Shown here: positions 1-64,000 of the stretch, piece after piece
How positions within the stretch are numbered: position 1 is the stretch's first letter
Layout: each line of letters opens with the position of its first letter
Assembly (NCBI GenBank): GCA_015039465.1
Contig: MU130013.1
Coordinates: 334,169 to 398,168 of the forward strand
Source of the DNA: Phlegmacium glaucopus
Lineage: Eukaryota > Basidiomycota > Agaricomycetes > Agaricales > Cortinariaceae
Direction of reading: 5' to 3'
Length of the DNA: 64,000 nucleotides
The notes under the pieces: model-generated
What the model was told of the DNA's origin: nothing
Seen by the model: only the letters and a program-made list of their open reading frames with translations
Database searches by the model: none
Position numbers and translations under genes: made by a program

Positions 1-2337
1 ATTATTTTGGGATTGGTTTGGAATTGAATTTGGAATTGGTTTGGAATTGGTTTGGAATTGGTTTGGAATTGGTTTGGAATTGTCTTCATCGATCATCCAG
101 AGATAAAAGAGTCTAGGTGAACCTAGGTGAGTCTTAGACTCGTCTAGACTCGTCTAGACCAACCTATATTGTTAAGACTAGTCTAGACTAGTCTAGACCA
201 CCCCCTGTCTTTTCATGACCTTTAAAGTATTTAAGATGTATTTAAGATTCCCTGAGGGTCCCGGAGGACTACACTAAATTACTCCAGAAATGTCAGGGGG
301 TGGGAAAGGTTAACCTTAAGGAACCTTAGGAAACCTTAGGGAACCTTAAGGAATCCTAAGGAACCTTAAAGAACCTAAGGAGCCTTAAGGAGTCTTAAGG
401 TTAACCTTCCTAAATCATGACACAGAGTGACATTTCGGTACATAAGAGTCTTAAAGAAAGGTTAGGGTAAGGTTAGAGTAAGGTTGTTTAAGGTTCGAAA
501 AGTCATTCTTTAGGTCAAAGGTTAACCTTAGGAACCTTAAGGATACTTAGAAAGGTTAACCTTAGGAAACACCTTACGGGTCCTGAAGGGTCCTAAGGTT
601 TATAAGGTTAACCTTTCTAACCTGAAAGGTTCCTAAGGTTCACAAAGGTTCTTAAGGTTAACGGTTGAAGGATTAGTTCATTAATTAGTGGACTGAACAT
701 TCGTATTACTGTTTATTTTCTTATGGTCATTCCTCCTAACTTGGTTTGTGGAACTCTTTCCAGGTACACTGTAATTAAGGGTGTGACGTAGTCACTAGAT
801 GGTTGACGTGGTAGTAACGAACATATATATCCCTTTGATTACCAATATATATGGGGAGGGTGGACTGGATTTATTATATAAGACCGTGAACGACTGATCC
901 CGATTGATGGTACATGATATATGGTTTTACAAGTATTTTTACTCCCCTTAGGTAACCATTATTTTAGTGCTACACTATGCGTGAAACTATACGTCAATAT
1001 ACGCTTTATGACGTCTTATATGTCATTTTATTACGCGAGATACGAATATTTACTCGGCTTGTACTGCGTGGTATATGGCTATCTTAGCTCGATTATTGTC
1101 GAATGTCTTATATTGGTATGTTAGTGCACGTACGCGTTATAGACTTCGCGGAAAAATGTGTATAATTTTGTATATTTTACACATTTTTGTGCGTGGTCTG
1201 TACCGCGTACGTGCACTAAATATATATAAGACTTTCGACAATAATCGTTCTAAGATAGCCATATAGTACGCAGTACAAGCCGAGTAAATATTCGTATCTC
1301 GCGTAATAAAATGACATATAAGACGTCATAAAGCGTATATTGATGTATAGTTTCACGCATAGTGTAGCACTAAGATAATGGTTACCTAAGGGGAGTAAAA
1401 ATACTTGTAAAACCATATATTATGTACCATCGTCGGGGAGTCGTTCACGGTCTTATATAATAAATCAGTCCACCCTCCCCATATATATTGGTAATCAAAA
1501 ATATATATATGTTCGTTACTACCACGTCAACCATCTAGTGACTACGTCACACCCTTAATACAGTGTACTGGAAAGAGTTCCAGAAACCAAGTTAGGAGGA
1601 ATGACCATAAGAAAATAAACAGTATACGATGTTCAGTCCACTAATTAATGAACTAATCCTTCAACCGTTAACCTTAAGAACCTTTGTGAACCTTAGGAAC
1701 CTTTCAGGTTCGTAAGGTTAACCTTATAAACCTTAGGACCCTTCAGGACCCGTAAGGTTTCCTAAGGTTAACCTTTCTAAGTATCCTTAAGGTTCCTAAG
1801 GTTAACCTTTGACCTAAAGATGACTTTTCGAACCTTAAACAACCTTACTCTAACCTTACCCTAACCTTTCTTTAAGACTCTTATGTACCGAAATGTCACT
1901 CTGTGTCATGATTTAGGAAGGTTAACCTTAAGACTCCTTAAGGCTCCTTAGGTTCTTTAAGGTTCCTTAGGATTCCTTAAGGTTCCCTAAGGTTTCCTAA
2001 GGTTCCTTAAGGTTAACCTTTCCCACCCCCTGACATTTCTGGAGTAATTTAGTGTAGTCCTCCGGGACCCTCAGGGAATCTTAAATACATCTTAAATACT
2101 TTAAAGGTCATGAAAAGACAGGGGGTGGTCTAGACTAGTCTAGACTAGTCTTAACAATATAGGTTGGTCTAGACGAGTCTAGACGAGTCTAAGACTCACC
2201 TAGGTTCACCTAGACTCTTTTATCTCTGGATGATCGATGAAGACAATTCCAAACCAATTCCAAACAATTCCAAACCAATTCCAAACCAATTCCAAACCAA
2301 TTCCAAACCAATTCCAAAATCAATTCCAACTCCCTCC
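1..2337. repeat. Core of a giant palindrome (arms about 1.15 kb, centre near 1168)
   Basis: The sequence reads the same on both strands around a centre near 1168. ORFs at 921-1124 (+) and 1216-1416 (-) are mirror images whose coordinates sum to 2337 and differ at a few residues. The central non-paired stretch is only about 20 nt. The arms are not identical, which argues against a missed sequencing-hairpin artefact. The arms contain degenerate short words built on CCTTAAGG and AACCTT, and an approximately 11-bp tandem motif at 30-80. No coding signal is credible here because the block is also string-reversed. Confidence 0.85.
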
Positions 2338-3337
2338 ATATATCAAAGGTAAGACGAGTCTAGACGAGTCTTAGACGGTTTAGACTTTTTTTATTGGAAC
2401 TGGTCTCGACCGAGACCTACGTGTCGTTTCTGGAGCTGAATCTATACTAATAAAATGTTTGGATCTCCAATATACCCAGGTATAATTCATGGACATCGTT
2501 CATCCTCCTGTCCACTTGTTCTCTACCGGTCTCAAAACTAGGGTATTTGAAACGTCGTTGCAAGATTCAGTTATCAGAGTAAGAAATTCGATGAAGTACG
2601 TGACGCAAGAGTAAGCGCTTGAAACGATATAAACACTGGATAAGAAGAACGTATAAAGTTATGACACTTGAAGAGAAATTTAAGATAGTTCGTTTAGATG
2701 TAATTGGGGAGACTTGATACAATGATGAACGCCAGACTAGGGTGACGTCCATGTAGTCACCCCATATACTAAGATTCCAACTCCAAACCCAATTTCAGCC
2801 CACAGGGGATTGTCCCAATGACAACAATACACCCTCAACAGCTACAACAGTAACACAACGGTAACAACAACAACACGACGTCGGTAACTAACAACAACAA
2901 TAAGTAACGACAACAACACATCGTCCATAATCATATATTATTTTCAGTTATGTTACTAGTTGAATGGAAAAATACTGGTGTCTGTTACGTGTCGTAGTAG
3001 ACACCAGTAGCAATGACGGCATACTACCACACTCTTTGTCTCCTACTTCAGTTGTTTGTTCACTACTGGTGTAGTGTACACCAGTGCACTAGTGTGGGAC
3101 GTCTGACTTGTTTTATGTACTAAAACTATCGTTGTGGTATAACATTAGTTTACGAACATATAATATTTTAAATAAAAGAATTTTAAAGTTAAGACTAGTC
3201 TTGAGTACCTAAAGTGAGCCTTTTTACTCACCAGTCTTAAGACTCGTAGACTAGTCTAGAACACCCCCTGTCATTTCTGGAGTTTTATCACCTTAGGTAC
3301 ACCTTATATATACCTTAGACACCGAAATAAAGTAGAC
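1..3337. other. Block printed in reverse (3'-5') without complementation
   Basis: Bases 2340-3337 equal the plain complement, read in the same direction, of about 3365-4296 (offset 959-960 over most of the length). For example the string at 2760 onward is base-by-base complementary to that at 3720 onward, and 3061 onward to 4020 onward. The 3.4-4.3 kb version is the natural one, because its motif near 3719-3776 recurs in the same sense at about 10486. If 1-3337 is reversed as a string, it joins 3338 smoothly and becomes the other arm of one long inverted repeat. The match stops exactly after 3337. ORFs inside this block are therefore meaningless. An assembly or file-handling error is the most economical cause. 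Confidence 0.85.
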
Positions 3338-4296
3338 AGGTTAGGGAGGTATATCATTTCCATTCTGCTCAGATCTGCTCAGAATGCCTGCCAAATCTGC
3401 TCAGATCTGATCAGATCTGGTGGATCACAGCAAAGACCTCATATTAAGTACCTGTAGCAAGTAGGAGGACAGGTGAACAAGAGATGGCCAGAGTTTTGAT
3501 CCCATAAACTTTGCAGCAACGTTCTAAGTCAATAGTCTCATTCTTTAAGCTACTTCATGCACTGCGTTCTCATTCGCGAACTTTGCTATATTTGTGACCT
3601 ATTCTTCTTGCATATTTCAATACTGTGAACTTCTCTTTAAATTCTATCAAGCAAATCTACATTAACCCCTCTGAACTATGTTACTACTTGCGGTCTGATC
3701 CCACTGCAGGTACATCAGTGGGGTATATGATTCTAAGGTTGAGGTTTGGGTTAAAGTCGGGTGTCCCCTAACAGGGTTACTGTTGTTATGTGGGAGTTGT
3801 CGATGTTGTCATTGTGTTGCCATTGTTGTTGTTGTGCTGCAGCCATTGATTGTTGTTGTTATTCATTGCTGTTGTTGTGTAGCAGGTATTAGTACATAAA
3901 AAAAATTGATACAATGATCAACTTACCTTTTTATGACCACAGACAATGCACAGCATCATCTGTGGTCATCGTTACCGCCGTATGATGGTGTGAGAAACAG
4001 AGGATGGAGTCAACAAAGAGTGATGACCACATCACATGTGGTCACATGATCACACCCTGCAGACTGAACAAAATACATGATCCTGATAGCAACACCATAT
4101 TATAATCAAATGCTTGTATATTATAAAATTTATTTTCTTAAAATTTCAATTCTGATCAGAACTCATGGATTTCACTCGGAAAAATGAGTGGTCAGAATTC
4201 TGAGCATCTGATCAGATCTTGTGGGGGACAGTAAAGACCTCAAAATAGTGGAATCCATATGGAATATATATGGAATCTGTGGCTTTATTTCATCTG
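3338..4296 (+). repeat. Correctly oriented outer arm of the giant palindrome
   Basis: This arm pairs with 2340-3337 once that block is reversed. Together with the core it makes an inverted repeat of about 4.3 kb with arms of about 2.1 kb. It carries GT-rich trinucleotide tracts near 3780-3890 and short palindromic words such as GATCAGATC. The partner arm runs off the left edge of the window, so the real repeat may be longer. No ORF of note. Confidence 0.8.
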
Positions 4297-6087
4297 GAAT
4301 CCATGTGGAATAAGGGGGGAGAGTAAAGACCTCCTAAATTCTCCAAACTTTGAGTACTCACATTTGTACTTGCTCTTGACAATGCCCTGTTACCCACCTC
4401 TTTCAGACACCAGTGCTCTGCCTTCAAACATCTTCTACAGGCAGGCTCATGGAACCCACCCACTCATGTTAGAATCCTCCTTTTGTAGCCTGAATTGGAT
4501 CATGCTGGTTGCCGATCCTCGGCCTCAGAAAATGATGCAGACAACTGATGTTCATAATCTTCATCACCTTCATCTTCAATCATCTGGAATTATTGCACAT
4601 GCTCAACAGGTGCCAGTGGAGGACAACAGACATGAATTGCCTCCTGCCCCAATATAAGAATCTGTGCCACTGGTTTAGGAGGTGGTTGAGCAGAAGATGA
4701 TGCTTGTGGGTGAGGCTGGGATGCCACTATCATCCATGCCACAGGGGATGCCATCTGTTTCTGAGGGTGAGCAGCAGTAGGTGCTGTTCAAGCATCTGTT
4801 GAGACATGGGTGGCAGGTGCGGCAGCAGCAGGCTGGCTCTGTTGTGGACGTGATGCTGGTGTAACAATTGATGTGGCAGTGGATACTGCCTTTGGTTTGG
4901 TTTGGTTTTGTTGGGTGCGGCAACTCAGGCAGGTACGGCACCTGGAGCAGGTATGGCACCTGGAGCAGGTATGTCAACTGGAGCAGGTATGGCAACTGGA
5001 GCAGGTATGGCCACTGGGGTGGGTGCAGCAGTTGAATGGACACCTGGCTGGGAGACTGGTGTGGACCAATCAAACTCTCGGAGAGCTGCCGGCTGCTGAG
5101 CCACAAAGTTGGGGGCCAGTCATTCTTCCTGATGGTTCCAAGACCTTAGGAAACTGTATAGATATAAATGTCCAAGGAAGGCTCCTCAATTTGCATCACT
5201 TGATTGTAATGCAAAGATATCCCTCTGGGTTCATAGTTAGTATTCGTACTTATTCCAAGTTGCCTGTCCTACCAGTCTGCAGCCAATGTGCTGCATTGTA
5301 GTGTGAATACTGCCTTCTTCTACTCCCAGCCGGACTTGGTCATTGAAGCCAACCAATGCTTCACAAATTTTGGTAGGTGTCATGTCGGCCATGTGTTGTA
5401 TGAAAAAGAAATCAGGTGTCAGTCAAGGTGCAGCTATCTATATATGTTGGAGAAGACAAATCTTGATGAAGTTCAACTTTCATTCAATGTTCCCACACCA
5501 CATCATGGGCAATCATCAAAAATCATCAAAACCATGTGATGTTTGTTTATATCACATGACATTCAGTCCTTATCAAATACCATCATGGAACAGATCTATC
5601 CTGCTGATGTTGCTTGCAATAGTGTTGAGGGACCGCAGAGCCAACCTGTAAGTACTTGCCTCCACGGTGGTTACAGAGTCAGAGAATACAAAGGAAAGCA
5701 ATATATTGTCCCAGACTTCCTTGCTCCAAGCGCAGAGCAGGCACTGGCAGCCATTGAAATGAAGGAGCAGATGGATTGTATTGACCCTACATTTGAGGTC
5801 AGTTAATGCTTAAAAATATTTGTTCTTGCTAACATTTCTGTTTCAGTTTTGAACAATCTACCTACTCACCAACTTGGACCCGTTTCCGATGAATTCACCT
5901 GCCTGTGTACACACTGCCACTCTGCCGTTTTGCTGCTCACTTTAGCCATGCAACAATAATGGTCAGCCCTCCTCTACCATTGCAGCTGGATTCATCAGGA
6001 CCCCACTTGACCCAGTGAGTAAAAACAATCTTCATTTCAGTTGCTCAAATTCATCTTCCAAATTGACAGAGTTTGACACATCATGAG
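4297..6087. other. Low-coding repeat-rich stretch, no recognisable gene
   Basis: Several overlapping ORFs of 80-160 codons lie here (for example 4259-4657, 4810-5301, 5343-5651, 5543-5806), but they overlap in different frames and match no family I recognise. The 5543-5806 reading may be an exon of the old ORF broken at 6166, since it lies just upstream in the same sense. I see no splice-supported model. Confidence 0.5.
4931..5019 (+). repeat. 18-bp minisatellite, about 5 units
   Basis: Five imperfect copies of an 18-bp unit (AGGTATGGCACCTGGAGC type) are arrayed head to tail. Because 18 is a multiple of three, the ORFs crossing it show repetitive peptides (GAGMA-like or LEQVW-like depending on frame). 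This is a repeat effect and not evidence of coding. Confidence 0.85.
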
Positions 6088-8458
6088 GCTTTAATGATTC
6101 ATGCATAGATCAAAGCCCTTGCGCAATGGTTAGGTCTAAGCTACAAGGATGCTGCTCACTCTCTCTAGGGCTACCAAAGTTCGGTTCAGAACTGATGTGG
6201 AGAACCGGAACCGACTGAACTGAACCAAAAGTTCGGTTCAGTCCAGTTCCGGTTCAGGCCTTTGGACCATCGGTTCCAGTTCGCGGTTCGGCCCTTTCAA
6301 AAAATTTGAGAACCGGGTTCAAACCGGTTCAAACCGAACTTTCTGTGCATATTTTTCTCTAATTTTTCTGAAAATAATTGACTTAGATATTAATATTATA
6401 ATAATAAAATCTTTCGCTGATATTTTCGGAGTCAGAGATTGAAATTATTTTGAATCAACAGTCAAGCGCTCACGCTTATCATTGTTTACTCACCCTTACT
6501 CAAACGGTCTCACCTGGTCTCACCCATCATCGCCAGCCGCAGTGGCATGAAGGACGACGGTTACTATCCGTGGTCATCACAGTAAGTATGTAGTTTCTAA
6601 TACACCAACAATCAACATAATACAACCCCCAGGATACCACCAACCCGTTATCGCCCATTGGCACCTCCTATACAACACATCAGCCACAGTGGCATGAACG
6701 ACAACCACGGTTCCATCCGTGGTCGTCAAACGGTAAGTACATCATTTTTAATACATATTTTGCACTAACCATATGAACGACAACCAGTCGGTATCCGTGG
6801 TCGTCAAAAGACCAAGGTCAAATAACCCACAACCTCAACCACCAGCGTCACCAGCGTCACCAGCACCACCTTCCACCAGCGTCACCAGCGTCATCAGCAC
6901 CACCTTCACCACCTTCCTTCATCCACTAGTACTGACTCAACAACCAGTACCCGGCCACCGTACTTGTGTCGCATCACCAGCGCTAACAACAATGATTATA
7001 TACGATCGTCGACGATCAAACACACCACGCAGGATGTACAACACCTACCACCATCCCTAAGACTCCGATGAACAATTGGCAGGCCTATACCAGACAACGT
7101 CGTCGTTTGGGCCCCAGGTATGTTTTGTATAGTTGATTTCTCCTTTTACCTGACTTTTTAAATCTTAGGTTTTCATCATCTTACGACGAGACAATGAGGG
7201 TAGACGATGACAACAATAGCTTTGACAGACAACAACAACAACAACAACAACAGGGGCCCAAATGACGTGAGTGACAGCGTCGTTTGGGCCCCTAGGTATG
7301 GTTTTTAAAGTCTCTCAATCAGCCCGGCACTAATTATATTTAGTATCTGCGCAATCGTGTCCAAGAACACCGTCATAACCATCAGACTCTGCGTGCAGAC
7401 CCCAACGACAGCATCGTTGGGGCCCAGGTATGTTTCATTTTAGTTGATTGCTTATTTTCACTGATTTTTTGCATTCTACAGTGACTTACAACAACAAGGG
7501 ACGACGATGGCAGGCACGACGCACAACGACCACAGGCACGACGATGAGAGGTTGTTTCAAATGCTAATGTAAACTACGCATGAACAACGACGCATGAACA
7601 GTGATGAACGAAGAACAATGAATGACCCCAGGTATGTTTTTTTTAGTTGATTGTGACTTTTTATATTCTATGGTGACTTACAACGACAAGGGATGACAAC
7701 GACAGGCACAACAATGATGGGGTTGTTTATGACCAAATGGTGATGAACAACAAAGAAAGGTGACAAATGACAAAGAAAGGTGACAAATGACAAAGAAAGG
7801 TGACGAGCGACGAACAAACGGTGACAATGAACAATTATGCTGATGAACGACAAACAAACACAACGATGGATGAACCGTAATGAGTGAATGGCAACCGGAG
7901 GAGTCATTTTAATTTTAATTCTAATATAAGCTATGATAGATGAACAACTTGAATGAATGACGATGAACTCAACAACCACCTATCTGCTCTACTAATCTTA
8001 TTTTATTAGGATACTGGTAAATTTCTAGTAATGTAAATGAATAAACAAGTATGATTTACTGCTAAAAGATGAAAAACAATTGAAGTATCAGCAATATGAG
8101 GTTTTTTCATCGGTTCGACAGTTCGAACCGGTCCTGGAACCGAACTGAACTGACAGAACCGGTTCTATCGGTTCCAGTTCCGGTTCCGGTTCAGTTCAGC
8201 TAGAAACCTTTCAGTTCAGTTCTCGGTTCTTCAAAGATAGTGAAGAACCGAGCTGAACCAAACTTTGGTAGCCCTAACTGTCTCTACATGGCTGAAGTTG
8301 AACAAGTCAAGTTGGCCAATTCGGTAGCCAAATCATTTGCCATACTCAAACAAAAAATTGATGAGATGGTTTCCCATGAGCTTTGCCCAGTAATTGATGC
8401 CATTGGCTGCTGGGATTTGGATCATTGTACTGTGAAGGATGGTTATTGGTCCAATTAG
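6088..8458 (+). pseudogene. Unknown ORF interrupted by an hAT-like insertion
   Basis: Reading from 6088, the frame gives ALAQWLGLSYKDAAHS up to 6165. If the inserted element at 6166-8276 and one target duplication are removed, it continues as LYMAEVEQVKLANSVAKSF to the stop at 8458. One in-frame TAG lies near 6106, so the ORF was already decaying or that point is intronic. The protein resembles nothing I can name. The continuity across the insertion shows that the element landed in formerly coding sequence. Confidence 0.6.
6166..8276. mobile_element. hAT-like non-autonomous element, 2.1 kb, TIR TAGGGCTACCAAA
   Basis: The ends are inverted copies: TAGGGCTACCAAAGTTCGGTTC at the left and its complement (with one C/T change) at 8255-8276, with subterminal AACCGG-rich inverted sequence on both sides. 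Flanking 8-mers ACTCTCTC (6158-6165) and ACTGTCTC (8277-8284) match at 7 of 8 positions, as expected for an hAT target duplication. There is no transposase ORF inside. The interior instead holds several intron-like modules (CAG then GTATGTTTT.. up to CTACAG) separated by GTCGTTTGGGCCCC-type segments near 7093, 7271, 7400 and 7630. Confidence 0.8.
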
Positions 8459-8484
8459 TCATAAGTCAGGTGCAAAGCAGTTCC

Positions 8485-9075
8485 AGTACCAAATATATGG
8501 GTAGTAGGGAGTCAAAAATATGAAAATTTTGAAGCTGTATTCTCTGCTAGGTTATACAGCCCCGACCCAGCTATATAGTACCTTTCAGCCAATCACATTT
8601 CCCAGTTTGGCAGCCATGCTTGTATCTGATATGCCTGACTCAGCATTACAGATCCATAGTCACAAGCTGCTTCATCCTGCTGATGAGAACCATGGTTCAT
8701 GGCAGCAATAAGAATCAGTACAGAGTACCATGTATGCATTAAATACTATAAGATATATGGGTAGTAGGGAGTCCAGGATATGGAGATTTTGAAGAAAATA
8801 GGTGCTCTTTACACATCAATCATTCAGCTGTATTCTCCACCAGATTAAATATCATGCCCAAACCAGCTACAATACCTCTCACCCAATCACCTTGCCATAT
8901 TCTACTTAGCCAGCTTGGCAGTCAACCAGCATTACATGTCATCCTTAGATGATTTGGTGTTATTCTCTGCAGTATTATGCCTAGACCCGCTGCAAAAGCT
9001 TTCAGCTGATCACCCTTGCCAAGTCTCAATTAGCCAGCTTGGTAGTGATGCTATTGATATGCTACATTGTAAACC
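8485..9075 (+). repeat. Three diverged tandem repeats of about 250 bp
   Basis: The phrase ATATGGGTAGTAGGGAGTC occurs near 8492 and 8756, each followed by a segment with CTGTATTCTC, CAGCTA, CCAATCACC and AGCCAGCTTGGCAG. A third, more diverged copy starts near 8950. No reading frame is shared between copies, so I treat them as non-coding repeats. Confidence 0.6.
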
Positions 9076-9267
9076 ACATGTTCAGTCAAACCCACCCACC
9101 ACCAGACTACAGTTTACCCAGCCCAAATCATAGGGTGTTTGGTGGTGTTCACCTGAACCAAGCAACATGACTACACTGTGTGCATTCAGTAACTGTGTTA
9201 CTCATTACAGTGTAGCTTACCTATGTGAAACTGGAGATATACATTGACAAAAACATTAAGCCTTCAT

Positions 9268-9296
9268 ACCCCTACCCCTGTGGGAGGGGTAGGGGT
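9268..9296. repeat. Perfect 12-bp hairpin, C-rich/G-rich arms
   Basis: ACCCCTACCCCT and AGGGGTAGGGGT flank a 5-base loop (GTGGG). The G-rich arm plus nearby G runs could also form a quadruplex. More CCCTACCCC runs follow at 9319-9350. It may be the end or subterminal hairpin of an unrecognised element. Confidence 0.7.
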
Positions 9297-9380
9297 TTTC
9301 TGGGGGTCCCAAATCTTATACCCTTACCCCTACCCCTGCACTGTACCCCTGGGAGTATGAAAACCCCTGGCAATCACTAT

Positions 9381-9420
9381 GTGCTCCTTGCAGCTCACAC
9401 ATGGAATCCACTATTCCAAC
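9381..9420 (+). repeat. 40-bp direct repeat, copy 1 (copy 2 at 10069-10108)
   Basis: Forty bases beginning GTGCTCCTTGCAGCTCACAC are repeated at 10069-10108 with one difference. The spacing is about 690 bp. These could be the flanks of a larger duplicated or inserted segment, but no LTR or TIR ends are visible. Confidence 0.6.
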
Positions 9421-10485
9421 ATACTCCCTTGAGCAAAAGGAGCTTGGAATAGGCCAATAAACACTCCCTGAAACCTAAGTTCCCTGGGTTTCCCTGCCTA
9501 AACCCCTGAGATACCCTCCAACAACTGCTACAACCTCTAAATCCCTCAGATGCACTCCCTGAATCTTGAATACTCCCATCTGCAACTTTCCATTGCTCCA
9601 ACTCCTACTCCCAATCCAATCACAAATCCTATCTCAGATCTTCCAGAAATAATGGCAAGTGGTGATATTTGGCAACAATCCAGGAAAAAACTTTTGCTGG
9701 CTAGTCAAACAATAATTCAGCCCTTAATGTGGGCAGCATGATAATGTGGTATAGAGTTGTCGTTGTGTGAATGTATGTGATGAATGATAAGTGACAAATT
9801 GTGTGATGAATGGTGCATGACATCAATTCATTACTGAAAGCTCTTCAAGCTTGACAAAAAAGGGTGATCCATGAACAGCACCCAGCTTTGGTGAATGGTA
9901 GCTAGCCATAATCTGTTTGTGTAGAAATACACGGTCAGACTGTTCATAGACTGGAATCTAACTGTTTGGCAGAGTAGATTGTGTTAACTCATTGCAAATG
10001 GATAAGTATACTATGATACAAAACAAGCCTTTTATACCTAAGTAACCATTAGTAATATCTGCTGATCTGTGCTCCTTGCAGCTCACACGTGGAATCCACT
10101 ATTCCAACAGGGTTTTCTTGGGATTGTTAGGGCAACTGTGACGCTGACTTAGTCAAGCTAGCAGGGGATCCAAAGTTAATAATATTTCAGAAAAGATATC
10201 TACAAGTGACTTACCTAGCAGGGGATCCAAAGAGGAAAGGATGGGGATCCCTGCTAGGCTGGGGGTGTTTAAGTACTAATATGGACATAACAGAGATATA
10301 AAATAAATAAAGGAATGATACAATATTAATTAATTAATTAAATAAGAAGTGGTGCGATATGAAAAATAGAAATAAAAGATGGAGTGAATCGGAGGATCGG
10401 AGTCGGGGTGGAACTACGGGGTTCCAGAGTCAACCGGTGACAGAAGCGGAGTTGGACGGAAGGTTGGAGGTTGTCTGAAAGGCGG

Positions 10486-10546
10486 GGTGTATGATTCTAA
10501 AGTTGAGGTTTGGGTTAAAGTCGGGTGTCCCCTAACAGGGATAGCT
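10486..10546 (+). repeat. Copy of a palindrome-arm motif (also at 3719-3776)
   Basis: About 55 bases including GTATGATTCTAAAGTTGAGG and AAAGTCGGGTGTCCCC match 3719-3776 with a few changes, on the same strand. The match fixes the natural orientation of the palindrome arm and shows that 2340-3337 is the aberrant copy. Confidence 0.75.
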
Positions 10547-11097
10547 ATATATTACCTCTGAGTAGCACTCCTGTATGCCAACTTTATCCACTTATGTTGG
10601 ACTGAGCCTATGGTTGACCATTCAAGGGTCCCCTGATGAGGGCTCTTTCTCTAGAATATGCAGGGTGACCAGAATAGTATAGAACTAATAATTAATGAAA
10701 CCTCAGTGATGTTTAAGCACTGTAGTATTCTAGAATATACCTAATAATTAATAAACTAAAGAAAGTAAGTAATGGGTATAATATAACAAATGAATAACTT
10801 ACACCTGAGTGATATTTAAGCACTGAGGTGTCATGTAAACAACAATGAAATGTAAGTAACCAATATTACATAATAATAAGTAAGGTCACAAAGTAAGTTT
10901 GGCACTTGCCTTGCCAGCTTCTGAGTTCTTGATGGCACCCTTGCTTGGATGGGTGCCATTGGAATGATTCATGTAAGTACTGGTAGGGCACCCACCATGC
11001 AGTACCTTCCATCAGGAAAACAACAAAATCCTTTTTAGCCTTATAAATTATTATACAGTCAAAAAGGTGAAAAGGTTGAAAGTCATTTAGACTAACT

Positions 11098-12240
11098 GTT
11101 ACATTCAGTCATCCTGACTCTGGTCCAGCTCTGTTGGAGCTGTCTCCGGCAGTCTGTACTCCATACCAGTGCTTTCCCTTACATCCAGAATACTCTTCCT
11201 ACATCCAGCTCTAGTGTTTGAAGGTCCAGTTATGAGACCGGAAAAAGACCATAACCAGACCAGACTGAACTGGAAAAAGACTGGACCAGTGGTCCAGTCT
11301 TTTGATTTTTGAGCATCAAAAACCAGAAAAAGACCAGTCTTGATTAACCGGTCTGAACCAGAAAAAGGGTAGCCCTAATTTACCCCTTTTCAATGAGCCC
11401 AAAATCATAAAAATCCAATAAAACCTGGCTGAGAAATAAATAGATCTGTAAAATAGTCTAAAATATTCACTAAAATAAGACATTTTACTAATATTACTGT
11501 AGAAAATCCAAATCTTAACCCAATTTAACATTCTTGGGCTCGTTCGGAAGCTGTTATTTAACTAAACAACCATTTTTGATACAGAAATATATATTTGTGA
11601 GCAGAAGACCAGTCACACACTAGTTAAGACAAGTTAGGACCTATTACTGAAGAAAATGATGTAAACCAGTCTGAAGCGGTCCAGTCTGGTCTTTTGAGGT
11701 CCTAGGACCAAGGTGGACCAGACCGTACTTTTAAACACTATCCAGCTCCGAAGCTTCTCTGTATTATTCCAGCTCCTCCAGCATCACTCCAAGCCCACTT
11801 CCCTCATCTTTGCCATAATGACCATATCTTTGTCATCACTTTCCCATTATCAGTCAGCACACCAGCATCAGATTATTCACCCAAGAATGCAGGTCCTTCT
11901 GGAAGCAGAGCACAGCACTTTATCATTATCTTTTACATTCAGTTGCTATTCTTTGTTATTATTTAAGTACTCAAGACTTGTATGTTTTCCTCAGTTTTGA
12001 ATATCAACTTAGTTCTCTCCTCTTGTTTGTCCTCTAAGTTATTGAGGCTTCTGCCTTAGTTTCTTTCTCTTCCAGTTCCAAAATCAGGACATTGTAGGAG
12101 TTGGGTAACACAGCACATATGCTGAGGCCAAATCCTTTCTGTTACTGTTCCAGTTCCATTCCATCTGTTCCAGAATCACTCCAATGTTTTCCCCTCTTAA
12201 ACTTAACACTAACCCCAAGCCAAGAAAGTCAAAAAAGTAG
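11098..12240 (+). repeat. Dispersed repeat family, copy 1 (split by a MITE)
   Basis: Sequence starting ACATTCAGTCATCCTGACTC matches 13078 onward (ACATTCTGTTATATGTTACTC, then CTCTGGTCCAGCTCTGT shared). After the insertion at 11212-11740 the match resumes (CTTCTCTGTAT..ATTCCAGCTC). A third copy lies in the string-reversed block near 54325-54430, where it appears as the plain complement. Function unknown; short ORFs are not conserved between copies. Confidence 0.75.
11212..11740. mobile_element. 529-bp hAT-type MITE with perfect 8-bp target duplication
   Basis: Ends are inverted: TAGTGTTTGAAGGTCCAG at the left, and AACACTA preceded by GGACCAGACCG at the right. The flanks TCCAGCTC at 11204-11211 and 11741-11748 are identical. 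The unoccupied version of the target is visible at about 13190-13200 (GTCCAACTC running straight into CAAGACTTCTCTG). The interior is rich in GACCAGT/ACTGGTC words and encodes nothing. A fragment reading GGTAGCCCTAA near 11366 resembles the end of the other hAT-like element. Confidence 0.9.
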
Positions 12241-14294
12241 TGGAAAGTTCATAGTCAGAAAGTCATCATCCCTAGTAATCAATTATTTTACCAACTACAA
12301 TGTAACTACAACTAGCAAACACTAGTGGGGGGATTGGGGTGTGAACAACACTTTAGTGCTTCACAAGCTTCAGATGTTAGAAATTCTCTCTGTAAAGCTA
12401 AAAAATTGAAGAAGTTACAAATTTCCTTGCTGTTTTACTGATGTCCATGGTGTTAATTGTGGATTGGGCCCAAATTTAGATGATACTGATCCTGATGCTA
12501 GCATGCTGTTGGCCCATGTCTTGATATATGGTGCCTTGCAAGTGCTGAATCAGGACAAGAGGTACAGGAGGTTGTTAGTTTGTTCCAACTACTGGGAAGT
12601 ACAACCAAATCTGAGAGTTGGTGTCTGTTGTCAATGTTGTGGGAGTTGAGGGCAGGGATTCAAGTGAAGCAAACCTTATATATATGGTGGTTGTGTTTCT
12701 TGTTTGTCTATTTCATGCAAAATTTACTGACAGTGTGTATTGCAGGATAAATGACTCATTCCCATTGAGATCCTCTGAATGACAATGCTGTAACCTCCCT
12801 TTTTTACTGGTTTAGCCTAGACTTAATATAAATGATGTAATTGTTAGGGGACATTAACTACTGTCAAGGGTAACCCAAGACAGTCATCAACTTAGAGTAG
12901 AGGAGATTGCCAGTAACCAAGTTTATACAAAGGTGTCATCTATGGACGACACCTGCTACCATATATACAGAAAGACACAGGTAACTACCCTAGGCCCTGA
13001 TAATGATTGTATGTAGTAAAGTAAATATAGGACACATGTTCTATGAGGAACATGTGATAAGTATCTACTCGGAGATGTGTTACATTCTGTTATATGTTAC
13101 TCTGGTCCAGCTCTGTCAGAGTTGTCTCTGGTAGTCCATACTCCATTCCAGTACTTTCCCTTGTCTCTGGATCTACTCCTCCTATGTCCAACTCCAAGAC
13201 TTCTCTGTATCATTCCAGCTCTTCCAACATTACTCCAGACTCATTACCACATCTTTGCCACAACCACTATTTCTTTGTCATCACTTTCCCACTATCAGTC
13301 AGCACACCCACTATGGATTATTCACCCAAGAATGCAGGACCTTCCAGGAGCAGAATGCAGCACTTTATATTTATCCTTTATATTTCGGTTGCTATTCCTT
13401 TTATTATTTAAATACTTGAAACTTGTATGTTTTCCTTAGTTTAAATATCAACTTAGTTTCCCTCTCTTATTCTTCCTCTAAGTCCCTGCAACTTCCGGTT
13501 CCACTCTGTTCCATTCCTACTCTGAAATTAGGACATGAAGGTTTAGGGTAGCACAGCATATACACTGAGGCTGAAGTCCTTATCCATTCTGTGGTTCCGT
13601 TCTGATAAACTCTATCTGATATTCCTGAATAGAGTCCCTGAACTTAACAAGATGCACATGTGTACACCACTATTGCCTAATTAATATGAGAACATAAGGT
13701 CATGATCATGGTGATGCTGTGCTTCCTCATGCTTCATTGCTTATGTAGTGATCAAGTACTTCAATAAAATGTCAAATGTTTAGCACACTGCTAATTCTTT
13801 AAAAATAAAATGGACTCACAAGCTGCCCATATGCACAAGAGAGACTCACCAAACTTATAGTAACCAAGTTAACTGAAAAGTTATTGTTCTAGGGTAACAA
13901 TTTTCAACCACCACCTTATACTATATACATGAATAGTACTGAGATAATTGGGACCTGGTAACTATCAATAGAAAAAGCTAAACAGATGACAAATATGTGT
14001 AACTGCAGACAAAATGTATGTAAACCAAAGGAGGGTGTTGGTGAATGTGCACACCAGGTGCACACTAAGGTAAATAAATGATATAGTTAACTGTAAGGCA
14101 TTCTCTGATATATCACCAGGTTCAATTCAAAACTTTAGCATCACTACATATCAACTAGAAAGACCAAGAAAATGGAAGTGGAAGTAAGAACATACTGAGA
14201 GATGGCCAAAAATTTTGACAAATGACAATAAGGAAAATGGAAAATAATTGTCATGTGGTGACAATCAGTCAGGCTTGATGAGAAGTTTACCATG
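12241..14294. other. Intergenic, mostly repeat copy 2 (13075-13620), no gene seen
   Basis: 13075-13620 is the second full copy of the dispersed repeat, without the MITE. The remainder is AT-rich with scattered short ORFs (12464-12649, 13077-13439) that lie across repeat sequence. I see no exon-intron model, RNA gene or transposon end in it. Confidence 0.5.
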
Positions 14295-17200
14295 CTAATC
14301 CAGAAACTATATTTGAGAGCAAATGTTGAGCAAAGTCAGAGCAATGAAATAAAATGCTGAGTAACATTTAAGAATTATGCATACCTCCAAAACCAAAACA
14401 TCTCCTGATATATATCCAAGGAATATCTTAGACTGATACAGACTTATAACTTGTGGGTTGCAGAAAGAAGGTGGAATCCAGATTGTCTGAAGGTTTTCAG
14501 TGTGGAATATGGTGCTTTCAGATATTGCAAGGAAATATGGCTGGGATGAGAGATGGATGTCACCATAAGTACCTTTCCAGGTAAAAACACCATCAGGCAA
14601 TGGTGATACAACATGTGATTGAATGTTATCAGATGAAGATGGAACAGAGGTATCTTCTCTTAGCTCTGATTCACACTCTCCTGTGGCTGTATTCCAGATC
14701 CGTGTAATGTAATCATCAGATGCAGTCACAATATGCATACCATCAGCAGAGAAAACAGCAGATGTGACCTGGGATGAATGTCCTTTTAGCTCTGCTTCAC
14801 ACTGTCCTGTAGCCATATTCCAGATCCGTGCAGTGTGATCATCAGATGTGGATACAATGTGCATACCATCAGGGGAGAAGACAGCAGATCTGACCCAGTT
14901 TGAATGTCCTTTTAACTCTGCTTCACACTCTCCTGTGGCTGTGTTCCATATCCGTGCAGTATAATCATTAGATGCAGACACAATATGCATATCGTTAGGA
15001 AAGAAGACAGCAGATCTGACACCATTTGAATGTCCTTTCAGCACTGCTTCACACTCTCCTGTAGCTGTATTCCAAATCAGTGCAGTGTGATCATCTGATG
15101 CAGACACAACATGCATACCATCATGAGAGAAGACAGCAGATCTGACCCAGGATGAATGTCCTTTCAGCACTGCTTCACACTCTCCTGTGGCTGTACTCCA
15201 GATCAGTGCAGTATGATCAGCAGATGCAGACACAACATGCATACCATCAGGAGAGAAAACAGCAGATGCAAGCCAGGATGAATGACCTTTCAGCTCTCCT
15301 TCATGCTCTTCTGTGGCTGTGGTCCAGATCAGTGCAGTGTGATCATCAGATGCAGACACAATATGCATACCATCAGGAGAGAAGACAGCAGATCTGACAG
15401 AGGATGAATGTCCTTTCAGCTCTGCTTCACACACTCCTGTGGTTGCATTCCAGATCCGTACAGTGTGATCATCAGAGGCAGACACAATGTGCATGCCATC
15501 AGGAGAGAAGGTAGCAGAATTGACTGAGTCTGAATGTCCTTTCAGCACTGCTTCACACACTGCTTCACATTCTCCTGTGGCTGTATTCCAGATCTGTGCT
15601 GTGTAATCAGCAGATGCAGACACAATATGCATACCATCAGGAGAGAAGACAGCAGATCTGGCAGATTTCAGCACTGCATCACACTGTCTTGTGGCTATGT
15701 TCCATATCCGTGCAGTGTGATCATCATATACAGACACAACATGCATACCATCAGGAGAGATGACAGTATATCTGGCATCTCCCAGCACTTCTTCACACTG
15801 TCCTGTGGCTATGTTCCATATCTGTGCAGTGTGATAATAATCAAATGTAGACACAATATACATGCCATCAGGAGAGAACACAGCAGATCTGACAGAGGAT
15901 GAATGTCCTGTCAGCTCTGCTTCACACACTCCTGTGGTTGCATTCCATATCCGTACAGTGCGATCATCAGAGGCAGACACAATGTGCATGCCATCAGGAG
16001 AGAAGGTAGCAGAATTGACCGGGCCTGAATGTCCTTGCAGCACTGCTTCACATTCTCCTGTGGCTGTATTCCAGATCTGTGCTGTGTAATCAGCAGATGC
16101 AGACACAATATGCATACCATCAGGAGAGATGACAGCATACCCAGTTGATTTCAGCACTGCTTCACACTCTCCTGTGGCTGTATTCCAGATCCGTGCAGTG
16201 TGATCAGCAGATGCAGACACAATATGCATACCATCAGGAGAGAAGACAGCAGAATTGACACCATTTGAATGCCTCAGAACTGCTTCAGACAGGCTCCATT
16301 CCTTTCTCCTTCCCACACAGAGCTTCCATTGACAGGCCATTCTACTTCCATATGTTTTCCAGATATCTGATTTCTCTGGCAGCCAAGCTAATGCTGATGG
16401 ACATCCTTCAAGGCTGTTCCTTTTGATGAACACAAAGTTCTCTTTCAAAAACCGTTCAGCATCAATCACCATTATGGCCAAGTGCTTTTGGTTCTAGTTT
16501 CTGTTGTAAGTGAAATTCATTTCCAGCAATCAGATCACTTACATTTACCCAAATTTTTAGCTTATATAGCACATGCACTGCAGTTTCCAACTTTCCTAAA
16601 ATACTCAAACAATCCATCCATCGCAGCAGAGATGTTTGGAAAAAATGTTTCAACTGATCAGATCCATTGTTATTGTCTGCATAAGTGAAGTGAAAGGCCC
16701 AGCTATCACAAGCATATGCAAGAGCTTCAGAAATATCTTCATGTCTCCTTTCTGCCAAGTAGGACACAACCTTTTTGGTTGACCATTCTTTGTCCATCAA
16801 TGACAGACACTGATGTGCTAGGGATTTATGTGAAACATTAGGGTCAAGGTAGTGCTTTGAGGAAAGAATTTGATTACTGATGAAATCATAGAAAGAAGCA
16901 TGCAGTATTGAGATGTGCTGAACTGGGTGTTGAGATGATGGAATATATATCAAAGAATGAAGGGAAGAAAGGGCATTCTCAACTTGTTCTATGGACAATT
17001 GCACCAAAACACTGATAGCACTCATAGAAAGAGGATTATAGACATATACAATAGCTTTAAGAACTAAGTGTATATCTAATCTTTCCCTAGGATTTGTAGA
17101 CTCATACACAGTATCCAAAATTCCCCCATAAAGAACATCCAGTGGTTGGGTGACACCAAATGTTAGCTCTGATGTGAAATCAACCACATCCAAAAGGCGC

Positions 17201-18777
17201 TGAGGCATGTGGGAGCTACCCCTCTGAGCAATATATTTGCAGACAGTTGCTGCATAAATGAACAGGGTGCCACACATGTTCACAAGACTGTCAAGCTCAG
17301 CCTGAGGAGGCCAGTCATGTCTATTAAGCCAAATTTGGCCATCAACCAAGTAGGCTTTGATATAAAGCTCAATATCAGCCTTTACAACCTCCTTTTCAAC
17401 CTCATGAAGGATGAAGTTTGAATGAGCCCAGGATTTACCAAAAGACTCCTTGAGTCTTATCTCTGGACGGCTAGTGATGAAGAACTTGACTGGAAGAGAG
17501 GCACTGTGCTTCAATATCACAGAAAGCAACTCAGCCACAAGGGACTGGTCAGAGCACTCATCCAAAGCATCAAGAACAATAACTGGGACAACTACTACTT
17601 CTCTGGCATCACTGTATGCAGCAGTGAGTGGTCTGACAATGAAATTCAGGAATTGTTTGCCAATCCTCCAAGATGAGCAGTCAGGATTGGCTTCCACCAC
17701 ATCCAGGATAAATTGTGATAGAGAAGGAAAATACTTGGCCAACTGAAGGGCAATGGTGGGGATGATGCAACGAACATCACTAGTATCAACTCGGAGATGA
17801 GAAGAAAAGAAGGTACCACCAAGGGAATCTTTTTCACGGAGGATCTCACTGAATGAGTAAGCAATTGTCGTCTTGCCGGTTCCAGCCATCCCATTGAGCC
17901 AGTATACCTTTGTGGTCGTATTACCATTTGCCCACAGTTGCAGCGCATCAAGGACTGCCTTGCGAGTGTTCTTCGTACATGCGTTACGTGGAGCAGGGGA
18001 TGCTGCATCATATTCAGCGAATTGAGCACGTGGCAGGAGTTTCTCAGATAGTGCAATCTATGAACTAGCTTTTAGCAAAGAACAGCACACTCCAACGATT
18101 ATACACTCACTAAGATTCGAGAGCTTGATTGTTCATTTCCGTCAGCTTTGGACACATGCTGGATCTGACAAGGCGATAAAACTCTCAGTACGCCGATTGG
18201 CTTTTACGCAGATAAAATGATACTTACAGTGTTGGCTATGTTAAATGTCGGCTGGTGCAAGTACACATTGTGAGCATCTTGGAAGAGAGACATTGGACCA
18301 TGGGTCTTTGGAGACATGTGCTACATGAGCAGTAATTAGTGACTGCGATAGTGAGCCGGCATAGATACTGACCATGGGCGGAACCTCTGGTCCTTGGTTA
18401 CTAGCGGAACTAACTTGCCTGGGCACAGCAGGTCCGGAAGCCGAAATGGGTACAGAGATTGGAGAGGACACTGTAGATATTTCCGTACTCGGAACCACTG
18501 TGGCAGGTGCGCGATCGAGGCTGACCATCTCGAGTGGCAAATTACTTGAAAGTATGAGGGATGTTAAGTAATGATCAATGAATATCAGACGACAGGATTT
18601 AGTTACCCACCTTGTTCCTGCATCCGCCGCCGCCACACGATTACCAGAGCTTGAACCCACCTCGATCGATGATGGTCTAGGTGGGCGCTTCAAATGAAAA
18701 ACAGAAGATAACTGCTTTTTGAAAGATCGAACAACTTTTTCTGCGCGATTGTTCCCAGATGGTTTTTCGCTCGACAT
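14295..18777 (-). CDS. NLR-like STAND protein: NACHT NTPase with 13 WD40 repeats (1371 aa)
   Basis: Probable intracellular signalling or incompatibility receptor of the fungal NLR class. My model has seven exons: 18611-18777, 18373-18544, 18228-18320, 18111-18158, 16543-18057, 14385-16493 and 14295-14306; all phases close. Exon 3 carries the motif GPMSLFQDAHNVYLHQPTFN, which I recall from N-termini of basidiomycete NACHT proteins. The NACHT domain has Walker A (WLNGMAGTGKTT) and Walker B (VIVLDALDEC), and sensor-like ITSRPE. The C-terminal half is 13 WD40 repeats of about 42 residues with near-identical cores (SPDGMHIVSASDDHTA.IWN). Repeats 2, 5 and 6 lack the GHS segment and are shortened. 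High repeat identity suggests ongoing repeat shuffling. The 49-nt intron at 16494-16542 joins NACHT and WD40 parts, which would otherwise look like two genes. The N-terminal effector is not a domain I recognise. Confidence 0.88.
14690..16290 (-). repeat. High-identity WD40-coding tandem repeat, about 126 bp unit
   Basis: Thirteen DNA units encode the WD40 blades of the NLR. Most variation sits just after GHS (SSV, SWV, NGV, NWV, SQV, DSV, GPV) and in the SASDDHTA/SASADYTA segment, while the rest is almost constant. Such high internal conservation is known from Podospora het-d/het-e WD repeats, where repeat number and order evolve fast. Three degenerate units have lost about 12 codons each. 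Confidence 0.85.
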
Positions 18778-20796
18778 GATGATGGTAGTCTCAATGAAGA
18801 GATCGTCGTCACAATGTGTAATTGGCGTTTGCCATTCCCACGGTGGAGTTTGAGTAACAGTAACACAGCCACCAAAAACTCCATCCTTTGATAACTCATA
18901 GACAGTCTTTGGCCCACCTCTCGCTACTTCGCTTCTCTTATCTTGCCTAACCTGTAGATTAACATGGTTTCAGTGCCATTTCAATAGATTCTGATACATA
19001 AACTTCGCAACAGTATGAGGATTGAGAAACAGGAGAAGCTTTTTCGATCTATCGTGAATTAAAGAGGGAAGATATTTTGAGAGGGAAGAAAAAGGGACCA
19101 ACGGTCGAGTCATGATGCGGAGGCTTTCTTGATATGCGCTACCAAACGCGTCTGTCGATTCGAGAAATAAACCGCAAGGACGAGGACGAGAAAGAATACA
19201 ACAGTCTATGCCGCATCGACATTTGAACCTAAAAATCATCTCTTCTTGCATTATTTTCTCCATGACGAGCCTCCCTCTTCCCCTCACCGCACCGATCCAA
19301 CCTAGCGGCTCCAAATATATCCAAACGCCAGATATCATTTCCATAAACCTATGTACCACAAAACTGGGAATTTGAAATCCAATACGACATCAATATCAGC
19401 TGTTTTTTGCTCGTCGAAGAGGTCAATCTCGAAGGCTTGTAGATAATAATTTCAGGATTTGTGGCGACGAGTATAGTTCAAAGGTTGTCACTATTTGGCC
19501 AAACAATGTCATATAACCCAATTATAGTAATATAATCACTTCGCTATCAAAGCCTGGTACACCTCCTCTTTAGCTAACTATCTATTCTCTATTCGTATGA
19601 ACGCGTGACTGGATGAAGCTGGACGTTGCTTAGGAGACCTGGAACTTGGCCTACTTCTCTCTCCAAAGAACCTGCAGATTTACACACGAGAACTTATTAA
19701 TATGGTAGCGTCGATCCTTCGCAAATATCGCTCCAGGCATACATTTGACAGGGGGGATCCATCATCAAGGGAAGAAGTCTGACATAAAAACTTGAATTAG
19801 CAACGAAATCTCTGCTGTGACCTAGAACTCATTACCCACTTACTTGTGAATATCACGGAGCCTGTGTTTTACCAGGAACCTCACCCGGGCCTCATGCCTC
19901 ATCGCGGAAACGACCGTAGTGAACACTGTGGAGACCTTGCTTCTAAAATTTAAGGTACATCCCACCTGAGAAAAAATAATACTACCATGATTGCGTTTTT
20001 TTATTGTTTGTTTACTAGTAGAGAAGCACGTATCGGTGGCAATCTCTCCTTACATGCATTATGCCATTCGCTCTCACTCTCGATACCTCTGCTGGGACTT
20101 GTGTAACCCCCTTGTCAGATAGAGTGGACAGTGTGTGTGTGTGTGAAAATTCCTACTCCTTCTTTTTCTTGTACCTTTCCGCTTGGAGACTAGCCAACCT
20201 CAAGGCAGGTCTTCTGAAACTTGTCAATAACCTTAAAAAAAACCCGTGGGTATTATCGATTCAATACATAACTTCAAGCTTCGTGAACGACGATCAGCCT
20301 CGTTCCAGGCTATTCCTGACGTTTTATTCAGAACATTCATAAATAAGTGAGTGGCGCATTGGTGGCGCATTGAGTGCGAGGGGGTTGTTCCGATGCTCTT
20401 TTGGATTTTCCAAATGCCAATGTCACTTTCTTTTTTTGCTAGACCCGGGGGATCGTCGAAAGGGTGTTGTTTGACTATTTACATTTGTCGATCTCGAAAT
20501 TGAACTGGGTCGCTAATATCGCTCGGAAAAATATTCCCCCTTGATTGGATTTGTCTTATCGCCTATTCGTAGCTAATGAACTTCCTCCCCGATTATTCTT
20601 TGACAAAAAAGGGGAACCCCTCTTATATAAATAAACCGTTACTTTGAGGCGTACGACTTCCTACAATTCTTGGGAAACTAATACAAAACAAACAAAAGTA
20701 CATATTCAAACAGCTTCTTGATCATCTGACACAATTCCATATGTTTCCCTTCCATTTTCCTGCGTCCTTTCATATCTGAGAGACAGCCTCGTGTGA
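18778..20796. other. Intergenic, likely promoters; nothing firm
   Basis: A 129-codon ORF at 18970-19359 (-) and a 93-codon ORF at 20061-20342 (+) are present, without recognisable domains, introns or homology to the rest of the window. The 19.4-20.8 kb part is AT-rich, with a TATATAAATAAA box near 20633 not obviously attached to a gene. I would not call genes here. Confidence 0.4.
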
Positions 20797-22186
20797 CTAG
20801 AACAATTTAGCCAGATGCACGAGTTCTCCGTTACTATTCAAGGCAGCTTCGATGAACGCCACATCTCCAAGCGCAGAGAGTGGGTCTCCAAGCCCAAGCC
20901 CATCATCCTTCCCGCTGATCGCATCGAAGAAACTTGCAAATTCAGCCACAACACCCCTCTCAGCTTCCTCGATGATCTCTTCTCTTTCTTCATCTGGTTT
21001 ACCCTCAACCTTGACCACAGATTTGATGACAATTCGAAGGAATGTCCCCGCGATGCCTGGTTTATTGACTTGATTCACAGAAAGCCATCCTTCAGTCCCC
21101 GTTACTACGATGCGATCTCCTTCGGGGCGAGACTTGGTTGGCGAAGCGAAAGTTATCTCGACTATTCCGTGGAATTTATCGCCTGCCTTGGCAATTGCCT
21201 GGATTGTATCTTGAGGTTTGAGGTAATCCTTATTTAATGATGCGAAACCAGATAAATGCGTCAGAGGATCTGGGAGTATGACGCGAAGCGTAGCAATGGT
21301 GTGCTTATTAGGATGGTTAGTTAACCCCGACATTCGTTATGAATTAAAATCTGAACATACCACGCCGCCATCTAACTATTCCAGTAAAAAAGATTTTTTT
21401 ACTTAAGCCCTTTCTATATTTGTTTTTGACAGCTTACCAAAAATCCACCTTGGTACTATATGTAATTATATTACCTCAGTGGGATTGGCATCACGGAAGG
21501 TACTCGGAGAAACTTACATCAGGAATCGTGCGCCACGGTGTCTTGTAGTATTTGTTATCTCGATCGATATAATTCGATACGAGGGTCTTGAAAAATATGA
21601 CCTTTCCTATTTTTCCTGACCGGATAGCAGCAGCAGCAGCTCTATATCCAGGCTCAGCCTCAAAGTTCTCTGCTATCCTCCAAACAAGGCCTTTGGTTTT
21701 ATAAAGACGATTGTAAGTACCGATAATTTCGAGACCTTGTTTGACGTCTGGCGCAACTGGTTTCTCGCTCAAAACATGTTTACCTGCTGCAAGCGATTTC
21801 AAGACGATGCTGGGCTGGAGAGTAATAGGAAGCACTATGATGACGGCCGTTATATCCTGCCTCGCCAGTAGCACGTCCAGATTGACAGATGCATCCCCAT
21901 CGTGATAAATCGACGGGGTTGAGTTCAGCTTGAGCGTGATAACAGCTGCCTCAGCTAGATCACGAGAGCTCTTTTCGGAACGCGAGTATACGGCTTTGAG
22001 AGGAGGTGCTGCACTCCCCAAAGTTGCGATGGCGGGTAAGTGTGCTGTTTACAAATTCCAACCAGTAAGGTGAAATTTCGGATAAAGTATGTCATAGAAG
22101 TGAAAAGGGGTGATCTAGTACTAACCTTCTTTGGCAAAAATACCGGCGCCTATAATCGCGATACCTGGAGAGTTTGAACTGGACAT
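20797..22186 (-). CDS. Gfo/Idh/MocA-family NAD(P)-dependent oxidoreductase (375 aa)
   Basis: Cytosolic dehydrogenase of the glucose-fructose oxidoreductase family; the substrate cannot be told. Five exons: 22126-22186, 21518-22044, 21438-21455, 21361-21375 and 20797-21303. The N-terminal Rossmann motif is IAIIGAGIFAKE. The family signature EKP (LSEKPVAPD) follows the first fold, and the C-terminal alpha/beta domain begins around YQGGFLLDGGVHTIATLR. Two exons are tiny, 18 nt (YQGGFL) and 15 nt (LDGGV), and are easy to miss, but both keep phase and restore the conserved GG.LLDGGVH core. The start is the first ATG before the Rossmann strand. It is transcribed divergently from the GH1 gene across about 770 bp containing three CACGTG boxes. 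Confidence 0.88.
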
Positions 22187-22231
22187 TTGAAGGATGGTGT
22201 GAGTGAAGCAAGAAGGGGTTAAGATGGTGGT

Positions 22232-22462
22232 CACGTGTATATACACCGAAAATTTTCCGTTCCGGGCACAGCTACACAAAGGCCGCGAATCACGCAGAGC
22301 TTCGAAGTTCATTTATAATTAAGTAGTACGGCTTAATCTAAAACAGGTAGAACTTTTTCTGACTCTACAGTTTAAATTTTGGGCCAAATTTTGTGTTGCT
22401 CATAATAAGCCTGAAATAAGCTATTTACACATCACGTGTCCCTGTAAAATGAGGGTCACGTG
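22232..22462. promoter_or_regulatory. Three CACGTG boxes in the divergent promoter
   Basis: CACGTG occurs at 22232-22237, 22433-22438 and 22457-22462, the last two only 24 bp apart. In fungi CACGTG is the binding site of bHLH factors (Cbf1 or Pho4 type). They sit between the oxidoreductase start (22186, -) and the GH1 start (22958, +), so they could serve either or both. That is inference from position only. Confidence 0.45.
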
Positions 22463-22957
22463 AGGTTTTTCGTGCTTATTTCGGTACAATGAGGTTTGCA
22501 AAAAGTCCCGCCAAAGGATGAAACTGTAATCCAAAAAGCGTGGGTTGTTTTGACCTTTTTATATGTACCGACTCATCCAAAATTAAGTTACATAAGGGTT
22601 TATTGTGGAGTAAACTACTACAAATAAGGGCCGATCATTCAAGTTCAAGGCATTGCTCCCCAGACAATTTGAATCTGCGCCTCAGGCCTCATGCAACGGC
22701 TGCACGTTACTCAGGGAGTATATGGCTCAATCTTGATCGTTTCTGCCCACCACGGAGTATCCCTGGAACCCTTATTTGGAACCCCTTTCAACTCCGTGTT
22801 CTCTAACTATAACCTGATAATCAATTATAACCTAAGAGGTTATCGACTAACGGATATTTGTCGGAAATTTACGATTGCTTTAGGATTTGAGTGATATGCC
22901 CTTGGTTTAAGAGGGTAGGCCAACATTTATGTTCTTTGCTATTCCTTCTTACAGAAA

Positions 22958-25653
<2,696 letters not shown>

Positions 25654-25931
25654 ATGTACCGTTGCCGAGTACGTATATCTTAACAAATATCATTTCCCTC
25701 ATTCGACTTGTGTGTTTTTTTTTCTTTTTTTTTTTTTTCCAATGTAAATTGTCAGTATTTCCAGTTATACCATGAGCGTTTGTACATGTGGCTGTATGGG
25801 CAGATGACCGGCCATAATGATCAATTTCCTGATTTGTCAATTCTCTTCTCAAACCGCCTTCCATGTGGAGGGACTACTACTTATTTCCTTGGACAAATCT
25901 AATTTCTTAATCACTATCTATCTTGAAACTT

Positions 25932-27857
25932 ATGTCGACTCTCACAGCTTATGCTGACTCGAGGCAGGCCCAGAGTCCCTTGTCAACGGCTATGGTGTCG
26001 ACTGCTCATCCTTCAACCACAAGGGGAGTAGAGGACGATGCGGGAAAAAAGAAGAAAACAACCAAGAGGCGTAAAGTTAATCATGCTTGCTTGTATTGCC
26101 GCCGGAGCCATATGACGTGCGACGAAGGAAGACCGTGTCAACGATGGTGAGCCCCCCCCCCCCAATTATCATGAATGAAAAACAGGTGTTTGACATTAGC
26201 TTAGTATCAAGCGGGATATTGGACACCTATGTCATGACGAGCATAGACCCAAGGTTCAAGACAAACCATTACAAGCTCCTCCTGCTGTTGATCCTACCCC
26301 AACTCCCTCATCCTCATATGCACCTGGTATCTTTTAATATTTTGCTCTTCGGTTTCGTCATACATTTGGCTGAGATTGAATAAGCAGTGACAACGTATCA
26401 GGCTCCAACACCACAGCCAACTTCCTCATGGCCAATGTCCATCCCCCCGTATCTGTATCAACCAGACATGTTTGGGAACGAGTTTTCAATTCTGACGTAT
26501 GTAACCTCTCTGTATCTCCTTTTCTGAATTACTAAAACCATTTTTTTTAAATTTCGCAGTGACTTCCTGGAAACACTCGATGATGGATCATTCTTCGGTC
26601 CTCCAACAGTTGGCCCTTCCCTTGTCCCTACTACCTCCTTTGCGGACGGCATGACTCCGACACAGAATAATGCCCTACTCCCAGAATCACCAGCCAACAG
26701 CTATCCCTCAAACAGTGTCTCTAATTCCACTGCACTAGAAACTACAACGGCCATCTTACCTGCAGCAACTAAAACAGAAAAATTTCTGCTAACAGCTGCA
26801 GATCAGGAATCTGGTTCTCGAGACGAACGGTTGAATAGCGTTATTCAGAGTAAATATGAGGCGGGTTTGTTGAAACCATACAATTATGTCAAAGGATACG
26901 CGAGGCTGTCACGGTGGATGGATCGGAAGTACGTGTTGTTGTTGTTTTTTTTCTTTCGTCGCTAGCAGCTTATTACATCTCCGTTTCTTACCAGCGTATC
27001 TCAAGAGTCGAAACAACAGATCTTACAACCATTATCTGTACTAAGACCAAAATTCAGGGTAAATGAATGCTGTGATGGCGTAGCCACTCCTAATCTCCGC
27101 GCTCATGTTGACCTATGTCACAGGCTGTTGCCCAATCGCTTCGAGACCTCGTATGATCATCGCTCCTCCAGGTTTCCCGCTGTTGACTCCTTTCACTCCA
27201 TTAGGACCTTGTCTTTATTGAAGAAGCCTTTGAACGCTTGTTGCTGGATTACGATCGTGTATTTTCAGCAATGGGTGTCCCAGCTTGTCTATGGCGACGA
27301 ACCGGGGAAATCTACAAAGGGAATCGCGAGTTCTCAGAGCTTGTTGGTGTTGAAGGGTACATGATGCGAGATGTAAGCATTTTTCTTGTCGCAACACTCC
27401 ACTTTCAAGTGACACGTGAATACTGAACGTGAATCTATTTTTGTGGTTAGGGCCGTTTATGTATCTACGAACTTATGGCCGAAGAATCAGCTGTTAATTA
27501 TTGGGAGGTAAACGATCGAAAGGATCCATGAAACACGAAAAACTAAAACAATTTTTTTTTTTTTTCGTTTCGCAGAAATATGGCCATGTCGCGTTTGACT
27601 CTAGTCAAAAGGCTGTACTCACATCTTGCGTTTTACGCTACAAACCCGTACTAAACTCAGGTTCGTCAAGTGCTAGTCTTCGTAAACCTATCTCTAGCTC
27701 TGATTTTGGCTCAGGTTCTTCTTCCCTTATCAAAACCGATGAAGAGCACCACCAGCCTATGGAGGAAAGCTTCATCAATTGCTGTTTCTCATTCACGATC
27801 AGGAGGGATAAGTGGGGTATTCCAAGTATGATCGTTGGCAATTTTATTCAATGCTGA
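25932..27857 (+). CDS. ERT1: ERT1/AcuK-type Zn2Cys6 transcription activator of gluconeogenesis
   Basis: Nuclear zinc-cluster factor of the ERT1/AcuK family, known to switch on gluconeogenic and non-fermentable carbon genes. The binuclear cluster reads NHACLYCRRSHMTCDEGRPC, then QRCIKRDIGHLC after an intron (26147-26204) that splits the cysteine codon. Later exons start at 26205, 26385, 26560 and 26995. The middle contains the family block FLLTAADQESGSRDERL and GLLKPYNYVKGYARLSRWMD. The C-terminal PAS-like region has LLDYDRVFSAMGVPACLWRR and ends IPSMIVGNFIQC at 27857. The start at 25932 is the first ATG in frame with the cluster. All diagnostic residues are present, so the gene looks functional. 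Confidence 0.92.
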
Positions 27858-28446
27858 TCGAGAAAGAGGAGCCCCTACCTAGAGGGAGGACGGGGAGAGA
27901 TGGGACTATATCAAAACGTTTAGATTTTTTTTCTTTTCTTTTTTCACCTTTTCTTGCAATGGTGGTGGATTGAAGATGGGAAATAATTTATGTGTAAATT
28001 GTATCAAGATACTTAGTTATAACTTCTCTCTAGAGAGTATCATTCATTTACTACTGAACGAGAAATATCATTATAATTCGGTCCATTTTGCCATTGTGTA
28101 AGTACCCCTGCGGCACGTTTGCTACTATAGGCTGCGCATTCCCCATACCTCCGACATTGAGATATTTAACCATCCGAACTTCAAGGAGTCACCAATGAGT
28201 TACTGCATGTCGGTCAGTGTAGTTATATATTGTGTGCAGCGAGGACTGTCAACGACAAGTCTCACAGTGACCGCTCGTAAGATGAATTCGAAGTCCGAAG
28301 CCCCAACCACGATGCAGACTCATTTGCCAAGCCAGGCACGATAAACGGCAAGTCGTATGTATCTGCTTGAGATGATAATTTGGTGAGATAGAGCATACAT
28401 TCTGTGACACGTCACCGTACACGAACAAGAAAGGATCTCTACGACG
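27858..28446. other. Convergent 3' intergenic region
   Basis: ERT1 (+) and PEX3 (-) end towards each other here. It contains a T-rich tract at 27925-27950, which may belong to the ERT1 3' UTR. Nothing else is recognisable. Confidence 0.5.
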
Positions 28447-30550
28447 TTACTGAAACCGTTCTTCGAATTTGGCGAATACGATAGCAGAGAGACAGGACAC
28501 TTCTCGTACGTCCACGATTTTCTAATTTTTAGAGGAAAAAAAATCAGCATCAAAAAAGGCTCCGAAAATAACATGAAAAACTGACATCCACAAGTTCATT
28601 CGGTAGCCCATTCAACGCCAATTGACTCCATCTTGCTAGACCGGGCAACAGACCCGCCAATCGAATACGGAGGACATCATCTCCTGGTGCTGGTTCATTG
28701 GGCACGAACACGTTCTTTTCCAAGCCTGCGAACAGGACCTCGGTCGCCGTGTCCAAGCATACTTCCAATACTCTTGAGAAATCAGAAGAAGAGAGAATAG
28801 TCCTCGTCTCCGCGATTAAAGCGGAAAAGCCGGGGTCGTCGAGGAGGTGGGCTTGGACGTTTGGTGGAGGAAGTGGAGGTAGGAAAGGCTGTCCTTGGGT
28901 TTGGGCTTGAGTGGGGTGCATATTGGATACTGCCATGGCGGGGGAGTTATTGAATTGGTGGGAGAGTTGGGAGGAAGTTAGAGAGGTGGCTGAGTTGAGA
29001 GCAAATGGGTTTTGGTGTGTTGAAGAAGAGTTATAGCCGCCTTGTGTGAGTACGAGTTGGATGGTTTCAGGAGTGGGCGGTAGGAGGGATGAAAGAAAAC
29101 TGTAGGCAGGTTAACTTTGGCAGGATGTGATGAATAGGAGGACAAACTTGATTCTGCGTTCGTTTCCTTCAAACGTGACTTCATGTTCGACCCTTCGACG
29201 TACGTCACTTAGTAGACGATGAAGATCGATCGCTGCTAGTTTAGTCTTCAAAGAAACGCTGGAAAAGTAAACATGAGTGAGATATATATTAAATGCAACA
29301 AGCACCATATACCCATAAAAAACTTCTTCGACACCTCTCCTGACCCTCTCTCCCACATCTTTCCAGCCAACATGTAGCAACCACCAAGTTAGGGTGAGGT
29401 ATTTGCTCTCGGACTCCTCGCTAATAGCATCAGTCTCTCCTGCGCCTTCGCTCTCATCCAGGATACTAGAGATGTCCCCTGACATCAACCTCTCAAATCT
29501 TTTCCCACCGTCACCGCCAAGTAATATGTTACTCATCGAAAGCTCAGATTGTAGACGTTCCCGAAATCGCTCTTCACGTTCGAGCTGGAGAACCGAAGCG
29601 ACATACTTTGACCGGGCAAGGAGGGTTAGTTGCAGCGTTGTTAGAAGGCAAAGAAGGGTTGTTGAATACAAGGTTGTTAGTGTTCGTGTGAAGGCTATTT
29701 GGAAAAGAAATCAGCTGGTTATAGATTGAAAGAAGTTAAGACGCACTGAGCATTTTGACTTCGTTCCATAGCTCGGCTTTTGTTCGCGTGTCTGTTGAAT
29801 CTGAGGCTACGGATGTTGACTGTAATGAAGAATCATCGGTCAAAGTTTCTACTTGACAAGTCAGTCAACATACCAAGACCGAGTCACTAGCAGAGGGTGT
29901 TTCGCCAATCGAGTTAGAGGCACTGATCATGGACTCCGAAAGGTGAACCTCGCTTGTTGAAGATGCAGCAGATGAATCTGCAATGGATGGTGCAGGCGAA
30001 TGTGATCCCGAAGATTCCACCCAGCTTTGCAATCCCGAATGCGACATTGAGGAGCTTGCGTTTATTTCATCCAAGGACGTAGAAGTGTGTGACGCCGCTG
30101 ACTCCACATCTGAGCGCGTGTCCTGCTCATGCACCAAGTCCACAATGCTCGATGCTAGACTTGAGGGATTCGGCTGGACTTGCTTTTTGGCGGAATTTCG
30201 TGCCTTAGACATGTTCTGTAGCTCCTGTGTGAGCGCTTCTATATTCATTTGGTCCAGGATTTGTTCGGAGAGTGTTGGGATAAGTGCGAGGATGGTATAC
30301 GACACATCTTCTTGTGTTTGTTGAAATCTACGTTTTAGACTAGAAAAAGTATTGGTTTACTGAAATCTCCTTTTGAAATATGATAGTCATACCTGTCTCG
30401 AGCAGCCCTTTCTTGCTCCAATTTCACCTTGACCTCTTCAAGTCGATCCTGAATGTAGTGTTTGGCAAGATAGAATCCGCCTACAAAAGTAACAGCTGTG
30501 GTTATGCCGTGTCGACGTTGATATATGTACCCTTTGACGGATTCCAGCAT
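28447..30550 (-). CDS. PEX3: Peroxin-3, peroxisomal membrane biogenesis factor
   Basis: PEX3 docks PEX19 at the peroxisome and inserts membrane proteins. The N-terminus shows the basic-plus-hydrophobic anchor YQRRHGITTAVTFVGGFYLA followed by KHYIQDRLEEVKVKLEQERA. The next exon begins SLKRRFQQTQEDVSYTILAL, the most characteristic PEX3 block, then PTLSEQILDQMNIEALTQEL. A long Ser-rich insert (about 90 residues) comes next, then WNEVKML, a transmembrane-like leucine-rich segment (STTLLCLLTTLQLTLLARSK), TLTWWLLHVGWKDVGERV and the C-terminal helix-rich part. The last exon, IVDVREVSCLSAIVFAKFEE, ends at 28447. The gene overlaps nothing and its start lies 12 bp from the divergent small gene at 30562, implying a shared promoter or overlapping 5' UTRs. 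Confidence 0.92.
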
Positions 30551-30561
30551 TGTGAAAGACG

Positions 30562-31183
30562 ATGTTGGGAACGACTGCTCGTCGTCTCCGCGATGTCTTG
30601 ACGGAATGCATGTTAAATAAATTAACTATTAAATATTTATTTTTGTATTTTTTTATCCGACTTAATAACCTTCACCGTCGTTGTCACGGTCTTCCTAACA
30701 TCAACACTATCATTTATGGTCTGTCTTGCACACAATTATCTACTACGCACAGGCTAACTATGTTGTACAGGGAGGAGGTTCTAGATATCCGTACCCGAAA
30801 TATGTTTGGTCACCATCAGGTTCGTTCACAGGCGAGCAAAAACCAACAGTCAAGCTAATGAGGCACGGTGTCTAGGTGGATGGTGGACGCGGCCTTCGAA
30901 TTGGGCTGCTAACACAGCCATAGCCTCTATTGGTATTCTTGCTGTGACTTACGGTGTTTGGAGGGTCAGTGCTTCATTAGAGGTATGTTCGAGTTCCAAA
31001 GATCTCCCACACTGCATGAGGTTTATGATGTCTCTTTCTTCCAATCTAGAAAAGAACAGTACAACCCAATCGACCGATACCTTCAATGCTGGTATGTTTT
31101 TCTTCTGTTCTGTTGCTGTTGGCTAATGTGTTTTTTTTGTCCAGTGGGCGAAAGAGTATACAGATGCAGAAAAAAATAAATAG
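30562..31183 (+). CDS. Small single-pass membrane protein, probably mitochondrial
   Basis: Four downstream exons are well supported: about 30770-30819, 30876-30982, 31050-31091 and 31145-31183. They encode SRYPYPKYVWSPSG, GWWTRPSNWAANTAIASIGI (continuing into a transmembrane segment ending TYGVWRVSASLE), KRTVQPNRPIPSML and WAKEYTDAEKNK. The short basic start MLGTTARRLRDVL at 30562 would suit a mitochondrial presequence, but I cannot prove the splice joining it to the next exon (a weak GT donor would be needed). I cannot name the family. It is head-to-head with PEX3. Confidence 0.65.
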
Positions 31184-31894
31184 ATCTATAGGCCTGAATT
31201 CAATACCGTGTTTCCAAGGATGGCGAGTGATGTCAGAGTTATCAGGCAAAAGCCCAACTTGGATCAAGTTATCGTAGATCTGCTACAGCATGTCCTACCT
31301 CAGCGGGCCCACCACCAGTGCTATTGCGTTCATTCACCAATGGCTCGGTCAGACTGCATGTCATCTCCCATCCATGATGTCAGTCGTATCTGACATCATG
31401 CTACCGACAATACGCTGGGTCCTCAAACAGATGATATGTTCTTCGTGTTTTTCATATCAAAGATTCATTCAAGGTTTCTTATCTCTCATCGCCTTGAGCG
31501 AATGACGTTTCACTTTTTTTTTTCACCTTCCGCCCGTCTTCCTCAATCAGCCAATGATCACAAGTACGCATGGAAGGTCAACATGAGGTATGTTACCTTC
31601 CGCTATTCCCGTATTATGCGGATTGCATGATGGATACTAAATATACATCATCGCCTGCTTAGATCCGGAGTGGAGAGTAATCGTTGAACCCTCGTATTGG
31701 AGCTCGTTTCGACTGACCCTCAAATGTGTTTTTCATGTGTATCCAAACTTATGCTCATGCAGTCATTACTAACGAGCAGGTCTCTATAAAAGGCGTACAC
31801 ATCTACCATTATCCAGTAACTCTGATATCTTGTTCCAACCTTCGCTTGGTTCCCTAGATTTAGAACCGCTACCGCTACTAGTCGCGATAGAATA
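31184..31894. other. Intergenic, no gene seen
   Basis: Only short ORFs (61-71 codons) in conflicting frames are present. The T-rich tracts and the segment just before 31895 look like the 3' end of the small gene and the promoter of the next one. Confidence 0.45.
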
Positions 31895-33517
31895 ATGTCA
31901 TCTACCTCAGTTTCCTCAAGTCCAACTCCTGAACCTACACCTCGATCTCCGGCGCTCATACCTCAAGTTAACTTGACGGCTTTAGCAAAAACGACACGCA
32001 AAACCCTCGAACGACTAGTACCCTTTTCTCATATGCGGCCGTAAGTACCTGCTCCTATTTATGAATTGTGTTTTTATAGCTAAAAACCTTGCAGTTCCTC
32101 CTCGGAAGCTTCCCCAAGACTTACGAAAATCATCAACAAAGTCAACCGTTATACTGGCCTAATCGACTCTAGCATGCTCTGCGAGCAGCTTGGCTACCAG
32201 CTTGCTAATAACTGCATGATTCTTTGTGATCCTGAACTCAGCGTGGGGTTGAGTGCTCCTGGTGGGAAAAAAAATGCTGGGCTTGCTAGTCCGACTCGTG
32301 GTCGTGGAGCTTGGACACCAGTCGGCGTAAGCGGACAACCAGGTTCTACTGATGCCTGTGTTTTCGGACGTGAGGATGCTCGTGAGCTTGCTGGAAAAGG
32401 ACATGAGATAGCGTTGAAGGTGAAGGAAGGGTTTGATGGTATTACACAGGAGATGTATAAGGTTTGTCTTGCGCGTCCCTGGAATTTCAATCTTGTCCTT
32501 AATTGAGATAGATAGCAGCTTCTACCAAGGATGATATGCTGGTCGTACTCGTCCCACCTGATCCTACCCACTGTAAGTCTCTTTCACTGCATCCTTGTTT
32601 CTTATGACTGATTAATAGACAACTCACTCTGCGATATCTAGCCGAAACTTTGAAAATCAGTCTTAAAGATGTAGGCACCAATCTCGTGGCTAACCTAAGC
32701 CTTCTCTCCGAGTTCTCCAAAGCGGTAGCCGAAGTAGCCGATTGGTGGTCCTCGGTGAAAGATGACCTGGCTTTGGAGGACCCTTCGTTACTTGTACCTA
32801 CTTCCACTCAATACGGAGACGAAGAAGGGATTGGAAACATTGAGGGAAAGACGTTTGCATGGTGGAGTGAGATGAAAGATGGCTTTCAAGAATATTATGA
32901 TGTGGTTAGTCTCTCCCTTCGCTGTCGCCATTTGATGCAACGATCTTATAAATATCTAGATAAATGTCGTACATCTCCGATTCCCCGAGCTACTCCCATT
33001 ATCAAGCGTCGCTTGGCAATCAGTGGCTCTTGCGCGTAGTCAAACGCCCAGTTCTGCAGGGCATTCGAATATTCCTCATCAAAGTAACCCAGTTCTCACT
33101 GGAGTTAGTGAGAGCGGTGCCAATGGACACGGAAAATGTGGATGTTTAGGAAGTTTCAGGTTAGGATGGAAGCGGGTAGACAAGGAGAAGAAGGAAGAAG
33201 AGAGAAAGCCAAGGAAAAAGTTGGTCAAGCGAAAGCAATCAAGGGAGAAGCGCGATGGAAATAAGAAGATGGAGGAGGTCAAAGGCAAGACCAATGATAG
33301 GACTGAGGAGACGGAGGAGAAGACGAATGGCACTCCCAAGTTGAACGAGACCGAGACCGGCAATGGAAATAATACGAGCAAGGAGTCCTCTCAAAACTCA
33401 TCCAGTATTCATTCCGATTCTTCCAGGAGTTCTACCTCCTCGACTTCGCCCAATCTTACTAAAGAGGAAAAGCCAGATACGAAGGTCAGGATGATGAAAA
33501 GATCTTCTACAATCTAG
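31895..33517 (+). CDS. Hypothetical 464-aa protein with highly charged C-terminus
   Basis: Five exons close in phase: 31895-32040, 32095-32461, 32512-32572, 32642-32904 and 32960-33517. The N-terminus is Ser/Pro-rich (MSSTSVSSSPTPEPTPRSPA). A mostly helical middle follows (KIINKVNRYTGLIDSSMLCE, then GREDARELAGKGHEIALKVK, then ISLKDVGTNLVANLSLLSEF). The last 120 residues are Lys/Glu-rich, then Ser-rich. I see no transmembrane segment, signal or catalytic motif. An NLR-associated helical domain is conceivable but I have no direct support. The splice-consistent length argues for a real gene of unknown function. Confidence 0.72.
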
Positions 33518-33689
33518 CGCTTGGTCCAACCGAATAGCGTTGGACATCTGACATGGAGGATGAAATCCATCAATGCTATTGCTTTGGTCCGACTTAGATA
33601 GTTGCTGGTCTTTTTTTGTTAGTTGACTTGCTGTTGGTACTACCAATGCTTTTTTGCAAATCTAATATGTCCGTAAAAGTATCATTTTT

Positions 33690-34005
33690 TGAGTACCTAG
33701 TCAACGGCTCCCTCAATTTCACCTATACTGTACATCATGATCATTACCAAATACACGGTCCAGGATACCTACCGATCATTGATCATGCTCGAAATCTTCA
33801 CAGGAAAAAGAAAAAGTACAACACTTGCAATTCACCTGTGTTACGATGAAGATATCATCATGATTGCAATTCTAGCGTGCCACCGATGGCCCTTGATCTA
33901 CAAAAACAATAGGATGCCATCGTACGTAAACTATTCAACACTTTTCTCAGATAGCGGCCAATTTATCAAACAGCCCAAACACGGTTTTATCCAATACTCA
34001 AATGT
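33690..34005 (+). repeat. Triplicated upstream region, copy A
   Basis: About 320 bp beginning GAGTACCTAGTCAACGGCTC and ending just before an ATG are repeated at about 35085-35330 (copy B) and 37430-37755 (copy C). Shared words include GATACCTACCGATCATTGAT, GATTGCAATTCTAG and GATAGCGGCCAATTT. Copies A and C lead straight into a member of the small gene family and so act as its presumed promoter. Copy B is separated from its gene by an inserted gene. Confidence 0.8.
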
Positions 34006-34481
34006 CCTCGATAAGCTTCAAGTTGCCTCCTGATCTGTCAATTTTCGAAAGTGGATATGTCATCCAACAAGATTATATGAAATCTTTGTTCATGGATGAT
34101 AAAGATGAAGAATATGATGTATTGGACCTCTTCGACGATCTCTATACCTGGTGGTTGGACTTACCCCGCGAAGAACGAGCGCAAACGCCCTTTCCGCAGA
34201 GTCCGTATTCCTGTGCTGGTCTCTACCCTAGTCGTCATTATTAATACCCTGCTCCACATTTAGTGGACATACTCGGTGGGAAGGGTTTCGACTCCATGGT
34301 CATCTGGATATGCGGGCGCCGCTTTGTGTCGCACAAAGACGATGCTAAAGGAATTGGCCGGCTGAGCGAGCAAGACAAGGATACCCTCAGAAAGAAGAAG
34401 TTTGTTACAGCGTTCGGCAGAAACAGAAATTTCGATGAAGGGCAGATGTTGTTCCATGTTTTGCCCTCGCAGAAAACATGA
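34002..34481 (+). CDS. Small orphan family, paralogue 1 (144 aa, one intron)
   Basis: Exons 34002-34218 and 34264-34481 join in phase (45-nt intron GTCTCTACC..CATTTAG). The protein starts MSSISFKLPPDLSIFESGYV, contains LYTWWLDLPREERAQTP and ends with a basic block KKKFVTAFGRNRNFDEGQML. I recognise no family. It has no signal peptide and no membrane segment. It is the only one of three tandem copies in which splicing keeps the reading frame. Being upstream of two sibling copies with shared flanks, it belongs to a recent segmental duplication. Confidence 0.65.
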
Positions 34482-34802
34482 TGAGAGAGTGGCCTATTAT
34501 GGGCTTAGAATCATATGAGTGAATTGGCCATCATCTAGTTACTATATCGATTTTTTTCTGCTTGTTCCGCAGTCTCCCGTCAGACTATGATATTTCGTGT
34601 CTTTTTTCTACTTAATAGCCATGTGGACGACACTCGAACCGTAGATCACCATTTCAACAAACAGGGTCCCTCTAAAGTTAACCCCTCTCACGAGTGAGAG
34701 GGGATTAGGTTGAGCCTAGATCATAAAGGCCCTATTCCACGTGCCTCGCCGAGCCATGTTTGCCAATGAAATTTCATCTCGACTATACAGTATAGTATAC
34801 AT

Positions 34803-34920
34803 TTGAACCTTGCTTGTAATCGACTGAATGCGTTTATGCTATCGATCACGCACGAGATATGCCGACATATGTCAAAAGATAAACAGCACAAATCTAAATA
34901 AATGTCTAAACGATGATCGC
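34803..34920 (-). pseudogene. Fragment of the PDR transporter's last exon, copy 1
   Basis: About 115 bp match 38765-38880, which codes for the C-terminal tail of the transporter ([13 protein letters not shown] region) and its last intron. The fragment has no flanking transporter exons and has small indels, so it cannot be coding. It came along with the segmental duplication. Confidence 0.7.
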
Positions 34921-35084
34921 TGAGTGCTCCTTGTCCAAAACCGGAGTAGAGTGAACATGATGAAATCCATCAACGCTGTTGCTTTGGTGCGATTGCTGGC
35001 TGGTCCATTTATATTAGTTGACTTGTTTTGGATCTTCTCACTTGATACCAATGCTTTTGCAAACGAATATATCTGTAGTGTCAT

Positions 35085-35330
35085 TTTTGAGTACCTAGTC
35101 AACGGCTCCCTCAATTTTACTTACGTAGTTATACTCTCTCAAGGATACCGATCATCGATCACGCTCGAAAGAAAGTAAAACACTCCTGCGTTACGATGAA
35201 GACATCGTTATGATTGCAATTCTAGGAATATCGTTAGCACCGCGTGCCACACGGCCTTGATTTATAAAAACAATGGGATGCCATCGTACGTAAACTATTC
35301 GACGCTGTTTTCAGATAGCGGCCAATTTTT
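35085..35330 (+). repeat. Triplicated upstream region, copy B (orphaned)
   Basis: It matches copies A and C up to GATAGCGGCCAATTTTT, then diverges where the minus-strand gene at 35311-36063 begins. Homology to the family resumes at about 36228 (CCAATACCCAAATGTCCTCG). So roughly 0.9 kb, including a whole gene, has been inserted between this promoter copy and paralogue 2. Confidence 0.7.
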
Positions 35331-36063
35331 CAATAGCCCGAATGAAGTCGGTTGAATACAAACTATACCACCGTTTACCTCCAATGAACTGGCCGCTCCT
35401 GTCAGATTTTAAAATCGAAACTTCGGTCCCAACGATAGCCATCCCCACTGCTTTATCCTTCCAGCGATACCCCATTCGTCCCATTACATATAGATAGTTG
35501 CGAACTTGATGCACGACGGCCTTTTTGGCTTTGTCTGAAGGAGGGTTCAGATCGCGCCCAAGTGAACCCACTTCAACAATCAGTCGAATAATATCTCCCT
35601 CACCATCCGGATCTGCTGCATTTCCGTATGAAGTGACAACAAAGTCAGGATAATAAATTTTGTCCTTCAGGACAAGGGCATCTGGGAGATTATGAGCCGG
35701 TCAATATTTGTTGGGTGTTTAGCTGGGGGATAAAATACTTTGAGAGTCAACGGATACTCGCCGCTGGATGTTCTCTACAGCATCCTGTTCTATATCCATG
35801 GTGGGGTCGATCCGGCCCTCAAGGATAGCTCTGTATGATTCAATATCTTCCGGTATGTTGCCTTGTGGCAACTCCCAAATTTCACGAAGAAGAGCCTGAG
35901 GTTTTACAAGGAAATTGTTCGGGGGAAACTTGATAGATAGAAAGGCATTGAGCGGTCCGTATTGCTGAAACTGGGTTTTGGGTGGATTCTCGTCCCAATT
36001 TTCGAACCGCTTACGAAGATTTTCTGGGATGGAGGGATCGTTCGGAGCAAAACGCGGTGCCAT
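35311..36063 (-). CDS. Hypothetical 231-aa protein inserted into a duplicated promoter
   Basis: Two exons, 35739-36063 and 35311-35681, join in phase across a 57-nt intron. The protein starts MAPRFAPNDPSIPENLRKRF and its second half reads YYPDFVVTS, IIRLIVEVGSLGRDL, VHQVRNYLYVMGRMGY and GMAIVGTEVSILKSDRSG. The PDF..(20 residues)..EVG arrangement, an acid followed by a beta-strand ending in E-x-G, faintly recalls PD-(D/E)XK nuclease-like folds, but the lysine is absent, so this is weak. Its last eight codons and stop are made from copy B of the neighbouring repeat, suggesting that the original 3' end was lost. Confidence 0.6.
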
Positions 36064-36249
36064 AGGCAGATTAATATGTAGTACGAGACGGCGGATGCGT
36101 TGAGCAATTCAGGGCATCGTGGAATAGGATATTCGTTATCTTAGTGGCATCAGTTGGATCTAGCTAAATCGAGGTACGTATTGATACTTATTTGGCTACA
36201 AAGAACAAACGGGACAAACGAAACAAACACAGGTTTACCCAATACCCAA

Positions 36250-36723
36250 ATGTCCTCGCTAAGCTTCCAGTTGCCTCCTGATCTGTCAATTTTCGAAAGT
36301 GGATATGTCATCCAACAAGATTATATGAAATCTTTCTTCATTCAACATGAAGAATATGATATATTCGACCTCCTCGACGATCTCTATACCTGGTGGTTGG
36401 ACTTACCCCATGAAGAACGAATGCAAACGCCCCTTCCACAGAGTCCGTATTCCTGTGCTGTCTCTAACCGTCTGTAGTCGTCGTTATTAACACCACATTT
36501 AGTGTACATACTCGATGAGAAGGGTGTCGACGAGTCCGTCGTCATCTGGATATGCACGCGCCGCTTTGTGTCGACCAAAAAGGATGTTAAAGGACTTGGA
36601 CCGCGGGTCGAGCATGACAAGGATACCCTTAACAAGAAGAAGTTTGTTACAGCGTTCGGCAGAAACAGAAATTTTCACGAAGGGCAGATGGTGTTCCGTG
36701 TTTTGCCTTCGCAGAAAACTTGA
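36250..36723 (+). pseudogene. Small orphan family, paralogue 2 (broken)
   Basis: The first part (MSSLSFQLPPDLSIFESGYV onward) and the second part (VYILDEKGVDESVVIWICTR onward) are both intact, but one G is missing at the donor. Splicing as in paralogue 1 throws the second exon out of frame, and reading through the intron meets a TAG. It also lacks its usual promoter, which was displaced by the inserted gene. Confidence 0.6.
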
Positions 36724-37103
36724 TGGGAGAGGTGGCCTATGGACTAGAATCGTGTGAGTGAATTGGCTATGACTACGAGCGGATCATCCAGTTATGTTAA
36801 TTCTTCTTCTTCTTGCTCTCAGGTGTGGAACCTCTAAAGGGCCAGCAATCAACCCCGACCAAATGGGTTGAAAACACACTATGGCAGTGTGGATGGACCC
36901 AACTCAATGTGATACATCGATAACCTTTCTTATTTATCCTCTTGCTCGGAAGCGCAGAGATCATAAGGGCCACTAGCTAGTCTATTCCACGCGGCCCATG
37001 TTCGTCAGTGAAATTTTATCTTGACTATACATCGTTAAATTTCTATATCTTTACATAAAGACCATACAAATGTCCAGCAGGAAAATAAATCATGTTCAAT
37101 CAT

Positions 37104-37206
37104 GTAGACTTTTTTAAATTCGTCAATAACAACCACATGAACCTTGCTTATAAACTACTGAATGTGTATGCCCAGCGGCCCGTTCGAACATTGTCAAAAG
37201 ATAAAC
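37104..37206 (-). pseudogene. Fragment of the PDR transporter's last exon, copy 2
   Basis: About 100 bp starting GTAGACTTTTTTAAATTCGTCAATAACAACC-like (here 37105 onward) match 38733-38840. A small substitution run near 37170 and loss of part of the exon make it non-coding. Same origin as the fragment at 34803. Confidence 0.65.
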
Positions 37207-37429
37207 TTGTGGGTGAGGGCCATCGCTCTGCGTGGCATATACGAGTCCCTTCAAATGAAATTATACTGGTATTTTTATAGCGTCTTTGTGAGCGTTGAGT
37301 TTCTTACAGATTGACAGACATTGAGTAAATTGTTTTCGCGCGGCAGGCGAGGCCATCACCATCAACATGTGCAATCACGGCAAGTCACCGGCAAGACCTT
37401 TGAAAGCCGCATCCGCTTATAAGAACGAG

Positions 37430-37755
37430 CCCTAGGGACTCGTAACCTCTCGTAACTTATGTAGTTACACTGTATCAAGGATACCGATCATTGATCATGC
37501 TCGAAATCTTCGCCGCACAGAGAAAAAAAAGTACAACACTTACAATTCACCTGCATTACAATGAAGACGTCGTCATGATTGCAATTCTAGGAATATCATT
37601 AGCACCGCGTGCCATCGGACGGCCCTTGATATATAGCTTGATAGCCTGATCTCTAAAACAATGGAATGCCATTGTACGTAACCTATTCAACGCTGTTCTC
37701 AGACAGCGGCCAATCTATCAAACAGCCTAAACACGGGATTATTCAATACTCAAAT
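37430..37755 (+). repeat. Triplicated upstream region, copy C
   Basis: Close match to copies A and B with a few small indels. It ends directly at the ATG of paralogue 3, as copy A does for paralogue 1. Confidence 0.75.
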
Positions 37756-38239
37756 GTCCTCGATGAGCTTCAAGTTGCCTCCTGATCTGTCAATTTTCGA
37801 AAGCGGATATATCATCCAACAAGATTATATAAAATCTTTTTTCATGGATGGTAAAGACGAAGAGTATAATATATTCAGCCTCCTCAACGATCTCTATGAC
37901 TGGTGGTGGGACCTACCCCGTGAAGAACGAGCGCAAACGCCCCTTCCACAGAGTCCGTATTCCTGTGCTGGGTCTCTACCGTCCATACTAGTCGTCGTTA
38001 TTAACCCCGCTCCTCATTTAGTGTACATGCTTGATGAGAACAATTTCGACTCCACCGTTATCTGGATATGCGGGCGCCGCTTTGTGTCGACCAAAAAGGA
38101 TGTTAAAGGACTTGGACGAGTGGTCGAGCAAGACAAGGATACTTTCAGAAAGAAGAAGTTTGTTACAGCGTTCGGCAGAAACAGAAATTTTGATGAAGGG
38201 CAGATGGTGTTCCAAGTTTTGCCTTCGCGGAAAACTTGA
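37754..38239 (+). CDS. Small orphan family, paralogue 3 (161 aa, intronless reading)
   Basis: An uninterrupted ORF from MSSMSFKLPPDLSIFESGYI to GQMVFQVLPSRKT. Relative to paralogue 1 it has an extra G at the former donor (GCTGGGTCTC) and the old intron is now open, adding 17 residues (GSLPSILVVVINPAPHL) in frame. Either the intron became coding or this copy is an expressed read-through variant. Function unknown. Confidence 0.6.
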   Translation: MSSMSFKLPPDLSIFESGYIIQQDYIKSFFMDGKDEEYNIFSLLNDLYDWWWDLPREERAQTPLPQSPYSCAGSLPSILVVVINPAPHLVYMLDENNFDSTVIWICGRRFVSTKKDVKGLGRVVEQDKDTFRKKKFVTAFGRNRNFDEGQMVFQVLPSRKT

Positions 38240-38729
38240 TGAGAGAGGTGGACTTGGAATCATATCAGCGAATTGGCTATGACTACGAGCGGGTCATCCA
38301 GTTATATTAATTTTTTTCTTCTTCGTGCTCTCATGTGTGGAACCTATTATCATATTTCGTTTACAGTCTATATGGACGACAGTCTCGAACCGTATATCAC
38401 CATTTCAACAAACATACGTGAATCTCAGGGATGTTGTTCTCCTTCATCGAGTGCCAATCATGTCAACTTCTAGATTTCGTCTCCAGAGTACACGGGTATC
38501 GGTTGATTTTGAAGATGTTGGAAAACTTGTGTTCCATAGATAAAAAAAATTTGAAGGTGGAATTATGTGCTGATTGCTTAGATGGCCACTCACGTGAGTC
38601 TACTGCGACGATCAACAAGTAGGTGAAAATAGACTCTATATCAACCTGACTAAATAATTTGAAAGCACACCATCTATGCAAACATTTCTAGATCTCAAAG
38701 ACCGTAACTATCCGTACAAATTGTCTGCT

Positions 38730-41700
38730 TCACGTAGACTTTTTAAATTTGTCAATAACAACCATATGAATCTTGTTTGTAAACGACCGAATGTGTTTAT
38801 GCGTTCGAACACGCACGAGATACGTCAAAAGATAAACAGCACAAATCTAAAATAAATATCCAAACGATGAGCCATTCATCCAGAAGAACAAGAGTACAAA
38901 GTAAAACAGGAACTTACATTAAATATGATATACACACAAAATAACCCAAAATCACGCCAATGATGCTGATAGAAAATATTGAATGTAGGTCCCATCCATT
39001 CATCAGTCGTTCGACTTGAGCAAAAACGACAAGCAGTAGACGCGTCAGGATTGGTAAGATATCCACCACGACTTGAAATGTAACTAGCCATGAAGTCACC
39101 ACAGGTTACACCAGTTGGTGGCTGCACTGTGACGAGTTCCTTGTCGGAACACTCGATCAACTGATGACCGATGGCTAAAGAAGGCATTATTAAAACACAA
39201 TGTAGTCAAGAATTGAAGACATAAACGCACCTTGACCCAAAAGAGCTTCGATCAAGTACGTGAATGGCGAAAGGCGATACATCCATCGCCACCAACCCAA
39301 TAGCCTGAAAGGTTGCAAGACGCCATTGCTGCAAATACATTTGGTCAGCTTACCAGTAATGATGCGCTACCCTGAGGACAGTCACTCACAATGTAAGGAC
39401 AAACGAAAAAAGTAAAGAAAACATAAGGCCAGCGATTTCGGCAGTGGGACTCATCGAAGCAACAGCCAATGCGATTGTCGTGTAATAAATCGGGAAACAG
39501 ACGCCATACATGAGATATGTGAATCCTGCGCGAGAGTCTTCAAAGCCAACGGTCCAGTACCAGCACAAGAAGAAGAGCGTTGACCCTAAGATGTTCCATG
39601 GGAGTTCCATAACGACCTGAGCCGTGGTCAGAGCTGACCAGTGGTACATGCGACTTGAACGTTCTCGGATTTCATAAATGTCGCGCATCTAGGCAATCCT
39701 TGTCAACCGTATTATCAAGGTAAAGTAGGCCAATGTAAACTGTACGTTGATATAAGGCACATGCAGTTGACCACCTAACGGAGCACTCTGCGATTCAGAG
39801 CATAAGCCATTCATCAGGTACCCGAATAAAAAAAAGGACAAACCAGGATAGTACCCATGAAGATGGCCTATTAAGGTCGAATAAGAAGATAGCCAATAAC
39901 GTTATCGTAAGAATACATACAAAAAGTTTATTTTGTGTTCCTTGAATCGTGTTCTTAGACTTGAAGAAAGTGAAACCGATGAAAAGGCCTCCGATAATGT
40001 TCAAAGTAAGTTTCGACATGAGGTACGTGGGGTCACGCCAATAAGCCAAGTTTTGTCGTCGCAGAAGAACACGAGTTTGATATGTCCATGGAGTTGCGAA
40101 CTGGGTCGTCACAGCTGCTGCAACTGGAGGATGTGATCGTCCTTCCACATGAAGTTCATCGATTTTGTCTTCCGAGGTTTGATGTTCCTTGGAATTGAGC
40201 CACACGTCATGCCAATCTCTATCCGTGACAGCAGTGGCTCCTGCACCGATAACATCAAGCATATATTCCGCCCTACGCCAAAAATTAGAGGAGGGATTCA
40301 GTGGATGATAAGACGCGAAAAACGTACGGGTTCTCTCCGGGCCTGCATTTCCGTGCGCCTGCAGTCTCGAAGTAGGAGATGATCGACTGGGCTCCTTTTC
40401 CAACATCGCCGAAATAAACGGTTTGTCCTCCTTTTCGCAGTAGTAATAATCGATCAAACACCTGCAGATACAAAGTTCAGCACACTCTAAGACGTGAAAG
40501 CCCTTAGTGACTCACCTGGAAAAGTTCTGCGGAAGGCTAGAATCGAAAGGTTAACAACTAGTCACTATGCACAAAGTTCCAGATGGAGTAATTACCTGAT
40601 GAATGCTGTATAAAGAAAAAAGATATATGAGAAGAATGCTCGTCGTTAGGACAGTTGAACGCTCACGTGCACAGCACAGATTGCCCATTATCTGCAAGGC
40701 TGCGTAAAAATTTCATGATTGCCCAAGCACTTTGTGAATCAAGACCTGACGTTGGCTCATCCAAAAAGAGCAGCAATGATGGCTATATAAATGTTATTTA
40801 ACACCAGTATCTCAACCCAAAAATCGATACTTGCCTTGGCAGCAAGTTCAACCCCAATGGTGGTTCTCTTCCTCTGTTCAATACCGAGTGACCCAACCAT
40901 AGCGTCGGCGAATGGTTCAAGCCCGCACATAACTAAACATTTTTCGGCGCTAGAGAAATATGAGTTTATATATACTGATGACGTTTCTTGATGCTTACTA
41001 GGCGATCTTTTCCGACGTAGGTACTGATGCAGGTTGACGAAGTTGGGCAGAGAGTACTAAAGCTTCGCGTACAGTAGTGAGAGGCACGTGAGTATCCATC
41101 TGCTGGCAGTAACCTGTTTGAGCCTGAAAATCGATAGGCAAAGCTTGACCATTGAAGAACCGATCTCCCGTAACGACGCCAGTTCCAACACGTTCAGCAA
41201 GAACATTCAACAGAGTAGTCTTCAGACGAAAAAAAAAAAAGAAGATAACATTAAAAATTAGGACGCGCACAGGTTTTGCAATGATTTACCTTGCCAGCAC
41301 CCGATTCTCCCATCAAAGCGGTCAACTTTCCCGGAGCGACGAACCCCGAAACATCGTCTAGCAATAACCGATGATCTCCAGAAACAGAAACAGTATAGTT
41401 GAGGTGTCTCCACGAAAATGTATTCATCATCTTTGGCTGCTCGTGCATTGCTTGATTCTTCTCGTTTGAATCTTCAGATCCTGCGGACGATGATGGACCA
41501 GTAGCAACCTGAACCTTCTCTTCATCGTCGATAACAGCAGCATCAACCTGCTGCAGAACGTGCGCCTTTGAACCTCGCTTAAACAATATGGTTGAGCCTT
41601 GCCCAGTCCCACCGGTATTGAATTCGGTAAAGGTCACAAGGCACAGAACGAAGAATATAGCAAAAGAAAGGAGGATTCCAAAGTTCTAAAACATTGATCA

Positions 41701-44577
41701 GATTACGAACAAGAAAAAAAAGGTATTTAACACCTACTCTCCACAGATTTGAGTAATGATAATCGAAGGACAGGGCCAGATAAGAATTTCCACTAACTGT
41801 CGCCTGACCAGGCTGTGACCCAACGACGGTACAAACTTGGTTGGCCAAAGAGATATCTTCGTAGCCTGGACCTGATGGTACGAGAGTCGAACAAACTCCA
41901 TTCAAGGTATGGAATTCGTTGGTCATGAGACCTTCGAAAGCATATCGGATGGGCTGTACGTATATTCATGAGGCTCCAAAAATGATTGTGGAATCTTAGA
42001 ACGTACATTGATGTATGATATCCAACGAAGAGCGCCTATCATGGAAGGTTTAGGAATCTGATAACCCGTGTACAGAGACAACGCAAGAAGGAGAACCCCA
42101 GCTATGGCCTGAGCAGGTGCCGCTTTCTTGAAAGCCGCAGCCAAGCCACGAAAGAAGGCTTTCATGGCTAACGCCACCACGAAGATGAATACGAAATAGG
42201 TACTGTGACATGGATCGATCAAAATCAAGATAAATTCACGATAAAAGCAAACACACAAGAATTGAGCAGCAGATGTTTGAAGCCCCACGATAAAATATAC
42301 AATGATCGCAAACAGGATAATGGTTGCAAGAGTAAAAGGGACGTCAACCAGGGTTAGGGCTATGGCCTCTACCATTGGGTGATACATAGCTGCCTTCTGG
42401 TGTCGAAGAATGATAGGTCGTTGAGCAAACAGTGCCGGTATCTCGGACATGCTGAAAAGAGCTGGTACGAAGACGGAACTAATAGAGATGGATCAGGAAA
42501 GATTGGACGATATGATGAACACCCGACTTACAAGAAGATAACACCTCCGCGAGAGAAATACGCAGCTGTCGAGTCCGGCGTGTGTATGAAAGTAGTCCCA
42601 AGAATGATTGCCTGGAATACAAAGGTCCTGTGTACAACGTTAGTTCCTGAAAGTTATTCCATGAGAAAGATATCGCTGACATTGTGGATAAAGCTTGAGT
42701 AGTATAATTTCCTTGAATAATCTGTATCCTACGAAGCATCACGATTCGTACTTGCATCGGAATCGAAATCGTATATGGACTCTATAAAACCAATCAAATA
42801 ACGCAACAACATTTGGATTGATTTACGAACCGTGCGACGAGTATGACGGGCGTGCTCCGCCTTCGCGCTCTCCTTGTAAGCAACTTTCCTATCATGCTTG
42901 TCCACGTTCGCCGCCTTGTATAGCCCTATATCTTCAAGGTTCATCTTCCTAATCTCCGAGTTTTTATAATACTCTTCGAATTCAGCGGCTGTCTGAGGGA
43001 TGGGGTGATTCTTCAATTCTGGGCTTCTTCTATCATCGTCCTTCGAGACCATCCTTCTCCCAAGCGGGTCTGTGACAGAGACTAGGAAGTCTGGCGTAGT
43101 CTGGCGATTGGCAGGAACGTAACCCATGTCGATGAAATATTGCCGAGCAAGGCCGATAGGACCAAAATAAACCATCCTTCCTTCGTAGATGAGGCAAACT
43201 TTATCGAAAACATCCCAAAGAGACTCTCCAGCCTGGTATATAGACACAATGGTGGTATCACAAATGAGATCTGTGGCAATTCGCAGGGCACGGACAAATT
43301 CAAGAGCCGTGCTGGAGTCGAGACCGCGAGTGGAGCTGCGATATCAACTCGGTTGTTAAATCGACGCCCAAACCGAATATCGAAAATGCTTGACTCACTT
43401 GTCCCAAGAAGTGATCAAACTTCTGGTAGCCAGAGTCTCACTAATTCTGTAGAAGACATGTCAAAAGGGCGAAATACATGAAGAAAGGAGAGTATGCATA
43501 CGAAACACGCTTTTTTTCACCCCCACTTACTCCTCGTATAGCAGCATCTCCAACTGGTGTATTTTTGACGTGGTTGAGACCAAATATAGTGGAATATATA
43601 TCGGTGACCCTGCGAGTATATTGACTCCTAGAAACGTCTGTGATACGTGAATGGGGTGCTCGGGTTTTCGCAGCAAAGTGGAGAGTTTGATCAACGGTTA
43701 GGGTTGGAAAGTGTACATCGTCTTCAGGGCAATACTGAACGTCACCGCGATACTGCCGAGAGACTGGGTATGGCGTAAGAGAATCGTAATAGACGTCGCC
43801 TTGAACAGCGTGGAACTCTTCTCTTTGATTGGCGAGGACTTTGAGAAACGTACTACATCCGGATCCGGGACGACCAAGGACGACTGAGTGAAGTTAAGCT
43901 TGATGATAGGGGGCATGGGGAAGAGGGAACTCACGAAGCATTTCGCCTGGACGAACAACTCCTTCAAATCCGGTGATAATATTTTTCATAGCTGGATGTC
44001 TTGCTGAACGAATTTTGGCCAAGATGTTCAATGGATTGAGGAGGGAGCCTAGGGTCGGTTGAATGCTCGCAGAGTCACCTAAACCTACAACTCGAAGTTT
44101 CCCAAAGGCGACTCCGAGTTGACGTGATTTAATGTCTGCTTCGTCACGTCTTTAAAAGTTAGCATTAAAAGGGGTAAAATCACTTAATAAGGAGAAGTTA
44201 ACATACTTTTTGAGATAATAACGAAGTGTCTTTTCAAAGTCGAAAGGCTGTTCTCCACCTGCTGGGGCCAGAGTGAGGTTCGATCCCAATGACGCTGACT
44301 GACCGGAACCTGAAGCAGAGGCGTCCGTATCGAGTGGAGGAGTCGTCAAAGTTTTGGATAGTTTGCGACACCCCATAGGGTCGAAGTGGTCCAAAGAGAC
44401 ATGACAATGAGTCTTAGTTCGCAGCGTATTTGGCCGTTCGAGGGGGTCAAGCGAGGGCTGGGATAGGAATGGCAAGCATGGGTGACTATGGTCAACTACA
44501 TTTTGCGGAATGTTTGGTGTACAAGTTCCTTGTTCATCGTCTTGAATCCCCGAGGGCTGAGTTCCAGTAGAAGTCAT
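38730..44577 (-). CDS. PDR-type (ABCG) full-size ABC transporter
   Basis: Plasma-membrane multidrug or lipid exporter of the pleiotropic drug resistance class, layout (NBD-TMD)x2, with many short introns. NBD1 has Walker [16 protein letters not shown] (a cysteine replacing the usual lysine, typical of PDR NBD1) and signature [15 protein letters not shown]2 has [20 protein letters not shown] and [23 protein letters not shown] segments are seen at [24 protein letters not shown] (near 42330) and [23 protein letters not shown] (near 39580) positions. The start at 44577 ([10 protein letters not shown]) precedes a variable N-terminus. The last exon encodes [20 protein letters not shown] and ends at 38730. 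Fragments of that exon lie at 34.8 and 37.1 kb. No break was seen, but I did not phase every intron. Confidence 0.9.
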
Positions 44578-45465
44578 AAAGATTCAGAAAGTGGGCAGAA
44601 AGTGCATGCATCGCTGGTTTTTGAATTGAATAAAATGTTAGACACTCCTTTGGCCCTGACAAATCTGAATCAGCATTCATAACAATAGTTTAGTCACCTG
44701 GTTAAGATTTCTAACCGTACCATACACTTCGTAAAGGTTCTTACCTTTGCATGTGCATCATGAGCTTGAGTACGAAGGCCCTCGCGGTATGTATCGATCC
44801 ATTTGTGCATGCGATATTCTTTGTTGCCATGCAAAACGAGTTTGGCATGTTCTCTTTGTCAAAAACTTCATGTTACAGCGCTCGTGCAAATACCACTCTA
44901 CAGCAGAGTGTTGTAAGGCTTGTAGATAGATGCGGCATCGAACTTGAACGTGGACCGGATATCCATGTGGATATCGCCTGGAGTTCATGGTGTGGGAATG
45001 AAGAAGAACAGTCACGATTGACTTTACGATAGCATCATTCCAGCCTTCAGCGTCTCGTGCACATCGTTGCCGACTCTGCATCCTGCGAACAATTGCTTGG
45101 CCTCTTTGGTATCATCTGTGCTCCGGTATGGGCCCAGATGCATCTTTGAGATGAATATGTCCATGAATGGTGAAGGAACAATTAGAACGATACCTCACCA
45201 CACATTCAAAGGGAAAAATACCAATGACTCCGACAAGACTTGGATGTATAGATGGAACAATACGCCCACAGATATAAATTAGGTCGTAATAGTACAGTAT
45301 ATGGCCAAATGTGAATTTCCCCAATTTGTGTCCCACCTTGCAGCCTCAACGATTCCCTAACTGCATATGATGCCTTTCATTTAGAACCTCACGCGCCCAG
45401 CCTGTGAAGAGATGCTTGGGAAGATATTAGCATCGCATACTAATAATATCGTCAAACAGGTACTA
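44578..45465. other. Intergenic between transporter and NLR, no gene seen
   Basis: It contains upstream sequence of the transporter and short contradictory ORFs (44751-45032, 44758-45081, 45112-45336), none with splice support or recognisable motifs. An alternative last exon of the NLR could reach about 45350: a donor at 45480 and an acceptor near 45405 would replace the final GRPIL. Confidence 0.4.
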
Positions 45466-48400
45466 TTAAAGAATAGGCCTACCTGAAAGATCAAGGACGA
45501 TTACACGACCATCCGCTGAGCCCAACGCAATGCAAGTTCCACTTATCGCCAAACCATTGTAATTCGATGGCCCCCTGTATGAGACCGGAATCCAACAAAG
45601 GCGCTGTTTCGAATTCATCGACCAAACCCACCCATCATCACTGATAAAGGTCGGAAAACTTGACTTACATTTCCCATGGAGAAGAGTAGGAGAGTGAACA
45701 AGAGGATAAGTAGAGTTATTGTAAATCTCAACGCTGTTTCCAGTCACCGCATCCCACAGTCGAAGAATACTATCGTAGGATTCAGACAAGATTCGTGTGC
45801 CATCGGGTGAGAATGTAACAGACAGGACTTTATCAGAATGGCCCTTGAGCGTATTGAGATGAGCGCCGCTCACTGCATCCCACAGTCGAAGAGTCTCGTC
45901 GGCGGATCCAGACGCGATTCGTGTGCCGTCAGGTGAAAATGCGACAGACCAAACTGGGCCGGAATGGCCTTTGAGCGTATTGAGATGGGCGCCGCTCACT
46001 GCATCCCACAGTCGAAGAGTCCCGTCATCGGATCCAGACACGATTAGTGTGCCATCAGGTGAGAATGCAACAGATGAGACTGAGCCGGAATGCCCATCCA
46101 TAATCCGAACACAAGGGCTCCAAGTCTCATCTATACAATTATTTGTCCTGCCTAGTACTGATAATCTTTTGTGCTCGTACAGGGTCCAGAGAGTTGTCTG
46201 CCTCGGGGTAAAATGTAATGCTGAGTGATACACTTGGAGACAAGAAATATCGAGGATTGAGAAAAATTCACGAGTAAACCGCTCGCAATCATGCAGTAAT
46301 TCAACGACATTGCCCAAGTCGATAAAGTCCTTTTTCTGTGAAATATTAAGTCTTAGACACCTGCGAAAACACAAAGCACATACCAACAGAAATTCTTTCG
46401 CAGCATGTAAACCAATCAAACTATTTCGAAGCTCCCCTAACAGGCTACAAGCTTCGATCCAGTAAAGAAGATATTTATTGCAAAACTCCTTCAGGAGGGA
46501 GACCAGAGTATCCGACACCAGGGCATGGGTAAGGTGGAACATCCAATGACGGCATGAATACTGGATGTGAGGCAAAATGTTGTCCGTAATACGTGAATGT
46601 AAACCGTCGACTTCACTATTTAGTATACATGGATTGTTGATTCCACATATATCTTGTTTGAGTGACTGCATAGCTTCGAGACACCGAATTGCAAGTAATG
46701 TATGCTGTTTCTCGCTGTCCACTCTAAAGTTCGCATCGCGGCACCGATTAGAATCTGTTATGAAATCAACAAATGATGGATGGTGTAGCCGAATCAATTG
46801 GGTGTCACGGTCTGGTAAAATAAGAATGGAATAAAGATGTACCAGGGTTTGTCGGATGGTTGAGGGAGTCATACCAAGTAGATTCTCCAGACAAACAGGG
46901 GACAGCGGCTCTTGTAGGGAAACGATGCTACCGAGAATCATTTTCAGTCGACCTGATAGTTGAATTGAAATATCTGGGAATGCGTGCGTGAAGACGTGCA
47001 TGTACAATTTATCAAGATGGTGATAGGGGGATGATTGTGCATTGGCACTCAATACTTTCCCACTGAGGAGACGTGTGAGTTGACCTTGTGGATCAGAATC
47101 ATTTCGTTCTTCGATAAACTTGATTGAGGTCGCTGCAAAAATAAACAGGCCAAAGGACAAAGTCGCCAGTGCCTCGACATCCTCCTCCGACGGCCATGAA
47201 CTATTGAGGCCATAACGCCCCCTGATATCTTGGAGAGCTGACAAGAGATAGCGTTTGATGTCTTGTCGCACAACGCTTAGCTCCAGTTTGTGCAAGACCA
47301 GACATTGTGATGCTGCATTGAGATGACCCGACTTATGGGCAAAGACAGAGGTGATGGACTGTTCCGGTCGACTAGTTACCAAAATCTTCAGCGGTGAGAG
47401 TTTGGAAACATAACGAGAGAGTGAGGATAGGATGATGGATGTGGTGCCCATGTCCTTGCATTCGTCGAGAGCATCTATCACAATGAGACATAAACGGAAC
47501 GAATCACGAGCACATTGAAGAGGTTTTATGATAAGTTCTTCTAGTTGGTAAGGGACGCTCGCAGAGGCTAGGTGAGGGTTCGACTGAAGAATCTCCGCTA
47601 GCTGAACGCCAAAGGACGGAAATGTTTGCCCGAGATGATGGGCAATGGATGCAAAGATGAGATTCGGATTACTTCTGTCTGCAAAGTCGCGAGAGCAGAA
47701 GAAGCTTGTAACAGGGATTCCACGTCTTTTGCATTCATCGGCGAAAGTATATGAGAGCGTAGTCTTCCCCGTTCCAGCTGAACCATTTATCCAAAATATG
47801 GGCGTATTGGGAACATTGCTATCGCTGGCATCTTCAACACCTATCCACCGACGGAGTTGGCCTAGAACATCTACTCTCGTCCCATCAAGACACCGTGCTA
47901 CTTTTTGCGGATCAAGGGATTCGAACGAGGCGGAAAAAACCATAGGTGGGCGACCGTCTCGGATGTATCAGGTGAGGGCTGCCCATGTAAGGAAGAGGTT
48001 AACGAATAGTTACCTTTCACGTCTAATTTCGCCATCACTCCCTAGCCAAAATCTAAGATAGCACAAGGATACTTCATTTCGAAGAAACATACCTGGAATC
48101 CGTCGTTCAAGGTTTCCTGTACATGGTCAAGTTTTCCTTCAAACCTGGCATTATCATCTCTCAGCTGCTGTGAATCAATTCGTTTCAGACTGAATGGTTG
48201 TTAGATGAACAGAAAGATAAGCTAACATCTAGCGAGAACTCCACCGCGAGCATTGTTTCTATCTGGTTTCAAGGTACATCAGTCAGGATAAGACCGATAA
48301 GGATGTGTGCCCACCTGGAAGTTTTCGATAGACCATGAAATTGCCTGGACATGACAAGCTATAGACGCTGCATCGTTGATGTAGTTGAATGTGCGTCCCA

Positions 48401-48904
48401 CCATCCCACGGGAAGCAAGCTTCTTCACGTCAGCTGCAATCGCAATCCATTTACTGAAAGTCATTAATCAGGACAGTGAATGTGAGCCAGTCATGGAAAG
48501 GCCTGCCTTGATAGGTGATCTATTCGATCCTGCATCGATTTGGAGGGTGTTCCTGCGTTCTTCTTCGATTTTTCGAGGACATCTGTCAGCTCACTAATCC
48601 GAGCGGCAAGTTGCTCTAGATCGTCCACATTTTGAGATATTTTCTATTTATTCATTAATAAGCGCAATCATAAGGCAATTGATAACTGTACCTTGATCAC
48701 ATCGATAACAAACAGGAGGCCCTCAACACCGACCTTCAATCCAGGAACCGCAACGACGCCTGCCGGCCCTTTGAAAAGATTGAGAATTAATTGCAGGCGA
48801 TCAACCGCGGTGCTGCTTGCACGAGCTAGCCGGTTTCTAGTTTCGGCGGGTGGAAACTTGGATCGTACTTTGGCTTTGAAGGATTGGACTTTCGAATTCG
48901 ACAT
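45466..48904 (-). CDS. NLR-like STAND protein: helical N-domain, NACHT, 3 WD40 repeats
   Basis: Seven exons: 48692-48904, 48507-48643, 48315-48453, 48227-48262, 48093-48167, 48014-48041 and 45466-47957. Phases close, giving 1039 codons of protein, or 1023 aa if the in-frame 48-nt intron at 46336-46383 is removed. The intron at 48454-48506 would be GC-AG. The N-terminal part is helical (NLFKGPAGVVAVPGLKVGVE, then NVDDLEQLAARISELTDVLE), as in NLRs of the HeLo-like or related type. NACHT has Walker A WINGSAGTGKTTLSYTF and Walker B LIVIDALDECKD, then VTSRPEQS. The C-terminus has three WD40 blades (GHSGSVSSVAFSPDGT and two more) and half-blades. Compared with the NLR at 14.3 kb, the NACHT is clearly homologous but the WD repeats are few. 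Confidence 0.85.
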
Positions 48905-49267
48905 AGCCGAGATCTGCGGACGAAGAAGCGAAAGGGTTATCGTGAGATCTGTCCTGACAAAGACCTCTTGCGGCGATGTTTTCGTATACTGCGCTTTGCA
49001 TATTTTCAAAAATGACATGACGCCTGTGCCTGAGAAAACAAAGGAGCACAGCTAGATAGCTTGGTCCTTCGTCCTGCTCTCACCTGGGAGGAATTCAGTG
49101 CTATTTCATGATCGTCTCTCCCATATGCCCCCATCTAGAATATGCTATCCGACCAGATATCGCTGTACAGGCGAATACGTCGTTTTCATTAACAAGACCA
49201 TTGTTGTTGCCGTAAATGACTTGTCAAAAAATCGCTGTTGTTGTCACCGATTTAAAATTTTTACTTC

Positions 49268-49588
49268 TGTTGAATTATACGAGTTTCAGTCGTTGATTAT
49301 TTGTTTAGGTATCTTTTATCTTATCATCTCTTTTATTCTTTATTCGCGTTATCTTTTTGCATTACATAATCACGGTCATTTTGTCACGGATTTTACTTAT
49401 TACAAGTCTCAACTTTATCCTAAAGTTGAGACGTGAGCACAATCATTTTATTTCTACATTACAATAGCTGATCATTACCTAGAACTATTCATTTGTTCTA
49501 GGTAACATACATTCCATATTTAATATATAACTTTATCCTAAAGTTGAGACAACTATTCATTTGTTCTAGCTGCGAAATTATCCCAACA
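49268..49588 (+). repeat. 5' LTR (321 bp), TGTTG..CAACA
   Basis: Starts TGTTGAATTATACG and ends TCCCAACA, next to a primer-binding site GGTTATGGGCCCC (49589 onward) of the type seen in fungal Copia elements. It contains short internal repeats (CATTTGTTCTAG and TTATCCTAAAGTTGAGAC). The 3' LTR begins identically at 54081. Confidence 0.88.
49406..49432. repeat. 11-bp perfect hairpin in the LTR
   Basis: GTCTCAACTTT and AAAGTTGAGAC flank the 5-base loop ATCCT. The same hairpin exists in the reversed part of the 3' LTR. It may act in transcript termination or folding; position in R/U5 is likely but unproven. Confidence 0.75.
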
Positions 49589-49625
49589 GGTTATGGGCCC
49601 CGAAGACAAACTGTCTAACTTCACG

Positions 49626-52600
49626 ATGAACTCCAGCTCCGAATTCGCAAATCTAGCTATCCCAAAGCTCCGTGACGACGGAAGTAATTGGGCAGATTAC
49701 GAACCCAGAATCCATAAGGCCATGGGATCGAAAGGACTGTGGAGACACGTAGAAGGAACCGCGACAGCGCCCAAACCATTTGCACTCGTTGACTCGGTTC
49801 TGGTTTTAGAAGACCGAAAGACGTGTGCTACGGAAGAACAGATAGAAACGAAGGAAATCAGAATAGCAGAGTTTGAAAAACGAGAGTACTCAGCTCAACA
49901 CATCATTCTCTCTTCTGTCTCGAGCCGTCTTGCATCCAAAATCATCACTATGACCTCTGCCGAGGACATGTGGAAGGCTGTGAAGGCTGACGCGACGACG
50001 AAAAGCACCCTGTATATTCTGGATGCAGAAGATCAATTATCCAGCATGAAGTTAGCTGAAAACGAAGACCCAAAATCTCACTTAACCGAGCTAAAGCAAC
50101 ATTTTCAGCTAATGAACCAGCGACGCGATAACCTGTTAAAAATGGGATCAGACATATCCGAAACACGATTCAATATTATAGTAATGTCGTCCTTACCGGA
50201 ATCGTACCGACCAACCCTTCAGACCATCACGGCTGCCGAACGTGCTAGCGCCCTCTCAGGAGGTCAATTACAGCGGATGAAATCCGACGACCTTGTCTCC
50301 TTCATCATCGAGGAAGCGCATCACCGTGTCATAAATGACGAACGTGGCAAAACCGCGGAGTCTGCACTTGCCGCTCAAGCAAAAAGAGGTGGAAGGCACC
50401 GACATGGCAAGCAAAAGAGGTTCGATAAGCAAGGAAAAGCAGATTCCGATGACGCATGTGGAAATTGCGGGAAGCCTGGGCATAAGGAACCGGATTGTTG
50501 GTCAAAGGGTGGTGGCAAAGAAGGTCAAGGCCCGCGTCAAAAGAAGTCTAAGAGAATAGAGTCAGCCATTGTAGCTGTTGATGACGAAGAAGATAATCTC
50601 TTTGCCTTTACCTGCAGCTCTGACTGTGTCGACGTTGCAAATGCAATACCTGCCTTGAAATCCCAAGTAACCGGATGCGTCGACAGTGGAGCCACCCGAG
50701 ACTACTCTCCGGATCGCTCGATTTTCACTAACTATCAACGAATCGATCGTGAAATTACTACAGCCGACGGTCGAACAGTAAAGGCCATCGGCATGGGAGA
50801 TATGCATTTAGACCTGCCAAACGGGTCATCAAAAACCAGGATAACCTTTAAAGGCGCAATACACGCACCGGGCCTGGCTTTTACACTGATCTCAATCAGT
50901 AGACTCGAAAGGGCTGGACACCTAGTGACGTTTCATAAGGGTCAATGCACGATAAAACAGCCAAATGGACGTACCATTGCGACTATCCCTCGTGTTGACA
51001 ATCTGTATCGAATTCCTATGTCCAAACAGGTCCAACAGGGAGATCAAGCCAATGCCGCAGTTGAAAAGATGAATATCAACGACGCACATAGAAAACTTGG
51101 CCATATCTCTTTCTCCGCGATTAAACACGCTATATCCAAGGGTTATATCACCGGAATTGAATTGGATAATGATTCCAAAATAGAGTTTTGCAAGCCATGT
51201 GCAAAAGCTAAGTCAATACGACAACCTTACCCACAACGGTCAGAAACTCGAGCCACGAAATATGGCGAAAGGGTCCATTGGGATCTATGGGGACCAGCAT
51301 CAGTAAGAAGCTTAAATGGTCACCACTACGTAGCAGCTCGCATCGACGACGCAACTCGCAAAACCAAGCTTTACTTCCAAGAGAAGAAAAGCGAAACCTT
51401 CAAGTCCTATAAACAGGATGAAGCGTTCATAGAGACTCAAACCGGCCAACGTATAAAGATAATACGTTCTGATCGAGGGGGAGAGTTTCTGTCAAAACAA
51501 ATGGTTCAGCATCAAGATGAGAGAGGTACGAAACGCGAACTTACCGTTCACGATTCACCACCCCAAAACGGAACTGCTGAAAGAGGAATGCGAACGCGAA
51601 CCGAACGAGCTCGCGCCTTACTCCTGGCATCCGGTTTACCTCATTTCCTGTGGGAAGAAGCCATGAAGCATACAACTTGGCTTCAAAATCGAACCCCTAC
51701 ACGTTCATTAGATGGAAAGACTCCATACGAAATGATTAACAAAAAGAAACCATACCTTGGTGGTATCAAGGAATTTGGTGCAGCCGCCTATGTAAAGGAC
51801 TTGCATGCCGGAAAACTGGATGCTCGAGCCCAACGCGGACGATTTGTTGGCTACAACTCCAAATCAAAAGGATATCGTATATACTGGCCCGGAAAACGTT
51901 CTATCACTGTTGAGAGAAATGTTATTTTCGATGACAACGACATACAGCTTGTTAATGTTGACGTCTCTGGAGACTCACTGTCTGAGGGGGAGAAGCAAAA
52001 GATCATCCACCAGTCTCCAGATGCTGTCAAAAACATTAAAGAAACTGCAGAATCTCGCATTGAGTCTATCAATGATGCTCAATCAGAATACAATCCGGAA
52101 ATCACTCACGAAGATACAGTAGAATACCCTCCAGTCGAGCCGACAACCGAACCAGATCCTGAATCCAACGACGATCCAAATGTCCAACAGTACGGACGCG
52201 GCCGTCGTGCACGAAAACCACAAGGTGCATACAAGGCAATGAATGAGGGTCTCATAGCAGCCGTAGCCTGCTGTGACAATGCAACTGCTGAAATCGAATC
52301 GTCAGATCAATTTATCGACGAGGACAAAGAACTTAGCTATTTGCCCCCGGACTTCGCTCTTGTAAGCTCTCACCCATCTGATCCTCGCACGCTTGACGAA
52401 GCGTTGGCTGGACCTAATGCGAACGAATGGCAAGCTGCACTTGACTACGAAATTGGTCAGCTTGAAAAGTTCAAAACCTGGGTGGTAGAAGACTTACCAA
52501 AGGGCCATAGTACCATCCCATGTGGCGAAGTCCTGAGAGTGAAACGAGGACCTGATGGAAAGGTACAAAGCTACCGACTGCGAATTGTAGCCGGTGGACA

Positions 52601-53981
52601 CAGACAAGTCGAAGGAGTGAACTACACAGAAACGTTCTCATCCGCTGCAAAAATGCCGACTGTACGTGCCGTCCTCGCGAACGCTGCAGAACAAAACTGG
52701 GAAATAGAACATGTTGATGTAAAAAGCGCCTACCTTAACGCGCCTTTAAAAGAGACCGTCTACATGAAAGCACCACGTGGAGTTCTAAAACCCGGTCAGG
52801 AAGGAAAGGTCTTGAGGCTATTGAAGGGATTATACGGTCTCAAGCAAGCGGGGAGAGGGTGGTACATGGAGATGAGCAAAGTCTTCATAAATGATTTAGG
52901 CTTCAAACGATCCGCGGCAGATCATTCGGTATTTTATCGACGATCTGGGGAAGAACACACTATCGTTGCTGTAGCGACCGACGATATGGCAGTGACTTCA
53001 AAACGGATGGTTGATGCTAAAAATTTCAAAGCGAATATCAAAAAACATTGGGATATCACCGATAACGGACCTATTGGTTGGTTCTTGGGCTTCGAAATCA
53101 AGCGAGATAGAGAAGCTAGAACGATATCGATAAATCAGCGAGCGTACATTGAGAGTATAGTCGAAAAATTCAGGCTTACCAATGCTAAACCGGTCCATAC
53201 GCCTATGGATCCGGGAGCCCACTATTCCATCGATCAATGCCCATCATCCACAAATCAGATATCACGAATGCAAGGAGTACCCTATAACGAGGCGATAGGA
53301 AGTGTATTGTGGCCTGTCGTCGTGTCGAGACCTGATGCAGCCTACGCAGTCGGAGTCTTATCACAATTCATCCAAAATCCGGGACCTGCACATTGGGAAG
53401 GATTAAAACGTGTAATAACGTATCTTGGAACAACGAAGGATTACTGGCTTACCTTTGGTGGAAAATCGAATACCCTATTCGAAGGCTACTGCGATGCCGA
53501 TTGGGCAAGCCAGAAACACAGGCACTCGATTTCCGGATATTGTTTTCATTTCGGTAAAGGAGCGATATCGTGGAGTTCCAAAAAGCAGCACATTATAGCA
53601 TTATCGAGCACCGAAGCGGAATACATAGCGCTTACACACGCTGCAAAGGAGGCACTGTGGATGAAGAGTTTTGTCAGTGAGCTACGCGAGGACGCATCAG
53701 GACCTACCAAGATAAATTGCGATAACCAAGGTGCGATAGCGTTAGCGAAGGATAACAAGTTTCATTCGAGAACAAAGCACATCGACCTACGTTATCATTT
53801 TATCAGGGAGGCAGTCCAAGACGAGAAGATGGAAATTGACTACATACCGACCGATGAGAACGTTTCGGATATATTCACCAAGGCATTGGCGAGACCGAAA
53901 TTCGTTCAATTCGTGCAGCAGCTGGGGTTGGGGGCGTTGAGGAAGCCAGACATTCAAACTCAGTCTCGGAAACAACAATAA
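49626..53981 (+). CDS. Copia gag-pol polyprotein
   Basis: One ORF without breaks. An ATG at 49593 lies within the primer-binding site, so the ATG at 49626 (MNSSSEFANLAIPKLRDDGS) is the more likely start. In order: gag with zinc knuckle CGNCGKPGHKEPDC (CX2CX4HX4C), aspartic protease CVDSGATRDYS, integrase HHCC (HRKLGHISF.. and CKPCAKAK), integrase core HWDLWGPA / RSDRGGEF / NGTAERG with D-35-E spacing, reverse transcriptase (VDVKSAYLNAPLKETVYMK, then VAVATDDMAV as the catalytic DD motif) and RNase H (YCDADWAS, STEAEYIAL, TKHIDLRYHFIRE). The metal-binding RT box reads ATDDM where YVDDM is usual. All catalytic residues I can see are kept, so the element may be mobile. Confidence 0.93.
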   Translation: MNSSSEFANLAIPKLRDDGSNWADYEPRIHKAMGSKGLWRHVEGTATAPKPFALVDSVLVLEDRKTCATEEQIETKEIRIAEFEKREYSAQHIILSSVSSRLASKIITMTSAEDMWKAVKADATTKSTLYILDAEDQLSSMKLAENEDPKSHLTELKQHFQLMNQRRDNLLKMGSDISETRFNIIVMSSLPESYRPTLQTITAAERASALSGGQLQRMKSDDLVSFIIEEAHHRVINDERGKTAESALAAQAKRGGRHRHGKQKRFDKQGKADSDDACGNCGKPGHKEPDCWSKGGGKEGQGPRQKKSKRIESAIVAVDDEEDNLFAFTCSSDCVDVANAIPALKSQVTGCVDSGATRDYSPDRSIFTNYQRIDREITTADGRTVKAIGMGDMHLDLPNGSSKTRITFKGAIHAPGLAFTLISISRLERAGHLVTFHKGQCTIKQPNGRTIATIPRVDNLYRIPMSKQVQQGDQANAAVEKMNINDAHRKLGHISFSAIKHAISKGYITGIELDNDSKIEFCKPCAKAKSIRQPYPQRSETRATKYGERVHWDLWGPASVRSLNGHHYVAARIDDATRKTKLYFQEKKSETFKSYKQDEAFIETQTGQRIKIIRSDRGGEFLSKQMVQHQDERGTKRELTVHDSPPQNGTAERGMRTRTERARALLLASGLPHFLWEEAMKHTTWLQNRTPTRSLDGKTPYEMINKKKPYLGGIKEFGAAAYVKDLHAGKLDARAQRGRFVGYNSKSKGYRIYWPGKRSITVERNVIFDDNDIQLVNVDVSGDSLSEGEKQKIIHQSPDAVKNIKETAESRIESINDAQSEYNPEITHEDTVEYPPVEPTTEPDPESNDDPNVQQYGRGRRARKPQGAYKAMNEGLIAAVACCDNATAEIESSDQFIDEDKELSYLPPDFALVSSHPSDPRTLDEALAGPNANEWQAALDYEIGQLEKFKTWVVEDLPKGHSTIPCGEVLRVKRGPDGKVQSYRLRIVAGGHRQVEGVNYTETFSSAAKMPTVRAVLANAAEQNWEIEHVDVKSAYLNAPLKETVYMKAPRGVLKPGQEGKVLRLLKGLYGLKQAGRGWYMEMSKVFINDLGFKRSAADHSVFYRRSGEEHTIVAVATDDMAVTSKRMVDAKNFKANIKKHWDITDNGPIGWFLGFEIKRDREARTISINQRAYIESIVEKFRLTNAKPVHTPMDPGAHYSIDQCPSSTNQISRMQGVPYNEAIGSVLWPVVVSRPDAAYAVGVLSQFIQNPGPAHWEGLKRVITYLGTTKDYWLTFGGKSNTLFEGYCDADWASQKHRHSISGYCFHFGKGAISWSSKKQHIIALSSTEAEYIALTHAAKEALWMKSFVSELREDASGPTKINCDNQGAIALAKDNKFHSRTKHIDLRYHFIREAVQDEKMEIDYIPTDENVSDIFTKALARPKFVQFVQQLGLGALRKPDIQTQSRKQQ

Positions 53982-54067
53982 GCCTTATCGTGTAATCGAT
54001 AACGCAATCGGCATGTTTACCATCACATGACGGACGCGCACACGATATAGGACATCAACGGCGTTTC

Positions 54068-54080
54068 ACTCGAGGGGGAG
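54068..54080 (+). promoter_or_regulatory. Polypurine tract
   Basis: ACTCGAGGGGGAG lies directly before the TGTTG of the 3' LTR. This is the classic plus-strand primer site of Copia elements. Confidence 0.85.
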
Positions 54081-54176
54081 TGTTGAATTATACGAGTTTC
54101 AGTCGTTGATTATTTGTTTAGGTATCTTTTATCTTATCATCTCTTTTATTCTTTATTCGCGTTATCTTTTTGCATT
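54081..54176 (+). repeat. First 96 bp of the 3' LTR
   Basis: Identical to 49268-49363 up to TTTTTGCATT, then the sequence stops matching. The continuation (ACATAATCACGG..) is found backwards, ending at 55361. Confidence 0.9.
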
Positions 54177-55361
54177 CTACTAGTTAAAAGAGGATTGAAC
54201 GACTGACTCAGAGGAAGTCAACGGGGAAGTCGTCGATGAAGGTGATGAAGGAGAGGAAGGTGAAGGTCGTGGTCAGAAAGAGAGTGTCTCCTGTCGTTAC
54301 CACGAGGTCGTAAGGACTAACGACAATGTAAGACAGAATACAATGAGGTCAGGTCGAGACAATCTCGACAGAGGTCATCAGGTATGAGACATGGTCACGA
54401 AGGAGAACATAGGTCTAGATGAGAAGGATGACAATCCCCTGTCAGCGTTCCTATTAGGTTCGTTGAATTAGTAATGTCAGTACGAGAACCTCTTGGGGCA
54501 TTCGTTATAATAACTGGTTCCACGTCTTGGTGATAGACGTGGAATTGATGAATATGATTTACATGTACCAGACACGTGAGTAAACATGAATACATACATC
54601 ACTATTCCTAGTCGGTACTCATTATAATTTGATGATTCGCCTATCGATTGACCGAACACTGATTCTGTATTACTGATTCTGATGCCTCGATCCAGGCCCT
54701 CTGTCCATTCCCATCCGCGATCCCATCGTTCGAGTACTACCCTACAGTGTATCACTGTCTCCCACATCCCACACACGGTCTCCAATCTCGTTATCACATC
54801 CCACAGTATGTTACCCACTCTAGTTACCGTTACCACTACGATACCGTATCTGACCCTCCGTATCCCACCCTGATTTCCCTTCAGGGGAATGTGGATGTAG
54901 GTTGAGGCTCTGGAAAGACACAGTAAGGTCGAGGAGACCATAGTACGTGGTTATGACTAACCATCGCACTCTTCTTTCGAATTTTCAGCGGTAGTACTTT
55001 TATTCGTCTGATGTTTAAGTGAATGGATAAAACCTTCGTCGGGACTTAACAACCCTATTAAAGCGTCGATCTTGTTTACATTATCCTCTGATGACGTTTA
55101 GATCCTCATTTCATATTGTCATTATACCTTATCATAGCGTGGATCTTGTTTACTTATCATTGGATCCGTTGACAATCCTATTTCATTATATTGTTTATTT
55201 CTTACACGAGTTCAGAGTTGAAGATCTATGTTTACTTATCAAGATCCATTACTAGTCGATAACATTACATCTTTATTTTACTAACACGAGTGCAGAGTTG
55301 AAATCCTATTTCAACTCTGAACATTATTCATTTTAGGCACTGTTTTACTGGCACTAATACA
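54177..55361. other. Second block printed in reverse without complementation
   Basis: Read from 55361 down to about 55046 as a plain reversed string, it continues the 3' LTR base for base (ACATAATCACGGTCATTTTG, hairpin, GTGAGCACAATC) and ends AAATTATCCCAAC like the 5' LTR. The restored 3' LTR is about 90 bp longer than the 5' LTR owing to extra CATTTGTTCTAG/TTATCC units. The rest (54177-55045) is host or repeat sequence: 54325-54430 is the plain complement of 13080-13185. The block is 1185 bp. ORFs in it (for example 54477-54941) are artefacts. Confidence 0.88.
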
Positions 55362-55362
55362 T

Positions 55363-55387
55363 AAAAAAAAAAAAAAAAAAAAAAAAA
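55363..55387 (+). repeat. Poly(A) run, 25 nt
   Basis: Twenty-five consecutive A bases follow the block end at 55361 by one base. Homopolymers of this kind are frequent join points in assemblies, which may be relevant to the reversed block. Confidence 0.9.
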
Positions 55388-55700
55388 GATCAGGGAAGAT
55401 GGAATGAGGCAGAGCAGTTAGAGAGTCAAGTTATGGACCTGAAGGAGAAGCTGGTTGGTGCAGAATATCCAGAGATCATCAAGAGAACAGCAAACCTAGC
55501 AAGGATAGACAGCAATCAGAGAAGGTGGAATGAGGGCAGAGCAGCTGGAGGTTCAATTTATAGACATGAACATACTGCTTGGTGTAGAACATCCAGATAC
55601 CCTCAAGAGTATGGAAAATATAGGAAGTACATATAATAATCAGGGAAGGTGGGGTGAAGCTGAGCAGCTAAATGTTGAACTCATGAATATGAAGAAATGA
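55388..55700 (+). pseudogene. TPR-repeat fragment (kinesin light chain-like), frameshifted
   Basis: Three tetratricopeptide units are visible: QGRWNEAEQLESQVMDLKEK, SNQRRWNEAEQLEVQFIDMN (needs removal of one extra G at about 55535) and NNQGRWGEAEQLNVELMNMK, with linkers such as LGVEHPDTLKSMENIGSTY. This repeat class ends many basidiomycete NLRs. No NTPase part is attached and the frame is broken, so it is a remnant. Confidence 0.75.
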
Positions 55701-56135
55701 ATAGGAAGAGACTGAAGTTGCCAATCATCAAAGTATAAAAGTGTTTGTACTCTACTTACTTTTATGTACTTGTACTATGCTTTGGAACCAAAAAAAAGAT
55801 CAAAATTTTAGCAGAGAATTTTATCAAAGCTGTACTTTCAGCAGAAACAGAACATAGTCTTCATCTATAGAATAAATGGCAAGCAACACATGTTGTTTGG
55901 CCTCACTGGGCTTGTGAGGCAAATAAATGTCTGAGTACAATGTCTGAGTACAACAGTAACTAACTACTTTATATACTTCAATAAGAGCAATTCAAATGTA
56001 AGAGCTTGGTACTGTATTACACTTATATTACCATCACCACAATACCACTTGTTGCTTCATCCTCTCTTAGAATATGCAGGCAAGGAAAGTGTTTGCCTTA
56101 GACCACACTTTGACAAAGTTCAACTAGGAAAGGTA
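55701..56135. other. AT-rich intergenic stretch, nothing seen
   Basis: No ORF above 60 codons, no splice-supported exon, no repeat shared with the rest of the window. Confidence 0.45.
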
Positions 56136-56869
56136 CTTACAGCACTTTTCAAAACTATATAGAAATGTGATTTTATTTTTTGCTCATTCAATCTTGTTGA
56201 TGTAGGCCTTCCATGATGCCAACTCTTTGCAAAGTAGCAACTTTACCCAATACTCAAAGTTATCTAGCCTATTGTTTCCCTTCAGCTTGCACATATAGCC
56301 ACGAAACTCATGTATTTACAAGTCTATGTCTAAAATATATTAGAATAACATATTTTGTTCTGTTGTTTGAGGTCCCTAATAGGTATATATACCCAAATCT
56401 CCATTTTCCAAGTCTTTCCACCTTCACTAAGTTTTTCTTAATTCTTTCAAACATCTCAAGTAAATTATGTGGATTATATCACTCATATATAAATGAAATA
56501 AACCACTTTAGTCATGCTCTTTGCACACTGGAAGTCTATTGGAATTTGAAAGATCAAATTCTAATATGACCATATCTCAATGTACTTACTATCAGTCAAA
56601 AACTGCTCCAAGCTCCATGATTACTATATATGGACCTCTTAGGCTTGCAAAATTTCAAAAACAGGATTGAATTGCAATTTGAGGTTGACATAGACTCACA
56701 AATACATGAGTTTTGTGCTATATGAATGAGCTGAAGGGAAACAATGTGCCAAAGTAATGGTAATGTTGCCAATTGCTGCTTTACCAAGAGTCAGCATCCT
56801 ACATCAACAAGACTGAATGAGTGAAAAAAGAAAATCACATTTTCATATAGTTTTGAAAAGTGCTGTAAG
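56136..56869. repeat. Diverged inverted repeat, arms about 190 bp
   Basis: 56136-56335 and the complement of 56690-56869 share CTTACAGCACTTTTCAAAAC, AATCTTGTTGATGTAGG, ATTGTTTCCCTTCAGCT and AACTCATGTATTT with indels and substitutions. Weaker pairing continues inwards (GAGGTCC near 56370 against 56635). Identity looks near 75-80 percent, so it is old. Short ORFs here are not conserved between arms. Confidence 0.75.
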
Positions 56870-57093
56870 TAAAGATTTCTTTGAGTCATGTATGACTTCA
56901 CATCATCCATCCCATAAATTAAAGTATCCAGCAACATGCCATTATTCCCTTTCTGAACTCCTTCCCACTGCCCAGGGCCACACAATGTTTTTTCCCTATT
57001 TTTGGTTCTTCACATAGAGAGGTGTGATGATTTAAATTATGCAGTAAAACATTGGCTTATTTCCCTGCTATAGTTCCCAATTAGTAGTACCCA

Positions 57094-60000
57094 TCAATAA
57101 ATAAGAATTGAATCCATACACAAGAGATTATTCAATGCAGTCTGTACAACCTCTGCAACCAGTAATTCATGATTGATGTCATCAACAAGCAAAAAGCCTT
57201 TGAAAGGATTTGAGAATGTATGTTTGACATGACTCTTCACATGGGAGCCTTTGAAAATATTTTCTAGTTCAAAAATATTTTCAATTGCTTGCTTGATAGA
57301 GGCATTGTAAGTGGATTGCTGATAAATTTGAGCAGCTCTTTCTAAAGAGTTTCTGGTACTTGGTGATTCTTGATGAAGAAAGAAAGACAAGTGGCCAATA
57401 ATAGCTGCAACTAATAGTAAAGTTAATATTAGAGAGAGTATAGAAAAAAGGTTGAATCAGATGCATGCCAATTGCACAGTATGTAGCTTCTTTTAAGTTG
57501 AAAGTTGTAGATAAGCTGGAAACCTTGAAAGATGAAATTAGCCACTCTTCTGCCAGTGTATTGCCAAAGAGAAAACACTCACAATAGGTGACATAATTTT
57601 GGAGATGGAATCCTGTACATTGAAATTCAAAAACTAGACAAAAGAGTAAGTACAGAGATGGGAATGAGGCCAAAAAAATTTCACCAAATGTCATTTATTA
57701 TATAGATTCAAAACAAAAGTAAGAGTAATCACACTTACCATCTGTAAGCAAAGGTTTACATAGGTCAGCAGAGAAAAAGACAGATTAGAAAATTAATGCA
57801 CATACTTTCTGTTCAGAAATGTAAGTCATGGAGTAATTGGTAAATAACATTACATGTTCAACATACATACTGTCCAAAAGATATGCCAATCAGGTAAGCA
57901 GAAATGAAGATATGATTAATGCACCTACATACTGTCCAAATAGATTGTAACATCAGTAAAAGAAGGTGACAGAGTAATAGAGACTTCTCTGTGATTGAAC
58001 TTACCTCCTGTGAAAAGAGTAAGCTAGAGTCAAGACAGATCAAGATCATCTCCCACTTACCAACTGTCAAAAGAGTAAGCTAGAGTCAACACAGATTAGA
58101 TGGTCTTGCACTTACCTACTGTCAAAAGAGTAAGCTAGAGTCAAGGCAGATCAAGATGGTCTTGCACTTACCTCCTGTCAAAATAAAGGAGTAAGCTAGA
58201 GTCAAGGCAGATCAAGATAGTCTTGCACTTACATACTGTCAAAAGAGTAAGCTAGAGTCAAGGCAGATCAAGATGGTTGTGCACTTACAGACTGTCAAAA
58301 GAGTAAGCTAGAGTCAAGGCAGATCAAGATGGTCTTGCACTTACCTCCTGTCAAAAGTGCAAACTAGAGTCAAGGCAGATCAAGATGGTCTTGCACTTAC
58401 CCACTGTCAAAAGAGTAAGCTAGAGTCAAGGTAGATCAAGGTGGTCTTTCACTTACATACTGTCAAAAGAGTAAGCTAGAGTCAAGGCAGATCAAGATAA
58501 TCTTGCACTTACAGTCTGTCAAAAGAGTATGCTAGTGTCAAGGCAGATCAAGATGGTCTTGCACCTTACCCACTGTCAAAAGAGTAAGCTAGAGTCAAGG
58601 CAGATCAAGGTGGTCTTTCACTTACATACTGTCAAAAGAGTAAGCTAGAGTCAAGGCAGATCAAGATGGTCCTGCATTTACCCCCTGTCAAAAGAGCAAA
58701 CTAGAATCAAGGCAGATCAAGATGGCCTTGCACTTACAGGCTGTGAAAAGAGTAAGCTAGAGTCAAAGCAGATCGAGATGGTCTTGCACTTACAGGCTGT
58801 CAAAAGAGTAAGCTGAAGTCAAGGCAGATATCAAGATTGTCTTGCACTTACCAACTGTCAAAAGAGTAAGCTAGAGTCAAGGCAGATAAAGACAGTCTTA
58901 CATACTGTCAAAAGAGTAAGCTAGTATCAAGGCAGATCAAGATGGTCTTGCACTTACAGACTGTCAAAAGAGTAAGCTGGAGTCAAAGTAGATTAAGATA
59001 GTCTTGCACTTACATCCTGTCAAAAGAGTAAGCTGGAGTCAAGGCAGATCAAGATGGTCTTGTACTTACAGACTATCAAAAGAGTAAGCTTGAGTTGAGG
59101 CAGATCAAGATGGTCTTGTACTTACAAACTATCAAAAGAGTAAGCTAAAGTCAAGGCAGATCAAGATGGTCTTGCACTTACCCACTGTCAAAAGAGTAAG
59201 CTTGAATCAAGGCAGATCAAGATGGTCTTGCACTTACAGACTGTCAAAAGAGTAAGCTAGGGTCAAGGCAGATCAAGGTGGTCTTGCACTTACAAACTGT
59301 TAAAAAATTCAGGTAATAAGCAATAATGACTCTCTTTTCCTACGCACATGCTGTCATAATATATGTTAGTCTAAACTGTTAAGCATTAAATCCTCAAGAT
59401 AACATTCTACAAAATCAGCTGTCAATTCCTGCTTTAGTCTTATCAAATACATACCACAATTTGTGGAAAATATCTCAGAACAATTGCCATGATATATGCC
59501 CAATCTCCTTTAACCTTCTGAAAATATCCCAGCAGAGTTGATTTTGTCTCATTCAAAAGTCTAAGAATTATGTTAATGTGGGAATTGAAAAATAAATGGT
59601 TCCCAACCTTTTAACCCCATATTTAATACAGACCTCAACATTGTTTTGCTGTGTTGAAAGAAAGAGCTGTTGTAATTCTTCACTAGACAGTGCAGCTGTT
59701 GTTTTTTCAATCAACTCTGTACAATCAGCTCCAGGCTCATGCATCTCTATAACACAATTAGCCAAATAGTTGTTATCAAGTATAGCACTTACTTCGAAAT
59801 ACAACATATGCCTTTGGTGGATATTTGAACTCTTCAAACCGTTCATGAATACTCTGTTCAAAATCAGTCCAAGCTTTTTGTGGAGCTTGTTGCATTGCCT
59901 CAGATCTGCTGTTACCTTCCTTCATGAGTTGCTTAATTTTAGCAATATCAAGAGAGTCAGTCTTGGTCCACAAAACAATCACTGGTACTTCACAGACTTA

Positions 60001-60680
60001 TCCTTCACAGTAACATATTAATAAGATGAACCACACATACCAAGCCCTGTCCCACATTCATTGAAAAATTTCTTCTCTGCTGCCGTAATTGGTCGGTCGT
60101 CACTCGTTGGAATGCAGTACCTGCCCAAAATATTTTCTTCTGTCAATAAATTTGTTCTCTAAAGGCAAGTACTAACACACCAGATCGCGTGAAGTTGCCT
60201 CCTCACATTTTTTGCCTGTGAACGCTCCTTAATGAACTCCTGTACCATCTTCAACTCCTGAGCACCGCCAGCTTCAAAACCACGGGAATCATGAAAGATA
60301 AAACCAGGGTTGCTCTCAAATATCATCCCATTCCTGATATCATGCTCTCCACGCTGTGGTGTGAGGATATTAATTGAACCAAAACCCAACACTAGTACAA
60401 GAACTGCTTACCCCCATCGATGGATTAAGGGCTGAGGACTCGATCTTAGATCATGAGCATAGATGTCAGCATCTTGCATGAACTTTCACCATATACCTCA
60501 CCTTTCGACCATTCGGACTGAACTTGATCATAGGTTCTCCTGTAGTGTTGCAGAGTCTTCGCAGGATTGTTGTCTTGCCTGCGTTGGCTCGCCCAATCAC
60601 CAGGATACGGAATCGGGTAAATCTTTCTTTCAGTTGTTTATCTGGTCAGCAGTGAGTTGGGGTTTCGATGAAGTAGACAT
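57094..60680 (-). CDS. P-loop GTPase with a C-terminal region carrying a 3-nt microexon array
   Basis: Exons: 60502-60680, 60181-60353, 60041-60120, 59793-59987, 59608-59746, 59455-59560, a probable 8-nt exon 59411-59418, 29 three-nt exons (59350 down to 57739), tentative small exons near 57590 and 57530, and a last exon 57094-57410. Motifs: G1 RILVIGRANAGKTTILRR, G3 FHDSRGFEAGG, G4 VIVLWTKTDSLD. Helical parts follow (AALSSEELQQLFLSTQQNNV, LLNETKSTLLGYFQKVKGDW), then the microexon-coded hydrophobic segment, then a hydrophilic tail (SLERAAQIYQQSTYNASIKQ). Role unknown; a membrane-anchored GTPase is inferred. Oddity: MSTSSKPQLTADQINN from the ATG at 60680 runs into TGA, while the G1 frame begins LKERFTRF one base off, so either a 1-nt error or mutation, or an unseen start, exists near 60630. 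Confidence 0.7.
57739..59350 (-). repeat. Tandem array of 29 single-codon microexons and short introns
   Basis: Read on the minus strand, each unit is GTAAGTGCAAGACCATCTTG.. ending CTTACTCTTTTGACAG (53 nt, with a CTTAC branch-like site) and then exactly three other bases before the next GTAAGT. Triplets lie at (plus coordinates of first base) 57739, 57806, 57867, 57929, 58005, 58061, 58116, 58172, 58233, 58289, 58345, 58401, 58457, 58513, 58570, 58626, 58682, 58738, 58794, 58852, 58902, 58958, 59014, 59070, 59126, 59182, 59238, 59294 and 59348. The main period is 56 bp. All 29 keep AG before and GT after, despite substitutions and indels elsewhere in the units. The triplets vary (TAT six, TCT four, GAG and TGG three each, eleven others). 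Introns of the first four and the last unit are unrelated in sequence to the core. Confidence 0.82.
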
Positions 60681-60769
60681 TGCGAAAGACGCTCTCGTAG
60701 ATGTGAAGGAATATCGATAAGGTGCCGTTGTGACTGTCACCAATTATCCTAATTACTAAGCTATAGCCC

Positions 60770-62513
60770 ATGAATTCTTCACCCTATCATTCAAAAGTCA
60801 AGATTGCGACCACCCTTTCGGACCCTACATTTGTAGCTGGCAACTTTGTATCAGGAATATTGGATATGGAATGTAGAGCTGATAGAGGTTTGGGTATTGG
60901 GGTCCTCATGGTTGAGCTATTTGCTATAAAAGGTTCGTTGGTCAAACGTATCTGAATGAACACAATCTTGACATTATTCAACAGAACTTTCATCTCGAGA
61001 CCACTCTGCTACTTCCACTTTTCTCCACAGTCGTCGTCTTTTTCAAGGTCCAGTCTACCGCACTCAAACGCCGTCCAAGCATATACAATGCTAGGCGACC
61101 AAGAGGAAAATCGACTTTTCGTACACCTCATCTCCTTCTTCCATCTCTTTTGCATCCGGTTTGGAAAAAGTGAGGTATGTATATGAACGTTATGAACGTT
61201 TGAACTCCGAACGAGCGTCGGTGTTTATTGGAAAAATGAAAAGAACTTGGTTGTTGATAAGACTGTGGACGTTGTCGAGGCATATCCCTATGAGAAATCT
61301 CCACCTGAAGCTATTGTGGTAGGCGATAATGGGAAATTGTGGATGCAGGGAAGGATGATTGGTGGACCTGTAGTGGCTGGTGGAACCCCTTATTTGGAAC
61401 TTCAAGTAAAGAATCATTGTAATAAAAAGGTGATTCCTCTTTTTCTGTTCTTCCTTTTAAAAGCTAATAATAGTTGTGTAGAACTCTAGCTTAACTCTGA
61501 CGCTTACACGCACGCTTTACCTGCCTGGTCAATAACAACTACAGCAACCAGCTACAGTTCAAATCTCGGACACTCTAACAACTGTTCCATTCCGCGGTCC
61601 AGAGTATATTATCCCCCCGGGTGTGGAAGGTGTCGCCAATCTGGTCTTTGACGTTCCTGAACCTGCCCGAGGAGTTCAAGGCGGTACCTCAGACGGAGAA
61701 TGCGAAGAAGATGGAGGACAACCTAGGCGAGCAGAGAGCCTTTTTGAGATCCGGTGTGAAGTGGAAGTCAAATTAGGTATGGGTATCGGCAGGTCTGTTC
61801 ACTAAATTCTCTACCTTTGAACCGGGTTTTGATGATAATTACTTTTCAATAGCAAAGATATCATCCTCCAAATCCCCATTGACCCATCCCATGGCCGTTC
61901 CACAACAGCCAATACTAGACCCGTTTATCCATCAACAACCAACGCCGTATACCTATGCGAACCACGGACCCGTACCTGAACTTACACCATACGCAGATTA
62001 TACATCCTATTACCCCAATCAAGGCGCATATATCGACCCTACACAGATTCAGCCATGGTTACCACCGATGGAACCACCTCTGCTTTTCCCTCAAGGATAT
62101 CTGCAAGGTTATGCGACTTCACCTGGTCCTCAATTGCTACCCCCCGTTTCAACAGTTTCATCCTATGCAGGCACCAGCAGACGGTCATATTCCGCCACCA
62201 CCGCATCCATTCTTTCCTCAGGCTGTACCAGGCTTTCCTCCTGTTGCGTTATCTGCCTCCAATATCCTATCAAACCCCCGTTGTGGAGTCTCTACAAGAA
62301 CCAGTCTTCATGCACGCCCTTCCGCCTACAACGACCCCTCCGATGGATAATTTTGTTAATCCAGTTCCAAACCCCTCTTCTCCGGCTCCCAACGCCGTGC
62401 TATACTCGCCCCGTCCTCAACTCACGCCCAAACATTCATTCACTCGAGACCCTGTCCTCGGTTCTCTGACTATCTCCAAGAGCGAACGAATCGGAGAAGA
62501 TGGCTGCTGAAGT
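60770..62513 (+). pseudogene. Arrestin-like gene, decayed by frameshifts and a stop
   Basis: Recognisable arrestin-family blocks run in order: VAGNFVSGILDMECRADRGL (60.83 kb), LFQGP, LPHSNAVQAY, SPSSISFASGLEKVRY, SVGVYWKNEKNLVVDKTVDV, VAGGTPYLELQVKNHC, LTLTLTRTLYLPGQ, ISDTLTTVPFRGPEYIIPPG, LFEIRCEVEVKLGMGIG and SKDIILQIPID. A Pro/Tyr-rich tail follows (GPVPELTPYADYTSYYPN). The frame changes at least three times between 61040 and 61170 and again near 61890, and a TAA follows LYLPGQ near 61531. Related intact proteins act in cargo sorting or signalling. This copy is most likely dead, unless the indels are base-calling errors. Confidence 0.75.
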
Positions 62514-64000
62514 AGCTAACGGAGTCGGGGTCTTTCTGGAGATCTACCGAAAGCCGCTGGTGCTGCTACTCTCGAAGGCCTTGATTGGAAGTCAATAGAG
62601 ATTATTTGGATAATAAGACGCTACCTGGACACTGGTACGAGTTTGGAGGTAGGAGAGGGATGGGTTGGGATGATGGCAATGATGTTATTAGCACAGAGAA
62701 TCATGATCAGGAAGAGCCTCAGCAGCGAAGGAGGAAGAGGGGAGATTTGATGTCTGCGTTCCCAGCTGCTGTGTATGATCACCAGGCTGTTCAAGCTCGG
62801 GAAAGACGCTAGAAGTTGATGAATTGAGCAGTTGGATGATGTGAGCAGCATAAAGGTTGATGATATTTGCTGCCAGGAGGTAGGGAGCAGATGCTGAGTG
62901 CCAAAGAGGAGTTCCTAGCCATATTATAGACACATGTCGGGGGTATTTCGGTGTGGCATCCATGTAATCAAACTACGCGGCGCGTATAGAATAAATGCGC
63001 ATGAAACTTTCTTAGGTTGGCGCGTCAAAGTGCAGACCTCAGAGAGTGATTGACTTATCATCAGCGGAGTAACGTGATTCTGCCTGCGTCGGAATCACCT
63101 GCAATTACAACTCTACGCATTCTATCTTCGGCAGTGCACAATCTATCATGCGTTAGATTGGAATTAGAGAAGATGGAAGAAGAGTTTTGTACGAGAAGAA
63201 GCTCGCTGGGAGAACACTAAGAACACGTTGCAACCGTGAGCACTGGCACCCATTTCCTCTCATATAATACTTACGACTGGTAGGAACCGTTCCTTGCATC
63301 GCTCAGTTTTCTTTACAATCTCTCTAGTTATCTAGGCCTCAATAATGTCATCTACTCCTTCAGAAGAGGCTTCCTTGCTCGATAAACTCGATACTACACC
63401 TTTGCTACACCTTTGGCTAAATTCGATACGTTCCCGAGAACTTGAATGCCTGTAACCTTCGACGTACAAGGCTCGTTCAGAGTCTCGCCGGTTTGTGACA
63501 TTACGGCTGGCATTCATGCTGGTCGTATATGTCATACTGGAAATTCTCTGTAGCGGACCCGACTTTGAGTTCAGCATGGATAATCACCCGTCGGCGTCAA
63601 AGTTTTTAAACATGAATATTGATTTGGTTGTGGCCATGCCGTGTGGGTGTGAGTGGTGTACTCTCGCCCCCAAGTGTAGTGCCGACGTTGTTGAATAGAT
63701 TTAAGTGTTCGACTTGGGAGGATGCTATAGCCTATGGGTGATCGATGCTTTTGAGTGGTGGGTTTCGTGACTTTCATCTTGGATAAGCCACCGCTCTGAA
63801 GTAAGTATTTTGCATTCTTTCCTGGCGTTGTATTCTAAATTAATATTCTCAGTGAGCTTTCAGTAGCACTATCTGCAAGCCAAGCAATGGCTCGGCCACG
63901 CAACTCTCGCGGTCTGTTCGACTGGTTGCTCCGCCGAGAAAAAGCTTTATTTAAGCTCGTGCAAAAAAATGAAGCGGCTGAAAGTGCTTGCAGAATATCT
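62514..64000. other. No confident gene to the window end
   Basis: ORFs of 60-90 codons occur in all frames (for example 62585-62812, 62688-62963, 63332-63577) without recognisable motifs or consistent splicing. A gene starting beyond 63888 (ATGGCTCGGCCACGCAAC) may run off the right edge, but too little is visible. Confidence 0.4.

Follow-up and report, generated by a model that had tools for sequence, protein, structure and literature searches.

Genes of an expanded family of probable GTPases in the mushroom Phlegmacium glaucopus contain tandem arrays in which base triplets alternate with predicted short introns, and we propose, with a probability of roughly 0.87, that the triplets are functional exons of one codon each, which together encode a hypervariable segment located after the GTPase part of the protein and ahead of its C-terminal helices. 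Translation of the triplets as single codons, in one frame, is strongly supported at the level of sequence by the near absence of stops from that frame. We postulate that the spliceosome would join the array one codon at a time, such that each gene copy gets a hypervariable stretch of its own.

The array gene and its family

In the window, by which we mean the whole 64,000-nucleotide stretch of DNA analysed, the array gene spans 60680 to 57094 on the minus strand (Table 1). Its array consists of 29 triplets, each flanked by an AG acceptor and a GT donor, the first being CAT (59350–59348) and the last ATG (57741–57739). The sequence-only reading had placed 29 three-nucleotide exons between complete short introns here, and had taken the host for a GTPase gene with tandem single-codon exons; the former are present on the minus strand, and the latter is supported by what follows. 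Unit spacing is 56 bp in 18 of 28 cases and 50 to 76 in the remainder, and Tandem Repeats Finder resolves a 56-bp unit in 23.4 copies at 57995–59305. In the units closest to the 3' end of the gene the introns (GTAGGT.., GTATGT..) are unlike the repeat and the exon is still 3 nt long, while the first donor of the array is GTGCGT and one inner unit has GTAAAT. The exon ending at 59455 is separated from the first triplet by an intron of 104 nt; an 8-nt exon suggested earlier at 59411–59418 is not supported, as this stretch varies in length within one intron among paralogues.

Table 1. Features of the array gene, in positions of the window
Feature	Position	Strand	Remark
Exon E1	60502..60680	-	Start codon, P-loop GRANAGKTT; frame broken, one base missing compared with locus L013
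Exon E2	60412..60444	-	
Exon E3	60181..60353	-	GTPase part
Exon E4	60041..60120	-	
Exon E5	59793..59987	-	
Exon E6a	59608..59746	-	Separated from E6b as in database protein P0002
Exon E6b	59455..59560	-	Phase-0 end before array; last codons ..YFPQIV in locus L012
Single-codon exon array, 29 x 3 nt, short introns between	57739..59350	-	
Exon C1	57583..57612	-	DSISKIMSPI, phase-0 start
Exon C2	57469..57523	-	Followed by GC-AG intron, as read from database proteins P0002 and P0121
Exon C3	57094..57410	-	C-terminal helical part, stop TGA

The window copy is probably a degenerate member of the family, because its first exon is frameshifted and one of its triplets is a TAG stop (58118–58116). The break in exon 1 stands, and may be a sequencing error. 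A second frameshift once read in E6 was withdrawn, the stretch being an intron in P0002 and in locus L023; the sixth exon is split by an intron according to the same comparison. As to its neighbourhood, the window begins with a near-perfect palindromic fold-back element (1–2330) whose two ends carry 11-bp tandem repeats and whose arms, e.g. 30–506 and 1820–2296, are 97% complementary. About 3 kb past the 3' end of the array gene lies a 1,477-codon open frame on the plus strand (49548–53981), which we take to be an intact copia-type retrotransposon polyprotein, and 126-bp tandem repeats of high internal similarity, presumably of the WD40 type, occur at 14662–16253 and 45744–46092.

The genome of this ectomycorrhizal fungus comprises 60.5 Mb in 259 contigs, the window forming part of contig 15. 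Searching it with the array DNA gave at least 93 matches, which we assigned manually to about 39 clusters, the window among them, and other pattern searches added at least 3 array places beyond these; the host family is thus an expanded multigene family with array clusters numbering about 39. We read the window together with 24 loci as a first set of 25, and held out five more, which amounts to the window and 29 of the approximately 38 other clusters, or 30 loci and 1,418 triplets. Loci of the first set hold 21 to 95 triplets and those of the held-out set up to 99, counts in which a few units were missed where a splice site is altered. Triplet number hence differs between gene copies, as the gain and loss of units foreseen in the sequence-only reading would have it. 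Genome-wide, the pattern ACAG-NNN-GTAAGT-N{40,60}-ACAG-NNN-GTAAGT matched 725 times, against 16 times for a reversed control. A pattern search of the genome for other array families with GCAG acceptors yielded four hits. Three belong to the GTPase family, and the fourth, an isolated pair of GCAG-NNN-GTAAGT-type junctions that lies outside it (contig 93:116814–116896), is a possible single 3-nt exon elsewhere.

Several family members can be read across the array. L012 is open from its start codon via six exons, 49 triplets and three further exons to the stop in our first model, its exons are open with corrected exon ends too, and the predicted peptide of its array reads QIEWYSLGELREKYG... Both exons that flank the array are in phase 0, the upstream one ending in YFPQIV in L012 and the downstream one starting with DSISKIMSPI, and the intron separating C2 from C3 has a GC donor. 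Joined N-terminal exons are free of stops in 19 of 25 loci and broken in six (L014, L019, L024, L026, L031 and the window). C-terminal exons joined by script contain stops in 4 of 25 loci (L020, L026, L028, L032), partly owing to misplaced exon ends. In L020 and L026 (contig 8 near 334700) unrelated sequence follows the array ahead of the C-terminal exons, probably as a result of insertions.

The product of the array gene carries the P-loop motif GxxxxGK[ST], as GRANAGKT. In Pfam, L012 scores 21.0 for Arf (cut-off 22.3) and 20.8 for MMR_HSR1 (cut-off 21.9); these are the best matches of the array gene, and neither NACHT nor ANK is among the Pfam matches listed. The protein search covered the best 120 of 777 matches. 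Of 45 relatives, 28 match Arf and 28 match MMR_HSR1 (E<=0.001). The structural model of a more distant relative, P0019, is confident for the GTPase part and the C-terminal helices and of low confidence around the array position (residues 311–360, pLDDT 44–58 by blocks). The best Foldseek hits are GM4951, the dynamin-like BDLP, G-alpha subunits and IRGa6 (E 4e-05 to 1e-03), to which the modelled protein would bear only a loose likeness since TM-scores by query length are about 0.2–0.3.

Stop avoidance and splice sites

Read as codons, the 1,418 triplets of all 30 loci include 2 stops, compared with about 137 expected from base composition. For the first 25 loci (1,085 triplets) positional base frequencies predict 113 stops, again against 2 observed, and 2,000 shuffles of the columns within arrays averaged 109 stops and never fell below 84. 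The five held-out loci (333 triplets) contain none against 23.7 expected, with 31 and 56 stops in their other frames, and none against 91.5 expected are found in the 19 loci with open N-terminal exons (847 triplets). In the first 25 loci 36 and 148 stops occur in the remaining frames, compared with 48 (s.d. 4.9) and 149 (s.d. 6.9) when triplet order is shuffled, which leaves frame 1 with somewhat fewer than its shuffled expectation. A transmembrane helix read by eye from the window's triplets in frame 1 was considered and rejected; other loci are unlike it, and the avoidance of stops in frame 1 is not comparable. Both stop triplets fall in broken loci, namely the window and L026, and the remaining four of the six are free of stop triplets.

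The triplets show two further biases. A third-position C occurs in 0 of 1,085 triplets of the 25 loci and in 1 of 333 held out, as would be expected if CpG formed with the G that follows were lost. Likewise GT inside the triplet is rarer than expected, both as GTN (32 vs 98) and as NGT (21 vs 88).

Of 904 GTAAGT sites in the 25 loci, 714 have their nearest upstream ACAG exactly 3 nt away, 22 have it at another distance of up to 60 nt and 168 have none within 60 nt; among held-out sites with ACAG in reach, 207 of 213 delimit a 3-nt exon. As detection of array chains required AG and GT, these dinucleotides are fixed by construction there, and donors and acceptors were tested separately with that requirement lifted. 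In the 30 loci, 854 dinucleotides were scored after YTTTNAYAG and three bases: 838 are GT, 16 are GC, and none is AT, GA, GG or TT, the four others tried; GC is the usual tolerated donor variant. AG precedes the triplet in 628 of 632 cases. The earlier statement that the flanking AG and GT are never mutated is accordingly right for the window and too strong for other loci, where besides the GC donors a few junctions have been lost.

The intron is 53 nt long in 670 of 1,051 units, and its retention would bring an in-frame stop in 916 of the 1,051. Splicing would proceed by intron definition, probably stepwise, because exon definition cannot bridge an exon of 3 nt.

Conserved introns and saturated codons

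Our comparison of units reveals a sharp difference between intron and codon. Across 670 units of 56 bp, intron sites agree with the consensus in 78–97% of cases and coding sites in 39–43%, the splice dinucleotides being set aside as invariant through the demands of detection. Within the intron, A and T sites tend to be better conserved than C and G sites, a pattern that resembles neutral decay. The 53-nt intron consensus is common to all 25 loci (24 exact, one differing by 1), and pooled units of the five held-out loci give the identical master. Units differ nearly as much within a locus as between loci (0.156 for neighbours, 0.174 for units of other loci). Pairs of units from the same locus with introns that differ at 1 of 53 sites share their triplet in 22% of cases (108 pairs), and those with identical introns in 49% (37 pairs). 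Adjacent identical triplets number 134 against 93 in shuffled arrays (s.d. 8), so that some tandem duplication is visible.

Between loci the codons have diverged far more than the remainder of the gene. In the 19 loci with open N-terminal exons, mean protein identity is 81.9% in the N-terminal part and 31.6% in the array interior, where shuffled arrays give 31.0%. Single pairs exceed their shuffles, among them L012 and L025 (48% vs 22%). Array codons thus appear to be at or near saturation, in contrast to the introns and the flanking exons. From this pattern we infer diversifying selection aided by recombination in the introns: these would offer extended homology for crossing-over, by which whole codons are gained, lost and reshuffled with the frame unshifted, and selection would favour new codons. 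The segment may owe its variability to the recognition of a variable target, for instance non-self or a partner, and perhaps has a role in self/non-self recognition; this is the least certain step of the scheme.

One conceivable extension, which we consider rather unlikely, is that the array behaves as a library of beads, each made of the master intron and a free codon, with a common source feeding the arrays of dozens of GTPase receptors. A recognition segment could then be rewritten residue by residue, possibly by a programmed process, and the frame would not be at risk. Such an arrangement is compatible with our data because the master intron is uniform at every locus read and the codons are saturated. 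Against instant rewriting of codons stand recent block duplications, in which 63 of 128 unit pairs keep an identical codon (29 of the 47 windows come from one glycine-rich array).

The shared master also invites comparison with the introner-like elements of fungi, near-identical introns found at many places. The array introns resemble these in being near-identical at many sites and differ in their tandem order within one gene family, their 3-nt exons and, as far as exact intron ends reveal, the lack of solitary copies. If a mobile intron had spread in a burst into an older, uninterrupted coding sequence, landing between its codons, the codon diversity would be a legacy of that sequence. The one consensus of first-set and held-out loci, together with neighbours hardly more alike than units from other loci, speaks for such a burst. 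We nevertheless think it unlikely. Random insertion would not yield exact 3-nt spacing in phase 0, and gene copies about 82% identical elsewhere share array sequence at chance level on average. Moreover, a genome search for solitary copies with exact 16- and 14-nt intron ends, in which diverged copies could be missed, found none outside the arrays: the 16-nt acceptor end has 484 hits, of which 4 are followed by NNN and a base other than G, 4 donor ends lack the upstream G, and all 8 of these exceptions lie within array clusters.

Database proteins and comparable systems

The database proteins P0121 (295 residues, 1,373-base contig) and P0122 (285 residues, 955-base contig) are very probably derived from cDNA, since they run uninterrupted across several genomic intron positions. 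At the array position they have segments of 42 and about 50 residues, YVKFATLKWREMEMEWVTMMEWWEEEKEEWEEEWEKWEHHDL and WIGYQFFKEYEFTKDGRRRTFKEFEEEEEGFLEFIEEEEKFFDTGFPMYD respectively, the ends of which were chosen by us. The P0121 segment starts with YV and ends in EHHDL. Among the genomic arrays as found, 19 of 25 have I or V as second residue, and array ends include EYYQM and EYYKM as well as EHHDR (L030) and EHHTG (L028). By a score of array-like composition the P0121 segment ranks in the top 0.07%, and that of P0122 is weakly array-like (4.8 bits, a score reached by 235 of 35,337 background windows). More distant relatives have a low-complexity segment at this position; that of P0019 is more array-like than all 36,590 background windows, and the segments of P0029 and P0035 are not array-like in composition.

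Public gene models speak against inclusion of the triplets. P0002 (BYT27DRAFT_7202008) splices directly over the array and P0001 and P0004 end at what looks like the first array intron, and because these models skip or truncate the arrays the proteins are probably mis-annotated. P0002 also has an array-like insert, EKIEEEEKYDWEYSLREYYQVQI, between E4 and E5, which its best genome locus lacks. The insert looked like a contiguous array peptide, as from a natural cDNA, and a search of the genome did not find it; it could be another allele or the outcome of an RNA-guided model.

Two short-contig proteins, P0003 and P0032, end after apparently reading into the GTATGT intron that precedes the array, which suggests retention of this intron and a truncated product. 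They lend some colour to a purely regulatory array, in which the triplets are normally left out and the splice sites act as decoys that stall splicing, with a truncated GTPase arising by intron retention. We regard this as quite improbable, because neither the avoidance of stops nor the diversity of codons would arise if the triplets were not translated and because P0121 and P0122 continue beyond the array; such a role may exist in addition to coding. Very unlikely, finally, is the non-coding 56-bp satellite within one long intron that the sequence-only reading had offered as its alternative, to be removed whole with E6b joined to C1: P0002 is annotated in this way and the frame remains open when the array is skipped, but the roughly 60-fold avoidance of stops is confined to one frame, donors vary between GT and GC and no further, a nearest-acceptor ACAG delimits an exon of 3 nt in 714 of 736 cases and in 207 of 213 held out, and the cDNA-like proteins carry a peptide at the array place.

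The proposed single-codon exons have partial counterparts elsewhere. Schistosome micro-exon genes and aphid bicycle genes have many very small exons, which are longer than 3 nt, are not known to be repeats of one intron unit and belong to secreted products. Closest is the truffle Tuber melanosporum, for which citing papers credit Iotti et al. 2012 with the finding that nank genes or NLRs gain diversity when microexons, described as codon-sized or as 3 bp long, are spliced alternatively; one of the papers speaks of tens of them (PMC4986451, PMC3689799, PMC10197012). An earlier remark that no fungal array of single-codon exons had been described thus does not hold. As far as these citing papers portray them, the Tuber genes share with ours tens of consecutive frame-neutral 3-bp exons, an expanded family in an ectomycorrhizal fungus and a proposed diversification of a recognition protein. 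They differ in their host, an NLR-type NACHT-ANK protein of Ascomycota rather than a GTPase of Basidiomycota, and in the alternative splicing reported there. For the mushroom arrays we describe one master intron common to the loci and saturation of the codons, the comparison with Tuber being made through the citing papers. New compared with Tuber are the GTPase host, the other phylum and the codon hypervariability. Our search of the open-access literature found no tandem single-codon exons in a basidiomycete; one paper states that there was no earlier description of functional microexons from filamentous fungi, although Iotti et al. is among its citations (PMC11121469).

Other systems share single features with the arrays. 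P450 genes of the basidiomycete Phanerochaete chrysosporium have scattered microexons of 2–10 residues (shortest exon 6 bp) and introns of 45–55 bp, and the relevant part of that account describes no tandem arrays of 3-nt exons (PMC1184071). The HNWD genes of Podospora, as summarised in the pertinent section of one paper, combine alike tandem repeats, hypervariable codons, length polymorphism and exchange between loci; there, as in WD, ANK and TPR repeats under concerted evolution generally, the conserved repeat is coding, whereas in our arrays it is intron and the hypervariable codon alone codes (PMC4986451). Because the repeated part is an intron, the mushroom arrays would work like the concerted repeats of fungal NLRs and yet not be an instance of them. 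The HYP effectors of cyst nematodes, going by part of their description, likewise vary in motif number and order between conserved flanks, apparently free of error, but do so as many alleles of single-gene loci rather than as many paralogues with codons separated by introns (PMC11228951).

The implication is that exons of the minimum size for a whole codon may number well above a thousand in one genome. The evidence for their translation, obtained independently of RNA, is strong as far as genomic DNA can speak, stops being missing from one frame only. Mutation and selection are unusually separable here, with 53 of 56 bases in the intron and the three coding bases saturated. The arrays make two questions directly testable: how splicing copes with 3-nt exons lined up by the dozen, and whether introns, acting as buffers for recombination, allow a segment of a protein to diversify in safety.
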